Assembly (NCBI RefSeq): GCF_000063445.1 | Contig: NC_009464.1 | Coordinates: 1,922,001 to 1,986,000 of the forward strand | Source: Methanocella arvoryzae MRE50 | GTDB taxonomy: Archaea > Halobacteriota > Methanocellia > Methanocellales > Methanocellaceae | DNA: 64,000 bases | Direction: 5' to 3' | Shown here: one piece after another, positions 1-64,000 of the stretch | Layout: each line of letters opens with the position of its first letter | How positions within the stretch are numbered: position 1 is the stretch's first letter | Notes under the pieces: model-generated | Database searches by the model: none | What the model was told of the DNA's origin: nothing | The model's input: the letters and a program-made list of their open reading frames with translations, nothing else | Made by a program: the position numbers and the translations under genes

Positions 1-2
1 GC

Positions 3-1106
3 CGCTCTTCCCTGTACCTCGGCCGTTATCTCGCCCTGGACGGATCTCAGGGAGCGCCGGTGCTGCTGGACGTCAGGAAACCCCACGCGGTGGTGATCTG
101 TGGCAAAAGGGGCTACGGTAAATCGTATACCATGGGAGTCCTCGTGGAGGAGTTCGCCGGCCTTCCCGAAGCGCTCCGCAGGAATTTTTCCGTCATCGTA
201 GTCGACACCATGGGCATATTCGGCAGTATGGCCGGCCCCGGAGGCATCGGCGCCAGGGTCTTCACGCCGGCCCCGTTTTTAAGCGAGATGCCTGCCGGGG
301 CGCTGCCCTTCGAAATACCCACCGGCTCTCTGTCTGTCTACGACTATTGCGAACTGCTGGGAATCGAGCCTCTAAGCCCCCATGGAGCTGTCCTGGCCAG
401 CGCGATCTCGGAGAGCGACACGTTCAGCATCGAGTCGCTGATCGACCGTATCCACTCCTCAGCCGCCTCCCCCGGGGTGACCTCGGCAGTCTGCGGCCTC
501 CTCTCCATGGCATCTTCCTGGAAACTGTTTTCCCCGCATGCGAGTTTTGCCTCTCTGCTCGAGCCGGGCAGCATCAACATCATCGACCTCAGCGGCTACG
601 GCCACGACCCCGGAATTAAATCCTGTGCAGTTGCGTCGCTGGCCCGGGCGTTATACGACGTCCGGGTCAGGGCCAGGCGGCGGGAGAACGGGTCGAGGGA
701 GGTGCCGCTGATCTGGATGCTGATCGATGAGGCGCACATGTTCCTGCAACCGGACTCCGGTGCAGGCCGGGTGCTGGTCAACGAGTGGCTGCGGCAGGGC
801 AGGCAGCCCGGGCTTTCGCTGGTCCTGGCTACCCAGCGGCCGTCAGCGCTGGGCTACGATGTGCTGTCCCAGGCCGACGTGATCGTCTGCCACCGGCTGA
901 CTTTGAGGGACGACGTGGAAGCGCTGGAACGGGCCAGGCCACTCTACGTCAAGGAGCCGGTTCGAGAAGCGCTGGCCAGGCTGGGGAACACGAGGGGTGC
1001 AGCCATAGTGGTGGACGACGCGACCGAGTCCTACCACGTGATCAAAGTCCGGCAGCGGAAGAGCCTGCACGGCGGCGGAGAGCCGGAAATCTATGGCGCT
1101 GACTGA
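3..1106 (+). CDS. HerA/DUF87-family ATPase (5' truncated by window edge)
   Basis: The reading frame is open to the left edge, so the N-terminus lies outside the window; a GTG at 60 sits inside conserved sequence and is not a convincing start. The Walker A motif GKRGYGKS lies near position 105, the Walker B region LIDEAHMFL follows, and the arginine/sensor-like segment LATQRPSA comes after it. This arrangement is typical of HerA/VirB4-like hexameric ATPases, which pump DNA or protein. The frame overlaps the prepilin peptidase gene by 14 bp, so the two are likely co-transcribed. The substrate cannot be told from the sequence. A role in DNA resection (HerA-NurA) or in a secretion or pilus machine is possible; no nurA is visible here. 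Confidence 0.85.
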   Translation, partial: RSSLYLGRYLALDGSQGAPVLLDVRKPHAVVICGKRGYGKSYTMGVLVEEFAGLPEALRRNFSVIVVDTMGIFGSMAGPGGIGARVFTPAPFLSEMPAGALPFEIPTGSLSVYDYCELLGIEPLSPHGAVLASAISESDTFSIESLIDRIHSSAASPGVTSAVCGLLSMASSWKLFSPHASFASLLEPGSINIIDLSGYGHDPGIKSCAVASLARALYDVRVRARRRENGSREVPLIWMLIDEAHMFLQPDSGAGRVLVNEWLRQGRQPGLSLVLATQRPSALGYDVLSQADVIVCHRLTLRDDVEALERARPLYVKEPVREALARLGNTRGAAIVVDDATESYHVIKVRQRKSLHGGGEPEIYGAD

Positions 1107-1575
1107 ACTCCTGCCGATCGCGGCTGCAGGTATCCTGCTCGCCGTTGCCGCCTGTATCGATGTCAGGTCCGGTCGCATTCCCAACTGGCTGACGCTCCTC
1201 TCAATCCTGGCGGGCATGGCAATCCTGTCAGTAAAGTGCATATACGGGTATCCCGTATGGACAGCCGCGTTAACAGCCGGAGTCTCTCTCGCTCTGACGT
1301 ATCTGCTGTGGTTCACCGGGTCATGGGGCGGCGGAGACGCTAAGGCCTGCCTCGGCGCCCTGCTGCTCGTCAGCCCGGCCTTTCCAGTGCTGTTGTTCAT
1401 CATTGCCTTTTCCAGCGGCCTGGCCCTCATAGTCGCTGTCAGGTGGATGTACCGGCTGACCGACTCGAAAAACAGGCACCGCCATGATAGTGGCGGCCGG
1501 CAGCTGGGGCCATCGCTTCTGGCAGCCTTTATCCTCTCTGCCGGAGCCTGCTCAGTACTATCAGGGGGTTCATGA
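1093..1575 (+). CDS. A24-family prepilin/preflagellin peptidase
   Basis: This 160-residue, strongly hydrophobic protein has about five or six membrane segments. It shows the two aspartate motifs of type IV prepilin peptidases: ACIDVRSGRIPN near residues 20-31, and GGGDAK near residue 78, which matches the GxGD signature. The family cleaves class III signal peptides of archaeal pilins and archaellins on the cytoplasmic face of the membrane. The gene overlaps the upstream HerA-like ATPase by 14 bp and the downstream pilin-like gene by 4 bp (ATGA), which indicates a tightly coupled operon. No bacterial-type N-methylase domain is present, as expected for archaea. Confidence 0.9.
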   Translation: MALTELLPIAAAGILLAVAACIDVRSGRIPNWLTLLSILAGMAILSVKCIYGYPVWTAALTAGVSLALTYLLWFTGSWGGGDAKACLGALLLVSPAFPVLLFIIAFSSGLALIVAVRWMYRLTDSKNRHRHDSGGRQLGPSLLAAFILSAGACSVLSGGS

Positions 1576-2096
1576 TGACGGACGATGCCGGGGCGGACAC
1601 CCTTCCGATCGCGTTCATCGCCACTTTGCTCATCGCTGCAGCCATCGTCGGTATAGCCGCAGCCGGAATCAGGAACGTCTCTCCAGTTGTGGATACCGGC
1701 TCCGTCGACGCGCAGGCGGAAGCTCTGGCGGCAGACTGCAGGGCCTTATTGTCCTGCGCCCCGAGGTACCTTGACGACCCTGGGTCTCCGGCGGGGGCCA
1801 CTAAAATTGTGGAGCTTTCCCTTCCCGATTCCACCGAGTATTTCGGGCTCGGCTGCGATCCCGGGGGAGAAAGTGCCAGCGGAGGCATCATCTGCTATTC
1901 AGTGGCTGGCAGTAAAAAGACGATAGTCGTAGACGCAGGCGTATCGTTCAGGTCCGGGGGTGACGGGACGCTGTCCTCCGTGCTCGAGGCTGAGCATGTC
2001 GTACTGCATGGCGGCCGGTATGCGCTGGAGATCGAGTATGCGTGTGATGCGGAGGGCAAGAGGTACCTGCTCGTAGGGGAGGCAGGCTATCGATAA
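1572..2096 (+). CDS. Pilin-like secreted/membrane protein, unknown function
   Basis: The 174-residue product has a short acidic N-terminus, then one hydrophobic helix (about residues 11-32), then a polar domain with four cysteines (CRALLSCAP, LGCDPGG and a later YACDAEG). This resembles a pseudopilin or archaeal small adhesin subunit. However, the usual basic-Gly cleavage site before the helix is missing, so processing by the neighbouring peptidase is uncertain. Translation is coupled to that gene by an ATGA overlap; a second ATG at 1575 is an alternative start. No specific family was recognised. Confidence 0.7.
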   Translation: MMTDDAGADTLPIAFIATLLIAAAIVGIAAAGIRNVSPVVDTGSVDAQAEALAADCRALLSCAPRYLDDPGSPAGATKIVELSLPDSTEYFGLGCDPGGESASGGIICYSVAGSKKTIVVDAGVSFRSGGDGTLSSVLEAEHVVLHGGRYALEIEYACDAEGKRYLLVGEAGYR

Positions 2097-2104
2097 AAGT
2101 AAGG

Positions 2105-2129
2105 GACGCTACGCCAGTGGCGTAGCGTC
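2105..2129. terminator. Perfect 11-bp hairpin between convergent genes
   Basis: The arms GACGCTACGCC and GGCGTAGCGTC pair perfectly around a 3-nt loop. The hairpin is followed by a short T-rich stretch on the plus strand. It lies between the stop of the pilin-like gene and the stop of glnA, so it could act for both transcripts. A terminator or RNA-end stabiliser is inferred from position. Confidence 0.55.
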
Positions 2130-2163
2130 GTTTAACCAGAGTCTCGAGGACGTTGATACTGTC

Positions 2164-3510
2164 TTAGTAGGTGGCCAGGTAGTTGTCCAGCTCCCACTGG
2201 TGGACCTTGGTGCGGTAGTCGTCCCACTCGATGCGCTTGGCTTCCATGAACCGGTCGTAGATGTGCTCGCCCAGCGCGCTCTTGATGAGGTCGTCCGCCT
2301 CAAGCTCGTCCAGCGCTTCCGACAGGTTGGTCGGCAGGCTGCGGATGCCTCTCTGGAGGCGCTCTTCCCTCGTCATGTGGTATATGTTCACGTTCTCCGG
2401 CGCTCCGGGGTCCAGCTTCCGCTTGACGCCGTCCAGGCCGGCCTTGAGCGTCACGGCCAGCGCGAGGTACGGGTTGCACGCGGGGTCGGGGTTGCGCAGT
2501 TCGGCCCTGGTGCCGACGCCTCTGCGGGCGGGGATGCGGACCAGCGGGGACCTGTTCTTCTCGGACCAGGCGATGTATACCGGAGCCTCATAGCCGGGGA
2601 CGAGCCTCTTATACGAGTTGACGAGCGGGTTGGTGATCGCGCAGAAGCCCCTCGCGTGGGCCAGCAGGCCGGCTATGTAGCTCAGCGCGGTCTGGCTTAG
2701 CTTGTACTTGCCGTTCTCGTCGTAGAAGGCGTTGACTTCCTTGCCGTTCTTGCCCTTCTTGAACAGCGACTGGTTGATGTGCAGGCCCGAGCCCGGCTTG
2801 CCGAATACCGGCTTGGGCATGAAAGTGGCGTGCAGGCCGTACTCCATCGCGATCTTGCGGACGACGAACTTGAAGGTGACGATGTTGTCCGCGGTCGCCA
2901 GGGCGTTGGCGTACTTGAAGTCGATCTCGTGCTGGCCTTCCCCGCACTCGTGGTGCGAGGCTTCGATATCGAAGCCCATGCCTTCGAGAGCCACGACCAT
3001 GGAGCGCCTGACTTCGTCGCCCATGTCGATCGGGGAGAGGTCGAAGTAGCCGCCGTGATCCCTGGTGTTCGTCGTCGGCCTGCCCTCCTGGTCTCTCTCG
3101 AACAGGAAGAATTCGGCCTCCGGGCCCACGTTCATTGTGAAGCCCATGGCTTCCGCCTCCTTGATGATCCGCTTCAGGTTTACGCGGGGACAGCCCGGGA
3201 AAGGCTTGTTGTTCGACCCGTACACGTCGCAGATCAGCCTCGCTACGGGGCCATTTTCGCTCTGCCAGGGGATCAGGGAGAACGTGTCAAAGTCGGGCTT
3301 CAGGTACATATCCGACTCTTCGATGCGGACGAAGCCCTCGATGGAGGAGCCGTCGAACATGATTTCGCCATCGAGCGCCTTCTCCAGCTGAGAGACCGGC
3401 AGCGCGACGTTTTTAGTCGTACCGAACACGTCCGAGAACTGAAGCTTGATGAACTTGACGCCCAGTGTCTCGGCACGCTGGAGCACAACGTCCTTCGTTA
3501 CTTTGGTCAT
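2164..3510 (-). CDS. glnA: Glutamine synthetase, type I
   Basis: Glutamine synthetase forms glutamine from glutamate, ammonia and ATP and is the main ammonium-assimilation enzyme. The 448-residue length fits the GSI-alpha class. Conserved segments include FSDVFG near the N-terminus, the latch-like [27 protein letters not shown], the ATP-site region [12 protein letters not shown] and the glutamate-site region [10 protein letters not shown]. The tyrosine adenylylation region of GSI-beta enzymes is absent, so control is probably by feedback and transcription. The ATG at 3510 is preceded by a TATA box and an NrpR-type operator (see those entries). The gene is monocistronic and convergent with the pilin locus. 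Confidence 0.98.
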
Positions 3511-3551
3511 GTGTGGGAGTTAAGCTTTCCGTTGCTTATTATCTTAATGGC

Positions 3552-3565
3552 GGAAAGTAACTTCC
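3552..3565 (-). promoter_or_regulatory. NrpR-type operator of glnA (GGAA-N6-TTCC)
   Basis: GGAAAGTAACTTCC is an exact GGAA-N6-TTCC palindrome. This is the operator consensus known for the euryarchaeal nitrogen repressor NrpR in Methanococcus and Methanosarcina. It sits about 20 bp downstream of the glnA TATA box in the direction of transcription, where bound repressor would block polymerase. A looser GGGA-N8-TTCC sequence at 3515-3530 may be a weaker second site. Confidence 0.75.
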
Positions 3566-3574
3566 TACTTAATA

Positions 3575-3590
3575 TGTATTATAAGTTTTC
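3575..3590 (-). promoter_or_regulatory. glnA TATA box/BRE
   Basis: Read on the minus strand, this stretch is GAAAACTTATAATACA: a purine-rich BRE-like run followed by a TATA element. It lies about 65-80 bp upstream of the glnA ATG and directly upstream of the NrpR-type operator. The assignment rests on position and similarity to archaeal promoters. Confidence 0.6.
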
Positions 3591-3670
3591 GGTGGATTTT
3601 GGGTCAGGCAGACGAGTTATTTAAAAGCAGGAAATCATAATATAAGGGCGACCTTTACAGGTCGACGACC

Positions 3671-4474
3671 TTACAGGTCGTACAGTTTGGCCGATCTCGG
3701 CCGCCGGGGGGCTTCTATGACGTTGTCGCCCTCTGCGGGGGCCTCGTCGTGTGCCATGGCCAGCCGCTTGAAGATGGTGGCCACGTCTTCCTCGACGACG
3801 TCTTCCTTGAGGTTGTACTGCTCTGATATGGCTCTTGTTCCGGCCGCATCTGCCTGTACCTGGGCCGGGGCAGGGGCGGAAGTCTCCGGCTGTGCCGGGG
3901 GCTGCTGAGCGGTTTTGGCCGACTGGACTGCTTCCATGATCTGGGTGATCTGCAGGGGAATCTGGGGGGCCTCAGGCTCCGGGGAAGCCGGCTCGGAGGC
4001 CACAGGTGGCTGCCGTTCCTGGGCGGGGGTAAAGACGACAGGCTGCTGAGGCCTGATTGCCTTAAGCGTGGCGATCTCTGCTTTCAGATCGTCGATAGCT
4101 GCCTGCAGCTCTTTGATACGCAGTTCCTTGTTAGCGTTGTCCAGCGTGAGGCTGTTGAGCATGAACTCCTTTTCCCGCAACTCGTACCTGAGAGTGACCA
4201 CGTCGTTGTTCAGCTTGATGATCTCAGCGTTCTTCTGGTCGATGTCGGATAGCAGTTTCGGCACCAGAGTGTGGTCTTCCGGCAGCGCGATGACCTTCGG
4301 GGGCTGCTGCTGAGCCTGAGGCGTCTCCACCTCGGGAGCGGCCTGGATTTCGGGCTCCGGCGAAGGCGGCAGTGCAGGCCGGGCAGGCGGCCTCGCCTTC
4401 TTGCCGTCGAGAATAGAAAGGATGCTGTCGAAGCCGAAGGACTTCCTCTTTGGAGTCGTGTTTGAGCCGGACAT
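3671..4474 (-). CDS. Coiled-coil, proline-rich cytoplasmic protein of unknown function
   Basis: The 267-residue product starts with a short basic segment containing FGFDSILSILDGKK, followed by a Pro/Ala/Glu-rich linker. A heptad-type coiled coil covers roughly residues 70-145 (leucines and isoleucines spaced through charged sequence), and a second Pro/Gln/Ala-rich linker leads to a C-terminal helix near DVATIFKRLAMAHDE. No signal peptide or enzyme motif is visible. The layout suggests an oligomerising adaptor; the conserved N-terminal peptide and C-terminal helix could be docking sites (inference). The 3' end holds a 10-bp direct repeat (TTACAGGTCG) around the stop codon. Confidence 0.75.
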   Translation of the reverse strand: MSGSNTTPKRKSFGFDSILSILDGKKARPPARPALPPSPEPEIQAAPEVETPQAQQQPPKVIALPEDHTLVPKLLSDIDQKNAEIIKLNNDVVTLRYELREKEFMLNSLTLDNANKELRIKELQAAIDDLKAEIATLKAIRPQQPVVFTPAQERQPPVASEPASPEPEAPQIPLQITQIMEAVQSAKTAQQPPAQPETSAPAPAQVQADAAGTRAISEQYNLKEDVVEEDVATIFKRLAMAHDEAPAEGDNVIEAPRRPRSAKLYDL

Positions 4475-4537
4475 ATAAAACCTGCCAGAAGCGTTTTAAC
4501 TTTAATCTGCTATACAATAAACCTTTTGGCCTCGGCG

Positions 4538-4555
4538 GCCGGGAGCTGTCCCGGC
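4538..4555. other. GC-rich 7-bp hairpin in the divergent intergenic region
   Basis: GCCGGGA and TCCCGGC pair perfectly around a GCTG loop. The hairpin lies between the coiled-coil gene and alaS, upstream of the likely alaS TATA element. Its role is unknown; it could belong to an untranslated leader, a small RNA or a regulatory site. Confidence 0.35.
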
Positions 4556-4640
4556 AGAGAGAGCGGGATCGAATTTTCAGGTTTCGCCTGCGCTTCAGTC
4601 TTTTCAGGCCTAACAAGGACTGTGGGGTCGATCACATCCA

Positions 4641-4660
4641 AAAACCGATATGTTTATGTG
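4641..4660 (+). promoter_or_regulatory. Probable alaS promoter
   Basis: An A-rich BRE-like run is followed by TATGTTTATG about 65 bp upstream of the alaS ATG. A GAGG Shine-Dalgarno-like sequence near 4705 precedes the start codon. The assignment rests on composition and position only. Confidence 0.4.
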
Positions 4661-4719
4661 TTGCGGCCACATAAGGCGAAAGAAGCATCCATTTTCACAC
4701 TTATCAGAGGAATTTTGCT

Positions 4720-7347
4720 ATGGACGATAAAGAGATCAAGAAGCTCATGAAGCCGGAGTTCGCGAAGAACTACGAGAAGTACTATCCGGTGCAGACGCTG
4801 ACTGCGATGGGTTACCACCGCAGGGTTTGCAAGAAGTGCGGCCGGGGCTTCTGGACGCAGGTGGAGCGGGACTTCTGCGACGAGGCGGAGTGCAGCGGCG
4901 GCTACAGGTTTATTGGGGAAAGCCTGACACGGAAGAAGTTCGAGTACAAGGAAGCCTGGGACACCTACGTCAAGACGTTCGAGCAGTGGGGCTACGTCCC
5001 CCTCGAAAGGTACCCGACCGTATGCAGGTGGTACGAGGATCTCTATTTTGTGGCGGCGGGCATCAACGACTTCCAGCCGTACGTGGTCTCGGGCGAAATC
5101 GAGCCCCCCGCGAGGGCGGTGCTCGAGCCCCAGTTCTGTTTACGCTTCAACGACATCGACAACGTGGGCATCACCGGCCGGCATTATACAGGCTTCATCA
5201 TGGTGGGCCAGCACACGTTCAACACCCCCGAGAAACACGTCTACTTCAAAGAGGAAGGCATCGGCCAGATCCAGCACTTCCTCACCCAGGGTTTAGGTAT
5301 TCCGGCGCACGAGATCGTGTTCCACGAGGACGTGTGGGCCGGCGGCGGCAACTTCGGCCCCTCCATCGAGTACTTCTCCCGGGGCTTAGAGCTGGGCAAC
5401 CAGGTGTACATGCAGTACGAGCAGACCCCAGACGGCGGCTTCAAGGAATTAAGGACCAAGGTCATCGACATGGGCGCCGGCCTCGAAAGGTGGGCGTGGT
5501 TCAGCCAGGGCTGCCCGATGTCGTACGATGCGACGTTCCCGAAGACCATGGAGTTCATCTATAACAAGACCGGCTACCGTGCCGACCCCGTCTTCCACGC
5601 AAAGTTCGCTAAGTATGCGGGCATCCTGAACGTCGAGGAGATCGAGGACGTCGGCTCCGCGTGGAACGACGTGGCGAAGAGCATGGAGATGGACCTCGGG
5701 GAACTGAAAGACATGGTCTACAAGATCCGGGCGCAGTACGTCCTCGCCGACCATACGAGGAGCCTGCTGGTTGCGATTCACGACGGCGCTCTGCCGTCTA
5801 ACGTCGGCGGCGGCTACAACCTGCGTAATTTGCTCCGCAGGTGCTGGTCCCTCATCGACCAGTACCAGTGGGACATCGACCTCAACGACATTTTCAGATC
5901 GCACATCGACGAGTTCGGCAGCTGGTACACTGAATTAAAGGACTACGGCAGCCTGTTCGACATCATCGACGTGGAGCGGAAGAGGTACGAAGAGTCCCGC
6001 CGCAAGAGCAAGGACATCATCAAGCGGATGGTCAAGGCGAAGGAAACGCTGACGGCGGACAAGCTGGTCGAACTGTACGACTCCCAGGGCATCTCTCCCG
6101 AGTTGATCAAAGAGGCCAAGCCGGACGTCGTCATCCCGGAGGACTTCTACGCCCGGGTACAGGCCAGGCACGATGCGAAGGCCACCCGCAAGATCGAGGT
6201 CAACGAGACCCAGGGCCTGCCGAAGACCGAGCCCATGTACTACGAAAAGCCCCGGGAGTTCAAGTTCGAGGCTAACGTGGTCAAGCTGCTGACGCCGACG
6301 AAGCTCGTCCTCGACCGGACGCTGTTCTACCCGCTCGGCGGCGGCCAGGCCGGCGATACCGGGTTTGTCAACGGCATCAAGGTGAAAGACGTGTACAAGC
6401 AGGACGGCGTGATCATCCACGTGCTCGAGTCCCCGATGCCCCCCGATACTACTAAGGTGATTGGAGAGGTGGACGAGGCCCGGAGGCGCATCCTCGCCGC
6501 CCACCACAGCGCCACCCACATCGTCAATTACGCCGCCAGAAAGGTGCTCGGCGACCACGTGTGGCAGGCAGGCGCAGAGAAGACGCCAGAGAAAGCCCGT
6601 CTGGACATCACCCACTATGAATCGCTGACTTTCCAGCAGCTGCAGGAGATTGAGCGGGTCGCTAACGACCTGGCCATGAAGCAGATCCCCGTAGTAGTCA
6701 GGGAGATGTCGAGGACCGAGGCGGAGATGGAGTACTCGATGCGCATCTACCAGGGCGGAGCGGTGCCCGGCAAGATCCTGCGCATCATAGTGATCGACGG
6801 CTACGACGTCGAGGCCTGCGGCGGCATCCACGTCGACAACACTTCCAAGGTGGGCTTCATCAAGATGCTCTCCAGCGAGCGCATCCAGGACGGCGTAGTC
6901 CGTCTCGAGTTCAAGTCGCTGGACAACGCGGTGAGCGAGATCCAGCACCACGAGTCCATCCTCAGGGAGGTTTCCGACCTGTGGGGCGTGGGCTACGATG
7001 ACATCCCGAAGACGGCTCAGAGGTTCTTCAACGAGTGGAAGGAGCTGGGCAAGAAGAATAAGGAGTTGCAGGCTGAACTGGTCCAGCAGACTATCGCTGC
7101 TGCTCTGGGCAAGCCGGGCGATACGGTGGACGTCGTAGTTACTGGCGCCGATTTCGGCACGCTCATGAAGGCGGTCGGGAGCTTCAAGAAGGAGTTCAAG
7201 GGGAGGACCGTCATCTTCCGCGGCGATAACTTCGCGTACGGGTACTCTGATCTGATTAACGTGAAGGAGAAGCTGGCGGAGGGCTACGTGAACGTGGATG
7301 GCAGCGAGCACGAGGCTAAGGCGTTTAAGGCAAAACCGAAGGCCTGA
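4720..7347 (+). CDS. alaS: Alanyl-tRNA synthetase, archaeal type
   Basis: AlaRS charges tRNA-Ala with alanine. The 875-residue protein has the archaeal N-terminal zinc-binding extension (CKKCGRGF, then DFCDEAEC near residues 37-60) ahead of the class II catalytic core (ERWAWFSQG region). The editing domain shows the zinc motif HHSATH with its partner CGGIHVDNT, and a C-terminal region carries a short coiled coil and a DHHA1-like domain. The editing motifs are intact, so the enzyme should clear mischarged Ser and Gly. The gene appears monocistronic. Confidence 0.98.
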   Translation: MDDKEIKKLMKPEFAKNYEKYYPVQTLTAMGYHRRVCKKCGRGFWTQVERDFCDEAECSGGYRFIGESLTRKKFEYKEAWDTYVKTFEQWGYVPLERYPTVCRWYEDLYFVAAGINDFQPYVVSGEIEPPARAVLEPQFCLRFNDIDNVGITGRHYTGFIMVGQHTFNTPEKHVYFKEEGIGQIQHFLTQGLGIPAHEIVFHEDVWAGGGNFGPSIEYFSRGLELGNQVYMQYEQTPDGGFKELRTKVIDMGAGLERWAWFSQGCPMSYDATFPKTMEFIYNKTGYRADPVFHAKFAKYAGILNVEEIEDVGSAWNDVAKSMEMDLGELKDMVYKIRAQYVLADHTRSLLVAIHDGALPSNVGGGYNLRNLLRRCWSLIDQYQWDIDLNDIFRSHIDEFGSWYTELKDYGSLFDIIDVERKRYEESRRKSKDIIKRMVKAKETLTADKLVELYDSQGISPELIKEAKPDVVIPEDFYARVQARHDAKATRKIEVNETQGLPKTEPMYYEKPREFKFEANVVKLLTPTKLVLDRTLFYPLGGGQAGDTGFVNGIKVKDVYKQDGVIIHVLESPMPPDTTKVIGEVDEARRRILAAHHSATHIVNYAARKVLGDHVWQAGAEKTPEKARLDITHYESLTFQQLQEIERVANDLAMKQIPVVVREMSRTEAEMEYSMRIYQGGAVPGKILRIIVIDGYDVEACGGIHVDNTSKVGFIKMLSSERIQDGVVRLEFKSLDNAVSEIQHHESILREVSDLWGVGYDDIPKTAQRFFNEWKELGKKNKELQAELVQQTIAAALGKPGDTVDVVVTGADFGTLMKAVGSFKKEFKGRTVIFRGDNFAYGYSDLINVKEKLAEGYVNVDGSEHEAKAFKAKPKA

Positions 7348-7438
7348 TCAGGCCTTTTTCTTTATTATTACGTTTGGCCTGGTAGTTTCTATTATCCAAT
7401 GACGCATAGCATTTTACTATGACAATGTCTAAGACGGT

Positions 7439-7765
7439 TCAATTATCCCAGATCTGCTCAACTATGTTTGCGACTTCCTCTCCTGTCGGTGTCAGCGAGT
7501 AAATTATCTCTTTGGTTCCCGGGTCTGCATTTGCCAGGCCGGTTGTGACGAGCGATAGTTCTGAGTCGTATTTTTCGCCGTTGCCGACGAGGGCTCCCCG
7601 GGTGTTGCTGTAATGGTAGCCGGTACGGGTTGAGAGGTCTGTGGTGTTGCCCGGACCGTTTCTTTTTAGGTCGAGCAGTATTTTTCTTCTGGCCTGGCTT
7701 CTGATCATCGAATGGTATATGATATCGCCGTAAGCCCGGAGTTTGCCAGCTATGGCTTTATCCAA
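7439..7765 (-). CDS. Winged-helix transcriptional regulator, MarR/ArsR-like
   Basis: The small protein has a helix-turn-helix with the pattern SQARRKILLDLKRNGPGNTT, then a basic recognition helix (YHYSNTRGAL) and a wing ending in IYSLTPTGEEVANIVE. This is typical of archaeal winged-helix repressors. A TTG at 7774 directly abuts the AGGGGA Shine-Dalgarno-like sequence, so the next TTG at 7765, about 9 nt away, is the better start. The gene is divergent from the secreted-protein/ABC-2 cluster. A perfect palindrome lies in the shared intergenic region, so it may regulate that cluster (inference). Confidence 0.75.
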   Translation of the reverse strand: MDKAIAGKLRAYGDIIYHSMIRSQARRKILLDLKRNGPGNTTDLSTRTGYHYSNTRGALVGNGEKYDSELSLVTTGLANADPGTKEIIYSLTPTGEEVANIVEQIWDN

Positions 7766-7952
7766 ATTTTTCAATCCCCTACACTACTATTATTTCTAAG
7801 ATAATGAAATCATGATATATATATATAGCTTATGTCACAATCGATCAATTGTCTTTAGTTTATATAATTAGTAGTACGTGTAATCATTTGTTTCAATTTT
7901 CGGGAGATCGTGCCAGAGCACTCCGATATTTTTCTACTATTTATAGTTTTTT

Positions 7953-7974
7953 GGCAGGTACTCTAGTACCTGCC
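7953..7974. promoter_or_regulatory. Perfect 10-bp palindrome upstream of a TATA box
   Basis: GGCAGGTACT and AGTACCTGCC form a perfect inverted repeat with a 2-nt centre. It directly abuts the TATA-rich promoter that faces the secreted-protein gene and lies between that gene and the divergent winged-helix regulator. It could be the operator of that regulator or a transcription terminator; the position before a promoter favours an operator. Confidence 0.5.
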
Positions 7975-7994
7975 TTATATAACTTAAATATATG
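7975..7994 (+). promoter_or_regulatory. TATA-box promoter of the accessory cluster
   Basis: Two overlapping TATA-like strings (TTATATAAC and TTAAATATATGG) lie here. Transcription would start about 25 bp downstream, roughly 8003-8015, so the transcript would begin at or just before the hairpin RNA element at 8009. Confidence 0.5.
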
Positions 7995-8008
7995 GTATGC
8001 ATATTATT

Positions 8009-8050
8009 GGTTTGCGAGCATTGGCCCGCAAAGACAATAGCTTGTTAAAT
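8009..8050 (+). ncRNA. Structured leader element, copy 1
   Basis: The core AGCATTGGCCCGCAAAGAC (8017-8035) is identical to one at 11084-11102. In both copies the core lies in the loop of a stem made by flanking sequences. Here the stem pairs 8009-8018 with 8041-8050 through several G-U pairs, while copy 2 pairs perfectly, so the stem is kept although the bases differ. The element sits at the predicted 5' end of the transcript. It may be a leader RNA or a protein-binding site; no known riboswitch class was matched. Confidence 0.45.
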
Positions 8051-8491
8051 ATTAAGGAGGAATCAAAGGCGAACTATAAAAAAATTCTGATGCTGACCAT
8101 AGCCACAGCTGTGCTTGCGGTGATGGCCAGCGGAAACGCTTTAGCATATTCATATAGTAATGTTGAGTGGTCAGTGTTGACTTCCGATAGTGTTACCTAT
8201 ACTTCGGAAGCTACTGGAAACCCATCGGTATCGGCCGGTGATCAGCTTACCTGGCAAAATACATTAGTAAATGGTAGACCGAACTCGTACTATTATCCAC
8301 GGTTTGAGTGGTCAGGCGATCTGCAGAGTTCAAGTTTCCAGAGTTCTCCCAGCGGATTAAGCTATAATTATGCGTGGTGTCCGGATGGATCTGTTAATGC
8401 AGGCTCTTCATCCGGTACATGGACGGTAACGCATTGGTACTGTGCCGGTCAGGATATGAACTACGGTCAAAACGACAAGCAGTATTGCTAA
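8042..8491 (+). CDS. Secreted Cys-containing protein of unknown function
   Basis: The product has a signal peptide (KKILMLTIATAVLAVMASG, cleavage after NALA) and a mature part rich in Ser, Tyr, Trp, Asn and Gly. Three cysteines lie near the C-terminus (WCPDG, YCAGQ and the very last residue). The start is unresolved: a strong AAGGAGG at 8054-8060 has AAG, not ATG, at the right spacing, TTG at 8042 lies upstream of it, and ATG at 8090 would give a signal peptide lacking its basic segment. It heads a cluster with two ABC-2 permeases, so a secreted peptide, surface protein or bacteriocin-like effector is conceivable, but nothing in the sequence proves a function. Confidence 0.6.
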   Translation: MLNIKEESKANYKKILMLTIATAVLAVMASGNALAYSYSNVEWSVLTSDSVTYTSEATGNPSVSAGDQLTWQNTLVNGRPNSYYYPRFEWSGDLQSSSFQSSPSGLSYNYAWCPDGSVNAGSSSGTWTVTHWYCAGQDMNYGQNDKQYC

Positions 8492-8539
8492 ACAAATTAA
8501 ACATCTATTTATTTTTTATTTAACCCGGGCTGTATTACC

Positions 8540-9331
8540 ATGGACACCACCTTATGTATAGCTAAAAAAGAACTTGCCGATATTTTAAATAGTAAATTAG
8601 TCTTGATCATGCTAATTTTTTATGTTATAGTATTTGTCTTCTCCTTTAACAACAGCGTTTCGTTTAGATCGGAAAATATCGGTAATCTTTTCATGCTATT
8701 TACGTACTCTACGTGTTATTATAGTACCTTGGTTGCCATGTCTCTTGGCTATTCTTCTTTTTTCGCGGAGATGGATGGAAAAGCTATCAATACATTGTTA
8801 ACTAAGCCGTTATACCGGGATACGATTATCAATGGCAAATTGCTTAACGCACTGATACTATCCGTTGGCTTGTTTGCTTTTACTACTGTTCTCTATATAC
8901 TGGCTATCTTAATTTATTATAATGACCCGGTCGAAATCCTGTCCTTATTCTTTAATATACTGCCTTTGATGTTTTTCCTCTCCATTTTATGTATCATATT
9001 TTTCTATTCGCTGACTATGATGGTTTGTATTTTGATTAAAGATCAGGTACTTAGTCTCTTTTCCAGTTGCCTGTTATGGATCATTTTATTTTACCTGATC
9101 AATGATAACTGGTTTGCGGGGTATGTATCTTATTTTTTCCATAGCTCAGAGTTAGAGTATTTAATTTGTAGTTTCTCACCTTCCTGGCTGGTACATTCAG
9201 TGCTTGAACAGCCTGACCTTCTGATGGCTACTACAGTATACGGCAACACCGATTTGATCAAATTATCACTGTATACCTTTATCACAGTGATCATAACCTA
9301 CATTGCATTTATTCGGAGGGATATCAATTGA
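8540..9331 (+). CDS. ABC-2-type transporter permease
   Basis: The 263-residue protein has about six hydrophobic helices. Between helices 2 and 3 it carries the cytoplasmic signature EMDGKAINTLLTKPLYR, which matches the ABC-2 permease pattern of Glu, Gly, Leu-Leu, Lys-Pro and Arg before the next helix. Such permeases work as dimers with an ABC ATPase to export lipids, polysaccharides or peptides. The next gene is a second permease of the same type overlapping by 4 bp (TTGA), which suggests a heterodimer. No ATPase gene is adjacent. Base composition is much richer in A+T than the flanking genes. Confidence 0.85.
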   Translation: MDTTLCIAKKELADILNSKLVLIMLIFYVIVFVFSFNNSVSFRSENIGNLFMLFTYSTCYYSTLVAMSLGYSSFFAEMDGKAINTLLTKPLYRDTIINGKLLNALILSVGLFAFTTVLYILAILIYYNDPVEILSLFFNILPLMFFLSILCIIFFYSLTMMVCILIKDQVLSLFSSCLLWIILFYLINDNWFAGYVSYFFHSSELEYLICSFSPSWLVHSVLEQPDLLMATTVYGNTDLIKLSLYTFITVIITYIAFIRRDIN

Positions 9332-10140
9332 GTGATCAAGCTCGAGTAACGCTCTGTATCGCCAGTTGCGAGTTTTCAAAGTTGTGCATGAGCCCTATAG
9401 TAATCGTTTTTGTGATGCTCATGATCATCCTATCATTAACGAACGCTGCAGGCTGCTCTGTGGTGTTACCAAGGTTCAGTTTCATGAGCCACGACGAGGC
9501 CTTCTTTTTTGTGGGTCTGGGTAATTTTTTATGGAATTTTTCCTCGCTTTTTTCATTTTTATCTGTTTGTATCACGATTGTGTCTTTTTCAGATGAGAAG
9601 AAAGGGGCATTCAGGGTTCTCCTTACAAAACCAGTTTACAGGCGAAATGTTATCGGCGGCAAACTATTCGGAATCCTGTCGTTTTTATTCCTGATGATGG
9701 CCTTTACTGTCAGCATTTTCGTCTCTCTGATAATGGTGGTATACGGAGGGCCAGGCTCACTTTCGGAATTATTTTTGAGATCCGGATCATTTGTCCTGCT
9801 GCTATTTTTAAATTGCAGCTTTAGTGTCGGCCTGTCAACTTTCTTCTGTATCTTACTTGGTAAAGCAGAGGCAATGATGGCCTCCATAGCCTTTATAGCC
9901 CTTGAGTATCTGGCCAGGACACCATGGGTCCCTTCATTCCTCGGAGATCTAGAGATAATTAATCCGGTAAGCCTGTACCTGTCTGCGTTTTCCTGCGGTA
10001 TTAACCAAAATTTGTACTCAACTTCAATTCCTTACTTGTCATGGGCTAGTCATGCACTACCTTACGTCGTTTTAATGGTCGCCGAGGTCGTGGTCATAAC
10101 CTTGATCAACTGCACTATATTTAACAAAGAAGAATTATAA
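9328..10140 (+). CDS. ABC-2-type transporter permease, second subunit
   Basis: The 270-residue, six-helix protein carries the same cytoplasmic signature (EKKGAFRVLLTKPVYRR) as the upstream permease. It starts at TTG 9328, overlapping the previous stop and preceded by GGAGGG at about 8 nt. The pair probably forms a heterodimeric export channel in the cytoplasmic membrane. The energy-supplying ATPase must be encoded elsewhere or lost. The following gene begins 14 nt downstream, so the operon continues. Confidence 0.85.
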   Translation: MSDQARVTLCIASCEFSKLCMSPIVIVFVMLMIILSLTNAAGCSVVLPRFSFMSHDEAFFFVGLGNFLWNFSSLFSFLSVCITIVSFSDEKKGAFRVLLTKPVYRRNVIGGKLFGILSFLFLMMAFTVSIFVSLIMVVYGGPGSLSELFLRSGSFVLLLFLNCSFSVGLSTFFCILLGKAEAMMASIAFIALEYLARTPWVPSFLGDLEIINPVSLYLSAFSCGINQNLYSTSIPYLSWASHALPYVVLMVAEVVVITLINCTIFNKEEL

Positions 10141-10154
10141 ACGGAGAAGAACGC

Positions 10155-10988
10155 ATGAAAACATCTGTAATAGTTCCAGCCGTACTGGTTATATGCATTG
10201 TTATCGTAAGTGCCGCTTATATCATTGGCCAAAAAAAGGCAGAATCAGGCCCAGTTGTTGTCAAATCTAACAGCATCTCTGGCAACGAGACACCTGCCAA
10301 TGTATATAGTATACCCCACGATTCAAACATTGTCCTTCCCAACCACGAAAACAACGGTGATACGGGGACGGTTAATTACCAGTTACAATACGGAAAAAAT
10401 AAATTCATTACGGACGCGAAAGTGAGCATATATACTTCAAATAATAATTCAGATTTAACTCTGCTGGACATCTCTGGCAATCCTCTTTATACAGTAAACG
10501 CGGATAAGAGCAATTATGGCCCTGTTTACCAATTTAATAATGTCCCATACGGAAATTATGTCATAGTCTCAGAAAAAAACGGTAAAACTTATAAAAGTAG
10601 TGGATTAATGCAACCGGCGACAGACGGTGGCGTTCTCGGCACAATGGTTGACGATCCTGATCTCCAGGTACCTGCCTCAGCCAATATCACGGGTGGCGCA
10701 GTATACGGGTGGGTAAGACATATGTTCTACTATGATTACATGCCCGGTGTCAAGGTAACTCTACTTAAACGGGGTAGTACTGAGGAAACAATTTATACCC
10801 TTGCGGACGGGGCTTGCTCAACACTGTCAGAACCGGCTCCGTATTCCGGTTTTTATATATTTGAAGACCTGAAGCCGGGAACATATCTACTACAGACAGA
10901 AAATAATGGCAAGGTACAGAACAGCACGCCATTTAAAATTACCGGTAACGAGGATCAAGGTACTCTACGTACTATTACTTCCTTATAA
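10155..10988 (+). CDS. Membrane-anchored protein with two prealbumin-like (CarboxypepD_reg-type) domains
   Basis: An N-terminal signal anchor (residues 5-25) is followed by a low-complexity linker and two beta-sandwich repeats, about residues 78-165 and 180-270. Each ends in the family-typical pattern of an aromatic and small residues followed by PxGxY: NVPYGNYVIVSEKNGK in the first and DLKPGTYLLQTENNGK in the second. Such domains usually sit on the outer surface and bind partners or stiffen the protein. As the last gene of the ABC-2 operon, it may act as an extracytoplasmic accessory to the exporter (inference). Confidence 0.7.
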   Translation: MKTSVIVPAVLVICIVIVSAAYIIGQKKAESGPVVVKSNSISGNETPANVYSIPHDSNIVLPNHENNGDTGTVNYQLQYGKNKFITDAKVSIYTSNNNSDLTLLDISGNPLYTVNADKSNYGPVYQFNNVPYGNYVIVSEKNGKTYKSSGLMQPATDGGVLGTMVDDPDLQVPASANITGGAVYGWVRHMFYYDYMPGVKVTLLKRGSTEETIYTLADGACSTLSEPAPYSGFYIFEDLKPGTYLLQTENNGKVQNSTPFKITGNEDQGTLRTITSL

Positions 10989-11075
10989 TTTTATTACTTG
11001 CAGGCTAAGTGAGATGATTACTGCGAATACTGGTGGTTGAGTGATTGAACATTATCGAAGATATCTGAAAGATAT

Positions 11076-11115
11076 GTTTAGCAAGCATTGGCCCGCAAAG
11101 ACTGGCCTGCTAAAC
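11076..11115 (+). ncRNA. Structured element, copy 2 (no gene directly downstream)
   Basis: GTTTAGCA (11076-11083) and TGCTAAAC (11108-11115) pair perfectly. Inside, GGCC pairs with GGCC around the conserved CGCAAAGACT loop. The 19-nt core is identical to copy 1 at 8017-8035. A second hairpin (TTATCAT/ATGATAA, 11142-11160) follows and could end a short transcript. No gene follows on this strand, so this may be a stand-alone RNA or the relic of a duplicated leader. Confidence 0.45.
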
Positions 11116-11220
11116 ATAAAGGATCTGATACGAGCTTTATATTATCATCGTATATGATAAAGCTTACTATCGCCTGGCTCTGATAATCTGCTGATCCGGG
11201 ATAATATTAAAATTAGAGCA

Positions 11221-11247
11221 GCCCTTTCCGGGTGAGTCTGAAAGGGC
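11221..11247 (-). terminator. Hairpin downstream of the four-helix membrane protein gene
   Basis: GCCCTTTC and GAAAGGGC form an 8-bp stem with an 11-nt loop just beyond the stop codon at 11260 on the minus strand. A terminator or 3'-end stabiliser is inferred from position. Confidence 0.45.
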
Positions 11248-11259
11248 CTTTCGCTCTCT

Positions 11260-11757
11260 TTATATCTCTTTTTCCTTGGTCTCGGTCTTCACCGTCGTAG
11301 TTGTAGTGGCTCCGTTGAGCAGATCCTTTATCTTGTCCATCGCCTTCAGCAGGACCAGGAAGCCACCGAGGGCGCCCAGCGCGATGGCGATGATGTCGAG
11401 GGCCTGGAGGAACAGAGTCACGTACTGTGCCGGGATCCGGCCGTATACCGACGGGTACATTCCGCCCCACAGCATGCCGCTGGCTGCCTTGTCCAGCAAC
11501 CACAGTAGCACAACGCCGATGATGATCAGCACGAAGGTCGCCGACAGATTGCGGGCGCTGTTCATGTTGATCTTGTCGATGCCGAGCAGCAGCAGGAAAA
11601 TGGCCGCGGCCAGGAAGTAGACCTTGTTGATCAGCAGGAAGTACAGCGCCTCGTGGGGTATGATGTACTTCGCCACCTCTCCCGCGATTACGAGCACTAC
11701 TGCTCCGATAGCCACCATGGCAACGAGTGCCAGGAGCTTACGCATTTTTTCATCCAT
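11260..11757 (-). CDS. Small integral membrane protein, unknown function
   Basis: The 165-residue product has four predicted membrane helices and a Thr- and Lys-rich polar C-terminus. An upstream ATG at 11811 lies on top of a TATA box (11809-11820), so it would precede the transcription start. The ATG at 11757 is the better start, and GAGGAGG lies about 14 nt upstream of it. No family was recognised. It stands alone between the accessory island and the roadblock gene. Confidence 0.65.
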   Translation of the reverse strand: MDEKMRKLLALVAMVAIGAVVLVIAGEVAKYIIPHEALYFLLINKVYFLAAAIFLLLLGIDKINMNSARNLSATFVLIIIGVVLLWLLDKAASGMLWGGMYPSVYGRIPAQYVTLFLQALDIIAIALGALGGFLVLLKAMDKIKDLLNGATTTTTVKTETKEKEI

Positions 11758-11808
11758 GTCCAGAATCTCAACCTCCTCTGGATATTGATGCTTGATCGTA
11801 TGAACGAC

Positions 11809-11820
11809 CATATATATAAC
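11809..11820 (-). promoter_or_regulatory. TATA box of the membrane protein gene
   Basis: The minus strand reads TTATATATATGG. It lies about 55 bp upstream of the preferred start at 11757 and rules out the longer reading frame that would begin inside the TATA box itself. Confidence 0.55.
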
Positions 11821-12054
11821 CGTTTTAGTGGTTTATGAAAATTTTACGACAAATTAATGAAAAATTGCTTAAATTTGCAACTATTGCGTGAAATAATTGA
11901 AAATCGTCCGTATACAGGCGATAGCGGCGCTGTTACATGTCTTCGTGGCAGTCGATAATCTCCGGCCCGGGAAACCCTCTGCACTCCGGCTCACCATTAA
12001 TTATTTCCATATGCCGGGGAATTACTATCCTGATCAACAGATGGGGTTTTGCTG

Positions 12055-12447
12055 ATGATGGAAGGCACGATGGAGGACAGGAGTGGCAAGCTTGGCTCAG
12101 TCCTGCGCAAGCTCAACGAGTCCGGCATCGAGGCTTCCGCTGTGGTGAGCAGGGACGGCTTCATCCTGCACTCCGAAATGCAGGCAGGGGAAGAGGAGAA
12201 GGCAACCTTCGCTGCCATGGCGGCTGCAGTACTGGGCGCTGCCGAGACTGTCACATCCGAGCTGAAGCAAGGCGTGCCCCGCAGGGTGATCATCGAATCC
12301 GGGGACCACAGGCTCATCGAAGTAGGCGCCGGGCCCATGGCTCTGCTGGTCGCCATGGTCGGGCCCAAAACGACGCTGGCAGAGGCCCTGAAAGCGATCG
12401 ATAAAGCAGCGCTGGAAGTCCGGGCTATCGCGAAGCCCGGGAGATAA
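12055..12447 (+). CDS. Roadblock/LC7-domain protein
   Basis: The 130-residue protein is a single roadblock domain: an N-terminal helix with LRKLNESGIEASAVVS, the strand turn SRDGFILHSE, the central helix with AAMAAAVLGAAETV, and the final strand pattern GAGPMALLVAMVGP. Prokaryotic roadblock proteins dimerise and usually regulate Ras-like or MglA-like GTPases. A translation-factor-like GTPase follows 115 bp downstream on the same strand. ATG 12055 has GGGGT about 7 nt upstream; ATG 12058 and 12070 are possible alternatives. Confidence 0.85.
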   Translation: MMEGTMEDRSGKLGSVLRKLNESGIEASAVVSRDGFILHSEMQAGEEEKATFAAMAAAVLGAAETVTSELKQGVPRRVIIESGDHRLIEVGAGPMALLVAMVGPKTTLAEALKAIDKAALEVRAIAKPGR

Positions 12448-12506
12448 TCGCCGGCGAACAGGCATCCTCGATATCTGTCGCCTTCGCGCAGCTTTGATAA
12501 TTCAGA

Positions 12507-12520
12507 GTAACATATTTAAC
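12507..12520 (+). promoter_or_regulatory. TATA box of the EF-Tu-like GTPase gene
   Basis: AGTAACATATTTAAC-like sequence lies about 50 bp before the ATG at 12563, placing transcription initiation near 12540. It also excludes a longer upstream reading frame starting near 12494. Confidence 0.45.
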
Positions 12521-12562
12521 TATTATTCGCATCTTACTACCCAAGCAAGCAGAGTGATTTTT

Positions 12563-13600
12563 ATGGTAAACGCAGCACTGATCGGCGGAGAGCAGTCGGG
12601 CAAGACCACGCTGGCCGCCAAGCTGGGCAAGAAGGGCACCGAGTCCGACATCGTGCTCTACAACTTCGTGAAGGGAGACAACATCCTCGCAGTCATCGAT
12701 CCGGTGGGCTACCCGAAGTCCCCGAAGCCGCTGGTGAACGCGGCCAACATGTCCGACGTCATCGTCTTCTGCATCGACGCCAAAGGCCTGGACGCAAGAG
12801 CCGGCGAGTGCATCATCATGCTGGACCTGCTCAAGCCGAAGCACGGCCTGATCACGATCACCAAGTCCGACACTTCCAACCCCTATGCCATAGACGAGCT
12901 GAAGAACAAGATCAGGCTGATGACGAAGGGCACTGTCCTGGAGTCGTGGGAAGTCCTGCCCACCTCGACCAAGACCTTCGAGAACATCGACAGGCTGAAG
13001 GACATTCTGTTCGACCTGGACAACAAGCTGAAGGAAGAGAACAAGGCGCTCAACGATAAGCCAGCCCGCGTGGCCATCGATCATCATTTTAACGTCACCG
13101 GCGTCGGCACCGTCATCCTCGGATACGTCAGGCAGGGCACCATCCACGTGAAAGAGAAGATCAAGGTCTGGCCCATCCAGCAGGAAGCCGAAATCCGCTC
13201 GATCCAGATGAACGACGTGGACGTCAAGGAAGCCCCGACAGGCTCGAGAGTCGGACTTGCGCTCAAGAACGTGCAGAGCAAGGACCTCGACAGAGGCCAC
13301 ATCCTCTCGGTAAAAGAAGAGGTCGGCGACGAATTAGCCCTAAACTGCGTAACGGCTAAGTTCAAGGGCGAGTTCAAGCCCGGGGACAAAGTCCACGTTT
13401 ATGCGGGATTGCAGTCCACCCCGGGCAACATCGTCAAGATCCTGGAGAACGGCAAGGAAGTCGAGTCCACCAAATCCGCGGGCAAGTACGTCGTCCACCT
13501 CAAGACCGACAAGGAAGTCGCTTATACGACGGGCGACCTGTTCCTGATCTCGAGATTAGAGGATCCGAAGCAGCGGTTCCTCGCAAGCGGAACCGTATAA
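12563..13600 (+). CDS. EF-Tu/SelB-like translational GTPase, archaeal family
   Basis: The 345-residue protein starts with the P-loop GGEQSGKTT. G3 appears as DPVGYP and G4 as TKSD, followed by domains 2 and 3 of the EF-Tu fold (VTGVGTVILGYVRQG and the C-terminal beta-barrel). It is shorter than EF-1A and lacks a canonical NKxD. This fits the archaeal SelB-related paralogues described in methanogens, not the elongation factor itself. The exact substrate is unknown. GAGTGA lies 5 nt before the ATG. Confidence 0.8.
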   Translation: MVNAALIGGEQSGKTTLAAKLGKKGTESDIVLYNFVKGDNILAVIDPVGYPKSPKPLVNAANMSDVIVFCIDAKGLDARAGECIIMLDLLKPKHGLITITKSDTSNPYAIDELKNKIRLMTKGTVLESWEVLPTSTKTFENIDRLKDILFDLDNKLKEENKALNDKPARVAIDHHFNVTGVGTVILGYVRQGTIHVKEKIKVWPIQQEAEIRSIQMNDVDVKEAPTGSRVGLALKNVQSKDLDRGHILSVKEEVGDELALNCVTAKFKGEFKPGDKVHVYAGLQSTPGNIVKILENGKEVESTKSAGKYVVHLKTDKEVAYTTGDLFLISRLEDPKQRFLASGTV

Positions 13601-13605
13601 AAAGT

Positions 13606-14060
13606 GCCGCCAGTGCTCACCACCACGGCACAGCACTTCTTTTTTCTGCAACGGCAAACTTTTGAACCACCGCGGCATGGCTCCTTATCCTGACAACGTG
13701 AGAGTAGGTTTTTAACCACGGCGGCACAACGACACGGCCAAGAGCATTATTTTTATTGATCCACGGTGGCACGGCGGTCTGATGACATGGAGACAATCCT
13801 TCAATTGTTATTATATGTGAAAACTAGGAATCACTATTGAAAGTAGTTTACCGGTCATGTGATCATAATGATATGCTGAAACACCTGGCCAGCAAATAGT
13901 AATTGGTTAATGCACCGTCTCCGTGCCGCCGTGGACTAAAAAAGGAGTGACCTGTGTGTGGGGTTGGATTGCCGCTGTGTCGTTGTGCCGCCGTGGTTAT
14001 AGTTACCATCTGGTTGCTTAGGGTTGGATTGTCGCCGTGTCGCTGTGCCGCCGTGGTTGA
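13606..14060. repeat. Degenerate CCGCCGTGG repeats in inverted orientation (family F)
   Basis: This 478-bp gap holds no gene. It contains two direct 38-bp copies (13961-13998 and 14021-14058, a few mismatches) ending in GTGCCGCCGTGGTT, and further shorter versions. Inverted copies of the same motif lie at 13714-13738, 13757-13777 and near 13612. An AT-rich centre separates the two orientations, so the region can fold into a large imperfect palindrome. Confidence 0.8.
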
Positions 14061-14078
14061 AAAGAGCCGTCGTGGTCT

Positions 14079-14753
14079 TTACTCGAACTGGAACAGCCGG
14101 GCCTGCAGGCAATCCGCGATAACTGCGTTAGAAGTCTTCCAGGACTTCCTCGCGCAGTCGGGCAGGCACTTGTGTTTCATGTAATAGTTCTTGAGAAAAG
14201 ATATTGTGACCGGGTCTGCGGGGTAGCCGCTGCCCACGTCTTCGCCCATCTTTTCCGAGATCTCCCTGATTAGGGAATCCCGATGTACCTTGGCGATGAT
14301 TGAAGCGGCGGACACTATGGGGTACTTGCTGTCGGCCTCGTGGGCGGATACAATTTCAAGCTCGAAGTCGAGGCATTTCTTGATGTTTATGCCAAATCTC
14401 TCGGCGTTCACGTCGCACGCATCTAAATACGCAATGGTCGGCTTTGCGGAGCGGATGAGGCCGGCGAAGCAGTTGACTTCCAGCCGGTTCAGGTTGTCCT
14501 CGGATTCGAAACGGGCGTCGATCTCCTGGGGCGGGAGAACGGAGAGTTCGTACTTGTACTTATTCTTGAGGGCGGCGGCGAACTCTTCCCTCTTTTTGGC
14601 GCTGAGCTTCTTGGAGTCCTTGAGGCCCATGGCCTCGATGGCCGGCAAATCCTTTTCCTCCACAATTATGCCACAGACGACCAGCGGGCCTATGACAGGG
14701 CCCCGGCCTGCCTCGTCGATGCCCATAATGGTCGAGGTGCGCTTTTTGGCCAT
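14079..14753 (-). CDS. rnhB: Ribonuclease HII
   Basis: RNase HII removes ribonucleotides from DNA and RNA primers from Okazaki fragments. The 224-residue protein carries the catalytic motif GIDEAGRGPVIGPL at its N-terminus, YLDACDVN in the middle and AHEADSKYPIVSAAS later, supplying the acidic metal ligands. The ATG at 14753 lies 5 nt after the stop of the upstream glycosylase gene, with GAGGAG in the right place. The two form a DNA-repair operon. Confidence 0.96.
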   Translation of the reverse strand: MAKKRTSTIMGIDEAGRGPVIGPLVVCGIIVEEKDLPAIEAMGLKDSKKLSAKKREEFAAALKNKYKYELSVLPPQEIDARFESEDNLNRLEVNCFAGLIRSAKPTIAYLDACDVNAERFGINIKKCLDFELEIVSAHEADSKYPIVSAASIIAKVHRDSLIREISEKMGEDVGSGYPADPVTISFLKNYYMKHKCLPDCARKSWKTSNAVIADCLQARLFQFE

Positions 14754-14758
14754 AGGAG

Positions 14759-15682
14759 TCACTCCTCGATTAATCCCAGTCCCTTTTCTTTCCTGATGCC
14801 CCTCTTCGGGCAGATGTCCTCCACCGGGCACTCGTGGTGCAGCGGCAGCACAGCCTTGCAGAAGTCCCGGCCGAGGTTGATGATGAGCAGGTGGGCCATG
14901 CCAGGAATGCGGTGTTTGCGCTCGAGGTCTTCCTTCACCCTGCGCTTGGCTGCTTCGCTGTCGCCGGTGGCCAGGCTCAGGCCGGTACGCTCTGAGACCC
15001 GGCAGATGTGAGTGTCCACCGCCACGACGCTATGGCCCAGAGCGAATAAAAGCACACAGTCGGCGGTCTTGGGGCCTACCCCATAAAGGCTCATCAGTGC
15101 TTCCCGGGCCTCCTGCGTCGGGGCGGTGCGCATCCACTCGAGGCTGCCTCCCCACCGGTCAATGATCTCCTGCGAACACCTGATTATAAAATCCGCCTTG
15201 TAAGGCCCCGAAGTCCGGATCAGCTCCTCAAGCTCCTTTTTATCTGCCGACGCCATCTTATACACGTCGATGCCCTTGTAGTGGTGCTGCAGGCGGTGGA
15301 ACGTCTTCCTGGCGCTGTCCGCGGTCTTGTTCTGGGTGAGAATGGTGATTATGAGAGAAATGTAGGGGTCGTGCAGCTTGAGGGCCCAGCAGTTCTTATA
15401 GTACTCTTTCAGCCGCAGCAGCAACTCATTTTCCCCGTGGTAGACCTGGTCGAGGGGGTAGTCGAACTCGGACAGGACCCTCTCCCGGTACTTCTCCGGC
15501 CTGACGATCAGCGAGCCGTCCTGCGTCTGCTCCAGGTACACGTCCTCGTCGGTATCGGGGTAGTACTTGAGGTATCCGTCTCCAAACGGCATCCACTCCA
15601 GCGCGGTGATCTGGATGTCCATGGTCGAGCGCAGGTCGACCGACCCTGTGTCGGAGTACATCACAGGCACGTCACCACTCAT
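14759..15682 (-). CDS. Endonuclease III-like HhH-GPD DNA glycosylase
   Basis: The 307-residue protein has an extra N-terminal domain of about 90 residues, then the HhH-GPD fold. The helix-hairpin-helix LYGVGPKTADCVL carries the catalytic Lys, and VDTHICRVSERTGL carries the catalytic Asp, so it should be a bifunctional base-excision glycosylase/lyase. The C-terminal cluster motif reads C-x6-H-x2-C-x5-C instead of C-x6-C-x2-C-x5-C: the second cysteine is replaced by histidine. Whether a [4Fe-4S] cluster still forms is open. It is followed by rnhB. Confidence 0.9.
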   Translation of the reverse strand: MSGDVPVMYSDTGSVDLRSTMDIQITALEWMPFGDGYLKYYPDTDEDVYLEQTQDGSLIVRPEKYRERVLSEFDYPLDQVYHGENELLLRLKEYYKNCWALKLHDPYISLIITILTQNKTADSARKTFHRLQHHYKGIDVYKMASADKKELEELIRTSGPYKADFIIRCSQEIIDRWGGSLEWMRTAPTQEAREALMSLYGVGPKTADCVLLFALGHSVVAVDTHICRVSERTGLSLATGDSEAAKRRVKEDLERKHRIPGMAHLLIINLGRDFCKAVLPLHHECPVEDICPKRGIRKEKGLGLIEE

Positions 15683-15778
15683 TTTATATTTACTTTTCTT
15701 CTGTCCCGGTTAGAATTGGTTAAAAACAATCGAATGCTGAGTTGTACCTTACTTGATTGCATAGGTTTTTCCAAGATA

Positions 15779-15843
15779 GCAATACGAACGCTGCGCTGTG
15801 CTAAACCACACAGATGCCACAGATTACAATTGATTCCACAGAT
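15779..15843 (-). repeat. Left inverted repeat of the GxxExxY element (family E)
   Basis: These 65 bp are the reverse complement of 16712-16776 with only four mismatches. The sequence contains the degenerate motif ATCTGTGG twice. It lies in the 548-bp gap between the glycosylase and the GxxExxY gene, which holds no other recognisable gene. Confidence 0.85.
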
Positions 15844-15971
15844 AACTATACTATATGGGAATACTGTGAGAATCCACAGATACTGACATGATATCACGGA
15901 AAGAAAATACATGGAATTCTAATTAATCAGTAATCTATCAGGCAGAGAGATATCGTCTGATTTATTTCGTT

Positions 15972-16040
15972 ATCTGTGGAATCGGTTTCAATCTGTGGAA
16001 TCCGTGTGGTTTTACACAGCGCAACGTTCGTCTTGCTGTC
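15972..16040 (+). repeat. Internal diverged repeat copy (family E)
   Basis: This copy has the orientation of the right-hand repeat, shares the ATCTGTGGAATC motifs and ends in the common GCAACGTTCGTCTTGCTGTC-type sequence. With the left repeat it can form a stem around a loop of about 130 bp. Confidence 0.7.
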
Positions 16041-16230
16041 ACATCACACGGAAACAAAAAACGCAAAGCCCAGTACCCGTCTTGTTGTAGCGTCATCAGA
16101 GTTAGTTGAAAGAGGCGGCTCTAGTTTTCCAGTGCATAGGTTATTTTTAAAGATGTGTGAGTAGTTAACGCATATCTTATTTTCAATTATTAGAAAAATA
16201 GTTATAAGTTAAGTGATTTAAAGAGGGCAT

Positions 16231-16632
16231 ATGGATCAGAGATTTGTGCATTATCCCATTGAGAAACTCAATGAGCTGACGTATGCAACAAGGGGAGCTG
16301 CATTTAAAGTTTACAATAAACTAGGCCCGGGGTTGCTTGAAAGCATCTATACAACATGTTTAATTGAAGAACTAAAACACAAAGGTCTATCAGTAGAGTC
16401 CGAGGTGTCACTACCAGTCGTGTATAACGAGAAAAGTCTCGATAAGCAAATGAGAATCGACATTTTGGTAGAAAAAGCGTTGATCGTGGAAGTTAAAGCA
16501 GTAGAAAATCTAACAGCGTTACATCATGCTCAGACCCTTTCTTATTTAAAACTTAGCGGCTTAAAGCTGGCTCTACTTATTAACTTCAATACGACAGATA
16601 TGAAGAAAAGCATAATCAGAATTATCAATTAG
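16231..16632 (+). CDS. GxxExxY-family protein (PD-(D/E)xK-like)
   Basis: The 133-residue product contains the signature GPGLLESIY (G-x2-E-x2-Y) near residue 31, followed by a nuclease-like core: the DILVEKALIVEVKAV segment matches the D...ExK pattern of PD-(D/E)xK folds. The family is common in prokaryotes and its function is not established. GAGGG precedes the ATG. The gene is AT-rich and lies between inverted repeats. A second, GC-rich member of the same family lies at 28735. Confidence 0.88.
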   Translation: MDQRFVHYPIEKLNELTYATRGAAFKVYNKLGPGLLESIYTTCLIEELKHKGLSVESEVSLPVVYNEKSLDKQMRIDILVEKALIVEVKAVENLTALHHAQTLSYLKLSGLKLALLINFNTTDMKKSIIRIIN

Positions 16633-16711
16633 CGCTTAACCATAATAAGGCCCATCTGTGCTATCGAGTAATAATCCGTGGATTCTCCCCTAATCATATT
16701 ATTCTACTATA

Positions 16712-16776
16712 ATCTGTGGAATCAAACGTAATCTGTGGCATCTGTGAGGATTAGCACAGCGCAGCGTTCGTATTGC
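16712..16776 (+). repeat. Right inverted repeat of the GxxExxY element (family E)
   Basis: This is the partner of 15779-15843 (61 of 65 positions identical after reverse complementing). It ends 57 bp before the stop codon of the HAD gene on the opposite strand. Confidence 0.85.
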
Positions 16777-16833
16777 TGTCCCACCATGCAGGGACTTGAT
16801 ATGCCCATGCCCAGGAATACTGAGTATGGTTAT

Positions 16834-17610
16834 TTACTCTACGTTCTTGCTATCGAGAGCGGCCAGCGCATCCACTATCTGGCCGAGCGTCTCGACCGTG
16901 TAGTCCGGCTCGGCCGTGCGGCCGTTGGCGTTGTAATATTTGGAGGCGTACTTCTCGAAGCTGGCCATGTACTTCGTAAAGAGAATAGCCTTCCAGCCGC
17001 AGGCCTTTGCTCCGTACACGTCGAGCAGCGGGTTATCTCCGATGTGGACGGTCTTCTCCGGGGCAGAGCCCAGGCTTTTCAGTGCCCTGTCATAGATCTG
17101 CCGGCCGGGCTTGATGTGGCCGACTTCGTCCGAGAAGGTCATGGCCGTGAAGCAGCCGGCGAGGCCGTATTCGCTCAGCACTTCCCTCATCGTCCTCCCC
17201 GGGGTGCGGCCGGTGTTGGAGATGAGCCCGAGCCTGTAGCCCTGGTCTTTCAGGGTATTGATTATGTCTGCTGCTCCGTCCACCAGCTTCGGGCGGAAGT
17301 CGAGCAAGGCGCAGGAGTACGGTTCCCGGATGATCTCCATGGTGTCGTCGTCAGGATCGAGGCCCATTCCTTCCAGGAATAGGGCGAGGTGGCCGTCGTT
17401 GCTGAGGTCCCTCTCTGTCTGCCATATCCTTGTCAGGCACTCCTCAGTGTAGTCGTAGGCAATCCTGATCTCCTCGCAGGTGCAAGAATGGCCGTGCTCC
17501 CGCAGTGCATCGCGGATGCTCTTCATGCGGTGGTTTTTCAGCCGGTCGTCGTAGAACTCGTGTACCACTAAAGTGTTCCACACGTCGAAGGTTACTGTAT
17601 CGATCGTCAT
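16834..17610 (-). CDS. HAD-superfamily hydrolase (class IA), first of a tandem pair
   Basis: The 258-residue protein has HAD motif I as FDVWNTLV at the N-terminus, motif II as LISNTGRTPG, a lysine in HIKPGRQIY and motif III as HIGDNPLLDV. Motif I lacks the second Asp found in many phosphatases (D-x-W-x-T), as in haloacid-dehalogenase-type members. A helical cap lies between motifs I and II. It is a diverged duplicate of the adjacent upstream gene, 21 nt apart, with AGGAG before the ATG. The substrate is unknown. Confidence 0.85.
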   Translation of the reverse strand: MTIDTVTFDVWNTLVVHEFYDDRLKNHRMKSIRDALREHGHSCTCEEIRIAYDYTEECLTRIWQTERDLSNDGHLALFLEGMGLDPDDDTMEIIREPYSCALLDFRPKLVDGAADIINTLKDQGYRLGLISNTGRTPGRTMREVLSEYGLAGCFTAMTFSDEVGHIKPGRQIYDRALKSLGSAPEKTVHIGDNPLLDVYGAKACGWKAILFTKYMASFEKYASKYYNANGRTAEPDYTVETLGQIVDALAALDSKNVE

Positions 17611-17631
17611 AAGTGCCTGCTCCTTCAGTGT

Positions 17632-18369
17632 TCACCGGTCGAGATGAGAGATCGCTTCCGGAATCTGCCTCAGCGTTTCCACCGCCCGGTCAGGGGCGTG
17701 CGGGGCTTTGATAGCCGGGGCGTATCGGGTGAAATGGATGCACTTCATGCCGAACTCTTTCGAGCCCTGCACGTCTAGCATGGGGTGATCGCCTACGTGG
17801 ACGGCTTTCTCCGGCACTGTCCGCAGCAGGTCGAGCGTGGAGGCGAAAATGCGCCCGTCGGGTTTGAGGTAGCCTGCCTCGTTGGAGAACGTGGTCACCT
17901 TGAAGTAGCGCAGGATACCAAGGCGGTCCATAATCTTCCGCATAGACCTGCCAGGGGTTCGGCCAGTGTTGGAGATCAGCCCGAGCTTCACTCCGGTGCT
18001 GTTCAGCGAGTCCAGGACTTCCTCTGCACCGTCGACGAGGTCCGGCTCGACATGCAGGATTGCGTCCGAATACGGCTTATCGACGGCATTGACCAGCTCA
18101 GGTGTCGGCTTGATGCCGATGCATTTCAGTAGAATCTCTACCTGTTCCGGGGTGTCGACGTCAAGGTTCCGGGACCACCGCTGCTGCAGGTAGCCTTCGG
18201 AGGTGGCGTATGCCCGGGTAATCGCATCATCCGTCACTGAGATGCCTTCTGCTTCCAGCGCGTCCCTGATGCCTGCCGTGCGGGCGGCGCGTAACCGGTC
18301 GTCGTACAGGTGATCGTGGGCTATAAGGGTGAACCAGAGATCGAAAGTAACTGCCTCTATGCCGGCCAT
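17632..18369 (-). CDS. HAD-superfamily hydrolase (class IA), second of a tandem pair
   Basis: The 245-residue protein shows FDLWFTLI (motif I), LISNTGRTPGRSM (motif II), YLKPDGRIF (motif with Lys) and HVGDHPMLDV (motif III). The shared LISNTGRTPGR segment and overall alignment show that it and the downstream gene arose by duplication. A GGAG sequence precedes the ATG. It is probably co-transcribed with its paralogue. Confidence 0.85.
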   Translation of the reverse strand: MAGIEAVTFDLWFTLIAHDHLYDDRLRAARTAGIRDALEAEGISVTDDAITRAYATSEGYLQQRWSRNLDVDTPEQVEILLKCIGIKPTPELVNAVDKPYSDAILHVEPDLVDGAEEVLDSLNSTGVKLGLISNTGRTPGRSMRKIMDRLGILRYFKVTTFSNEAGYLKPDGRIFASTLDLLRTVPEKAVHVGDHPMLDVQGSKEFGMKCIHFTRYAPAIKAPHAPDRAVETLRQIPEAISHLDR

Positions 18370-18432
18370 GATGACTCCACGTATACATTCCCGGCGATAA
18401 ACATAATATCTTTGTGCAGCGGCGGTAAAAAA

Positions 18433-19062
18433 TTAAGGTTTCCTGACGGCCGGCGCGAACTTGTCCACGATCTTCTTCGTGTCGTCCTGCAGGCCTTTGA
18501 TCTCGTCCTGCTCCAGCGCAACGGTCCTTCGGGCCACTCCGATGACTTTGTTGCCGGCACTCTCCGTCGAGTACAGGTATACTCCCTTGTCGGCCACCGG
18601 GTAGTAGCTGCCCGGCTTTTCCTTGTGCATCTCGTTGAACCTGCCGGACCAGACGGCCGCTTCCTCGTCGGGATCGTTGATTGTGGAGGCGATCACCAGG
18701 CCGTCTGCCGTGGCAAGCGTGACGGCGTTCAGCCTGTACTTCTTCTCCAGCGCTTCCATGCTTTCCTTCACAGTGCCCTTGACCACTTCGATCCCGGGGA
18801 CTGCGGGCTTTTCGGGGGCTTTCGCCGGAGGCTTTTCCGCAGGCTTTTCCCCCGGAGCTTCAGGCGCTTTTTCCGGCTTCGGCTCCGGCGCCGGGGCAGC
18901 GTGCGGTACTTCCTGCCTGGAGTACTCTTTTACGATCCTGACAGCCTCCAGTATCAGGGCTGCGAGGCCTCCTGCGAGCACCAGCGCGATCAGGGTAGTA
19001 ACGGCGAGCTGGGCAGGGTCCGACGTGCCAGTGAGGTCGTAAAGGCGGCTTAATATGTCCAT
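18433..19062 (-). CDS. Membrane-anchored roadblock-like protein
   Basis: One membrane helix (about residues 20-43) leads to a long Pro/Ala/Glu/Lys-rich linker (residues 55-90). A C-terminal domain follows with YRLNAVTLATADGLVIAS, ending in NKVIGVARRTVALEQDEI; the turn ATADGLVIAS resembles that of roadblock/LC7 domains. The topology would tether the domain to the inner face of the membrane. ATG 19062 has GGGTGG about 8 nt upstream; a GTG at 19074 is less well placed. The function is unknown. Confidence 0.65.
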   Translation of the reverse strand: MDILSRLYDLTGTSDPAQLAVTTLIALVLAGGLAALILEAVRIVKEYSRQEVPHAAPAPEPKPEKAPEAPGEKPAEKPPAKAPEKPAVPGIEVVKGTVKESMEALEKKYRLNAVTLATADGLVIASTINDPDEEAAVWSGRFNEMHKEKPGSYYPVADKGVYLYSTESAGNKVIGVARRTVALEQDEIKGLQDDTKKIVDKFAPAVRKP

Positions 19063-19198
19063 GGAAAGGTCCACCCGAAAGTCACTATCATTCTGGCACG
19101 AATCTATTTAAAATATTTCGTTTGGCAACCGATCATCTGTAGCGCTCAAGCATATTATAAAATTTGATCCATATGTAAACTAATGGTTGCACTACATT

Positions 19199-19804
19199 TT
19201 ATTTTTGCCTCTTTCCGGCCGCAAACAGCCTGTGCCGCACGTGCTCCTCTCCCCGGAAAACCCTGCGCGTCAGCCGACTTTCCACACGGGGCTCCAGCCC
19301 TTCCAGCAGCTCGAGAAGCTCTGCTTCAGAGAAATAATGGTAGATGATCCCGCTCTCCCGTCTGAACGTATGGGGCTCGACCGCAGTGCCGCCGTACCTC
19401 ATGTCCTCCCTGCCGAAGACCTCTACGAAGACCCTTCCGCCCGGCGCCAGCACCCTTTTTATTTCTGCCACGGCCATCTGCCTCTCGGCTTCGAGGAGGT
19501 GCTGCAGGACATCGTAGCATACCACCGCGTCGAACGAGCTATCCTTAAAAGGCAGGTGCCGGGCATCTCCCTCGATCCTCTCTCCCTCCCTGACCATCAG
19601 GAGCCCCTCCCTCGCCACGTCCATGCCGACTACGTTATAGCCGGCCCGCAGGAGCGGAGCCATGATCTTGCCGCTGCCGCAGCCCACGTCCAGCACCAGG
19701 GCTCCCGGCGGTACCGCCGCCCTGATCGGGCCGATATCATAGGGGCCCCTCCAGGTCACGCTGGAGTATTCCTTCTTCCACGCCTTCAGATGCGAAACTT
19801 CCAT
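19199..19804 (-). CDS. Class I SAM-dependent methyltransferase
   Basis: The 201-residue protein contains the SAM-binding motif I VLDVGCGSGKIMAPLL, an acidic residue ending strand 2 (VVGMDVA), the DARHLPF segment and the post-motif FDAVVCYDVLQHL typical of methyltransferase type 11 enzymes. GAGGG precedes the ATG. The substrate cannot be inferred from neighbours. Confidence 0.88.
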   Translation of the reverse strand: MEVSHLKAWKKEYSSVTWRGPYDIGPIRAAVPPGALVLDVGCGSGKIMAPLLRAGYNVVGMDVAREGLLMVREGERIEGDARHLPFKDSSFDAVVCYDVLQHLLEAERQMAVAEIKRVLAPGGRVFVEVFGREDMRYGGTAVEPHTFRRESGIIYHYFSEAELLELLEGLEPRVESRLTRRVFRGEEHVRHRLFAAGKRQK

Positions 19805-19876
19805 GCCCTCAGAACCCCTTTATTTCCTGTGGAACAAGCCCACCGCGAGTATCTCATTATATCAGGTAGCGGAAGA

Positions 19877-19887
19877 GCTATAAAATG
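19877..19887 (+). promoter_or_regulatory. TATA box of the class II aldolase gene
   Basis: GCTATAAAATG is centred about 26 bp before the ATG at 19908, so the transcript would begin at the start codon. This suggests a leaderless mRNA. Confidence 0.5.
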
Positions 19888-19907
19888 TAGTCGCTAATTC
19901 ATAGGTG

Positions 19908-20477
19908 ATGTGGCGAGAAATAGCCTACTGGGGTAAAAAGCTGGACGACGCGGGGCTGGTCAGCTCCCGGTTCGGCAACATCAGCGTGCGGACGAAAAAC
20001 GGTCTGTTGATAAAGCGCAGCGGCGTCATGCTCGGGAACATCCAGGGACCTGAAGACCTCGTCGAAGTGGGCTTACACCCTTCGGATGACGAAGACGACT
20101 CCATAGAGTCGCTGGCATCCACCGAGACGCCCAGCCACTGTGCGATCTATTTATCTACGAACGCCAGAGCGATCATCCACGCCCACCCGAGGTTCGGCAT
20201 CATAGAGTCGCTATTGCAGAAGGACGAGGTCAAGCCGCTGGACAGTGAAGGCCTGCCTTTCCTGGGCACCATACCCATCATCGACGGCGAGACCGGCTCA
20301 CAGCTACTGTATGACAACGTCTCCAGGCTCTTCTCCACGGGCAAGTACAAGGGCGCCCTCAACCGGGGCCACGGCTCCTTCGCGATAGGCGGAGACCTGG
20401 CGGACTGCTTCAACACCACGGCCATGATCGAGCACAGCTGCTTCGTGAAGTACCACGTGGATCTGGCGAAGAAATAA
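19908..20477 (+). CDS. Class II aldolase/adducin-family protein
   Basis: The 189-residue protein shows the N-terminal SSRFGNISVR loop, the catalytic Glu in the ETPSH region, the zinc-binding IHAHPRFG and the later GHGSFAIG, all typical of fuculose/ribulose-phosphate-type aldolases. It likely catalyses retro-aldol cleavage of a sugar phosphate or related hydroxy-ketone; the exact substrate is unknown. It is translated from what looks like a leaderless mRNA. Composite palindromic element I follows its stop codon. Confidence 0.9.
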   Translation: MWREIAYWGKKLDDAGLVSSRFGNISVRTKNGLLIKRSGVMLGNIQGPEDLVEVGLHPSDDEDDSIESLASTETPSHCAIYLSTNARAIIHAHPRFGIIESLLQKDEVKPLDSEGLPFLGTIPIIDGETGSQLLYDNVSRLFSTGKYKGALNRGHGSFAIGGDLADCFNTTAMIEHSCFVKYHVDLAKK

Positions 20478-20483
20478 TAAATC

Positions 20484-21005
20484 TCGGCCCCGGGAGGCCT
20501 CGGTTATAAATCGCAAAGACGCAACGACGCAAAGGCGCAAAGATTTTTCAGATATCCTTTGCGTCGTTGCGCCCTTGCGTCGACGCGACCGAAGGGTCGA
20601 ATCCTTGCATATTGCGAACAAAAAATATGGCGTCCCGGCGCCGATAATATCTACATTTTTCATGGAACGCCAAGGAGCCAAGCACTCGCCATATGAATAC
20701 TGGGATATTCATGTAGGGGCTATGAAAAATTGAAAGTTGGCCCTGAGTAGGTCGAAAACACCGCCAGGCACGCCAAGGAGCCAAGCCCGCCAAGAGCTAA
20801 TTTTTCATGGAACGCCAGGGACTTTTTCGATCGGAATCGCACCGATCCTCAATATGTAGCTTGGCGTGCTTGGCCCCTTGGCGAGCTTGGCGGTGATATA
20901 TGCGCAGATCAGGGAAACTGCTGATTTTTCATCTCTTATACCTGATCAAGACTCAGATCATCATCCGACTCTTTACGATTTAAGAACAAGGCGGCCTGGC
21001 GCCGA
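20484..21005. repeat. Composite palindromic element I
   Basis: This 522-bp element fills the gap between two convergent genes. It begins TCGGCCCCGGGAGGCCTCGG and ends in the near-inverse AAGGCGGCCTGGCGCCGA. Behind each end lie GCAAAG-type repeats. The centre holds inverted arrays of a GCCAAGGAGCC/GGCTCCTTGGC-type motif and the string TTTTTCATGGAACGCC. Related elements lie at 22028 and 54852. No gene is present. Confidence 0.8.
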
Positions 21006-21017
21006 ACCCTGATAGTC

Positions 21018-21344
21018 TTACCTCATCAGATATCTGGCAGCAACCCGAATGATCAGGTAAGCTACCAAGCCTGCGAGGAGGTACGCCCAGGCGTTATGCC
21101 TCCCGATCAGGCTGGTCAGGCTGGACGAGGTCAGGTACATGATGGCGCCGGCATAGATGACCAGAAGAGCCAGCATGATCATTTTGAGCAGGCCTTGCTG
21201 TCGCGACCATCGTGTGTTCTTGCGATAGCCACGCTTGATCTCTCCGTAGGCCTTCTCGAAGGGCCCGCCAGCGTAGCTGCCGCACCGGGGGCAAAACCTG
21301 GCACCCGCAGGGATATCGGCTCCGCAGTGTTGACACGTGACCAT
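21018..21344 (-). CDS. Zinc-ribbon membrane protein
   Basis: The 108-residue protein begins with a zinc ribbon (CQHCGADIPAGARFCPRCG), followed by a basic linker and two hydrophobic helices at the C-terminus. Such proteins are common small membrane proteins without assigned function. ATG 21344 with upstream AGAGGC is chosen because the upstream extension is not conserved-looking and begins inside the promoter-like region. It is divergent from the PH-domain-like gene. Confidence 0.7.
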   Translation of the reverse strand: MVTCQHCGADIPAGARFCPRCGSYAGGPFEKAYGEIKRGYRKNTRWSRQQGLLKMIMLALLVIYAGAIMYLTSSSLTSLIGRHNAWAYLLAGLVAYLIIRVAARYLMR

Positions 21345-21432
21345 GATACTGATGCCTCTGGTATAGTTATGCTGCACCCATACCTTGATAATATCGCAGC
21401 CAGTATCAGGTACAGGTTATGAGGGAGCGGAA

Positions 21433-22017
21433 ATGGCTACGGATAATCCTGTAAACTATTCTGAGGTCTTCGAAGGAGTGCTCGAGCGGGGAGAGCGTAT
21501 AGTCTGGACAGGCCGGCCCCGGCAGGACTCGGTAGTGCCCCTGAACCCTAAGTCGACGCTCGTCACCGGCGCTGCAGCGATCATCTCCCTGCTGTTCGCG
21601 GTGCTCGCCGGCCTGCTGGTCCACAATACCCTGTACCGGGCGATAGCGGCCATTCTGGGCCTGCTCTTCTGTGCCATGTGCATCTACGCCACCTTCAACC
21701 AGGTCGGCGGAGGCTTCCTGGCCCGGAAGAAGGCGTACTACGCACTGACGAACCGGCGGGCGCTGGCCCTATTCCAGTACAGGGTTCCCGTGCTGGTGGC
21801 GATAGATATAAGCAATCCGGTCAGGCTTCGCATGTCTTCCGGCGAGAGGGGCACGATCTACTTCGGCGAGGGCGTACTGACCTATGTGGGCATGGAGCAC
21901 GTCCGGGGAGGAAAGCGGCTGTTCGACCTTGCGTTCGAGGACATCGAAGATGCACGGCAGGTCTACGACCTGATATGCCGGCAGAACCCCGAGCACAGAG
22001 GGCCTCCTGTGGCTTGA
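21433..22017 (+). CDS. Membrane protein with bacterial PH-like domain
   Basis: The 194-residue protein has two close membrane helices (about residues 43-85), followed by a beta-rich domain beginning YYALTNRRALAL. That arrangement matches bPH2/DUF304-type proteins (ERIVWTGRP at the start is also typical). GAGGGAG lies 5 nt before ATG 21433. It is divergent from a small zinc-ribbon membrane protein, and composite element II follows its stop. The function is unknown. Confidence 0.75.
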   Translation: MATDNPVNYSEVFEGVLERGERIVWTGRPRQDSVVPLNPKSTLVTGAAAIISLLFAVLAGLLVHNTLYRAIAAILGLLFCAMCIYATFNQVGGGFLARKKAYYALTNRRALALFQYRVPVLVAIDISNPVRLRMSSGERGTIYFGEGVLTYVGMEHVRGGKRLFDLAFEDIEDARQVYDLICRQNPEHRGPPVA

Positions 22018-22027
22018 AAGGATAATC

Positions 22028-22561
22028 TCGGCCCCGGGAGGCCTCGATTTTAGTTCGCAAGGGCGCAAAGTGTCAGGTGATGATCGGAGCCTTGATCAGG
22101 CTTAAGTGATGAAAAACTTGCGGTTCTCAGTTTCTGCGATAGTAAAGCCGCCAAGCACGCCAAGGAGCCAAGCACGCCAAGCTATAATTATAGTGATCGG
22201 CGAGGTTCCGATAGAAAAAGCCCTTGGCGTCCCATGAAAAATCTGGGTCTTGGCGAGCTTGGCTCCTTGGCGGCCTTGGCGGTATTTTAGACTCACACAG
22301 GGCCAACTATTAATTTTTAATAGCCTCTACCTGAATATCCCATTTTTCATAAAGCGAGTGCTTGGCGGCCTTGCAACCCTCGCCGTAACAACAAGTTTCA
22401 TAGGAGTCTGATCGATGAGCAGCAGTACGCTTAAGTCTGAACTATGAAAAATTTTTAATGTGACAGAAGGGCGCGAAGAAAATCGTACAAAATATGGTAA
22501 ACCTTTGCGTCGTTGCGCCCTTGCGCCTTTGCGATTTAAGAACAAGGCGGCCTGGCGCCGA
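22028..22561. repeat. Composite palindromic element II
   Basis: The 534-bp element lies between the convergent PH-like gene and hemD, 10 bp after one stop and 14 bp before the other. It has the same inverted termini as element I. It shares with element III a segment (22077-22130) containing TGATGATCGGAG and TTCTCAGTTTCTGCG, and it contains inverted arrays of CTTGGCG-type motifs. No gene is present. Confidence 0.8.
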
Positions 22562-22575
22562 CTAAAACTTGTGGA

Positions 22576-23346
22576 TTATAAAACTCTGAGCAGTGCCTCA
22601 ACCATATCCTCGAAGGTAAACCGCTCAGGCACGGCGTCGACCCTGATGCCGCTCTTCTTGAGGAAGTCGGCGGTCGGGTGGCCGATCACAGCCACTTTCT
22701 TAGAGTTGATCTCGCGCTTCAACGGATCCAGCACGCCCATGGACTCGCCCATCATGAGCAGGCTTCTCGCTGTCATAGTGCTGGTGAACGTGTAGGCGTC
22801 GATCCTGCCTTCGAGGGCTTCTCTGACGAACGCTGCCTGTTCCTCGCCCTTCAGGGGCACGATGTCGTAGACGATGATCTCCCTGACCTTCGCGCCGCCG
22901 GCTTCCAATCCTGAGATTAAAATCGGGTTGCCATGGTTGCTGCGGAGCACCTCGACTCGTTTGCCTTTCAGCTTAGCGCAGAAGTCCTGCACCAGGCCTT
23001 CGCTGGAAAAGGTGCCGGGCATCTGTAGGTGGGTGATGCCCCGCTCAGTCAGGACGCTGTTAGTCCTGGGGCCGATGCCGATGACCTCTACAGAGTTCAG
23101 CTGCTTCGTCAGCGCAGCCGGATCCGGGGCTTTATCGTAGATGAACTGTACCCCGTTCTGGCTGGTGATGATGACCGTGTCTGCCTCGCCGGCCTCCAGC
23201 CTCTTGAAAAAGGCTTCGAGGGCGCCGTCGTTCCGGGGGATCATCTCCATCATGGGCACGGGCACGGCTTCGAGGCCTTTTTCTTTTAATATCCTGACTG
23301 TGTCGGGCAGGAACTTTCTCGGCCTGGTGACCGCTATTCTTTTCAT
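22576..23346 (-). CDS. hemD: Uroporphyrinogen-III synthase
   Basis: HemD closes hydroxymethylbilane with inversion of ring D to give uroporphyrinogen III. The 256-residue protein begins AVTRPRKF, contains VIITSQNGVQFI in the first half and YTFTSTMTARSL in the second, and has the two-lobed pattern of this poorly conserved family. It is the last gene of the tetrapyrrole operon and overlaps cobA by a few bases. Confidence 0.95.
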   Translation of the reverse strand: MKRIAVTRPRKFLPDTVRILKEKGLEAVPVPMMEMIPRNDGALEAFFKRLEAGEADTVIITSQNGVQFIYDKAPDPAALTKQLNSVEVIGIGPRTNSVLTERGITHLQMPGTFSSEGLVQDFCAKLKGKRVEVLRSNHGNPILISGLEAGGAKVREIIVYDIVPLKGEEQAAFVREALEGRIDAYTFTSTMTARSLLMMGESMGVLDPLKREINSKKVAVIGHPTADFLKKSGIRVDAVPERFTFEDMVEALLRVL

Positions 23347-24086
23347 CCGCCGAGCACCTCGTGCATCCTGACGACGTCGCCGACTACCACGATGGCGGGG
23401 GCTTCCACGCCTCTCTTCTCCGCTAACTCGACGATGGTGGAGAGCGTGCCGATTGTGACCCGCTGCCCGGAGGTCGTGCCCTTCTCCACGATGGCCACCG
23501 GCGTGTCCCTGGCTTTACCGTTGTCAAGGAGCGCTTTGACGTTGTCCCTGAGGCGGCTGACGCCCATTAAAATGACTAAAGTGCCGTTCATCGCGGCGAG
23601 CGATTTGAAGTTCAGGGCGCTTTCTCCCTTAGTGGGATCTTCGTGCCCCGTGATGAAGGTGACTGAAGATGCCAGGTCCCGGTGGGTGACGGGTATGCCG
23701 GCTGCTGCAGGGGCTGCGATGGCAGAGCTGATGCCGGGGATGACCTCGAACTCGACATTGTTTTTCGCCAGCTCTTCAGCCTCTTCTCCTCCTCTGCCGA
23801 ACACGTAGGGGTCTCCTCCCTTCAGCCGGGCGACGATGCGGTGCTTTCTGGCCTGCTCCACCAGCATCCGGTTCATCTCTTCCTGTGGCACTGTATGCTT
23901 GTCCGCCCTCTTGCCCACGTCGATGAGTTCCGCTGCAGGGTTGAAGTACTGCCTGATGCCGGGGCCGACTAAAGCGTCGTACAGGATGACGTCTGCCTGC
24001 CCGAGGATTCTCACTGCCTTCACAGTGATCAGTTCCGGATCGCCCGGTCCGCCGCCTATAAGGTACACTTTTCCAGTCGTAGGCAT
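23343..24086 (-). CDS. cobA: Uroporphyrinogen-III C-methyltransferase
   Basis: The enzyme methylates uroporphyrinogen III twice with SAM to give precorrin-2, the branch point to siroheme, F430 and cobalamin. The N-terminal GGGPGDPELITVKA, the LKGGDPYVFGRGGEEAEEL block and GTLVILMGVSRL are diagnostic. The 247-residue length shows a single-domain enzyme without a fused HemD or CysG part. A GTG at 24089 is an alternative start; hemC ends within the overlap. Confidence 0.97.
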   Translation of the reverse strand: MPTTGKVYLIGGGPGDPELITVKAVRILGQADVILYDALVGPGIRQYFNPAAELIDVGKRADKHTVPQEEMNRMLVEQARKHRIVARLKGGDPYVFGRGGEEAEELAKNNVEFEVIPGISSAIAAPAAAGIPVTHRDLASSVTFITGHEDPTKGESALNFKSLAAMNGTLVILMGVSRLRDNVKALLDNGKARDTPVAIVEKGTTSGQRVTIGTLSTIVELAEKRGVEAPAIVVVGDVVRMHEVLGG

Positions 24087-24997
24087 CACCTGTCCAGCTC
24101 CTTGCGGGCCTCTTCGGCCAGCTTCAGTCCGCCGGCCAGCACGAGCTTTTCAGATACTTGCTTCGCGTGTTCCTCGCACCCGGCCACGGGAATGGTTTCC
24201 CTTACTCTGACCTGCTGCCTGCCATCCAGAGAGAGCACTTCGCCGATCACGTCGATCTCGTCCCCGACTCTGGTCGCGTAGACGCCCATCGGGACTACGC
24301 AGCCTCCGTCGAGGCCGGCGGCGATGATCCTCTCCACCCTCGTCTCAATCCAGGTGGTCTCGTCGTTCAGTTCCTTGACTACTTCAGCTTCTGGAGTGCC
24401 CTGTCTGGCCACGATGGCGATGACGCCCTGGTTGGCCGCCGGGACAAAGTTGTATGGGTCAAGTCTTTCTACTTTCAAGTCCAATCCCAGCCGGATCAGC
24501 CCGGCCTCTGCCAGGAGGATCGCGTCGTACTCTCCGTCCCGGAGCTTGCGCAGCCGGGTGTCCACGTTGCCCCGGATGTCCTTGGTGACGAGCCCGGGGT
24601 AGTGGCGGTAGATCATAGCCGCCCTGCGGGTGCTGGAAGTGCCCACCACCGCTCCTTCAGGCAGGTCTGCCAGCCGCTCTGCATTTCTGATCACCGCCAC
24701 GTCGAGCGCCGACTCGCGCTTGAGCACGGCGGCGGTCACCAGATTTTCCGGGCGTACGGTCGGGATGTCCTTGAGGCTGTGGACGGCTAGGTCGACCTCG
24801 TTTTTTAACAGTAAGTCGTCGATCTCCCGGACGAAGGCTCCATAGCCCTTCATCATGTACAGCGGACTGTCCTTCTGCACGTCCCCGGAGGTCTTGATTA
24901 CCGTAATTGTGGCCTCCACGCCCTGCTCTTTGAGCAGGCGGCGGACTTTCTCCGCCTGCGCCAGCGCCAGCTTGCTTCCCCTGGTTCCTATCCTCAT
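24086..24997 (-). CDS. hemC: Porphobilinogen deaminase (hydroxymethylbilane synthase)
   Basis: HemC joins four porphobilinogens into hydroxymethylbilane. The N-terminal IGTRGSKLALAQA, the block KGYGAFVREID and the HSLKDIPTV catalytic region are conserved. The cofactor-carrying cysteine lies in GLDGGCVVPMGV. The 303-residue length is typical. AGGAG precedes the ATG, and the stop overlaps the cobA start. Confidence 0.98.
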   Translation of the reverse strand: MRIGTRGSKLALAQAEKVRRLLKEQGVEATITVIKTSGDVQKDSPLYMMKGYGAFVREIDDLLLKNEVDLAVHSLKDIPTVRPENLVTAAVLKRESALDVAVIRNAERLADLPEGAVVGTSSTRRAAMIYRHYPGLVTKDIRGNVDTRLRKLRDGEYDAILLAEAGLIRLGLDLKVERLDPYNFVPAANQGVIAIVARQGTPEAEVVKELNDETTWIETRVERIIAAGLDGGCVVPMGVYATRVGDEIDVIGEVLSLDGRQQVRVRETIPVAGCEEHAKQVSEKLVLAGGLKLAEEARKELDR

Positions 24998-25007
24998 TCT
25001 GGTGCTC

Positions 25008-26288
25008 CTATTTCACCGCGGCCAGCGACTTCTTGCACGCTGTCACGATCTGCTCCATATCGGCCTGGGAGTGCGCCAGCGACAGGAAGTTGGTCTCGAA
25101 CTGGGAGGGCGGGAAGAACACGCCATTCTGGAGCATGTGCTTCCAGAACTCGTTGAACTTTAGCTTGTCGCACTTGAGGGCCTGCTCGTAGTTTTCGGGC
25201 TGGGGGCCGAAGAACAGCTGGAACATGGAGGCGATGCCGGTAGGAGTGACCTGGCCCTCCATCCTGAGGCCCCGTACGATATCTGTTAAAGACTGCCACA
25301 GGGCCTTGCCCTTTGCGTTCACCTTGTGGTGGACGCTCTCCTTCTCCAGCACCTCGACTGTGGCCATTCCGGCCGTAAGCGACAGCGGGTTGCCGTTGTA
25401 CGTGCCAGCCTGGTAGACTCCTCCCTGCGGGGCGACGGTTTCCATGATGTCCTTCCGTCCGCCGAAAATGCCGATAGGCAGGCCGCCGCCGGCGATCTTG
25501 CCCAGGGTGGTGAGGTCGGGCTCGACGCCGTAGTAGCCCTGTGCGCCGAAAATGCTCACCCGGAAGCCGGTGATGACCTCGTCGAAGATGAGGAGGACGT
25601 CGTAGTCTCTCGTCACGTTGCGCACCGCCCGCAGGTACATGTCTTTAGGCAGGATGGGCCCCATGTTGCCCATGACCGGCTCCATGATCAGGCAGGCGAT
25701 CTCGTCTTTATGGGCCTCCAGGGTCTCCTCCAGCGCATGGATGTCGTTGTACGGCACCTGCAGGGTGTTCTTCACCACGTCCACCGGGACACCCAGAGAA
25801 TCGGGAACGCCGATGGTCGTAGCGCCCGAGCCGGCCTTGACTAAGACGGCGTCATGGGCGCCGTGGAAGCCGCCCTCGATCTTGACGATCTTGTCCCTGC
25901 CGGTGAAACCCCGGGCCGCTCTTATCGCTCCCATGGTGGCTTCGGTGCCGGTGTTCACGAACCGCAGCTTTTGCATGCCGGGGTAGTACTTCTGTATTAG
26001 TTTACCGTACTTCACCTCGATCTCACTGGGCGTGCCGTAGAGGCAGCCGTTTTCCAGCTGCTTCGTGATCGCCTCTTTCACGGCGGGGTGCCCGTGGCCG
26101 AGGATGAGCGGCCCGTAGGCGAGGCAACAGTCTATGTACTCGTTGCCGTCCACGTCTGTGATGTGGCTGCCGCTTGCCGACTTAGTGAAGAATGGGAACG
26201 GCTTGATTGCCCTGACCGGGCTGGACACGCCGCCCGGGAAGAGTGACTTCGCCTCGTCATATAGCTGCGCTGAATGATCCTGCTTCAA
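25008..26288 (-). CDS. hemL: Glutamate-1-semialdehyde 2,1-aminomutase
   Basis: The PLP enzyme converts glutamate-1-semialdehyde to 5-aminolevulinate. The 426-residue protein shows [12 protein letters not shown] at the N-terminus, the [10 protein letters not shown] aspartate that contacts PLP, and the PLP lysine in [14 protein letters not shown]. The start is TTG at 26288, with AGAGGT about 7 nt upstream; no ATG is suitably placed. It lies between hemB and hemC. Confidence 0.98.
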
Positions 26289-26340
26289 GATGATACCTCT
26301 GTCTGTTATTGCCTTACTGTAAAACGTCCATTTTATACAA

Positions 26341-27315
26341 TTATTTCCCCAGCGTGGGGGCGATCTCTTTCGCGAAGTAGGTGATGATCATGTCCGCTCC
26401 CGCCCGGCGCATGGAGAGCAGCGTCTCCCGGGCGACCTTCTCGCCGTCTATCCACCCGTTGGCGGCCGCCGCTTTGATCATGGCGTACTCCCCGCTCACG
26501 TTATATGCTGCTACCGGCACCCGGAACTCGGACTTGACCCGGTAGATGATGTCTAAATAGGACAGGGCGGGCTTGACCATGACGATGTCGGCGCCCTCCT
26601 CAAGGTCGAGGGCTACTTCTCTGATCGCCTCGTCAGAGTTCGCCGGGTCCATCTGGTACGTCGACCGGTCGAAGCCCTGGCATCCCGAGGAGGCGGCCTC
26701 CCTGAACGGGCCGTAGGATGCAGAGGCGTACTTGGCTGCATAGGACATGATGATGGTATCCTTCAGCCCGTAGAAGTCCAGCTCGCTCCTGATGGCGTGG
26801 ACCATGCCGTCCATCATGCCCGAGGGGGCGACCACGTCTGCGCCGGCCCTGGCGTAGTTGACCGCCGTCCTGGCGATAATGTCCAGCGTGGCGTCGTTGT
26901 CGACCGTATTGTTTTTGATCGGCCCGCAGTGGCCGTGCGTGGTGTATTCGCACAGGCACACGTCTGCGATGACTAAAAGGTCTCTGTTCCGGCGCTTGAT
27001 CGCCTTGATGGCCTGCTCGATCACGTTGCCGGCTGCGTACGCGGCGTCGCCGGTCTGATCCTTGTGCTCCGGTATGCCGAACAGGATGACGGCTGGTATG
27101 CCCAGCTTTGCGATCTCGTCCGCTTCCGCTTCGAGGCCGGCGAGAGGCAGCCTCTCTATGCCGGGCATGGAGCCTATCGGCTTGCGTTCCTCAGCGCTCT
27201 CGTCCACGAATATGGGGCAGATCAGGTCTTTGACGTCGAGCGAGGTTTCGCTGACCATGTCCCTGATGAGCTTAGTCTGTCTTAGACGCCTTAGTCTTGT
27301 TACCGGGTATCCCAT
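26341..27315 (-). CDS. hemB: Delta-aminolevulinic acid dehydratase (porphobilinogen synthase)
   Basis: HemB condenses two 5-aminolevulinates into porphobilinogen. Both active-site lysine regions are present ([16 protein letters not shown] and [10 protein letters not shown]). The zinc cysteines appear in [13 protein letters not shown], so it is a zinc-type enzyme. The ATG at 27315 lies inside the end of hemA (44-bp overlap), giving 324 residues, which fits the family. Confidence 0.98.
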
Positions 27316-28555
27316 TGCTCTCTTCCACCCACAGGTCAAATAGTTCCTCCGCCGTGCGGAGGCAGTCCTCGTCGCACCGCTCGGCAGCCCGCCTGAGCTG
27401 CCTGGTCGGGGCGGCCAGTATCTTGTTGGTCAGGGCCATCGAAAAGTCGTGGAGGATGCTGATCTGCTGTTCTGTGAGGCTTCCCGCGGTGCTCAGGCGG
27501 GCCACCGCCCTGCGGAGTTCCGTCGCCCTGATGTGATCGGTGCGCTGGTACAGGTCTCCGATGACCCGATCGGCATGCAGGCGCCTGATGTCCCGCTGAA
27601 GCAGAACCAGCTCTTCTTCGATAATTGCTTCTACTTTTCTTGCCTCGCCCTGCCTGCGCCTCATGCTGGCCTCGTTGATCTGCCGCAGGCTGTCGATATT
27701 GTGCAGCGTCACCCCGGGCACCTCTCCCACGGTTTCCTCGATGTTCCTCGGATTTGTGATGTCGATGAAGATGAGGGGCTTCTCGCCCTTGCACTGCTCC
27801 ACCATCTTCTTCGTGATGATGAGATGAGGTGCGCCCGTGGCGCAGATCACCACGTCGGCGCTGCCCATGTAGTCGCACAGGCGTTCCAGCCTGATGGCGA
27901 CGCCCTGTAAGCTTGAGGCCAGCTTTTCAGCCTGCTCGAAGGTGCGGTTGGCGACGTAGATCGCCCGGAGGCTCTTCTCAGCCATCGCGTTCGCCACGAG
28001 GGTGCCCATCTCCCCGGCGCCGACCACCAGGATAGTACGGCCCCGGAGGTCGCCCAGCAGCGACTCTGCGAGCTCTACCGCCGCAGACCCGATCGAGACC
28101 GAGCCCTTGTTGATCTCTGTTTCAATACGGGCGCGGGCGCCCACGTGAATGGATTTCTGTATGGCGGTCGACAGTACCGGGCCTATAGTCCCGAGCCGCC
28201 GGGCCTGCAGCAGCGCAGTTTTCAGCTGTCCCAGGATCTGATCCTCGCCCACGATCATGGACTCCAGGCCGCAGGCCAGCCTCAACAGCCCTTTCAGGCA
28301 GTCGTCGCCGGCCCTGACCTCGGCGATTTCGAGAGGCATGCCCTCGGCGCGGGCGAAGCCGACGATATCCTCGACCGACTCGGCCACTGCGTAAATCTCC
28401 ACGCGGTTGCAGGTCTGCAGCACGACGGCCTCCGATACCCCGGGCAGGGAGAGGAGCCTGAGCATCGCCACATCCGGGTCCCGGAAGCGGGCGCGCTCGA
28501 TGCCTTCGATGCCCGCATGCCTGTGGTTGACCGAGATGCTGCAAACCTGAGCCAT
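27272..28555 (-). CDS. hemA: Glutamyl-tRNA reductase
   Basis: HemA reduces glutamyl-tRNA to glutamate-1-semialdehyde, the first committed step of tetrapyrrole synthesis. The catalytic cysteine lies in VVLQTCNRVEIY, the Rossmann motif is VVGAGEMGTLVANA, and a C-terminal dimerisation helix follows. The 427-residue length is usual. A TATA-like sequence about 25-40 bp upstream of the ATG suggests that the hem operon has its own promoter here. Confidence 0.98.
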   Translation of the reverse strand: MAQVCSISVNHRHAGIEGIERARFRDPDVAMLRLLSLPGVSEAVVLQTCNRVEIYAVAESVEDIVGFARAEGMPLEIAEVRAGDDCLKGLLRLACGLESMIVGEDQILGQLKTALLQARRLGTIGPVLSTAIQKSIHVGARARIETEINKGSVSIGSAAVELAESLLGDLRGRTILVVGAGEMGTLVANAMAEKSLRAIYVANRTFEQAEKLASSLQGVAIRLERLCDYMGSADVVICATGAPHLIITKKMVEQCKGEKPLIFIDITNPRNIEETVGEVPGVTLHNIDSLRQINEASMRRRQGEARKVEAIIEEELVLLQRDIRRLHADRVIGDLYQRTDHIRATELRRAVARLSTAGSLTEQQISILHDFSMALTNKILAAPTRQLRRAAERCDEDCLRTAEELFDLWVEESNGIPGNKTKASKTD

Positions 28556-28734
28556 GTGATCACTTTTTAAGTATAATCATATGATATAGTAACACTTTTA
28601 CTTAATTTTTTAGCACTATAACAGGATAAAACTTGCGGAGTAAAAGATTGCCAGGTGCATACTTTCAGTCAGGGGGCTGTTAAACAATATATGCAACATA
28701 CTGTAAATTAGTTATACTTACCATCAGAGCGACC

Positions 28735-29151
28735 ATGAAACAATGTAAGTATCAGGTAAATCCCTGGCCCATCCCTTATGAGACATATGCATACGTGAGA
28801 CTTACAGAAAGAGCCGCTACAACCGTATTCGACAAGCTGGGCCCTGGCTTGAAGGAGAAATCCTACGAGAAGTGCCTCGCGAAAGAACTGGGGAAAAAGG
28901 GCCTGAATGTGAGAAGGCAGGTAAACCTGCCGGTCATCTACGACGGCGAAAAGATCGGCGACACGTACCGGGTCGATCTACTGCTGGAGGACGACCTGAT
29001 CATCGAGGTAAAGGCCGTCGACAGGATTATACCATTACACTACCTGCAGGTTCGGACGTACCTGAGGATCTACAACAAGCGCGTCGGTATGCTGATCAAT
29101 TTCAACTGCGAGGACATCGCAGACGGCATCAAGAGGGTCGTTATCCATTAG
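28735..29151 (+). CDS. GxxExxY-family protein, second copy
   Basis: The 138-residue protein carries the family signature GPGLKEKSYEKCL and the nuclease-like core VDLLLEDDLIIEVKAVD (D...ExK). It differs clearly from the copy at 16231 and has the GC-rich codon use of its neighbours. It is encoded against the direction of the tetrapyrrole operon, between hemA and the precorrin-2 dehydrogenase gene, and ends 2 bp from the latter's stop codon. No flanking inverted repeats are visible. The function is unknown. Confidence 0.88.
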   Translation: MKQCKYQVNPWPIPYETYAYVRLTERAATTVFDKLGPGLKEKSYEKCLAKELGKKGLNVRRQVNLPVIYDGEKIGDTYRVDLLLEDDLIIEVKAVDRIIPLHYLQVRTYLRIYNKRVGMLINFNCEDIADGIKRVVIH

Positions 29152-29153
29152 CC

Positions 29154-29789
29154 TCACGGTCTTCTCTCTTCAATCATCATCAGCGCCAGCGTCAGGGCGT
29201 CGTCGTACGACGTCTTCATCGCCTCCCAGACTGCCGGCGTTTTCAGGATGTCCCACAGTAGCCGCTCTCTGTCTTTCTGCTCTGGCACTACCTTCTTCAG
29301 GACTTCTCTCACGTCGGCCTGCAGCCTCACCATGTCGGCCATTTCCTCGCCGAGCGCCGCCTCCAGCCGCTGCCGCAGATATTTCGACATGGCGGGGCTC
29401 TTACCCCCTGTGGCGATGGCGACGGAAATGTCCCCTTTCGTAATCCTCGAGGGCAGGATCACCCCCGACTCACCGTGCGCCGAATTCACCAGTATCCCGG
29501 CACTCTGCGCTTCCCGTACCACCGCACTGTTGAACTCCTCGTCGCCAGTGGCCGCAATGACCAGAAAGGCCCCGGAGATCAGCTCTCCGATCTCCTCCCG
29601 GGCAGCGGCTTTCTGAATACGGGTGATGCCGCCCATCGCCTCCAGTGCGGGAGTAAACGCCGGGCTGACCACCGTCACGTCCGCCACGCCCGAAAAGTAC
29701 CGCGCCTTCCGCTCGCCCACTCCGCCCCCGCCGAATATGACGATGCGCCGGCCTTTAAAGTCGATGTAGAGGGGCAGGTAATCGCTCAT
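29154..29789 (-). CDS. Precorrin-2 dehydrogenase/sirohydrochlorin-type (CysG N-domain family)
   Basis: The enzyme oxidises precorrin-2 to sirohydrochlorin with NAD and, in some members, chelates iron. The 211-residue protein begins YLPLYIDFKGRRIVIFGGGGVGERKA, a Rossmann nucleotide motif typical of the family, and continues with FLVIAATGDEEFN and HGESGVILPS. The ATG at 29789 is preferred over an upstream ATG because the fold starts there. It functions with cobA, encoded 5 kb downstream in the same direction. Confidence 0.93.
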   Translation of the reverse strand: MSDYLPLYIDFKGRRIVIFGGGGVGERKARYFSGVADVTVVSPAFTPALEAMGGITRIQKAAAREEIGELISGAFLVIAATGDEEFNSAVVREAQSAGILVNSAHGESGVILPSRITKGDISVAIATGGKSPAMSKYLRQRLEAALGEEMADMVRLQADVREVLKKVVPEQKDRERLLWDILKTPAVWEAMKTSYDDALTLALMMIEERRP

Positions 29790-29831
29790 ACATCTTAGAT
29801 TGCCGGATGTTGGACAAAAATGTTTGGGCAC

Positions 29832-29921
29832 TGACCACTGTGAGTCTCTGTGCCTCTGTGGTAAACCTTACTCTGTGCGTCTCCGTGGTTCCCCGTGCCC
29901 TCTGTGGTGAATTTGTGGTGC
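29832..29921. repeat. Degenerate CTCTGTG(CC)TCTGTGG repeats (family C)
   Basis: Several imperfect copies of the motif CTCTGTGCCTCTGTGGT lie in the gap between two minus-strand genes, all in one orientation. Larger, palindromic versions lie at 45661 and 60981. Confidence 0.75.
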
Positions 29922-29929
29922 ATAGGACC

Positions 29930-30607
29930 TTAGCGCAGCCATTCGACCATTCTCGGCTGGAGCTTGGCGGTGTCCTGGTAGAACCGGGCATAGATGAACG
30001 TTATGGCGACGCTTATGGTGAATACGGCCCAGGGGATGGATACGACGAGCGTCATGGCTACGACGCCTATTGCGGCGATGGCTGCGGACGATGCGATGGC
30101 CACGAGGAAGCCTTCGGGGTTGTACAGGATGAAGCCGATGACCTTTTTGATGTTGATCGCTTTGCGCACGCTGCCGGTGCTGGCGTACAGCACCCATGAG
30201 GCGAAGAATACGAACGCGAGAGTCGCGGCGGTGATGGCCATGGTGGTTACGAGCAGGATGGTGCTGATGAGGAGAAGGAAGGTCATGTCCGTATAGCTGA
30301 AGACCAGCACGGGTATGCCGGGTATGAGCACGATGAGGGCGTAAACAGCCGCGTAGGCGAGGAAGACGAGGGTCATGCGTATCCCGTCCACGAACATCTG
30401 GCCGATCTCGACCCATTCTGGCAGCACTCCGTTGCCCCTGACGATCTCCCGCATGCACCGGGTCACGAAGCCCAGGAAGAACGGCAGGCCAATCACTAAA
30501 AACGACAGCGCCACGACGATGCCCCCGACCAGGAGCGTGGCCAGGTTGGAGAGGGCGTACTTTCCGGCCATCAGGATAGTTTCCAGCAGGTCGTTGTTGG
30601 GGGGCAT
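29930..30607 (-). CDS. DUF4013-like multi-pass membrane protein
   Basis: The 225-residue protein has six or so hydrophobic segments, grouped as two long helices near residues 20-50, then 75-95, 100-125, 150-175 and 190-215. The segment LGFVTRCMREIVRGNGVLPEW resembles DUF4013 proteins of methanogens. No function is established. It stands alone, divergent from the M20 peptidase. Confidence 0.7.
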   Translation of the reverse strand: MPPNNDLLETILMAGKYALSNLATLLVGGIVVALSFLVIGLPFFLGFVTRCMREIVRGNGVLPEWVEIGQMFVDGIRMTLVFLAYAAVYALIVLIPGIPVLVFSYTDMTFLLLISTILLVTTMAITAATLAFVFFASWVLYASTGSVRKAINIKKVIGFILYNPEGFLVAIASSAAIAAIGVVAMTLVVSIPWAVFTISVAITFIYARFYQDTAKLQPRMVEWLR

Positions 30608-30699
30608 TGTAGTATTACATAGGGTGCGGGCAGTAAAATGGTTTTCGTTGCCAGGCAGACAGCAAAAGCAATATACGATCGCAGCCTACCTGCTGGTCG

Positions 30700-31827
30700 A
30701 TGAGCGATAATGCCGCCCCCTGCGAGGACTTTTTGAGAGAGCTGGTGGCCATACCGTCGGTGACCGGCTCCGAGGGGCTGATCAAGGATTACCTGGTCAA
30801 TAAATTCAACAGCCTGGGCTTCGATACGAGGGTCCAGCACGTCGACGGCGACCGCTACAACGTGATCGGCACCCTGGGCGAAGGGCCGATCAGGCTCATG
30901 CTCTGCACTCATGAGGATGTGATCCCCTCGCTGGACGAGTCCAAGTGGACCACTCATCCGTTCCAGCCCTCGGAAAGAGAAGGCCGCATCTACGGCCGGG
31001 GGGCGACGGATGCAAAGGGCTCGCTCGCCGCAATGATGGAGGCGATGGCCAGGCTGAAGGGTAAACTGCTCAATGGCTCGGTAGCGATCGCCGCCGTCGT
31101 CGAGGAGGAGACCGGCCGCTCGATCGGCGCCCGCAGGCTACTCACCGAGTACCGGCCTGAAATGGCGATCATCGGGGAGCCCACGGGCCTGCGGGCCGCC
31201 GTCGCCCACAAGGGCGCGCTCCGCCCGGCGATCACCGTCCACGGCATGGCCGCCCACGCCTCCCATCCCGGCAGGGGAGTCAACGCCATCTCCGCCATGG
31301 GCAAGCTGCTGGTCACCCTGAACTCCTACGCTTACCGGGTTAGCAAAAATAAGGACCCTCTCCTGGGCAGATCATCGTCAGAGGCCACGATGATCCGGGG
31401 CGGGGAGCGCATCAACGTCATCCCCGAGCAGTGCACCGTCTGCATCGACCGGCGCCTGGTCTCTAACGAGACCATCGACGAGGCTTACCACGACCTGCAG
31501 ATGGTCGTCAGGCGGTTCTCCAGAAAATACAGGGCACGGGCCGAGATAGAGCTGCTGTCCTCTTACCCCCCATCGTCCACCCCTCTGTCCGAGCCGATCG
31601 TCAAAATGGCGTCCTCCGTTTTATCCGGCATGGGCCTGAACCCCGAGCCCAACGGCTTCCCCGCCGGGTGCGACATGTGGGCTTTCCGTGCCCGGGACAT
31701 TCCCACCGTGATCCTCGGCCCCGGCAGCATCCAGCAGGCACACGTGATCGACGAATATATCGAAATCGCCGAGCTCCGCAAAGCAGTCGACGTCTACGAG
31801 CGACTGCTTCAAAAAGCTTCACAGTAG
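30700..31827 (+). CDS. M20-family amidohydrolase (ArgE/DapE-like deacylase)
   Basis: The 375-residue protein follows the M20 plan: metal ligands in MLCTHEDVIP (H-x-D), GRGATDAKGSLAA with the bridging Asp, the catalytic Glu pair in VEEETGRS and the ligand in IIGEPTG. A dimerisation lid domain starts at HKGALRPAITVHGMAAHASHP-type sequence. Substrates of the family include acetylornithine, succinyl-diaminopimelate and dipeptides; this one cannot be assigned. Its 3' end overlaps the convergent DUF998 gene by 9 bp. Confidence 0.88.
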   Translation: MSDNAAPCEDFLRELVAIPSVTGSEGLIKDYLVNKFNSLGFDTRVQHVDGDRYNVIGTLGEGPIRLMLCTHEDVIPSLDESKWTTHPFQPSEREGRIYGRGATDAKGSLAAMMEAMARLKGKLLNGSVAIAAVVEEETGRSIGARRLLTEYRPEMAIIGEPTGLRAAVAHKGALRPAITVHGMAAHASHPGRGVNAISAMGKLLVTLNSYAYRVSKNKDPLLGRSSSEATMIRGGERINVIPEQCTVCIDRRLVSNETIDEAYHDLQMVVRRFSRKYRARAEIELLSSYPPSSTPLSEPIVKMASSVLSGMGLNPEPNGFPAGCDMWAFRARDIPTVILGPGSIQQAHVIDEYIEIAELRKAVDVYERLLQKASQ

Positions 31828-32463
31828 TTTGTGCCTCGTCTCGACGAGGTCTGGCGCTCTGGTCGCGAGGGCGTTGTAGCAGAAGAGTAGTATCCAGCCC
31901 AGGGAGAAGTATACTGACAGCCAGATGAAGGAGATCGGCTTGTAGCCCATGAGGTAGAGCACGATCTGGGCGCAGTTGAGCAGGAAGGCAACGAAGCCCC
32001 ATGCCGGGATGATCCAGAGCCTGTACCTGACGTTGCGTATGAGGGCGACGTTGACGAGGAGGATCACGACCGTGAGGGTGGCGTAGACGAACTCTGACAG
32101 TCGCAGGTGGACGGTTCCTGACTCCTCGGAGAAGACGCCGAGCAGGATCATGCCAAGGCAGAACCCGATGCCGGCGATCTCGGCGACGATGAGGGTGTAC
32201 CTCGACCACTTCGGGCCGATGTGCCAGGTGGCAAAGCTGAGGACGAAGGGTATCATCAGCAGTCCTGTCAGCACGAGGCCAATATTGTAGACGAGGGCGC
32301 CGTTCGGGTTGATGGTGGTGCTGCCCAGGTCGCTGATCCAGTTGCTCAGCGGGTGCATGATCTGCCCGAACAAAAAGATCGAGACGATCGTGCAGAGAAC
32401 GTATATCCCGAGGGCGGCGACGAAGAACCAGGCGCCGAGCCTTCTCAACACTGCCTCATCCAT
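31819..32463 (-). CDS. DUF998-family membrane protein
   Basis: The 214-residue protein has six membrane helices and the DUF998 hallmark at the start of helix 2 (HPLSNWISDLG, followed by NPNGALVYNIGLV). Function is unknown for the family. AGGGATTGAG precedes the ATG. A paralogue lies immediately upstream at 32554, so the pair arose by duplication. Confidence 0.82.
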   Translation of the reverse strand: MDEAVLRRLGAWFFVAALGIYVLCTIVSIFLFGQIMHPLSNWISDLGSTTINPNGALVYNIGLVLTGLLMIPFVLSFATWHIGPKWSRYTLIVAEIAGIGFCLGMILLGVFSEESGTVHLRLSEFVYATLTVVILLVNVALIRNVRYRLWIIPAWGFVAFLLNCAQIVLYLMGYKPISFIWLSVYFSLGWILLFCYNALATRAPDLVETRHKLL

Positions 32464-32553
32464 CTCAATCCCTTCTAAATATCTTACGTCAGGGTATATA
32501 TGCTGTTTTCTAGCTGCAGTATGCTGGCTATGCGGGCCTGCCAGACATCGCTA

Positions 32554-33162
32554 TCAGGCTTCAGTCAGGGTGTGCCAGCAGAATAACAGGACCCAGGCCT
32601 GGGGCAGGTAGGCGGACAGCCATTCGACGATGGTGGGGAAGCTGCCCGTTAGTACCAGGCCGATCTGGGCGAAGTTGCTGACGATCGCCAGGGCGCCGAT
32701 AAACGCCAGCCAGCCGGGGTATTTCGGCTCTCCCCACAGTGCCAGATTAACGAGCAGTAGCATGGCGGTCAGGCAGAGGAAGGTCAACATGGCGGCCGGT
32801 ACATGGACTTCTCGCACGGTCTCAGGGTACAGGCCGATCAAAGCCAGGCCGACGCTCGCCACTATGCCCGGTACTACGGCCGCGGCAGCAAGACGGCTCT
32901 GCCATTTGCTCGCAGTCCTCAGGAACGCCAGGCTGGCGACGAAGGGCAAGAACAGCACACCTCCGACCATGCAACCAGCGTCGAAGACAAGGTGACCGTC
33001 CGGGTTGGCCGAAGGGTTGCCGAGGTGGCTGACGGTGCTCTCCAGCGGGCTGAACGGGCCCGGGTACAGATATACTGCAATAAGCGTGAACAGCACGAAC
33101 GCTGCGGTGGCCGCCATGCCAAAATATGCGCCAAGCCTCACGTACCTCTTATTCTCTGCCAC
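32554..33162 (-). CDS. DUF998-family membrane protein, paralogue
   Basis: The 202-residue, six-helix protein has the matching hallmark SPLESTVSHLGNPSANPDG. It starts at GTG 33162 with GAGGG about 9 nt upstream. Together with the downstream paralogue it may form a hetero-oligomer (inference). The function is unknown. Confidence 0.8.
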   Translation of the reverse strand: MAENKRYVRLGAYFGMAATAAFVLFTLIAVYLYPGPFSPLESTVSHLGNPSANPDGHLVFDAGCMVGGVLFLPFVASLAFLRTASKWQSRLAAAAVVPGIVASVGLALIGLYPETVREVHVPAAMLTFLCLTAMLLLVNLALWGEPKYPGWLAFIGALAIVSNFAQIGLVLTGSFPTIVEWLSAYLPQAWVLLFCWHTLTEA

Positions 33163-33189
33163 GATTCATGCCCTCTCAGTCAAGCCACT

Positions 33190-33711
33190 TTATCCGGCTG
33201 TCGTCTGCCTTAGCTCTTTAGCCATGCGCACGGCTTTCACGATCCGGTCCGGGTATCGCAGTTCGCTCTCTCCCGTGCGGCAGAAACCCTTCTTCTCGTA
33301 GAACTTCCCGTTATACCCGGGCACGATGGTGTCCAGCTCAACCCTGCGGGTTCCCGGGTATCTGGTCCGCAGCAGGCTTTCCATGTGATCGAGGAGAACT
33401 GTGCCGATGCCCTTGCCCTTGTAGCCGCCTTTCACGTACAGCAGCATGAGCTCTGCCGTCGAAGGGTCGAGCTGCTTTACGAAGTAAAAGCCGACCACTT
33501 CGCCTCCGGAGGTGGCCACGAAGGCGATCATAGTCTCGCCCATGTGCACGTAGTCGGATGGCATGTAGGCGTTGATGCCCGCGGCGATCACGACCGGGTC
33601 CTGCATGGGGTAGAATTCCCGGACGAAGGCTTCAGTCCTGATCCGGAAGCAGTCCTCGGCGTCAGCTGCCGTGAACGGGCGTATGGAAATATTGTCGGCT
33701 GCGGTAGTCGT
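33190..33711 (-). CDS. GNAT-family N-acetyltransferase, ACG start inferred
   Basis: The acetyl-CoA-binding motif is LYVKGGYKGKGIGTVLL, and the C-terminal half has NGKFYEKKGF. The first standard start codon, ATG 33606, would remove strand 1 of the fold. The frame is open further upstream and encodes ISIRPFTAADAEDCFRIR, a textbook GNAT N-terminus. No ATG, GTG or TTG precedes it, but an ACG at 33711 lies 6 nt after GAGGGA. From there the protein has 173 residues, normal for the family. The gene follows moaB by 22 nt. The acetyl acceptor is unknown. Confidence 0.85.
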   Translation of the reverse strand, partial: TTTAADNISIRPFTAADAEDCFRIRTEAFVREFYPMQDPVVIAAGINAYMPSDYVHMGETMIAFVATSGGEVVGFYFVKQLDPSTAELMLLYVKGGYKGKGIGTVLLDHMESLLRTRYPGTRRVELDTIVPGYNGKFYEKKGFCRTGESELRYPDRIVKAVRMAKELRQTTAG

Positions 33712-33733
33712 ATTCGGTCCCTCGCTTACTCGC

Positions 33734-34273
33734 TCACTTGCGGATATGGGAGATGATGTGCCCGAGCTCGGGCAGTATGATCTGGGATAGTGCCAGCCTG
33801 GCCGCGTTCGGGGACCCCGGGATGCAGAATACCGCTTTGTCCCCGATGGTGCCTGCCGCCGCCCTGCTCAGGACGCTGGCGGTGCCGACCTCCTCGTAGC
33901 TTTTCAGCCGGAACAGCTCCCCGAAGCCCGGGATGACCTTCCCGAACAGGGGTGTGATAGCCTCGATCGTCACGTCTGCCCTGGTCAGGCCAGTGCCGCC
34001 GCACACGATGGCAGCGTCGGCGCCCTCATCCAGCATCTCCTGCAGCCCTGACTTCAGCCTCTCCACGTCGTCGGGGAGCAGCCGGTATGCCGTTTTGTGC
34101 CCGGCCCCGGAGAGGTAGTCCAGGATGATCCTGCCCGACTCGTCGCCGCACTTCTCCGGCGAGTCGCTGTCTCCATACTGCTGGTGCCTGGAAGTGCTGG
34201 CGATGATGACGGCTACTTTGTAGGACTGGCCTTTCGACTTCTCCTGGTGCTTCTCGTGTGATGCCTTTTCCAT
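33734..34273 (-). CDS. moaB: MoaB/Mog-family molybdenum cofactor protein
   Basis: The family adenylylates molybdopterin before metal insertion. The 179-residue protein shows VAVIIASTSR, AAIVCGGTGLTRADVT (the substrate loop), IPGFGELFR and FCIPGSPNAAR, all conserved. ATG 34273 is preceded by GAGGGTAAGATA; an upstream ATG at 34306 lacks this. Molybdenum or tungsten cofactor is needed by formylmethanofuran dehydrogenase in methanogens. mobA lies 12 kb away. Confidence 0.92.
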   Translation of the reverse strand: MEKASHEKHQEKSKGQSYKVAVIIASTSRHQQYGDSDSPEKCGDESGRIILDYLSGAGHKTAYRLLPDDVERLKSGLQEMLDEGADAAIVCGGTGLTRADVTIEAITPLFGKVIPGFGELFRLKSYEEVGTASVLSRAAAGTIGDKAVFCIPGSPNAARLALSQIILPELGHIISHIRK

Positions 34274-34327
34274 TATCTTACCCTCGGGAATTCTGTTGGT
34301 CAGCACTAATCTATGTTCTCCGGCGGG

Positions 34328-34894
34328 TTAAAGCCACCGGGCAGAGACTTTCGACACATCCATCTCTAAGCCGCCCATCGTAGCGTAGACTCCCAGTGCC
34401 CTGAAGCAGTCGTTCAGCGCGTTGTGGCCGGGCAGGGCCCTGATCTTCTCGCACTGGATGGAATCGGCGTAGTGGTCAAGCTTCGCGTAGGGCTTCGGCT
34501 GCATCTCGATCCAGCTCAGGCCCGGCTGCCTGACTCCGGTCTGCTTGAACAGCTTATCGACAAAATACCTGTCAAACTTGTGGTTCCACGCCCCGGCAAA
34601 GGTGAAGCTGTGATTGCTGTGGAGCGTGAGGAACTTCCGGCAGACCTCCTCCGGGGCAGGGGCGGCGGCCACCTGCTCAGGGGTGATGCCGTGGACGAAA
34701 AAGGTATCCTCCGCCATCGAGGGGTCGGGAATGCGGATGAGCGAATCCATGCAGTCCCGGCACTCTATCCTTCTCGCCTCGAGGTCGATATCGGCGACCA
34801 GCATGCCGATGCTCAAAGCGTAATCCTCCCGGCGCTCTTTTCCGAAGATGCCGAGGCCCGTAGTCTCAGTATCGATGACGCATATGGTAACCGT
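34328..34894 (-). CDS. DnaQ-like 3'-5' exonuclease, ACG start inferred
   Basis: The Exo I motif VIDTETTGLG is the most diagnostic part of this protein and lies upstream of every ATG, GTG or TTG that could precede it: an in-frame TGA sits at 34907-34909. An ACG at 34894, 5 nt after a GGCGGGG purine run, gives MVTICVIDTETTGLG and a 188-residue protein. Later motifs are GAWNHKFDRYF (Exo II region) and ALPGHNALNDCFRAL (Exo III, H-x4-D type). It is probably a proofreading-type or RNA-trimming exonuclease. The substrate is unknown. Confidence 0.82.
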   Translation of the reverse strand, partial: TVTICVIDTETTGLGIFGKERREDYALSIGMLVADIDLEARRIECRDCMDSLIRIPDPSMAEDTFFVHGITPEQVAAAPAPEEVCRKFLTLHSNHSFTFAGAWNHKFDRYFVDKLFKQTGVRQPGLSWIEMQPKPYAKLDHYADSIQCEKIRALPGHNALNDCFRALGVYATMGGLEMDVSKVSARWL

Positions 34895-34999
34895 GATATC
34901 CCCGCCTCATACGCTTGCTACGCAAGTGATCGGGTGTGGGAATATTAATCATTGCGGTGCCGGTGACCTATCATATGGCCAGCTACGGCACACTGTGAA

Positions 35000-35150
35000 A
35001 AATTCTGGACCCGGGAGGTACTGAGAGGATAAGCGAGGAGGCCCGGGAGGCCTCTGGAGGTGTGAGAGGTCGTTCAAAGTGGGAGGTCCCGGAGGACGGG
35101 GGAGGTCTGGGAGGAGGTTATGAGAGTTACCCGGAGGCCCGGGAGGAATC
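35000..35150. repeat. GGGAGGTC/CCGGGAGG degenerate repeats (family D, partial)
   Basis: The 310-bp gap between the exonuclease and HEAT-repeat genes contains many copies of a GGGAGGTC-type motif, all in one orientation. Fuller palindromic copies lie at 52797 and 55002. No gene is present. Confidence 0.7.
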
Positions 35151-35220
35151 ATTGTAATAATCTAATCACCTGTGGGGTTCACCGGACGGCCAGGCACCTT
35201 TTACACGAAGTAAGCTTCGA

Positions 35221-35754
35221 TCAGGCGCCGGCGTTGCCATTGCCGGCGGGGTGTGCCCTGCTCCTGATCTTCTCGATAGAACTGCGGGCGTGCTCCCTGA
35301 CGCTGACGTAGCGGTCGTCCAGGGCAGCGTTAAGCTTTTCTACCGCCCTCTGGTCGCCGATGTTGCCCAGCGCGTCCACGACGGCTTCCCGGGTTTCGGC
35401 GCTCCGGCAGCTCAGGGCCTGGATCAGCGGCTCGATCGCTCTCTCGTCCCCTATCTCCCCCAGCGCCCGGGCGGCCTTCGTGCTCAGCCAGGGCACACGG
35501 AGGGCTTTGATCAGGCCGTCGATATCCCCTCGCTTCTTCTTCACGTCGATCCTCCGCTGCTCGAGCCTGTCCATGCACATGTAGGCGAGGGCGAAGGCTA
35601 TCACTGCCAGTAGTATTAAAATCGTAATAAGCAGGCCTGTCCACGGGTTGCCGCTCGTGTCGTACCCGCGAGTGCTGGCCTGAGCCGGGACTGCCATAAT
35701 CCACGATGATGCCGCCAGCGTAATGGCCGCGGCTACTAAGCGACCGCTTTTCAT
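35221..35754 (-). CDS. Membrane-anchored HEAT-repeat protein
   Basis: The 177-residue protein has a signal-peptide-like N-terminus (residues 1-26), a second hydrophobic helix (about 42-62) and then three HEAT-type repeats (IDGLIKALRVPWLSTKAARALGEIG, then DERAIEPLIQAL and DQRAVEKLNAALDD units). Such repeats mediate protein binding. The domain faces the cytoplasm if both hydrophobic segments span the membrane. The function is unknown. Confidence 0.75.
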   Translation of the reverse strand: MKSGRLVAAAITLAASSWIMAVPAQASTRGYDTSGNPWTGLLITILILLAVIAFALAYMCMDRLEQRRIDVKKKRGDIDGLIKALRVPWLSTKAARALGEIGDERAIEPLIQALSCRSAETREAVVDALGNIGDQRAVEKLNAALDDRYVSVREHARSSIEKIRSRAHPAGNGNAGA

Positions 35755-35925
35755 ATCTATCGGTGATCATATATGATAGTTGGCAAGATAAATCTACCGC
35801 ACATAAATTTTATTGTAAGATTTTCTCCACTTTGTTCCGCCATGGCGTACCCGTACCCATATATTTTCAAGCCGCTTATCCGTCAGGCTTATCCTTATTA
35901 GCGCTTTACTAAGCATGTCATTGCT

Positions 35926-38900
35926 ATGCCCCCGAAGACCAGCGAAGCGCAGGAAGCCTATTTCAAGAAGCTGGAGGCGGAGTTCCTCCACTGCAGGGAG
36001 ATCGCTACCGCCGCCCGGAGGAAGGGCTATGATCCTTCTCTGGAGGTCGAGATCCCCTCGGCAACGGACCTTGCTGACCGTGTAGAGGTCATCATGGGCG
36101 TGCCCGGGCTGGCGGCGCACATCCGCAAGTGCGAGGAGAAGATGTCCCGTGAAGAGGCCTCGCTGCAGGTGGCGGCCGATATTGCGGAAGGCCTCGTCGG
36201 CAAGTTCAAGGACGAGGAGGAGGCCGTCCAGTGCGCCGTCCGCACTGCTGTGGCGGTCCTGACCGAGGGCGTGGTGGCCGCGCCGCTGGAGGGCATCTCC
36301 GCCGTCAAGCTGGCCAAGAACGACGACGGCACCGAGTACATCAAGGTCTATTTTGCCGGCCCCATCCGGAGCGCCGGGGGCACGGCGGAGGCGCTGGCCG
36401 TGCTGGCCGCCGACTACGTCCGCCGTAAGACCGGGCGGGCGCCCTACAAGATCAGGGACGTCGAGGTGGAGCGCTTTGTAGAAGAGATCATGCTCTACAA
36501 GTCGATCGCCCACCTGCAGTACACCCCTACCGACGAGGAGATCCGGCTGATCGTGCGGAACTGCCCCGTATGCATCGACGGGGAACCGACGGAGCAGGAG
36601 GAAGTCCAGGGCTACCGCAATCTGGAACGGGTGGAGACCAACCGGGTGCGGGGCGGCATAGCGCTGGTTATCGCAGAGGGCATCATTCTCAAAGCCCCGA
36701 AAGTCAAGAAGCATGTGGACAAGCTCAAGTTCGACGGATGGGAGTGGCTGGACAAGATCATCGCCGGCTCCAAGCCCGCCGGGGGAGAGAACAAGGAAGA
36801 GGAGAAGAAGATCAAGCCCAAGGACAAATTTTTGGCGGACCTGATCGCAGGCCGCCCCGTGTTCGGGCATCCCTCGAGGGCAGGGGGCTTCCGGCTCAGG
36901 TACGGCCGGTCCCGGAACACGGGCTTTGCCACGGCAGGCATTCACCCTGCCTCCATGACGATCATGGACGACTTCATCGCCACGGGCACTCAGCTGAAAG
37001 TGGAGCGCCCCGGCAAGGCTGCGGCCATGGTCCCGGTGGACAGCCTCGAAGGGCCTACCGTGCGCCTGTTCAACGGTGACGTGGTGCGCATCAGCGATGA
37101 AAAGACCGCGCTGAAAGTGCGCCCGGACGTATCGCAGATCCTGGACAACGGGGAGATCATCATCAACTACGGTGACTTCCTGGAGAACAACCACACGTTC
37201 GTGCCTTCTCCATACGTGGAAGAGTGGTGGATCCAGGACCTCGAGGAGAAGACGAAGGACAAGGTAGAGGTTAACTCACCGGAGGAAGCCTTTGCAGTGT
37301 CTGAGAAGTACGGCGTGCCTCTGCACCCGAAGTACACGTACATGTGGATGGACCTGACCACGGACGACGTGGTCTACCTCGCCCGGTACATCAGCGCCAG
37401 CGGCATGGTGGAGAACGGCGAACTCCGGCTGCCTGTCGAGCAGCGGTCCAAGAGCCTGCTCGAAATCCTCCTCATCCCACAGAAGGTGCGGGATAACACT
37501 GTCATCCTCTCAGCGGAGGATACGTACATCCTTTGCAGATGCCTGGGCCTTAACCCCGACCTGTCGATGAAGAACCCGGACGCCTATGCCGGCCTCGACT
37601 CCCACGCCTGGAAGGCTGTGTCAGCGCTGTGCGGCGTCACAGTCATGGACCGGGCTCCCGCCCGGATCGGCGCGAGGATGGGCAGGCCTGAAAAAAGCAA
37701 GCTCCGGGAAATGAAGCCTCCGGTACACGTGCTCTTCCCCGTGGGCGAAGCAGGGGGCATGCGCAGGTCCCTGCAGGACGCGAGCGCCTACAGTAAGTCC
37801 ATGACCGACAGGATCGGGGAGATCGAGGTAGAGGTCGGCAGGCGCAAATGCCCGGACTGCGGGAAGATGACCTACATGGTGGCCTGCGAGTGCGGGGGGC
37901 ACACCATCCCTGTTTATGGGTGTCCCGACTGCGGCATCTCCGGCATAGAGGGCGACTGCCCGAAGTGCCACAAGCCTACGACGCCGAACGTGAAGCAGAA
38001 GATCGACGTCAAGGGCCTCTATGCAGCCGCCCTGAAGAGAGTGGGGGAGCGGGACAACTTCGAGGTGCTCAAGGGCGTGCAGGGCCTGATCTCGAAGGAG
38101 AAGACCCCGGAGCCGCTGGAGAAGGGCATTCTCAGGGCCAAGCACGAAGTCTTCGTGTTCAAGGACGGCACCATCCGTTACGACATGAGCGACGTGCCCC
38201 TCACCCACTTTATCCCCCGGGAGATCGGTCTCAGCGTCGAGAAGGCCAGAGAACTGGGCTACGAGAAGGATACCTACGGGGCTCCCCTGGAGTCGCCAGA
38301 GCAGGTGTGCGAGCTCCGGGTGCAGGACATCATCCTGTCCCACGATGCCTCTAACTACCTTTTGAAGGTATGCGCGTTCCTCGACGACGAACTGGAGAAG
38401 TACTATGGCCTGCCCAGGTACTACAACGTCCACGAGGAGCAGGATTTGATCGGCCACCTGGTCATCGGGCTGGCTCCGCATACCTCCGCCGGGGTGCTCG
38501 GCCGCATCATAGGCTTCGTCTCATCATCGGCAGGCTACGCCCACCCCTTCTTCCACGCCGCTAAAAGGAGGAACTGCGACGGGGACGAGGACTGTGTGAT
38601 GATGCTGATGGACGGCCTGCTGAACTTCTCTTTATCCTACCTGCCTGACCGCCGGGGCGGCAAGATGGACGCCCCCCTCGTGCTGTCGATGCGGATCGAC
38701 CCCAAGGAGATCGACAAGGAATCGCATAACATCGACGTGATGGCCCGCTATCCAAAAGAGTTCTACCTCGCCACCCGGGAATTCAAGGCCCCCAAGGACG
38801 TGGAGAAGATCATGGACCTCGTCTCCAAGCGGCTCGGAACGCCGGAGCAGTACGAGGGCTTCAAGTTCACCCACGGCACCAGCGACATCGCCGCCGGGCC

Positions 38901-39330
38901 CGCCAACTCCGCCTATAAGACCTTGGGCAGCATGGAGGATAAGCTCAAAGCCCAGCTCGAGCTGGGCCGGCGGCTCCGGGCGGTGGACGAGAAGGACGTG
39001 GCGGAGCGGGTGATCAACTCCCACTTCCTCCCGGACCTGATCGGCAACCTGAGAGCCTTTTCGACGCAACAGATGCGGTGCGTCAAGTGCGGCGAAAGGT
39101 ACCGCAGGCCCCCTCTGACCGGAACTTGCCCCAGGTGCGGCGGAGGCAGAGTCATCCTGACCGTCCACGAAGGTGCGGTGACTAAGTACATGGACGTCTC
39201 CCTGGCCATCGCGAAGGAGTACGGAGTCCCCAGCTACACGATCCAGCGGCTTGAGCTGCTGAGCCTGTCGATCAAAAGCTTATTTGAGAACGACAAGAGC
39301 AAGCAGACAGGGCTCGCGGATTTCATGTAA
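35926..39330 (+). CDS. polC: DNA polymerase D large subunit (DP2)
   Basis: DP2 is the catalytic subunit of the euryarchaeal replicative polymerase PolD. The 1134-residue protein has the catalytic acidic loop [13 protein letters not shown] at about residues 882-894. Zinc fingers appear as CPDCGKMTY and [17 protein letters not shown] in the middle and [22 protein letters not shown] near the C-terminus. No intein interrupts the catalytic loop, a frequent insertion site in other archaea. The small subunit (DP1, polB) is not in the window. Confidence 0.98.
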
Positions 39331-39368
39331 AATGGAAAAGGGAAAAATCCCCAGACAGGGCTCTCATT

Positions 39369-40073
39369 TTAGAACAGCGACAGCAGAATCCCCGGCGCGA
39401 ACATGGCGACGAGGCCCAGCAGTATCATAGGTATGCCGACGATTACCCAGACCATGGGGCTGGACCGGAAGACTTTGGCGCCGTCCAGGGGGCCGAAGGG
39501 GATCATGTTGAAGGCGGCCAGGATGAGGTTGATGATGATACCGTATACTGCGGCGGTGAGGATCAGCCCTGACAGGACGCCCATCTGAATGAGGACGAAG
39601 AACAGCGCTGCGAGAACCAGGTTGGTCACCGGCCCGGCGATCGAGATCTTCAGCTCCTTATCGTCCTTCCGGCGGCTGGTCAGGTTATCCCAGTACTCGT
39701 CGTCATCTGGGTTGCCCGCTATCTCCGGGCTGCCATCGTACCCGTACAGTGGTCTGGAGATGTACACCGCGCCAGGGGCCGCGAACAGAAAGCCTAACAG
39801 CGCGCTTCCGATGGTGAGGAGCAGGCCGTTCTGGCTGGTCTTGAACTCAGCGTAGTAACCGTACCTCATGGCGGTAAACTTGTGGGCAAGCTCGTGGAGC
39901 AGGAATCCGCTGCCGACGCCCACCGCAGCGACGAAAAACACTTCTGCTGTCAGGTTGCCGAAGTTAGGGCTGAACAGCCTTACCCCTGCGAACATGAAGC
40001 TGAACGCCAAGGTCAGCACGACGAACGCGATCAGCAGTTCGATGAGCTCTGAGGTCCCGATTCTGGAGTTCAT
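39369..40073 (-). CDS. Site-2-type (M50) membrane metalloprotease
   Basis: The 234-residue protein has about six membrane helices. The zinc motif HELAHK (H-E-x-x-H) lies in helix 2, and the third ligand sits in NMIPFGPLDGAKVF, an NPDG-like motif. These are hallmarks of intramembrane site-2 proteases and related M50 enzymes, which release membrane-anchored regulators or degrade membrane peptides. Both motifs are intact. It is convergent with polC. Confidence 0.9.
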   Translation of the reverse strand: MNSRIGTSELIELLIAFVVLTLAFSFMFAGVRLFSPNFGNLTAEVFFVAAVGVGSGFLLHELAHKFTAMRYGYYAEFKTSQNGLLLTIGSALLGFLFAAPGAVYISRPLYGYDGSPEIAGNPDDDEYWDNLTSRRKDDKELKISIAGPVTNLVLAALFFVLIQMGVLSGLILTAAVYGIIINLILAAFNMIPFGPLDGAKVFRSSPMVWVIVGIPMILLGLVAMFAPGILLSLF

Positions 40074-40227
40074 GTCCCATAATAATTGTTGTGACTATAT
40101 CAATTTGTTGATATGGCTTGCCGGTTGCCCGTATATCGGTCCATGTGCCGTATTGGAAAGTACGGTTTATTTCAGCCGGTTACACGTAAATCGCTTTCAG
40201 TGCCACTTTAAGCCATTAAAGGGCAAA

Positions 40228-40241
40228 ATTTATAATTTATC
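40228..40241 (+). promoter_or_regulatory. TATA box of the small GTPase gene
   Basis: An AATTTATAATTTATC-type sequence ends about 20 bp before the ATG at 40262, so the mRNA would be nearly leaderless. Confidence 0.5.
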
Positions 40242-40261
40242 ACCGAAAATACGCATATTTA

Positions 40262-40786
40262 ATGTTCGAACACCATGCGACCAGGGTCAGCGTCAGAGAC
40301 CGGGAAAACCGGGTCAAAGTCGTAGCTTTCGGCTCATATCACTCTGGCAAGACCTCGCTGATCCGTTCGATCGACCCCCTTACCCGTACGACCGAGGCAT
40401 ACAATCCAGAAGGCGGGACTACCGTCGCTCTGGACTTCGGCATCCGGGAACACCGGGGCTATAAAATATTCATCTACGGCACCCCTGGCCAGGATCGTTT
40501 CGGGGTGGCCAGGGCTGTGGTATCTTTCGGCCTGCACGCCGGCATCGTGGTGGTGGACTCTGTCCGGGGCATGACCTCTTTTGAGAAGAAGATCCTCGCC
40601 GAGCTGACAGAGCACAACGTACCGTGCGTGGTACTGGCCTCGAAGATAGACCTTCCCGGCGCCTCCGTCGACCGGGTCAGGCGGGACTCGGGCAACGCCT
40701 GCGTCCTTCCATTTTCCGCCGCCACGGGCCAGGGCGTCGACGAGCTCCTCGACCGGCTGGCCGACATTGCGAGCACAATGGCATAA
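40262..40786 (+). CDS. Small Ras/Arf-like GTPase
   Basis: The 174-residue protein is a minimal GTPase: P-loop GSYHSGKTSLI, switch I threonine in EGGTTVALDFG, G3 as YGTPGQDRF, G4 as ASKIDLP and G5-like FSAATGQG. It resembles the prokaryotic MglA/Arf-like group, whose activity is usually governed by roadblock proteins; two roadblock-type genes lie elsewhere in the window. Transcription is probably leaderless. Confidence 0.88.
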   Translation: MFEHHATRVSVRDRENRVKVVAFGSYHSGKTSLIRSIDPLTRTTEAYNPEGGTTVALDFGIREHRGYKIFIYGTPGQDRFGVARAVVSFGLHAGIVVVDSVRGMTSFEKKILAELTEHNVPCVVLASKIDLPGASVDRVRRDSGNACVLPFSAATGQGVDELLDRLADIASTMA

Positions 40787-40858
40787 CCTCACATTTTCTG
40801 GTGCAGGTGCTATTGAGCCATATTCTAAAAGTTCCACGACGTTCTCTTTTTTAACAAT

Positions 40859-41665
40859 TTACATCAGTTCGTCGAACACTCTCCCCACGTCTCCTGTGAG
40901 CTCGACATACTTCAGCTCCGGCTTCGATGAGCGGAGGATGTGCAGTTCGGGCACTCCCAGCTCTATCATCCGGGCGTTTCCGGCGCCGGCCGAGATGGCC
41001 AGAGGGGTTTCGCCGTCGGCGTAGACTACCCGGGTGCCGGTGGCCTCCAGCAGGTCCTCTACATAGTCCCAGGTGCTGTACTTCGTCTCCTCGGGCACCG
41101 CCATTTCGGGCAGCTTCAGCGCCGCTGGCGGGCTGATCTGTACCGCCCCCCGGGCGTCGACGGTCACCTGGGTGGCGATTCCCCTGTAGCGGCCGTATGC
41201 GGATGCGTCGATGAATCCCAGAAGAGCTTCTGTCAGTGCGCTGTCCTGGTCCCGGCAACTGGAGACGCAGCCGGATCCGGGTACGGCGCCTTCCAGCTCC
41301 AGCGCAGCCTTACCGTTAGCCTGGAATTCAATCCGCATGGAAGGCACCCGGAGGAGCCTCGCCCAGCCCTGGAGGTAGCCGTCGCCCGTCGTATGCAATA
41401 AAAGATCGAACCGCCTGAGGACGCCGGCACCTATCCGGCAGGGCGCCTCGAAGAAGTCGTAGTACGCTCCGGCCACGTCTTTCCGGTTGCCCCGGCCGCT
41501 CCTGAACTGGAGGGGCGATCTCCCTTCCACGCCTGTGTCGGCCACGAACACGTTAAGCTTGTACAGGCTGAGCAGCCCGAGCAGGTAGAACACGCTGGCG
41601 GTATCCCCGGCTACGAGGATGTTCGGCCAGTCGTTGTCGTCTGTTGAGTTGAGAGGTATGAACAT
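40859..41665 (-). CDS. Conserved-looking protein of unknown function
   Basis: The 268-residue protein has an N-terminal Rossmann-like strand-helix unit (NILVAGDTASVFYLLGLLSLYKLNVFV) followed by mixed alpha/beta sequence without recognisable motifs. No signal peptide or membrane helix is clear. It is convergent with the small GTPase gene and could not be linked to a family. Confidence 0.65.
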   Translation of the reverse strand: MFIPLNSTDDNDWPNILVAGDTASVFYLLGLLSLYKLNVFVADTGVEGRSPLQFRSGRGNRKDVAGAYYDFFEAPCRIGAGVLRRFDLLLHTTGDGYLQGWARLLRVPSMRIEFQANGKAALELEGAVPGSGCVSSCRDQDSALTEALLGFIDASAYGRYRGIATQVTVDARGAVQISPPAALKLPEMAVPEETKYSTWDYVEDLLEATGTRVVYADGETPLAISAGAGNARMIELGVPELHILRSSKPELKYVELTGDVGRVFDELM

Positions 41666-41757
41666 GTTTACATATTATTGAAAATAAGTAGATGAGCATT
41701 TAGATTCACCGTAGTGAAAGTAATCTGCCGGGCGTCCGATGTATTGTTGGTGTAAAG

Positions 41758-42210
41758 TTATTCCGCGAAGTCCTCTAAGTTCCCCGCGGCCTCGATATCC
41801 TTCCGGTCTATCGAGACTTTCTCCATGATCTCGCGCTCGATGAAGATGCTGGCGTTGGTCCGGACTGCCAGGGCTATGCAGTCGCTGGGGCGGGCGTCGA
41901 TCTCCACCTGCCTGTCCCCGTCCTGGAGCATCAGCCTCGCGTAGAAGACCTGCTCGTCGAGGTCGTCGATGATGATGCGGTCGATGCCGATGCTGAAGTT
42001 GTCCATGATCGTCTTGAGCAGGTCGTGGGTCATCGGCCTTGGAGTTGTTTCCCTGCGGAGCGCCACGTCTATGGAGATCGCTTCCGCGGGCCCGATGTAA
42101 ATCGGCACCATCATGTCCTCGTTGTCCGAGAGAAAGACGACAGCCTGAGGCCCTGTGATCGTGCTCACAAAGTAGACCCCCTTCACGCTCACCGGCACGT
42201 AATCGCTCAT
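41758..42210 (-). CDS. Bifunctional nuclease-family (DUF151) protein
   Basis: The 150-residue protein shows the DUF151 signature blocks VPIYIGPAEAISIDVAL, RPMTHDLLKTIM and EIDARPSDCIALAVRTNASIFI. Related plant and bacterial proteins have reported DNase/RNase activity; the archaeal role is unknown. A Shine-Dalgarno-like GTGAGC precedes the ATG. Confidence 0.92.
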   Translation of the reverse strand: MSDYVPVSVKGVYFVSTITGPQAVVFLSDNEDMMVPIYIGPAEAISIDVALRRETTPRPMTHDLLKTIMDNFSIGIDRIIIDDLDEQVFYARLMLQDGDRQVEIDARPSDCIALAVRTNASIFIEREIMEKVSIDRKDIEAAGNLEDFAE

Positions 42211-42293
42211 AAGCTCACATCGGCTTTCGAGTATATAACTTTAGGCTATATTTATTTGGTTTTAATCGCCTGATGTGCGGCCTGGTGGGGGCT

Positions 42294-43445
42294 TTATGCG
42301 GGCTTTTGCCCTGTGCTCGCCCCGGTGCCCGCCACCCGGGCTAAGTAGAGTGTCGTGAGACCTCCGACGGCGGTCAGGAACCAGAGCGTGACCAGCCGGA
42401 TCATGATGGTCGCCCCTGCCGCAGCCAGCTGGGGCACTCCCATGGACAGGTAGAGCACGGTCATCACCGCGTCCACGATGCCCAGGCCTCCCGGCAGGAA
42501 GGTCGGGATGAGCTGCAGGAGAACCATGATGCAGAAGATCGTCACCACTACCCCGGGCGAGACTGAGTAGCCGATGGCCATGAAGGCAATATACGCCACT
42601 GCCACGTCGAAGCCCCAGGCGATCAGGATGAGGCCGAGCGATTTGACGATGGTCAGCTTCCTGCCCGCGATGGTCCTCATGCTGCCGTCGAACTGGGTGA
42701 CCAGCGCTCCGACCTTCTCTTCCATGGCAGACTGATCTCCCTTCCGTAGCACCCTGGCGACCACCCGCACCACCGAGTTCGCAATAGTCCTGAGCAGCCC
42801 GGCATTCATGCTCAGGGCCAGGATCACGACAGCGGCGATGCTGACGGTCGCCGCGACGAAGATACAGAAGGCGAGCACCCACGTCGGCACTTCATAGTAT
42901 AGCGCCACGAATATGACACCGGCGACGGTGCCGAGCGCTACCGGCACGACTTCCAGCAGCCGGCTCATGACTCCGGCGGCAAACGTCTTATCGAACCGGC
43001 CTCCCTCGACCGATTTCTGCACGAAGTACAGCTTCGCCACCTCTCCGCTGGCCGCAGCCGAGGGGATCAGGTTGGTGAAAAAGATGCTGGACAGGTAGAT
43101 CAGGTACGCCCAGCCGAGCGATATCCTGTGCCCCGTGTCCCGCAGCAGCACCCACCACCCGGCGGCGTGGAACAGGTTGCCGCATAGAGCCACGAGCAAG
43201 GCCAGCCCCATGAGCGGCAGGCTCACCGATTTCAGCACGTTCGCCAGGCTTTCGAAGCCGACCAGGTAGAGGTAAATAAAGTAGATGACCAGCCCTACGA
43301 CGATGAGGATCGCCGTCTTGCTGAAGGGAATGTCCGGGAACCTTACGTCGGCTTCGGAAATCATGATACCAGATTGCTTCAATAGTATATCAGAATTTCC
43401 GGCTTGAGCTTGAGTAACTGCCGGCCCGATTATAGCACGGCTCAT
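42294..43445 (-). CDS. Flippase-like (LPG synthase TM/UPF0104) membrane protein
   Basis: The 383-residue protein has eight or nine membrane helices and family-typical segments: AAGWWVLLRDTGHRISLGWAYL, SAAASGEVAKLYFVQ and TFLPGGLGIVDAVMTVLY. Such proteins transport or modify lipid-linked sugars; AglD-like glycosyltransferases carry the same membrane domain. It starts 12 nt after the cis-prenyltransferase-like gene; ATG 43364 is an alternative start. Its neighbours suggest work on polyprenyl lipids. Confidence 0.82.
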   Translation of the reverse strand: MSRAIIGPAVTQAQAGNSDILLKQSGIMISEADVRFPDIPFSKTAILIVVGLVIYFIYLYLVGFESLANVLKSVSLPLMGLALLVALCGNLFHAAGWWVLLRDTGHRISLGWAYLIYLSSIFFTNLIPSAAASGEVAKLYFVQKSVEGGRFDKTFAAGVMSRLLEVVPVALGTVAGVIFVALYYEVPTWVLAFCIFVAATVSIAAVVILALSMNAGLLRTIANSVVRVVARVLRKGDQSAMEEKVGALVTQFDGSMRTIAGRKLTIVKSLGLILIAWGFDVAVAYIAFMAIGYSVSPGVVVTIFCIMVLLQLIPTFLPGGLGIVDAVMTVLYLSMGVPQLAAAGATIMIRLVTLWFLTAVGGLTTLYLARVAGTGASTGQKPA

Positions 43446-43457
43446 GGCAGAAAAGTT

Positions 43458-44108
43458 CTATTTCCCGAACCGCCGCTGCCTGAGCTGGTAGTCCCTGATG
43501 GCTCTCAGCAGATCCACCTTCCGGAACTCTTCCCAGTTGACGTCCGTAAAATAAAGCTCGGAGTAGACGGACTGCCAGATGAGGAAGTCGCTCAGCCTTT
43601 CTTCGCCGGTCCTGATGAAGAGGTCGGGCTCGCACCGGAAGATGAGGTGGGCTTCGACCATGGCCTCATCTATGTCTTTCGGCTGGATTTTGCCAGCCCT
43701 GACGTCTTCCATGATTTCCCGGAGGGCGTTGGTCAGCTCGTGTTTGCCTCCGTAGCCGATAGAGAGGCTCACGGTCAGGGGTTTGTGGCCGGTCAGCTGC
43801 CTGACTTTGCCCGGGGACACCACTTTCCCGGGAAAGCCGGCTCCCTGCAGGGTCTGGTAGATGCAGTCCGCGAGGCCTGGCACGGTGCTTCCTTCGGTTG
43901 TGCTCACGTAGATCGATAGTTCTCCGACGCCCATCTCGGTGCACCACTCCGCCAGGCTGGCGAGCTTGAGGGTGGATGGCCTGTCTACGAGGTCCGCGTC
44001 CGACACGACGACCGCGATACACTTTGGTACGCGCTCGCCTTTGATACTCCTGAGCATGGATTTCTCGTAAAACCTGTAAGCAATTTGTCTGGCGAGCATT
44101 CCAGTCAT
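43458..44108 (-). CDS. Undecaprenyl-diphosphate synthase-like protein, degenerate N-terminus
   Basis: The C-terminal half matches cis-prenyltransferases well (PDLFIRTGEERLSDFLIWQ, then SELYFTDVNWEEF, plus SLSIGYGGKHEL). The N-terminal catalytic loop, normally HIAIIMDGNxRW, reads CIAVVVSDADLV here. The SxExNW region is also replaced (YVSTTEGS). At 216 residues it is on the short side. It may be an accessory, Nus1/NgBR-like subunit partnering an active cis-prenyltransferase, instead of an enzyme itself (inference). The flippase-like gene follows at once. Confidence 0.8.
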   Translation of the reverse strand: MTGMLARQIAYRFYEKSMLRSIKGERVPKCIAVVVSDADLVDRPSTLKLASLAEWCTEMGVGELSIYVSTTEGSTVPGLADCIYQTLQGAGFPGKVVSPGKVRQLTGHKPLTVSLSIGYGGKHELTNALREIMEDVRAGKIQPKDIDEAMVEAHLIFRCEPDLFIRTGEERLSDFLIWQSVYSELYFTDVNWEEFRKVDLLRAIRDYQLRQRRFGK

Positions 44109-44162
44109 CTAATACGCTCACATAGTAAAGTATTTTTTGTACGGGGGCATAGACTCTCCCAT

Positions 44163-45596
44163 ATGTATCCCGGCACCAGGGCAGGAGGCGCAGGCAGACA
44201 GCAGCCACCGCACTCCCCGCAGCACTCCCTTAAGTACGAGCTTAAGCGGCAGTCTGCGTACATTTCTCTCGGCCTCCTCGCGCTGCTCTTTCCCTTCCTG
44301 CCGAAAGGGCTGATCGTGCTGGGCGTGTTCATCGTCACCCTGATCATCATGTACATGCCCCGGGATTCCCCGGTGTTCAAGACACTCTCGTCCGAAAAGG
44401 ACCGGGAGACCGGCGTTCTCCTCGGCCCCCTGAAGTTCTGCTTCGCAATATTACTCCTCGCGATCCTGGTCATGGTGCTGGACTTCCCGGTGTACGTGCT
44501 GTCCGCGGTGATCGGCACAGTGGCGTTCGGAGAAGGGGTGGCCACCATCGTCACCCGGCTTGTCAAGGGCGACCCGGCCATATTCTGGAGCATCACCCTG
44601 CTGGTCCTCGGCACCGCCTTCGCCTTCCTCTTCGGCTACTGGGTTATCGTGAACGGAGGCCTGCCCGCCAGTATCAACGTTAATCCAGTCCACTTCATGT
44701 TCTTCCTCGCCGTCATCGGCACAGTCACCGGAGCTTTACTATATACCATAGTGGACGAGGACGACATCGCCATCCCGCTGGGCGCGGGCATGGCCATGTG
44801 GCTCTTCTCTTCGCTGGCATACTCCGCCATGCCCGACCCGGCAGAGATCGCCCTCGCCGTCGCCGTTCCCCTGGCCATAGGCATCGTCACCTACAAGCTC
44901 AACGCTGTCGACCTCTCGGGCGCCCTGAGCGGCGTGCTCTGCGGCGTACTTCTGATAGTATTCGGAGGCTTCGAGTGGTTCATCCTGCTGCTGGCCTTCC
45001 TCATCCTGGGCACCATCTTCACCAAGTACAAGTACCAGTACAAGCGCAAGGTCGGCGCCGCCGAGTCCAACCAGGGCTCCAGGGGCTACAAGAACGTCTT
45101 CGGCAATTGTTTCGTCCCCCTCATCTTCGTCGTCGCCTACGGGGTGCTGGGAGGCACCACCTACGTGCCCTACCTCGGCTACATCGACCAGTCGATATTC
45201 CTGATCGGCTTCCTCGGCGCCATGGCCACCGCCACGGCCGACACGCTGGCCAGCGAGATCGGCAGCACCTACCGGGGCCAGCCCATCATGATCACCACCC
45301 TCCGCAGAGTGCCCCCAGGCACAGACGGCGGCGTGTCACCGCTGGGCGAGGCCGCATCCATCTTCGGGGCGCTCGCCATCGCCGTCATCGCCATCCCGCT
45401 GGGGCTCCGTGCCAACAGCGTCGGAACCATGGTCTTCATCACCGTGCTCACCGGCTTCCTCGGCACAAACATAGACAGCCTCTTCGGAGCTACATTACAG
45501 CGGAGAGGTTTACTGTCCAACGCCGGCGTCAACTTCGTAGCCACGCTTTTCGGCGGGCTGTTCGCCATGGCAGTCTACTACTTGTTCTTCATGTAA
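44163..45596 (+). CDS. Polytopic membrane protein: CTP-dependent lipid-kinase-like part plus DUF92
   Basis: The 477-residue protein has about twelve membrane helices. The C-terminal half matches DUF92 (TATADTLASEIGSTYRG, VPPGTDGGVSPLGE), the family that includes the plant phytyl-phosphate kinase VTE6. The N-terminal half resembles dolichol-kinase/CDP-diglyceride-synthase-type membrane domains. It is divergent from the cis-prenyltransferase-like gene, which supports a role in isoprenoid-lipid phosphorylation. The substrate is inferred, not shown. ATG 44163 is preferred over an upstream start that lies in promoter-like sequence. Confidence 0.8.
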   Translation: MYPGTRAGGAGRQQPPHSPQHSLKYELKRQSAYISLGLLALLFPFLPKGLIVLGVFIVTLIIMYMPRDSPVFKTLSSEKDRETGVLLGPLKFCFAILLLAILVMVLDFPVYVLSAVIGTVAFGEGVATIVTRLVKGDPAIFWSITLLVLGTAFAFLFGYWVIVNGGLPASINVNPVHFMFFLAVIGTVTGALLYTIVDEDDIAIPLGAGMAMWLFSSLAYSAMPDPAEIALAVAVPLAIGIVTYKLNAVDLSGALSGVLCGVLLIVFGGFEWFILLLAFLILGTIFTKYKYQYKRKVGAAESNQGSRGYKNVFGNCFVPLIFVVAYGVLGGTTYVPYLGYIDQSIFLIGFLGAMATATADTLASEIGSTYRGQPIMITTLRRVPPGTDGGVSPLGEAASIFGALAIAVIAIPLGLRANSVGTMVFITVLTGFLGTNIDSLFGATLQRRGLLSNAGVNFVATLFGGLFAMAVYYLFFM

Positions 45597-45660
45597 ACGC
45601 TAACATGCAGAGCGTTAGCAGTATGGCGATTATTCTCACCAGAGAGGTGCACGTAGTGGC

Positions 45661-45898
45661 TGGTTTACCACAGAGGCACAGAGGTGCAGAGAGGCTCACA
45701 GAGATTTACTTAATAGGTGATTGCCGTTATATCCTTATAATAAAAAAATCGCTCTGTGCGTCTCTGTGTTTCTCTGTGCCTCTGTGGTAAGCCGTTCTCT
45801 GTGTTTCTCTGTGCCTCTGTGGTGAATCTTTCTCTGTGCGTCTCTTTGAGCTCTGTGGTGAACAGTTGATGTGTTTCTCTGTGAGCTATGTGGTGAGC
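45661..45898. repeat. Family C palindromic repeat array
   Basis: This 367-bp gap holds no gene. A left array of CCACAGAGGCACAGAGG-type motifs (45661-45706) and a right array of the inverted motif (45750-45898, several copies) flank an AT-rich spacer of about 45 bp. The unit is degenerate from copy to copy. Confidence 0.8.
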
Positions 45899-45963
45899 AA
45901 GTAATCTCCATAAATCCTGAGATGTAAGTGTTTTTATATCAGCTAAGCCAATAAGTTGGCAGC

Positions 45964-46560
45964 ATGAGGTCGGGTATCATCCTCGCGGGCGGCCGGTCCA
46001 CCCGGTTCGGCGGCGGGGAGAAGTCGCTGAAGGAAGTCGGGGGAATGCCTATGATCTGCAGGGTCAAGGGCTCTCTGGACAATGTCGTGGACGAGATCAT
46101 CGTGTCGGTCCGGGACGAGAAGCAGCGGGACCTCGTCTTTCCCTACCTCAGAGAGATCACGCCCTTCGTGTACGACGAGCTGCACGACATCGGCCCTCTA
46201 GCCGGAGTCAACGCCTGTCTGAAGGCGGCGAAGGGGGAGTACGTGGTCGTGGTGGCCTGCGACATGCCTTTCATCAGCCCGGAGGTCGTCGATTACCTGT
46301 TCAAGGCAGCCGAAGGCCACGATGCCGCCGTCCCTGTCCGGGAGAACGGCTTCATCGAGCCCCTCCACGCCGTATACCGGCGAGAGGCGATGATACAAGC
46401 GGTAGACGAAGCGATCCGCCGGGGCAGGAGAAGGATAGCGGCGCCTTTAGACTATTTAAAAGACGTCGTCTACGTGCCGGTCGAAAAGCTGCGGGAGATC
46501 GACCCTGACCTGAAGACTTTCGTCAATGTCAACCGGGCGGAGGACATGCCGGCCGAATAG
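45964..46560 (+). CDS. mobA: Molybdenum cofactor guanylyltransferase
   Basis: MobA attaches GMP to molybdopterin (or its tungsten form). The 198-residue protein begins IILAGGRSTRFGGGEKSL, the family's nucleotide-binding motif, then shows DIGPLAGV and VVACDMPFISPE, with the metal-binding Asp. Guanylylated cofactor serves formylmethanofuran dehydrogenase. No other molybdopterin gene is adjacent. Confidence 0.94.
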   Translation: MRSGIILAGGRSTRFGGGEKSLKEVGGMPMICRVKGSLDNVVDEIIVSVRDEKQRDLVFPYLREITPFVYDELHDIGPLAGVNACLKAAKGEYVVVVACDMPFISPEVVDYLFKAAEGHDAAVPVRENGFIEPLHAVYRREAMIQAVDEAIRRGRRRIAAPLDYLKDVVYVPVEKLREIDPDLKTFVNVNRAEDMPAE

Positions 46561-46567
46561 CTGAATT

Positions 46568-47302
46568 TTAATCTTCTTTTGTGTTCACAATTTCAGCAGT
46601 CGAGTCCTGCATCAGGTCTTCCTTCCCTGTCAGGAACATCGATTTTATATGCAAAAATTTCCTCGGGTCTAACTGCACCATGCCCACGTGGATGACTGTC
46701 TCGATGATGAACCAGTAAGCCGCCGCTATGTGCAGCAACCTGGCAAGCCCTAATCCCGACAGGCTCATGGTCGGCGCGACGAAGTCCAGCACTTTCAGTA
46801 CTATCCCAGATATGTTCGTGTCCAGCACTGTCAGCGTGGTGGAGTAGAGGACCAGCCCGGTAAACGATGCGATGAACAGGGCAACATAATGGGAGTAGAT
46901 CAGCAGCTTGGTGACCGGGTGCAGGCGGTTTATGAACCGGCGGCCCTGCTCGTCGTAGATCGTGTAGCGCGGGGATTCTTTGCCCGAGAAGAAGCTGGAC
47001 AGGGTCCTGGCCAGCCTCCTGATGTCGGAGGGCCACAGCCAGTATTCGGCCAGCTTGCCGTTGACGATGGCGTTGTAGGGCACCACGATCCAGTTGACTG
47101 CCACGAACGCGGCGCCAGAAAGGACGTGTATCGCGAAGGCGTCGTTATAGCTCAGGTACGGGAGGCCCATGTAGACGCAGAAACCGGTCAGGAGGAGGGC
47201 GGTCAGGAAGACAATGTTCGCGTAGTGGGACAGCCTTTCCAGGGTGGTGTGGCGGACGACGATCATCCGGTTGCCGGCTTTCGGCTTCTCTTTCTCCATC
47301 AT
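46568..47302 (-). CDS. vhtC: [NiFe]-hydrogenase cytochrome b subunit
   Basis: The 244-residue membrane protein has four to five helices with histidines at typical haem-ligand places (RLSHYANIV at the N-terminus, YSHYVALFIASFTG, LHIAAAYWFIIETVIHVGMV). It anchors the hydrogenase to the outer face of the membrane and passes electrons to methanophenazine in cytochrome-containing methanogens. The gene starts 6 nt after the large-subunit stop, in the order small, large, cytochrome b, as in vhtGAC. Confidence 0.88.
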   Translation of the reverse strand: MMEKEKPKAGNRMIVVRHTTLERLSHYANIVFLTALLLTGFCVYMGLPYLSYNDAFAIHVLSGAAFVAVNWIVVPYNAIVNGKLAEYWLWPSDIRRLARTLSSFFSGKESPRYTIYDEQGRRFINRLHPVTKLLIYSHYVALFIASFTGLVLYSTTLTVLDTNISGIVLKVLDFVAPTMSLSGLGLARLLHIAAAYWFIIETVIHVGMVQLDPRKFLHIKSMFLTGKEDLMQDSTAEIVNTKED

Positions 47303-47308
47303 TTCATC

Positions 47309-49090
47309 TCACCCTGTCCTGATCGTGTGGACGGCGCAGGAGACGCAGGGGTCGAACGAGCGGATGATGTGGTACAGGCTGATCGGGTTGACCTCCGAGC
47401 CGGGTATGTTCCCGCGCGGGGTGGTCTTGGCGCCGATCAGGGACAGCTCTATCGGCCCGAACTTGGTCTCGGCGTCCCGGGGCGAGGCGTTCCATGTGGT
47501 CGGGGAGATGATCTGGTAGCCGGCGATCCTTCCGTCCTCGTCCAGACGCATCCAGTGGCCGAGGGCTCCCCGAGGCGCTTCGATCATGCATGCCCCGGCC
47601 TCTCCGCGGCCGGGGGTGACCGGTACACAGTACTTCCTCGGGTCGGAGTGGACTTCTAGGTCGTCGATCCACCTGCCGAGCAGCTGCGCGGTGATCAGGC
47701 ACTCCTGCATGCGGGACAGGACTCTGGTGTAGACGCTGGTCCTGTTGTAGCTTTTGCCGCTCGAGAATACAGGGTTGCTGAAATGCATCATCTGCATGAT
47801 GTTCATGATGTAGGGCTCTCTGGAGTTGATCATCCTGGCCAGGGGTCCTGTTTCGCAGGGCACGTTGCCATACCTGGGCGCCTTGACAAAGCTGTACTTA
47901 TGCCCCGAGTAGTCGATGTCTGCCGCTCTGGGGGAGGGGGATGTCTCTCCGGCCTCAGGCTTCAGGGCCGTCTCACCACCACTGTAGGAGAAGAATGAGC
48001 CGCTTACCTGCTCTGCCACCATTGCGGGGTCTGCTTTTCCGGGGCTGTCGAAGAGGTTGGGCATGCTGCCCGGAGTGAATCCGGAGGGGATCTCGAAGGT
48101 GCCTTCCTCGCCGTCCACCGGGGAATAGCCGTCGGTAAAGTTGCCGGCCCTGTCCCTGACCCTGTAGAACCCGCCGTAGTTCAGGAACCCGATCAGCTGA
48201 TCGTACAGCGGGTAGCCGCCCAGCGTATCCAGCTCAACGTAGATGGGCATGGACAGGAAGTCATAGCTCATCATCCGGGAGCAGAACACCGAGAAGAGCT
48301 GCATGTCATTCCAGCCCTTCTCCATGGACAGGTCTCCGGTCGGGAGGGATTTGATCCGGTTGAGGATGAAGTCGGGGTTAGCCTGCGTGCTGTGGGTGTT
48401 CTCGAGCCACTCGTCCAGCGACAGGGGGTAGGTGAGCCGCCTCTCCAGGAAGTCCACGATGCTGGCGTAGCATCCTTTGAGCTTCATGAGGTCTGAGGCG
48501 GAAGGCCGGACCGTGACGCCTCCCGGCACAATTACCGGGGAGTGAGGGGAGCGTCCGCCCAGAATGGCTTCCGCCTCTCCCGTGAGCTTGACGAACCTGA
48601 TCGCGTCTGTATACGCCGACCCCGGGGCCGTATGTCCTGTAGACGCGTAGCCGGGCACGTTGAACCTGCCGGCCAGCTCTCCGGTCAGGGCGGTGCCCAC
48701 GTCGGAATACCTGAGGAGATCGCCGTAGATCGGGTCCGCCAGGTCAGGCAGGAACGACAGGTACAGGTTCTCCACGTGGCTGCGCAGCCATGCCAGGCCG
48801 TTCAGGATGTTGCGCACGAGCAGCGCATCCTTCGGTATCTGGCCTGTAGCCCCGGCCAGGCTCTCGACTGCCCCGGCCGCCGCCGTGGCGTGGGGCGTCG
48901 AGCACATGCCGCACACCCGCTGGGTAAAGTATACTGCGTCCATGGGGTCCCGGCCGATCATCATCTGCTCGAAGCCCCGGTAGGTGGTGCCGGAGCACCT
49001 CGCGTCGACGACCGAGCCGTCTTTCATCTCCACCGAGACCCGGAGCCCACCCTGCGTCCGGCTTACCGGGTCTATATCTATCCTGACCGT
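47309..49090 (-). CDS. vhtA: [NiFe]-hydrogenase large subunit, ACG start inferred
   Basis: The nickel ligands are present in RVCGMCSTPH and near the C-terminus in DPCVSCAVH. The first standard start, GTG 49033, lies inside the conserved fold. The upstream frame encodes RIDIDPVSRTQGGLRVSV, which aligns with the invariant DPVTRIEGHLRIEV of the family. The only plausible start is ACG 49090, six nt after AGGAGGGG and overlapping the small-subunit stop as TAACG. In the motif, Glu of RxEGH is replaced by Gln and His by Gly. The tail after the last ligand is only five residues. It should oxidise H2, but the Gln raises doubt about proton transfer. Confidence 0.9.
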   Translation of the reverse strand, partial: TVRIDIDPVSRTQGGLRVSVEMKDGSVVDARCSGTTYRGFEQMMIGRDPMDAVYFTQRVCGMCSTPHATAAAGAVESLAGATGQIPKDALLVRNILNGLAWLRSHVENLYLSFLPDLADPIYGDLLRYSDVGTALTGELAGRFNVPGYASTGHTAPGSAYTDAIRFVKLTGEAEAILGGRSPHSPVIVPGGVTVRPSASDLMKLKGCYASIVDFLERRLTYPLSLDEWLENTHSTQANPDFILNRIKSLPTGDLSMEKGWNDMQLFSVFCSRMMSYDFLSMPIYVELDTLGGYPLYDQLIGFLNYGGFYRVRDRAGNFTDGYSPVDGEEGTFEIPSGFTPGSMPNLFDSPGKADPAMVAEQVSGSFFSYSGGETALKPEAGETSPSPRAADIDYSGHKYSFVKAPRYGNVPCETGPLARMINSREPYIMNIMQMMHFSNPVFSSGKSYNRTSVYTRVLSRMQECLITAQLLGRWIDDLEVHSDPRKYCVPVTPGRGEAGACMIEAPRGALGHWMRLDEDGRIAGYQIISPTTWNASPRDAETKFGPIELSLIGAKTTPRGNIPGSEVNPISLYHIIRSFDPCVSCAVHTIRTG

Positions 49091-50256
49091 TACCGACCCC
49101 TCCTGCTGCGCTTTTCAGACAGCTTCTCCTCGTCGCCGTCGCCTTCGTTATCGTTGTCCCCTATCGCGAGGCGTTTTACCGCGTGGACGCCCGCCCCGAG
49201 AATGGCGGCGCCCAGGATCACCTTGGCCCCGAGGTCGACGTTGGTGCCTGATATCAGGCTCCTGTCCTCCACCCTGTTGAAGAAGGGCATGAAAGCGCCC
49301 GGGAACTCTGCTTCGACGCAGCCCACGCACGGCCCGCCTGCGAGGGTGCAGGTGCTTACCCCGCCGTTCCACCTTCTGACAGGGCAGTCTGCGTATGTGA
49401 TCATACCTTTGCAGCCCGCGCCGTAGAGGCAGCCTTCGCCTGCAAACTGCGTATCTCTCTGCCCCTGATCGTAAGAGCCCCGTCTCGTACAGGTATCGTG
49501 GATGGCGCTCTTGCTGAAGAAGGCCGCAGGCCGGCGATAATCGTCCACCGTCACCTCTGCGCCGGAGAGCACGTCGGCCAGCGTCAGCAGGAACCAGTCG
49601 GGGTGCGCGGGGCAGCCCGGGACGTTGATCACCTTCTTGCGCATGTTCAGCTCGCTCAGGATGCCATTAAAACGGGAGGCGCCCGTATAAGCGACGCCGC
49701 GGGCGTCGGTGACGCTCCGGCCGGCCGAGGAAATGCCGCCGAAAGCGGCGCACGTTCCCAGCGCGATGATCGTCTCGGCCTTCTCCGCCGCCTCGGAAAA
49801 GATCTCCTTCACCGCCCGGCCGCCGGTGGTGCAATACTTGCCGGTGCCATCAGGGCCGTTAGGAATGGCGCCCTCGACCACCAGCACGTAGTCGCCCGAA
49901 TCGATGAGCAGGTCGAGCTTCTTGAGCGCATTGTAAGTGTCGGGAGTCTTGGACACGCCGTCGAGGGTGATGCCTTGCTGGGCCATGAGGCCGTCGTGAT
50001 ACGTAATCACCGCTCCAACGCTGTCGAGGGCCGCCAGCACGTCCGGGTACCCACCGTTCAGGAACGAGGCAGTACACCCTCCGCAGCCCGAGCCCCTCAG
50101 CCATAAAAGCTTCTTTCTGGAGTCCGCGATCGCGGCGGCGACGCCTGGGCTGTGCATTGCGAGAAAAGCGGCGGCTCCGGTCGTAGCGGCCAGTGCAAGA
50201 AACGCTCTCCTGCCCAGCCCCGGCAATACTGGGCCGTCCATTTTTTCTCCCGTCAT
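49090..50256 (-). CDS. vhtG: [NiFe]-hydrogenase small subunit with Tat signal
   Basis: The 388-residue protein has a twin-arginine signal (GRRAFLALAATTGAAAFLA) and the proximal-cluster motif WLRGSGCGGCTASFL. Further cluster cysteines lie in GCPAHPDWF, CTRRGSYD, GEGCLYGAGCKG and GGPCVGCVE. A C-terminal hydrophobic helix (about 336-356) can anchor it, followed by a charged tail. Three Fe-S clusters carry electrons from the NiFe site to cytochrome b. tatC lies immediately upstream on the same strand. Confidence 0.95.
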   Translation of the reverse strand: MTGEKMDGPVLPGLGRRAFLALAATTGAAAFLAMHSPGVAAAIADSRKKLLWLRGSGCGGCTASFLNGGYPDVLAALDSVGAVITYHDGLMAQQGITLDGVSKTPDTYNALKKLDLLIDSGDYVLVVEGAIPNGPDGTGKYCTTGGRAVKEIFSEAAEKAETIIALGTCAAFGGISSAGRSVTDARGVAYTGASRFNGILSELNMRKKVINVPGCPAHPDWFLLTLADVLSGAEVTVDDYRRPAAFFSKSAIHDTCTRRGSYDQGQRDTQFAGEGCLYGAGCKGMITYADCPVRRWNGGVSTCTLAGGPCVGCVEAEFPGAFMPFFNRVEDRSLISGTNVDLGAKVILGAAILGAGVHAVKRLAIGDNDNEGDGDEEKLSEKRSRRGR

Positions 50257-50339
50257 CGTCCATCCCGCCCGCGAGCCAGAGGCTCATCTCTTGATAGCTG
50301 TATAACTTAGTGCACTAGCTCTTAAAATTCTTTCTCATA

Positions 50340-51065
50340 TCACAGGAAGCGGGTCAGCACCATGCTTACCTCGAACAGTATGGCCAGCACAGCCAGTACA
50401 ATGAGCTGGGAGAACAACGTCGGGTCCGGGGAGAAGAACATGGCCACGCCGAAAAGCAGCCCGTACACTCCCAGCCGGCCTTTGACCAGCGTCTCTCTCT
50501 TCACCAGGCCCATCTTGATCGCCAGCACGATGATCAGCGGCACCTGGAAGACGAGGCCCAGGCCTGCCACGAAGTTGGTCACGATCGAGAACGTCTCGCC
50601 CACGGACAACGCAGGCGCGGCTACCTCCAGCCCATGCCCAATGACGATGCTGAAGAACAGCGGCAGGGTCACGAAGTATGCGACGAGGCCTCCCGCGACG
50701 AAGAGCAGGAGCGAGAACGGGAACACCAGGTACAGAAAACGCTTCTCATGCGGGTACAGTCCCGGCGCTGCAAACCGGAACGCCTCGTACACCAGCAGCG
50801 GAAAGCCCACGGTGATCGCCCCGATGAAGCACATGGTCAGCCTCGCCTTAAACATCTCCATCGGCGCATAAGTCGTGATCTTCACGTAAGAAGGCACAGC
50901 ATGGGCAAGAACTGCGTCCACCAGGCCGGCGGAGAACGGAAAGATAGCAAGCATAAGCAAAAGAGTGACGGCGATCACAATGATCAGCCGGTTCCTCAGC
51001 TCCCTGAGGTGCTCCGACAGGCTCATCTCCATGTCCCCGGGCGGAAGGCTACTTTCGGCTGCCAT
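50340..51065 (-). CDS. tatC: Sec-independent protein translocase TatC
   Basis: TatC recognises twin-arginine signals and forms the core of the Tat pathway. The 241-residue protein has six membrane helices, the N-terminal SLSEHLRELRNRLII signature and the FPLLVYEAFRFAAPGLYPHEKR loop after helix 2. Its place next to the Tat-signal hydrogenase small subunit fits export of the hydrogenase. No tatA is visible in the window. Confidence 0.97.
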   Translation of the reverse strand: MAAESSLPPGDMEMSLSEHLRELRNRLIIVIAVTLLLMLAIFPFSAGLVDAVLAHAVPSYVKITTYAPMEMFKARLTMCFIGAITVGFPLLVYEAFRFAAPGLYPHEKRFLYLVFPFSLLLFVAGGLVAYFVTLPLFFSIVIGHGLEVAAPALSVGETFSIVTNFVAGLGLVFQVPLIIVLAIKMGLVKRETLVKGRLGVYGLLFGVAMFFSPDPTLFSQLIVLAVLAILFEVSMVLTRFL

Positions 51066-51261
51066 CGCCGAAGAATAGGCCCCGGAAGCTATAAAGCTTT
51101 ACTGACTGGCCGGGCTCCTGCTACCATTGTGCTCCGCATGGTCGGGAGCATCCCCGCGGACAGAAAAGCTGTCTAGAGGCGATATCTCGATGTGTCCGCG
51201 GGGATGCCCCCGACCGCCGGCCAGGTACAAATCGCTTACAGCCAGCTCACAGATCTTTCGA

Positions 51262-51729
51262 CTACGTGGCCCGGCCGATCCTGTCCGCAGCGGCCCGCAC
51301 GTCATTGATCATGTTACGGATGTGCCCGATCCTGTTCTCCAGGTAGCTCATCCGGCTCTCGATTGCTGTGGCGTCGCCGTGGCCATACTGCTCCGGGTCG
51401 TACCGGCTCTGGACATCCCGGAGGCCCTTTTCGATCTCGGATAGCTGTGCCTCATAAGTATCAGCGTTGTTCTTGCCTCTCTCCGCCATCATTCTGAGCG
51501 CTCCAGGATCGCTTTCAGGCACTCCAGTAGCATTATTCTCGCCTGCGCCCGCAGCGACGTTCATATCCACCAGCTGAGACTCCACGCTGTCGCTCAGGTT
51601 GTCCGCCCGGAGCGCGAGCGAGTCCAGTTCGCTCAGGACGGGGTCCGCAGACACCTTCTGCGCCACCGCCATCCCTGTCGCCATGCATGCCAGCAGTACT
51701 GTTGCCACTACGATGACTGTCAGCTTCAT
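51262..51729 (-). CDS. Secreted helical protein of unknown function
   Basis: The 155-residue protein has a signal peptide (MKLTVIVVATVLLACMATG, cleavage after AVAQ) and a long, mainly helical mature part with coiled-coil character at both ends. The frame continues upstream to 51879, but that extension runs into the divergent TATA box and lacks conserved features, so ATG 51729 is chosen (51741 is also possible). The function is unknown. Confidence 0.65.
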   Translation of the reverse strand: MKLTVIVVATVLLACMATGMAVAQKVSADPVLSELDSLALRADNLSDSVESQLVDMNVAAGAGENNATGVPESDPGALRMMAERGKNNADTYEAQLSEIEKGLRDVQSRYDPEQYGHGDATAIESRMSYLENRIGHIRNMINDVRAAADRIGRAT

Positions 51730-51850
51730 ACCCAACACCATACGAGATTCGGAGGGCGCAGCAAAAAGGTGATCGCAGGAAAAGCCCGGAGAAGCATCAG
51801 GGATTGCCGCAGGCCGCAATGAACTCGCTCCCCTGCCCGGCCCGATAATC

Positions 51851-51860
51851 AATATATATG
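51851..51860 (+). promoter_or_regulatory. TATA box of the TPR-like gene
   Basis: AATATATATG lies about 27 bp before the ATG at 51885, giving an essentially leaderless transcript. It argues against an upstream start at 51858. Confidence 0.55.
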
Positions 51861-51884
51861 CGCGGCCCGTACCATACAAGTACT

Positions 51885-52553
51885 ATGGGCATCCTCGATT
51901 TCCTGTCCCGAAGGGCGGAAAAGCCGCTGCCGATCGGGCTCGAGCAGGTCTACGACGCCTCGATCAGGGACGAGCCGGAGCCCCGGATGCTGGCCCACAA
52001 CAGAAGGCTGGCCGACGCCATCCAGGACTTCCAGGACCACGAGGACAACCCCCGGCCGCAGGAGATCTTCACCTTCGAAGACGAGCGCCGGCTGCAGCCC
52101 GACTACCACGTACCGTACTACTGGTGCGCCAGCTACTACATGAAGAAGCGCAACTACGAGCTGGCGAAAGACATCCTGCGCTCTGGAATAGAGAAGTGCA
52201 GGGGTAAGAGCGCCCTGTGCCGGCGGCTGGCGGAGTGCTACTTCTGCACGGGCGACCTCGAGAAGTCTATTTACTGGTTCTGCACCGCCATCATGGCCGG
52301 GGACCAGACCGACTTTAACCCGTATCTTTTCATCGGCTACATGTGCGACGCCTACGGTCTGAAAAATGAGGCGTACTGGGCGAGGCGCAGAGCGAGGGGT
52401 ATCTCGTATACCATGTCATTTGCGGTGCTGGAGTACGTCCACTCTGACAGGGACAAGATCATGACCTTCGCTTTAGAGAAAAAGACGGAGAAGGCCGTGA
52501 AGATGCTGCAGGCGTTCTACCTGCACGCCAGCAAGACGCTGGGCGACCTCTAA
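51885..52553 (+). CDS. TPR-like protein of unknown function
   Basis: The 222-residue protein has helical repeats in its second half: YYWCASYYMKKRNYELAKDIL, LCRRLAECYFCTGDLEKSIYW and LFIGYMCDAYGLKNEAYWARR resemble TPR units. It is rich in Cys, Tyr and Trp. Repeats of this kind bind partner proteins. It appears to be a single-gene, leaderless transcript. Confidence 0.7.
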   Translation: MGILDFLSRRAEKPLPIGLEQVYDASIRDEPEPRMLAHNRRLADAIQDFQDHEDNPRPQEIFTFEDERRLQPDYHVPYYWCASYYMKKRNYELAKDILRSGIEKCRGKSALCRRLAECYFCTGDLEKSIYWFCTAIMAGDQTDFNPYLFIGYMCDAYGLKNEAYWARRRARGISYTMSFAVLEYVHSDRDKIMTFALEKKTEKAVKMLQAFYLHASKTLGDL

Positions 52554-52584
52554 ATATTTAAGCGCCGGCGCTCTACTTTAATTC

Positions 52585-52767
52585 ATGCCAGTCGTAGAAG
52601 TCAAGATGTGGGACGGCCGCACGGCCGAGCAGAAGAAGCAGATCGTCGAAGGGATCACCAAAGTATTCACCGACCAGGGCGTGCCCGCCGAAGCGGTCCA
52701 CGTAGTCCTGATCAGCGTGAAGAAAGAGGACTGGGCCATCGGCGGCAGGATGTGCAGCGAGCAGTAG
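52585..52767 (+). CDS. 4-oxalocrotonate tautomerase-family protein
   Basis: The 60-residue protein has the typical length of a tautomerase monomer, begins with the catalytic Met-Pro, and shows PVVEVKMWDGRTAEQKKQIV and the later VLISVKKEDWAIGG. After Met removal, Pro1 acts as base. Substrate unknown. A TATA-like CTAAATATTTAAG lies about 25-35 bp upstream. Confidence 0.9.
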   Translation: MPVVEVKMWDGRTAEQKKQIVEGITKVFTDQGVPAEAVHVVLISVKKEDWAIGGRMCSEQ

Positions 52768-52796
52768 CTCGCTGTCAATATCTGCGCCCTCTACAA

Positions 52797-53128
52797 GCAC
52801 TTGTCTTATGAAAACTGTTTTTTCAAGATAAGCAATGAAAAACCCCTGGAGGTCGGGGAGTTCCCGGGAGGCCGGGGAGGATTTTCAGGCTGGGAGGTCG
52901 GGGAGGGCGGAGAGGTCTGAGAGGAGGTTGGGGAGTGTGGAAAGGTCGGAGAGGATTTTTTAAGTTAATTCTCTCTGACCTCCGGGTACCTCACATAACC
53001 TCCTCTCTGATCTCCATGACCTCCCTGATCTCCCAGCTTGAACGTTCTCTCTATACTCCGTGAACCTCTCCGACCTCCCTTCCGACCTCTCAATACCTCC
53101 CTGACCCAGATTTTTCATGGAACGCCAT
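52797..53128. repeat. Family D palindromic repeat, stand-alone copy
   Basis: These 332 bp are a close relative of 55002-55333, with most positions identical. The left half holds GGGAGGTCGGGGAG-type motifs and the right half the inverse CTCCCTGACCTCC-type motifs, separated by an AT-rich centre near 52965. It fills much of the 488-bp gap between the tautomerase and the M28 peptidase; no gene is present. Confidence 0.85.
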
Positions 53129-53214
53129 GCTTCCCTCTTTTCCCGGCGTTCTCCTCGATTAAATTGCCAGCCATTATTTGACGTAATTTTTCCCATGCCC
53201 CCTGATCGTCGACA

Positions 53215-53228
53215 GTTTTATATATTGC
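53215..53228 (+). promoter_or_regulatory. TATA box of the M28 peptidase gene
   Basis: GTTTTATATATTGC lies about 30-40 bp upstream of the ATG at 53256, giving a very short leader. Confidence 0.55.
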
Positions 53229-53255
53229 ATTAGTACCATATTGTACTGATACAAT

Positions 53256-54497
53256 ATGAGAACCATACAGCAAGTTAGCGTACCTTCCACATCACCTGAT
53301 TTAACGCAAAAAGCCATGGCATACCTCGATACTTTATGCGCCTGCCAGCCCGGTCGGAGCGTGGGCTCGCCCGGTAACAAAGAGGCCACTGGCTTCGTCG
53401 CCCGGACGTTTGGCCGGTTCGGGTTTACAGTTGATACCACACCTTTCGAGTGCCTGGACTTCGAGAGCGGGGCCTCGTCGTTAAAATGCGGCGGCGAATC
53501 GTACGACCTTTATTCGAGCCCGTACTCTCCCGGCTATGCCGGATCGGGCAAGCTCGTGGCCGCCTCCACCCTCGGGGAGCTGAAGAAAGCCCGGTGCAAG
53601 GGGAAGATCCTGCTCCTGAAGGGCGAGCTGTGCGAGGAGCAGCTGATGCCGAAGGACTATCCGTTCTTCTACCCCGACCACCACAGGGCGCTGCACAAGC
53701 TGCTGGAAAAGAAGCAGCCGGCAGCGATCATTACCGCTACGGGCAAGAACCCGGCAATGGTCGGAGGCATGTACCCTTACCCAATGATCGAGGACGGCAA
53801 CTTCGACATACCCTCTGCATACTGCACAGACGTGCTAGGGGAGGAGATATCAGCCCACGGCGGGAAATCAGTCGAGCTTACCATCGATGCCCGGCGCATT
53901 CCGTCGACGGCCTGTAACGTGATCGCCGTCAGGAATCCAGATGCTGTGAAAAAGGTGGTCGTCACCGCTCACGTAGATGCGAAGGCCACGACCCCAGGCG
54001 CCCTCGATAACGCCTCCGGCGTGGTTGTGCTGATGCTGCTGGCAGAAATGCTAGAAAACTACACTGGCCCGACAGGCATCGAGATCGTTGCCATCAACGG
54101 GGAGGATAATTATAGCGCCGCCGGGGAGATGGACTACCTCCGCAGGTACGGGGAGGAGATCGGCAGAGTCCGCCTTGCCCTCAACATCGACGGCGCAGGG
54201 TATGTTAAAGGAAAGACCGCTTACTCGTTCTACGGCTGCCCGGAAGGGGTGCAGGAGAAAGCAGACGAGGTCTTCGGGCAGTTCAGCGGCATCGCCGAAG
54301 GGCCCGAGTGGCCCCAGGGAGATCACATGATCTTCGCCATGAGCGGAGTGCCCACTATCGCATTCACCTCGGAGTACCTGCTGGAGCTGACGGCCGACAT
54401 CACCCACACTTCCCGAGACGTCCCTGAGCTGGTGGACTGCAGGAAGCTCGTAGAGCTGGCGGAAGCGATTAGGCAGATGATCCTCGCGGAGGAATGA
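53256..54497 (+). CDS. M28-family zinc aminopeptidase
   Basis: The 413-residue protein has a PA-like insert in its first half and the di-zinc peptidase core in its second: VVVTAHVDAKATTPGALDNASG (H-x-D and bridging Asp), AINGEDNYSAAGE (catalytic Glu), LNIDGAG (Asp) and THTSRDVPE (His). No signal peptide is visible, so it is probably cytoplasmic. It overlaps the decayed ferredoxin gene by ATGA. Confidence 0.9.
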   Translation: MRTIQQVSVPSTSPDLTQKAMAYLDTLCACQPGRSVGSPGNKEATGFVARTFGRFGFTVDTTPFECLDFESGASSLKCGGESYDLYSSPYSPGYAGSGKLVAASTLGELKKARCKGKILLLKGELCEEQLMPKDYPFFYPDHHRALHKLLEKKQPAAIITATGKNPAMVGGMYPYPMIEDGNFDIPSAYCTDVLGEEISAHGGKSVELTIDARRIPSTACNVIAVRNPDAVKKVVVTAHVDAKATTPGALDNASGVVVLMLLAEMLENYTGPTGIEIVAINGEDNYSAAGEMDYLRRYGEEIGRVRLALNIDGAGYVKGKTAYSFYGCPEGVQEKADEVFGQFSGIAEGPEWPQGDHMIFAMSGVPTIAFTSEYLLELTADITHTSRDVPELVDCRKLVELAEAIRQMILAEE

Positions 54498-54785
54498 CCT
54501 TGACAACGACTATCTATTATTTTTCCGGCACCGGCAAGTCGCTGCACGCAGAAAAGCTTCTTCACGACACGCAATTGTACAGGCTGTCGCACCTGTGAGA
54601 ATATCTGTCCGGCCGGCAACATCAAGGTCAACGGCACCACGGTGACGTGGGGCGATAAATGCGCGAAGTGCATCGCCTGCTTCCACTGGTGCCCACAGCA
54701 GGCGGTGCAGCTTGGCAAGAAAACTCCTGCGATCGCCAGGTACCACCACCCGCATGTGACTGAAAAAGATATGATGCTCGGGTAA
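54494..54785 (+). pseudogene. Remnant of an EFR1-type flavodoxin-ferredoxin fusion gene
   Basis: ATG 54494 begins TTTIYYFSGTGKSLH, the start of a flavodoxin-like domain, but this frame ends after about 36 codons. A different frame then encodes FFTTRNCTGCRTCENICPAG and DKCAKCIACFHWCPQQA, a complete two-[4Fe-4S] ferredoxin domain ending at the stop at 54785. In intact EFR1 proteins about 130-150 residues lie between these two parts. An internal deletion with a frameshift explains the structure. Composite element III follows. Confidence 0.8.
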
Positions 54786-54851
54786 ACTCCTGAGCATACC
54801 AACTCGTGAAAAAGAGTTTTTCAAATTGTGGGTATGAAAAATGGGGTAGTC

Positions 54852-55679
54852 TCGGCCCCAGGAGGCCTCGGTTTTAGATCGCAAAGGCGCCGACGCAAAG
54901 AGTCGGGTGATGATCGGAGTCTTGATCAGGTATAAGTGATGAAATACTGGCAGTTCTCAGTTTCTGCGCTTGTAAAGCCGCCAGGCTCGCCAAGGGGCCA
55001 GGCACTCGTCTCATGAAAACTGGTTTTTCTATTTAAGCCGGTGAAAAACTCCTGGAGGTCGGGGAGTTCCCGGGAGACGGGAGAGGATTTTCAAACTGGG
55101 AGGTTGGAGAGGGCGGAGAGGTCATAGAGGAGGATTGGGAGTGTGGAAAGATCGGAGAGGATTTTTTAAAGATATTTTCTCTGACCTCCGGGTACTCTCA
55201 TAACCTCCTCTCGGATCTCCATGAACTCCCTGAACTCCCAGCTTGAAAGTTCTCTCTGAACTCCGTGAGCCTCTCCGACCTCCCCTCCGACCTCTCAACA
55301 CCTCCCGGACCCAGACTTTTCATGGAACGCCAGGCAATAATTTTAGTGATCGGTGTGGTTCCGATCGAAAAAGTCCCTGGTGTGCCCGGCCTCCTGGCGT
55401 TCCATGAAAAATATCTCTTGGCGTTCCATTAAAAATTAGCTCTTGGCGAGCTTGGCCCCTTGGCGGGCTTGGCGGTATTTTCGACTTATGTGGGGCCAAC
55501 TTCTAATTTTTCATAGCTTCTACCTGAATACCACATTTTTCATAAGGCGAGTGCTTGGGGGCCATGCAACCCTCGCCGAAACAACAAGTTTCATGGGACG
55601 CTAAGTTTTTCCTCTTATTTCTTTGCGCCGTTGCGTCATTGCGCCTTTGCGAAATAATAACAAGGCGGCCAGGCGCCGA
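54852..55679. repeat. Composite palindromic element III
   Basis: This 828-bp element has the same inverted termini as elements I and II (TCGGCCCC at the left, AGGCGCCGA at the right). It shares the internal segment at about 54909-54975 with element II, contains a nested family D copy (55002-55333) and CTTGGCG arrays near 55440. It fills most of the 935-bp gap between the ferredoxin remnant and the convergent metallophosphoesterase gene. No gene is present. Confidence 0.8.
55002..55333. repeat. Family D palindromic repeat nested in element III
   Basis: It matches 52797-53128 over the full length and equal size, including the flanking GCAC(T/C)CGTC-like left end and the TTTTCATGGAACGCCA right end. 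Nesting shows that the families can combine as modules. Confidence 0.85.
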
Positions 55680-55720
55680 ATACTACCTCCTATTCCCATC
55701 TGTGCAGTCTGTCAGAAAAA

Positions 55721-56449
55721 TCACTGATACTGTATCCAGTCTCTGAACTCTCTCAGCGGCGGGAACTCCAGCGTCTCGCCTTCGACGACGATGATGGGCC
55801 GGTAACTCCCGATGTCGCCTTCTCTTATAAACGCTGACATGAAGTCCCGGGAGTCCATGTAATTAATGGAAGTCCCGGCGCAGAGCGGATTGAACGCCGG
55901 CAGCACGAGGATGTCCTTGCCGCGCCAGGCGTTTTTACCGTACAGGAAGCAGGGCTCCTTCTTCATCTCGATGTCGAGGGTGGGGTGCTCGTGGCCGATC
56001 ACGATGAGCTTGATGTCCTTATCGTTCGCCCTCTCGGGTATGGCGTCGCCGTGGGCGAACATGATCCCTCCTGAAACGTAGAACTGCTCGCTCCTGATGC
56101 CGTCGACGTCCTGCAGGGCGGCGTCCAGCATCCTGTCGTGCGATCCCGTAATTAGGACTACCTCGTCCACCGAGGAGAGGAGGGCCATCATGATCCGGTC
56201 GAACGACTTTTTCGTGTTTTTCCGGAGCTTGTGGAACTCGTGGAGCACGTCGCCGTCCAGCACCATCGTTTTGGGGGAAAACCGCTGCACTATGGACTTG
56301 AACTTTTTAAGCAGCTCCTTGTCCTCGTCCAGCGGCATGGCGAAGCCTTCCGCCTGGAGGGCGCCTTCGATGCCGATGTGGACGTCCGAGACGGCGCACG
56401 TCCCGGTCTCGGGGAAGTAGGCGGCGCCGTTCAGGTACTCGATCTTCAT
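55721..56449 (-). CDS. Lhr-associated metallophosphoesterase
   Basis: The 242-residue protein has calcineurin-like motifs: AVSDVHIGIE, VLDGDVLHEF, LITGSHDRML and VIGHEHPTLD. Its ATG overlaps the stop of the helicase gene (ATGA), so the two are co-expressed. Archaeal homologues are commonly linked to Lhr helicases and are proposed DNA-repair phosphodiesterases. The minus-strand frame extends far upstream, but that part is antisense to the helicase gene and is not protein. Confidence 0.9.
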   Translation of the reverse strand: MKIEYLNGAAYFPETGTCAVSDVHIGIEGALQAEGFAMPLDEDKELLKKFKSIVQRFSPKTMVLDGDVLHEFHKLRKNTKKSFDRIMMALLSSVDEVVLITGSHDRMLDAALQDVDGIRSEQFYVSGGIMFAHGDAIPERANDKDIKLIVIGHEHPTLDIEMKKEPCFLYGKNAWRGKDILVLPAFNPLCAGTSINYMDSRDFMSAFIREGDIGSYRPIIVVEGETLEFPPLREFRDWIQYQ

Positions 56450-59103
56450 GCCTTGATTTTCTCCATGACCCGCTGGTGGAATTCTTTCAGCAGCGAGTTC
56501 TTGTCCTCTGCGAGCACCACGTCCGAGGCCGACAGCGAGGCGATGCCGAAGCTGAGCGGGCTCGGGGTTTCCACCGGGATCAGCTCGACCTCTATCTCCC
56601 CGTCCTTGATGCCCCGGATGATCTGCTGGATGTGGGCTATCTCCAGCTTGTCCTCGATGATCTCCCGGTAGGCCTCTTCGAGCACCGCGAAGTTGTCCAG
56701 CTTGTGCGCGTACGACAGCATCATGTCTGCCGATACCTGCTGGCGCTTGGCGCTCTTCTGGTGGCCCTTGTAGTTCCTGAGGATCATGAGCGATCTGGTC
56801 GCATTGATCCTGAACATGCGCTTCAGCAGCTGAGATTCCTCGAGCGATAGTCTTAGTAAGTCTTTGACCTTGGTCTCGTCCAGCGACTCGATGTAGTCCA
56901 GCAGGTCCAGCTTTTTGGACAGCGGCACCGAGATGAAGAAACCGCTGTCGCTGACCGACAGGGTCACGTTGCTGGTGCGCTGGCGGGAAACGATATAGGC
57001 TAATACTCTGCTGAGGCCGTCGTTGAACGGCCTGCCGTAGTTGGACTGGAAGTAGTAGTACCGGCGGAAGTGAGGCTTGTCTAAATGTTCCTCGATGACG
57101 AACTTTTTCCTCGTGGAGATAGAGTTCTCGCCTTTGTACCGGATCTGCTCGTCGAAGATCTGGTAGATGCTCTCCGCGCTGTTCTCGTCCAGCGGATATG
57201 TATTTAACAGCCACTTGCGGGTGCTGCGGTCCCCCACTCTGCGGGCCATCATGTCCCGGAAGTCGAGGATGTGGAGCGCCAGGTCGAAGGACAGCGGCAG
57301 CCTCTCCGAGAACCACGACGGGACAGTGGGCCGGCTGTGGGACGGGTCGACGTAGACCTTGCTGCCCCGGCGGTACTGGAACTCGAAGAACTTGCCGCCC
57401 AGCACGAACACGTCGCCCTTCTGCAGTTTCTCCAGATACTGCTCGTCGAGCTTGCCCACCCACTTCTGGTCGCTTCTCGTGATGACGTCGCAGGAGAACT
57501 CGTCGGGGATGGTGCCGATATTAGTATAATAAATCATCCGGGCGAGCTTCCCCCTCCGGCCGATCTTTCCCGTCTCCGGGTCGTGCCAGATCTTGCCGTA
57601 GATGCTCCGGTCCTCCATGCCCGGCAAACTTCCCGCCAGGTACTTGATGACCTCGTCGAAGTCCTCGTCGCTCAGGTTCCGGTAGCAGTAGCTCCGGCGG
57701 ACGATCTTCTTGACCCTCTCCAGCTCCATGGGCTCGTTGATGGCCATGCCGAACACGTGCTGGATTAAGACGTCTAAACAGTTCTCCGGGATGTTGACGC
57801 CGTCGATGAAGCCGTCCTGCGCCTTCTTGAGCATGACGGCGCACTCGATCAGTTCGTCCCGGTCCAGCGCGATGACCCGGCCCTTGACGACCTGGCCCAG
57901 GCTGTGGCCGGCCCTGCCGACCCTCTGGAGCAGCGCGGAGACCGACTTCGGGGAGCCCACCTGGATCACGAGATCGAGGTACGGCATGTCGATGCCCAGC
58001 TCCAGCGAAGTCGATGACGTGGCGACCTTGAGGGTGCCCGCCTTCAGCTTGTCCTCGATGTCGAGGCGGCCTCCCTTGGAGAGGGAACCGTGGTGGCAGC
58101 CTGAGTTCTCCTCGTTGTAATAGTCGGGGTACTCCTTGCGCAGGTGGTACAGGATGCGCTCCGCCCCGCTCCTCGTGTTGGTGAAGACGAGGGTGTTGGT
58201 GTTCTCCTGGATCATCCCGTGGATCATCTCGTACAGGGCGTGGTTGACCTCCTGGGCGGAAGCCTCGATCAGGTTGGGTACAGGGCATAACAGCTTTAGG
58301 TCAAATTCTCTGACGAAGCGTGTGTCTACCACCGTGACGTCCCTGGGTATGCCATTTTCGCACCCGGCCAGAAACTCTCCAATTTTATCCAGCGGCTCCA
58401 CTGTGGCGCTGCAGCCGATGCGGACGAACGGCTTTCTGACCACTTCTTCCAGCCTCTCCAGGGCGAGCGAGAGGAAGACGCCTCTCTTGGTGTCGGCCAT
58501 GGAGTGGATCTCGTCGATGATCACCCACCGGACCGTCGCCAGCTTCTCCACGAACCTGGGAGAGTTGAGGAGGATGGCCAGCGTCTCGGGCGTGGTGTTC
58601 AGGATGTGGGGCGTCTTGCGCAGCATGGAGGAGCGCTCGTCGCTGGCGGTGTCCCCGTGCCGGATGGCGGCCCGGATCAGCTTCTCGTCGCCGTACAGCT
58701 TGCTAATCTGGTCCAGAGGCTGCTCCAGGTTCTTGTGGATGTCGTTGGCGAGCGACTTGAGCGGTGAAATGTAGATGCAGTAGACACTGTTCTCAAGCCC
58801 TTCAGAGCTGGCGAGCAGGAACAGCTCGTTGATGATGGCGGTGAACGAGGACAGGGTCTTACCTGAGCCCGTGGGGCTGCAGATGAGGACGTTTTTGCCC
58901 TGGTGGATGAGGGGGATGGCGAGCCGCTGGGGAGGGGTAAAATAGCCGTTGTTGACCTGCTTTTTCGGGCCGAAGGTCTCCGTCCACCACTGGCGGACCG
59001 ACGGCTCGAACAGGCTGAGTATCTCCTCGTCCGTGTGATCGAGCGTGGCGTAGCTCACGGAAGAGGGCGGCGTATACGTTTTTCTCTTTCTCTTCGCTGT
59101 CAT
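56446..59103 (-). CDS. lhr: Lhr-family DEAD/DEAH-box helicase
   Basis: The 885-residue superfamily 2 helicase shows the Q-like YFTPPQRLAIP, Walker A CSPTGSGKT, motif II IIDEIHSM, and motif VI QRVGRAGHSLG. Beyond the helicase core come the winged-helix and Lhr-core C-terminal domains. Lhr helicases act in DNA repair and replication-fork processing. It is the first gene of a two-gene operon with the phosphoesterase. Confidence 0.96.
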   Translation of the reverse strand: MTAKRKRKTYTPPSSVSYATLDHTDEEILSLFEPSVRQWWTETFGPKKQVNNGYFTPPQRLAIPLIHQGKNVLICSPTGSGKTLSSFTAIINELFLLASSEGLENSVYCIYISPLKSLANDIHKNLEQPLDQISKLYGDEKLIRAAIRHGDTASDERSSMLRKTPHILNTTPETLAILLNSPRFVEKLATVRWVIIDEIHSMADTKRGVFLSLALERLEEVVRKPFVRIGCSATVEPLDKIGEFLAGCENGIPRDVTVVDTRFVREFDLKLLCPVPNLIEASAQEVNHALYEMIHGMIQENTNTLVFTNTRSGAERILYHLRKEYPDYYNEENSGCHHGSLSKGGRLDIEDKLKAGTLKVATSSTSLELGIDMPYLDLVIQVGSPKSVSALLQRVGRAGHSLGQVVKGRVIALDRDELIECAVMLKKAQDGFIDGVNIPENCLDVLIQHVFGMAINEPMELERVKKIVRRSYCYRNLSDEDFDEVIKYLAGSLPGMEDRSIYGKIWHDPETGKIGRRGKLARMIYYTNIGTIPDEFSCDVITRSDQKWVGKLDEQYLEKLQKGDVFVLGGKFFEFQYRRGSKVYVDPSHSRPTVPSWFSERLPLSFDLALHILDFRDMMARRVGDRSTRKWLLNTYPLDENSAESIYQIFDEQIRYKGENSISTRKKFVIEEHLDKPHFRRYYYFQSNYGRPFNDGLSRVLAYIVSRQRTSNVTLSVSDSGFFISVPLSKKLDLLDYIESLDETKVKDLLRLSLEESQLLKRMFRINATRSLMILRNYKGHQKSAKRQQVSADMMLSYAHKLDNFAVLEEAYREIIEDKLEIAHIQQIIRGIKDGEIEVELIPVETPSPLSFGIASLSASDVVLAEDKNSLLKEFHQRVMEKIKA

Positions 59104-59195
59104 GTGTAGATAACCTGCTGTAGATGATCAATATATAGCGGGAAAGTTTGGCCACATACTTCAAATTCTTTCTCTGTATGCTGCGCAAAAGTATA

Positions 59196-59324
59196 GCCGC
59201 TATGCGGCGAAAGTATCCATGCATCGCATTGGGGAGTTTACGGGTCCTGCAAACTAATTTTCGCATTGGTGAACGTTATTCTGGCAGCCCCGGGCTCATA
59301 ATACTTTCAGCGTGCGCCGCACGC
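59196..59324. other. Two GC-rich hairpins in the gap between lhr and larE
   Basis: GCCGC/GCGGC (59196-59208) and GCGTGC/GCACGC (59310-59324) are perfect short stems, and AGCCC/GGGCT lies between them. The gap has no gene and divergent flanking genes. A small RNA or leader structure is possible, but no known RNA family, including tRNA, was matched. Confidence 0.3.
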
Positions 59325-59361
59325 GCAAACCATTAGATACATGGATGCCAATTAAGGTACA

Positions 59362-60192
59362 ATGACACTCGTATCCCCCGAACTTACGCCAGAGGCGAAG
59401 CTCTTCAAGCTCCAGCGCATCTTGCGAGAGCTGGGCAGCGTTCTCGTAGCCTTCTCCGGGGGAGTGGACTCCACCCTTCTGCTGAAGTGCGCCGTGGACA
59501 CGCTGGGCGCCGACAAAGTTGCTGCTGCGACGGCCATCTCGGAGATCACCCACCGGGAAGACGTGGACGACGCCGCGATGATCGCTAAGGACCTGGGAGT
59601 GCGGCACATCATCATCCGGTCCGACGAGGTGGAGAACGCGGACTTCGTCGCCAACACTCCCGAGCGGTGTTACATCTGCAAACGGGGCCGGTTTGCCAGG
59701 CTGGTACACCTGAAGGACGAGCTGGGGCTGGACTACATCGTGGACGGCTCGAACAAGGATGACGAGGCCGACTACCGGCCGGGTGAAAAGGCCATGAAAG
59801 AGTTCGGGATCCGCAGCCCCCTCCGGGAGGCGGGGCTGTACAAGAGCGAGATCAGGGAGCTGTCCCGGCTGATGGGCCTGCCGACATGGGATCGGCCTTC
59901 CCGGGCCTGCCTGGCCTCCCGCATTCCTTACGGCGCGCAGATCACCAGGGATCGACTCCGAATGGTGGACGAGGCCGAGCGGGCGCTGCACTGCTTCGGC
60001 TTCGGCCAGCTGCGAGTGCGGTATCACGGGGACGTAGCGAGGATAGAGGTACCCGACTCTGAGCTGGAGAGCGTCCTCAAGTTCAGGAAAGAGATTGTGG
60101 AACGGGTGAAGAAGGCAGGCTTCACCTACGTGGCGCTCGATCTCGAAGGCTTCCGCACCGGCAGCCTGAACGAGATACTCAAGGGGCGATAA
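59362..60192 (+). CDS. larE: LarE-type ATP-dependent sacrificial sulfur transferase
   Basis: LarE adds sulfur to the pincer precursor of the nickel cofactor first found in lactate racemase. The 276-residue protein has the PP-loop FSGGVDSTLLL and the central VDGSNKDDEADYRPG, and keeps the cysteine in RACLASRIPYG that acts as sulfur donor in sacrificial LarE enzymes. larC follows by 2 nt. No larA or larB is present in the window. Confidence 0.92.
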   Translation: MTLVSPELTPEAKLFKLQRILRELGSVLVAFSGGVDSTLLLKCAVDTLGADKVAAATAISEITHREDVDDAAMIAKDLGVRHIIIRSDEVENADFVANTPERCYICKRGRFARLVHLKDELGLDYIVDGSNKDDEADYRPGEKAMKEFGIRSPLREAGLYKSEIRELSRLMGLPTWDRPSRACLASRIPYGAQITRDRLRMVDEAERALHCFGFGQLRVRYHGDVARIEVPDSELESVLKFRKEIVERVKKAGFTYVALDLEGFRTGSLNEILKGR

Positions 60193-60194
60193 GA

Positions 60195-60950
60195 GTGAAA
60201 ATTTTATACGTCGACTGTTTTTCGGGCATCAGCGGGGACATGTTCCTCGGCGCCATGGTAGATATGGGCGTACCCCTTGAAGTGCTGTCTCAGGGGCTGG
60301 ACGCGCTGGGCCTCCCGGGGCTGAAAGTCACCGCAGAGAAGGTTACGAGGAACGGCATCGCGGCCACGAAGGTAGACGTGGCCGTCCCCGACACTACGGA
60401 GGAGCGGCACCTCCCGGAGATCGTCGGGATCATCGACGGCAGCGGCCTGCCCCCCGAAGTACGCAAGCTCTCCCGGGCCGTCTTCAGGCGCCTCGCCGCG
60501 GCCGAATCTAAGGTGCACGGCATCCCGGTCGAGCAGGTGCACTTCCACGAAGTCGGGGCGCTGGACACCATCGCCGACGTAGTCGGAGCCGCCATCTGCC
60601 TTAAGGAGGCTGGCATCGAAGAGGTCTACGCCTCCCCTGTCAACGTGGGCAGCGGCTTCGTCAGGAGCTCTCACGGCCTGCTGCCCGTACCCGCCCCCGC
60701 CACCCTCGAAATCCTCTCCGGGATACCCGTGTACTCCACCGGCGTCCAGGCCGAGCTAGCAACGCCGACAGGCGCCGCCATCCTCGCGGAGGCCTGCAAA
60801 GGCTTCGGCCCCCTGCCCCGGATGCGCGTGGAGAAGGCCGGCTACGGCGCGGGCACCAGAGAGCTGGAGACGCCCAACCTGCTCCGGGTAATCGCGGGCG
60901 AGCGCCTTGAGTCCAGACCACATGGGCACAAGGGGCATCACGGGCACTGA
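60195..60950 (+). CDS. larC: LarC N-terminal-domain protein with His-rich tail
   Basis: LarC inserts nickel into the pincer cofactor using CTP. The 251 residues cover only the first domain (DCFSGISGDMFLGAMVD, VHFHEVGALDTIADVVG, VNVGSGFVRSSHG, ATPTGAAILAE). The second domain of full-length LarC (about 150 residues) is missing, and the chain ends in RPHGHKGHHGH instead. Downstream is only repeat DNA, so a frameshift-split LarC2 is not there. The histidine tail could bind nickel. The start is GTG 60195. Confidence 0.88.
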   Translation: MKILYVDCFSGISGDMFLGAMVDMGVPLEVLSQGLDALGLPGLKVTAEKVTRNGIAATKVDVAVPDTTEERHLPEIVGIIDGSGLPPEVRKLSRAVFRRLAAAESKVHGIPVEQVHFHEVGALDTIADVVGAAICLKEAGIEEVYASPVNVGSGFVRSSHGLLPVPAPATLEILSGIPVYSTGVQAELATPTGAAILAEACKGFGPLPRMRVEKAGYGAGTRELETPNLLRVIAGERLESRPHGHKGHHGH

Positions 60951-60980
60951 TTAACTTTTTTGCTGCAGAATTCACCGAGA

Positions 60981-61180
60981 GCGATTATTCACCACGGAGT
61001 GCACAGAGACGCACAGAGGTTCACAGAGGACTGGTTACCACAGAGGCACAGAGACGCACAGAGGTTCACAGAGATATTCTATTAATCTCTGGATATGATT
61101 ACTTATTAAGTAAGTCTCTGTGAGTCTCTGTGCACTCTGTGGTTATAGGTGCTCTCTGTGCCTCTGTGGTGAATAATCGC
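60981..61180. repeat. Family C palindromic repeat array between convergent genes
   Basis: The left array (60981-61078) reads CCACAGAGGCACAGAGACGC-type motifs and the right array (61105-61180) the inverse, around an AT-rich spacer of about 26 bp. The outermost parts, ATTATTCACCAC and GTGGTGAATAAT, are exact inverses. It lies between larC and the convergent 61228 gene, and no gene is present. Confidence 0.85.
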
Positions 61181-61227
61181 CGTGCTGTCGTGGTTCCATC
61201 GGCGCAACCCTGTAATAAAATTAGAAG

Positions 61228-61611
61228 CTACCGGCTCTTCTGCTGGGGGCCGGCCATCATTTTTCCCAGCTCCTGCTGGAGGACGCCCATGACGTATGGT
61301 GCGGCGAGGGCCAGTATCTGGGAGACCATGCTGCCTCCTCCGCCGCCTTCCTGTACGGTGATGTTGTGCTTGGCAGGGACTTCCTTGACCACGACTCTTG
61401 GAGTGAGCATCCTGATTATCCTGAAGGCGACGATTCCCGTTCCTACGGCGGCCGCGGTGGTCATGAATGGGTGGTCCCTGATCGTGCTGGTCGCCGGCCT
61501 GATGAGGTCGTGCGGGGCTCTGGCTACAGTCGTTTTCAGCCTGCCGAAGGACTGGCCTATCAGTGCTTCTGTCAGGCGGATGTCCTCTTCGGTCACCTTA
61601 TGCTTTGCCAC
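61228..61611 (-). CDS. Small membrane-associated protein of unknown function
   Basis: The 127-residue protein has one or two moderately hydrophobic segments (about residues 49-67 and 93-110) and a Gly-rich stretch between them. It starts at GTG and overlaps the next upstream gene by 14 bp. With the two upstream genes it resembles the bacterial YqjD/YqjE/YqjK trio of envelope stress proteins; it occupies the third position. Function unknown. Confidence 0.65.
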   Translation of the reverse strand: MAKHKVTEEDIRLTEALIGQSFGRLKTTVARAPHDLIRPATSTIRDHPFMTTAAAVGTGIVAFRIIRMLTPRVVVKEVPAKHNITVQEGGGGGSMVSQILALAAPYVMGVLQQELGKMMAGPQQKSR

Positions 61612-62014
61612 TTTGCACCATCTCCGTGGTACTGGGTGTCTTCAGGACCGGCACTCTGGAGAACAGGAAGTATGCGATGACTGCTGCCAGCACAATCGCT
61701 ACGACTCCGATGATGAGGAGCGCTGCCCAGAGCGGTATCAGCGTGGAGATGAAGAGGATGGATCCGGCCACGAGGGCCAGCGCTCCTGCGACCAGCAGGG
61801 CGGCCAGCACGGAAACGTAGATCAGCTGCCTGATCAGGAAGTCGAACGGGTCGAAGACATAGTGTTGTAAATACAGGTCTGTCTTCTGGCGTACGTATAG
61901 ATCTAAGTACTTGACCAGATCGGCGAACTCCTGTTCAATCGAGCTTTCCTCTGCAGCTGTGGCAGATGATGCTGCCGTGGTTCCGCCTGTGGCCTGATCC
62001 ATGTTCTCAGTCAC
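61598..62014 (-). CDS. YqjE/holin-superfamily-III-like membrane protein
   Basis: The 138-residue protein has an acidic N-terminal helix and two long membrane helices (about 66-92 and 97-120) separated by a short turn, the layout of YqjE/Holin-X-type proteins. It starts at GTG 62014. The overlapping downstream gene and the upstream DUF883-like gene make an operon of small envelope proteins. Confidence 0.65.
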   Translation of the reverse strand: MTENMDQATGGTTAASSATAAEESSIEQEFADLVKYLDLYVRQKTDLYLQHYVFDPFDFLIRQLIYVSVLAALLVAGALALVAGSILFISTLIPLWAALLIIGVVAIVLAAVIAYFLFSRVPVLKTPSTTEMVQSGKA

Positions 62015-62048
62015 TCTCTTTCTCTCTATCCTGGTCTCTCTTTTAGTC

Positions 62049-62417
62049 TTAGTCGCGCCTCGTCATCAGCGAGCCTACCATGAAGCCTATGCCCACGGCG
62101 ATCATGACCGAAGCAAACGGGTGCTCGACGATGAACGTCTCTACCGGCTCCACTTTCTTGTCTACCTCTGCCTTGAGCTCCGCGGTGCGGGCCTCGATGT
62201 CGTCTATGATGGCCTTGACTTCCTGGCCCTTGGATCCGAGGTCTGCTTCCCTGAGCTTTCTGGCAGCTTCCGCAAGAGCCTCGGCTGTATGCAATTTCAT
62301 CTCGTCAGCCCTGGATACTGTGGTATCGACTAAACGCTCTGCCTTTAACGCAGCCTGTGTTCTGGCATGCGGGGTAGACGTGGTGGTACCGATCATTTGT
62401 TCTACATCTTCCGCCAT
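62049..62417 (-). CDS. DUF883 (YqjD/ElaB-like) membrane-anchored protein
   Basis: The 122-residue protein has a long amphipathic helical part (about 10-95) and a C-terminal membrane segment in the pattern VEPVETFIVEHPFASVMIAVGIG, the DUF883 hallmark. ElaB/YqjD proteins tether ribosomes or associate with the membrane in stationary phase in bacteria; the archaeal role is inferred. ATG 62417 is preferred to a GTG-like upstream start. Confidence 0.82.
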   Translation of the reverse strand: MAEDVEQMIGTTTSTPHARTQAALKAERLVDTTVSRADEMKLHTAEALAEAARKLREADLGSKGQEVKAIIDDIEARTAELKAEVDKKVEPVETFIVEHPFASVMIAVGIGFMVGSLMTRRD

Positions 62418-62549
62418 ATCGATCAACACTCAGTTGTATTAATTTAATAATATAATAATGTTTTGTTACCGATTGCACGGCTATCGATAAAGAGAAAAAC
62501 GTATGGGGTGACGCCGAAGGCGGAGCAGCCCCGGCGCCGGGCTGAAGGG

Positions 62550-63302
62550 TTAGTGCTGTTTGGAGCTCTGCACGGTCTCCATCATGGCATCGAGGGCCGC
62601 GGAGAGCGCCGTCTCGTTGCTGAATCCCCCGGCGATCTTTTCCAGCTCGGGCCGGGGCAGGCTCTTCATCTCTTCAGCCAGCTTCACCATGTTCGGCAGC
62701 GCCCTGACGATGTTGTCGACTATGGTGACCGTCGCAGTTCTGGCAGATCTGGACAGCGGGTTCAGGTCAACGACGATGACCTTTTTGCCCATCTTCACCA
62801 GCGCCTCGCACCGGTCACCGTCTTCCAGCGGCACGAGCACCACGTCCGCCGTGAAGATGCCTTCCGAAGAAGCTTTCGCCCGGTCGTGAGACAGGCCCGG
62901 AATAAGCCGGTCAGGGTGCACTCCGAGGGGCTCACAGCCGTTAGACCTGAGCAGGCCGGCGATCTTGCCCACCCTCTCCTCGGTCCGGTGGAACAGGTTG
63001 ACCTCCACGCCTGCGTTCACCTCTTTCGCCAGCGCCACCATCTCCGGCGCCGCCAGGGCCGCGGCGTTGCCGTTCACCGAGACGACCGGGTTCCGGGCGA
63101 GCAACAGCATCGCCACGGCAGCCTTCTCAGCGCCGAGCGCCGGGGCTGTCGTTTTTTCGCCGAGCAGGTAGTCGAAAGCTTCGCCCCTGCCATGGGCGAT
63201 GAGCCCCTGCATACTCGTGATGCCGTCCCGCACGCCCTTCACCAGCATCTCCCTGGTCACCAGGGACTGGTACCGCGGATGATCTCGTGGAATGTCGGTC
63301 AT
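62550..63302 (-). CDS. 4-phosphopantoate--beta-alanine ligase (archaeal PPS)
   Basis: The archaeal enzyme joins 4-phosphopantoate and beta-alanine with ATP to make 4'-phosphopantothenate for coenzyme A. The 250-residue protein starts IPRDHPRYQSLVTREML and shows GLIAHGRGEAFDYLLGE, NVNGN-like SVNGNAAALAAPE, VEVNLFHRTEER and IVVDLNPLSRSART, all typical. ATG 63302 is chosen since the upstream extension is hydrophobic and promoter-proximal. It is a marker of archaeal origin. Confidence 0.95.
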   Translation of the reverse strand: MTDIPRDHPRYQSLVTREMLVKGVRDGITSMQGLIAHGRGEAFDYLLGEKTTAPALGAEKAAVAMLLLARNPVVSVNGNAAALAAPEMVALAKEVNAGVEVNLFHRTEERVGKIAGLLRSNGCEPLGVHPDRLIPGLSHDRAKASSEGIFTADVVLVPLEDGDRCEALVKMGKKVIVVDLNPLSRSARTATVTIVDNIVRALPNMVKLAEEMKSLPRPELEKIAGGFSNETALSAALDAMMETVQSSKQH

Positions 63303-63513
63303 AGTAAGTAACACCTGTAAGCAGAGGCTGATCAGGGCTGCATCCACCAAATAAGTATCGCGGAGCCAGAGCGCAGACTTCAGCGATTATACCTGAATAT
63401 CCATCACTATCCCATTGATCTCTGGATACTATAGGCTTGCATATTAAGCCCGCGATAAAAAGGCTTAATACAGCACGCTGATATAAGTCCCATCGATAAG
63501 GGGGAGTGTAGCA

Positions 63514-64000
63514 GTGTTCGACAAGCTCAGGGAAGCGCTGAAGGGAAAGGCCGCAGTCACGCCGGCTAAGAAAGTACAGCAGCCTGTTCAGGAGCGCATC
63601 CAGATCGAGGCGCCAGTCCTCCTGCCTTTTACCGACTCCACGACCGACATGGGCGGGGAGCGTATCCGGCAGCCCGACCTCCTCAAGGGCAACGTGGACC
63701 ACGCCGGGCACCTCCGCATCCTGGCGAGGAACGACGAGGAGGCCGGCAGGCTGTGCATCGACGCGCTGGGGGCGTCAAGGGACCGGAAAACGGTGCACTA
63801 TGGCACCGACGACATCTCCGGCTACCTGTCGGGCAAAGGCCCGCTGGAGATCCTGACGCTCACCAAAAACGGCGAGACTCTCGCCGTCTACCCCCTGTTC
63901 CCTGTGGGCAGGCCGCTCCCGGCGAGGATCACCCAGATCACCGAGTGTAACAACACGTACGAAGGCCAGCTCGAAGTCTGGCTGAACGAGGGCACAGCCA
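63514..64000 (+). CDS. Unknown protein, 3' truncated by window edge
   Basis: The frame opens at GTG 63514, 8 nt after GGGGAG, and runs off the right edge after 162 codons. The N-terminus is basic and linker-like, followed by a beta-rich region with LLPFTDSTTDMGGERIR, LEILTLTKNGETLAVYP and ARITQITECNNTYEGQLEVWL. No family was recognised. Confidence 0.7.
   Translation, partial: MFDKLREALKGKAAVTPAKKVQQPVQERIQIEAPVLLPFTDSTTDMGGERIRQPDLLKGNVDHAGHLRILARNDEEAGRLCIDALGASRDRKTVHYGTDDISGYLSGKGPLEILTLTKNGETLAVYPLFPVGRPLPARITQITECNNTYEGQLEVWLNEGTA

Follow-up and report, generated by a model that had tools for sequence, protein, structure and literature searches.

The locus considered here raises the question of which codon starts the translation of a DnaQ-like exonuclease gene of Methanocella arvoryzae MRE50, located on the minus strand of the 64,000-nucleotide stretch of DNA analyzed in this work (hereafter, the window). 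A preliminary description of this locus had proposed that the catalytic Exo I motif of the encoded protein can be reached only from an ACG codon.

The exonuclease frame and its start region

The frame (positions 34906-34328, minus strand) is open for 192 codons; its coding region, when read from ACG, spans 34328..34894, with the stop codon TAA at 34330-34328. The product falls within the Pfam RNase_T family (PF00929; E = 1e-9, 39.6 bits versus the curated cut-off of 24) and harbors the motifs DTE (Exo I), NHKFD, and HNALND, with the DEDDh residues D8, E10, D108, H157, and D162 invariant in four homologs. Judged from its sequence, the frame is a real gene for an intact DEDDh (RNase_T/DnaQ-like) exonuclease, the activity of which is predicted.

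The codons of the minus strand (TGA 34909-34907, GGC, GGG, GAT, ATC 34897, ACG 34894, GTT, ACC, ATA 34885, TGC, GTC, ATC, GAT, ACT, and GAG) showed that all the coordinates given in the preliminary description around 34885-34909 are right: the frame is closed upstream by TGA (34907..34909), and ATG, GTG, and TTG are all absent before the VIDTETTGLG motif. The canonical starts nearest to the 5' end are TTG (34814..34816) and ATG 34804, both downstream of this motif; the mechanical list of open reading frames begins the gene at TTG 34816, which deletes Exo I. Hence, translation has to begin 5' of the motif for the product to include Exo I.

Close relatives of the protein (E <= 1e-10) were retrieved only from Methanocellaceae, that is, from 3 of the 295 genomes of the phylum. 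They include homologs in genome G002 (~55% identity) and in M. paludicola (G003, ~45%), as well as a paralog in the M. arvoryzae genome itself (G000:C1:3145556, ~44%). The G002 gene is a syntenic ortholog, being flanked by the same MoaB-like and DNA polymerase D large-subunit genes as the window copy, and a gene with a metallo-beta-lactamase fold (judged by eye) adjoins both the G003 gene and the M. arvoryzae paralog (L007 3851-6123). The exonuclease is missing from G001, a genome of the same genus, where the MoaB-like and PolD neighbors are kept, and is therefore dispensable. A single-protein scan of genome contigs did not retrieve any relative, an alignment scan retrieved only distant DnaQ-like proteins (25-32% identity), and probing the PDB sequences gave no match at E <= 0.001.

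The alignment with close homologs, proposed at the outset as a check, was informative about the start. In codon register, the window gene begins with ACG GTT ACC ATA TGC GTC ATC GAT, the G002 gene with ATG GTA ATT TTA AGC GTT ATC GAT, the G003 gene with ATG ACC TTA TTA TGT GTC ATC GAT, and the M. arvoryzae paralog with GTG GAA TTC TTG ACC GTT GTT GAC. The canonical starts of the three homologs (ATG, ATG, and GTG) align exactly to ACG 34894 (34892..34894), which therefore lies at the ancestral start position. Of the two findings that, taken together, had been named as arguing against the ACG start, namely, homologs with ATG and a sequencing error revealed in this genome, the former was observed, in G002 and G003; the latter is considered below.

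A purine-rich, Shine-Dalgarno-like run had also been placed 5 nt from ACG. A GGGG does end there, but the better match is GAGG (34905..34908), 10 nt before ACG; this core is weaker than those of the three homologs, which have AGG at 8-9 nt. Further upstream, the TATA-like promoter element AATGATTAATA (34943..34953) is common to the window and G002, with 11 identical bases at a nearly equal distance (about 56-59 nt) from the start, and an AT-rich box lies at a comparable position in G003 and the paralog. The intergenic region upstream of the exonuclease (35000-35160) contains many repeated CCGGGAGG-like units.

Two further genes with a probable ACG start

The frames of the window were compared with the contigs of G001 and G002, and 38 of them had homologs. 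A second putative ACG start emerged in the gene for a [NiFe] hydrogenase large subunit (PF00374; 47309..49090, minus strand, read from ACG 49090-49088). The Shine-Dalgarno motif AGGAGG (49099..49104) lies 8 nt before this ACG, and the TAA stop of the gene upstream (49090..49092) overlaps it by one base; the resulting TAACG corresponds to the common TAATG stop-start overlap, with ACG in place of ATG. The window gene begins with AGGAGGGGTCGGTA ACG GTC AGG ATA GAT ATA GAC CCG, that of G001 with ATG GTC AGG ATC GTG ATC GAC CCG, and that of G002 with ATG GTC AAG ATC ACC GTA GAT CCG; the G003 gene (ATG AGG ATC ACC ATC GAC CCG) is one codon shorter, its ATG lying one codon later. The first canonical start of the hydrogenase frame, GTG 49033, is beyond the conserved DPVxRxxGGLR stretch, and the N-terminus predicted from ACG is (M)VRIDIDPVSR.. 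A different frame (22576-23514), also with apparent conservation before its first canonical start, was discarded as the shadow of an overlapping gene, its true start being ATG.

A third case, a ubiX-like gene (G000:C1:124746), ranked first of 11 when 476 kb of the genome were scanned for frames in which coding signal precedes the first canonical start. This gene, single copy in M. arvoryzae, has GGAGG, a spacing of 7 nt, and then ACG AAC CGC AGA ATA GTC ATC, with no in-frame canonical start; its N-terminus predicted from ACG is (M)NRRIVIGITGASG.. In the sister species G001, the assembly of which is independent, the codon is likewise ACG; GGAGG is again spaced by 7 nt, and the stretch of 25 codons that reaches to the in-frame stop lacks a canonical start. 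The genes of G002 and G003 have ATG CAA AAA AGA at the position of ACG. The M. arvoryzae and G001 proteins share 77% amino acid identity, and the identities at the three codon positions are 0.83, 0.92, and 0.54; the frame is therefore under constraint. The final codons of the gene upstream, which read Leu-Arg in M. arvoryzae and G001 and Leu-Cys in the species with ATG, overlap the ACG and may partly hold it in place.

The exonuclease, hydrogenase, and ubiX genes all lack a canonical start able to give the conserved N-terminus, and, for each of them, homologs carry a canonical start at the corresponding position (one codon later for the G003 hydrogenase). The Shine-Dalgarno spacing is normal in the hydrogenase gene, at 8 nt, and in ubiX, at 7 nt; the GAGG of the exonuclease, at 10 nt, is weak. 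The non-canonical codon is kept between species in ubiX (M. arvoryzae and G001); the hydrogenase has ATG in G001, from which the exonuclease gene is absent. The proposal of ACG 34894 as the exonuclease start is thus supported by the exact match of the homolog starts, by the similar spacing of promoter-like and Shine-Dalgarno elements, by the lack of signs of decay, and, in addition, by the two other ACG-start genes of the genome, one with ACG in the sister species too. This recurrence lifts the exonuclease case above a curiosity.

Proposed initiation at ACG and competing explanations

The reading that we consider fairly probable is that the exonuclease is translated from ACG 34894 through near-cognate decoding by the ordinary Met-tRNAi, the same tolerance serving the hydrogenase, ubiX, and, apparently, CTG and ATA starts. 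Translation of some M. arvoryzae proteins probably begins at a codon that gene finders reject. ACG 34894 would have arisen from a canonical start of the ancestral gene, in the simplest case from ATG via a single T-to-C transition. The Shine-Dalgarno-like sequence just upstream would place the small ribosomal subunit at this ACG, and the ordinary initiator Met-tRNA (anticodon CAU), the use of which we infer, would accept it despite the middle-base mismatch; initiation here would yield the N-terminus MVTICVIDTETTGLG, with the Exo I site intact. The same tolerance would allow the ACG starts of the [NiFe] hydrogenase and ubiX and, apparently, CTG or ATA starts elsewhere in Methanocella, and a stop-start overlap perhaps aids initiation in two of the three ACG genes. 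Expression of the exonuclease is probably low because both the codon and the Shine-Dalgarno sequence are weak.

The initiator tRNA of M. arvoryzae is ordinary, with a CAU anticodon, A1, and three G-C pairs in the anticodon stem, and tRNA-Thr(CGU) is elongator-like. No altered initiator with a CGU anticodon, which would read ACG, turned up among the tRNAs resolved by ARAGORN, which left a few, probably intron-bearing, tRNA matches without assignment. In vitro, aIF1 destabilizes initiation complexes on a non-AUG mRNA (PMC6237735); therefore, near-cognate starts should be inefficient.

A different start within the same region, the near-cognate ATC one codon 5' of ACG (34895..34897), would add one residue to the protein and leave the Exo I motif unchanged. 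GAGG lies 7 nt from this ATC, close to the usual spacing in the genome, versus 10 nt from ACG, and near-cognate ATA/ATC starts are apparent in another Methanocella gene. The starts of the homologs, however, align to ACG instead, and neither the hydrogenase nor ubiX has an ATC or another near-cognate codon at the position neighboring ACG, which makes this start unlikely.

It is also unlikely that the ACG represents a recent loss-of-start mutation, leaving either a young pseudogene that is hardly translated, if at all, or only a catalytically dead protein made from TTG 34816 or ATG 34804. The absence of the gene from G001 and the paralog in the same genome imply that its loss is tolerable, and its Shine-Dalgarno sequence is weaker than in the homologs. 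Nevertheless, the frame has no stop, frameshift, loss of catalytic residues, or acceleration, and the upstream elements remain. Six changes are private to the window protein at sites where the other three homologs agree (L-I, V-I, V-A, V-I, L-M, and one deletion), the five substitutions being conservative, and the relative-rate counts against G002 are balanced (16 versus 13 and 17 versus 14); there is no sign of decay in its sequence. Moreover, the hydrogenase and ubiX argue that an ACG at the start is not tied to gene decay in the genus.

An error of sequencing or assembly, the true codon being ATG or a spurious base lying in the G-run, appears very unlikely. The relatives do carry ATG, and the MRE50 sequence was assembled from the metagenome of an enrichment before the strain had been isolated (PMC3328440). 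Such errors would, however, have had to strike start codons repeatedly, in a second gene of the same 64 kb and in ubiX, and the ubiX ACG is present in the independent assembly of G001. Overall, the two further ACG genes, with one ACG in an independent assembly, render both a sequencing error and a dead gene less likely. Finally, two other routes appear extremely unlikely. One is C-to-U editing of the mRNA to AUG, known for chloroplast ACG starts. The other is +1 frameshifting from the overlapping 14-codon ORF in another frame (34866..34910, minus strand), which was rejected as a translation source: a shift at its end would lose the catalytic Asp, its ATG 34910 lies over the Shine-Dalgarno sequence, and the homologs show no such N-terminal extension.

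Apparent near-cognate starts in Methanocella, and known systems

The association between start-like codons and Shine-Dalgarno sequences was analyzed in stretches totaling 1.28 Mb (~40% of the genome; 1,061 predicted genes). Near-cognates of ATG with a coding signal following had a normally spaced Shine-Dalgarno sequence in excess over other codons (11/215 versus 25/1571; odds ratio 3.3), with p = 0.0023, a value that is indicative only, as the near-cognate set was picked after the first cases had been seen. The excess was not significant without the coding filter (p = 0.17), nor was it for ACG alone in the codon-by-codon test (2/30, p = 0.12). The statistics specific to ACG are weak; the case for this codon therefore depends on the homology seen in three genes.

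Several other loci showed non-canonical codons at apparent starts. A gene with no assigned function (L144:5870, minus strand; L209, L200, and L206) has an apparent ATA in M. arvoryzae, G001, and G002 and ATC in G003; the gene for a LGIDIGGANTKAA-type protein (L127:15408, plus strand; L184, L210, and L201) has an apparent ATA in M. arvoryzae, CTG in G001, and ATG in G002 and G003. A CTG start is probable at L123:4436 (minus strand), with ATG nearby in relatives, and an ATA start is probable for an MMPL-like exporter (L152:5604, minus strand). In M. paludicola, CTG-start candidates with good Shine-Dalgarno sequences occur at L171:12552 and L006:5344 (both minus strand), one response-regulator-like protein being included. 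A fourth possible ACG start (L125:17429, minus strand) has GAGGT at 8 nt, 19 codons to the next canonical start, and a weak coding signal. Lastly, a 133-codon frame of EPEYPEPEYP repeats (L119:18614-19015, plus strand) has no canonical start at all.

The gene for translation initiation factor 1A (aIF1A; in M. arvoryzae, L124:3101+ = G000:C1:743100) has an apparent CTG start about 7 nt after the Shine-Dalgarno sequence (e.g., GAGGTGATAAACTG) in all four Methanocellaceae genomes. Among 30 aIF1A loci across the phylum (L213-L242), a mechanical score assigned a CTG start to 18; the remainder included several with TTG, and none of the 30 had ATG with a Shine-Dalgarno sequence. Autoregulation of the kind associated with the AUU start of infC is possible for this gene. 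Methanocella seems to use CTG and ATA starts as well. We tentatively suggest, with less than even confidence, that near-cognate starts (ACG, CTG, and ATA) are a standing, low-frequency feature of translation in Methanocella, perhaps in more of the phylum, and that the level of aIF1A, the gene of which has CTG or TTG as its start codon in most of the genomes analyzed, helps to set their extent, in analogy to the AUU start of bacterial IF3.

Since ACG is not normally accepted in prokaryotic annotation, genes such as those for the exonuclease and the hydrogenase subunit, as well as ubiX, would either be overlooked or be annotated in a shortened form lacking N-terminal motifs that are catalytic or conserved. 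With one ACG start common to two species, the discrimination of start codons in archaea can be tested directly: the relatives offer natural ATG/ACG pairs, and ubiX, present in single copy, is a test case. A literature search of partial coverage did not retrieve any paper on ACG starts in archaea or on CUG starts of aIF1A.

As for the known systems, chloroplast ACG starts, which are corrected by C-to-U editing of the mRNA, resemble the present genes in that the DNA reads ACG in place of the expected AUG, but direct decoding is the simpler reading for Methanocella. Bacterial infC starts with AUU, and eukaryotic CUG and ACG starts exist; the likeness lies in a non-canonical start codon with supporting context, whereas here the organism is an archaeon, the codon is ACG, and the genes are metabolic and nuclease ones. 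The GTC start of sigR is a further instance of bacterial near-cognate initiation (PMC5472188). The exonuclease resembles RNase_T/DnaQ-like DEDDh exonucleases (PF00929) in its Exo I DTE, Exo II Asp, and Exo III HxxxxD, but its subfamily was found in Methanocellaceae only (3/295 phylum genomes). A review of archaeal translation names AUG, GUG, and UUG as start codons, and the terms "ACG" and "non-AUG" are absent from its text (PMC7531240); the initiation described there is led by the Shine-Dalgarno sequence, with aIF1, aIF1A, and aIF2, and the Methanocella genes would share this route but begin with ACG.
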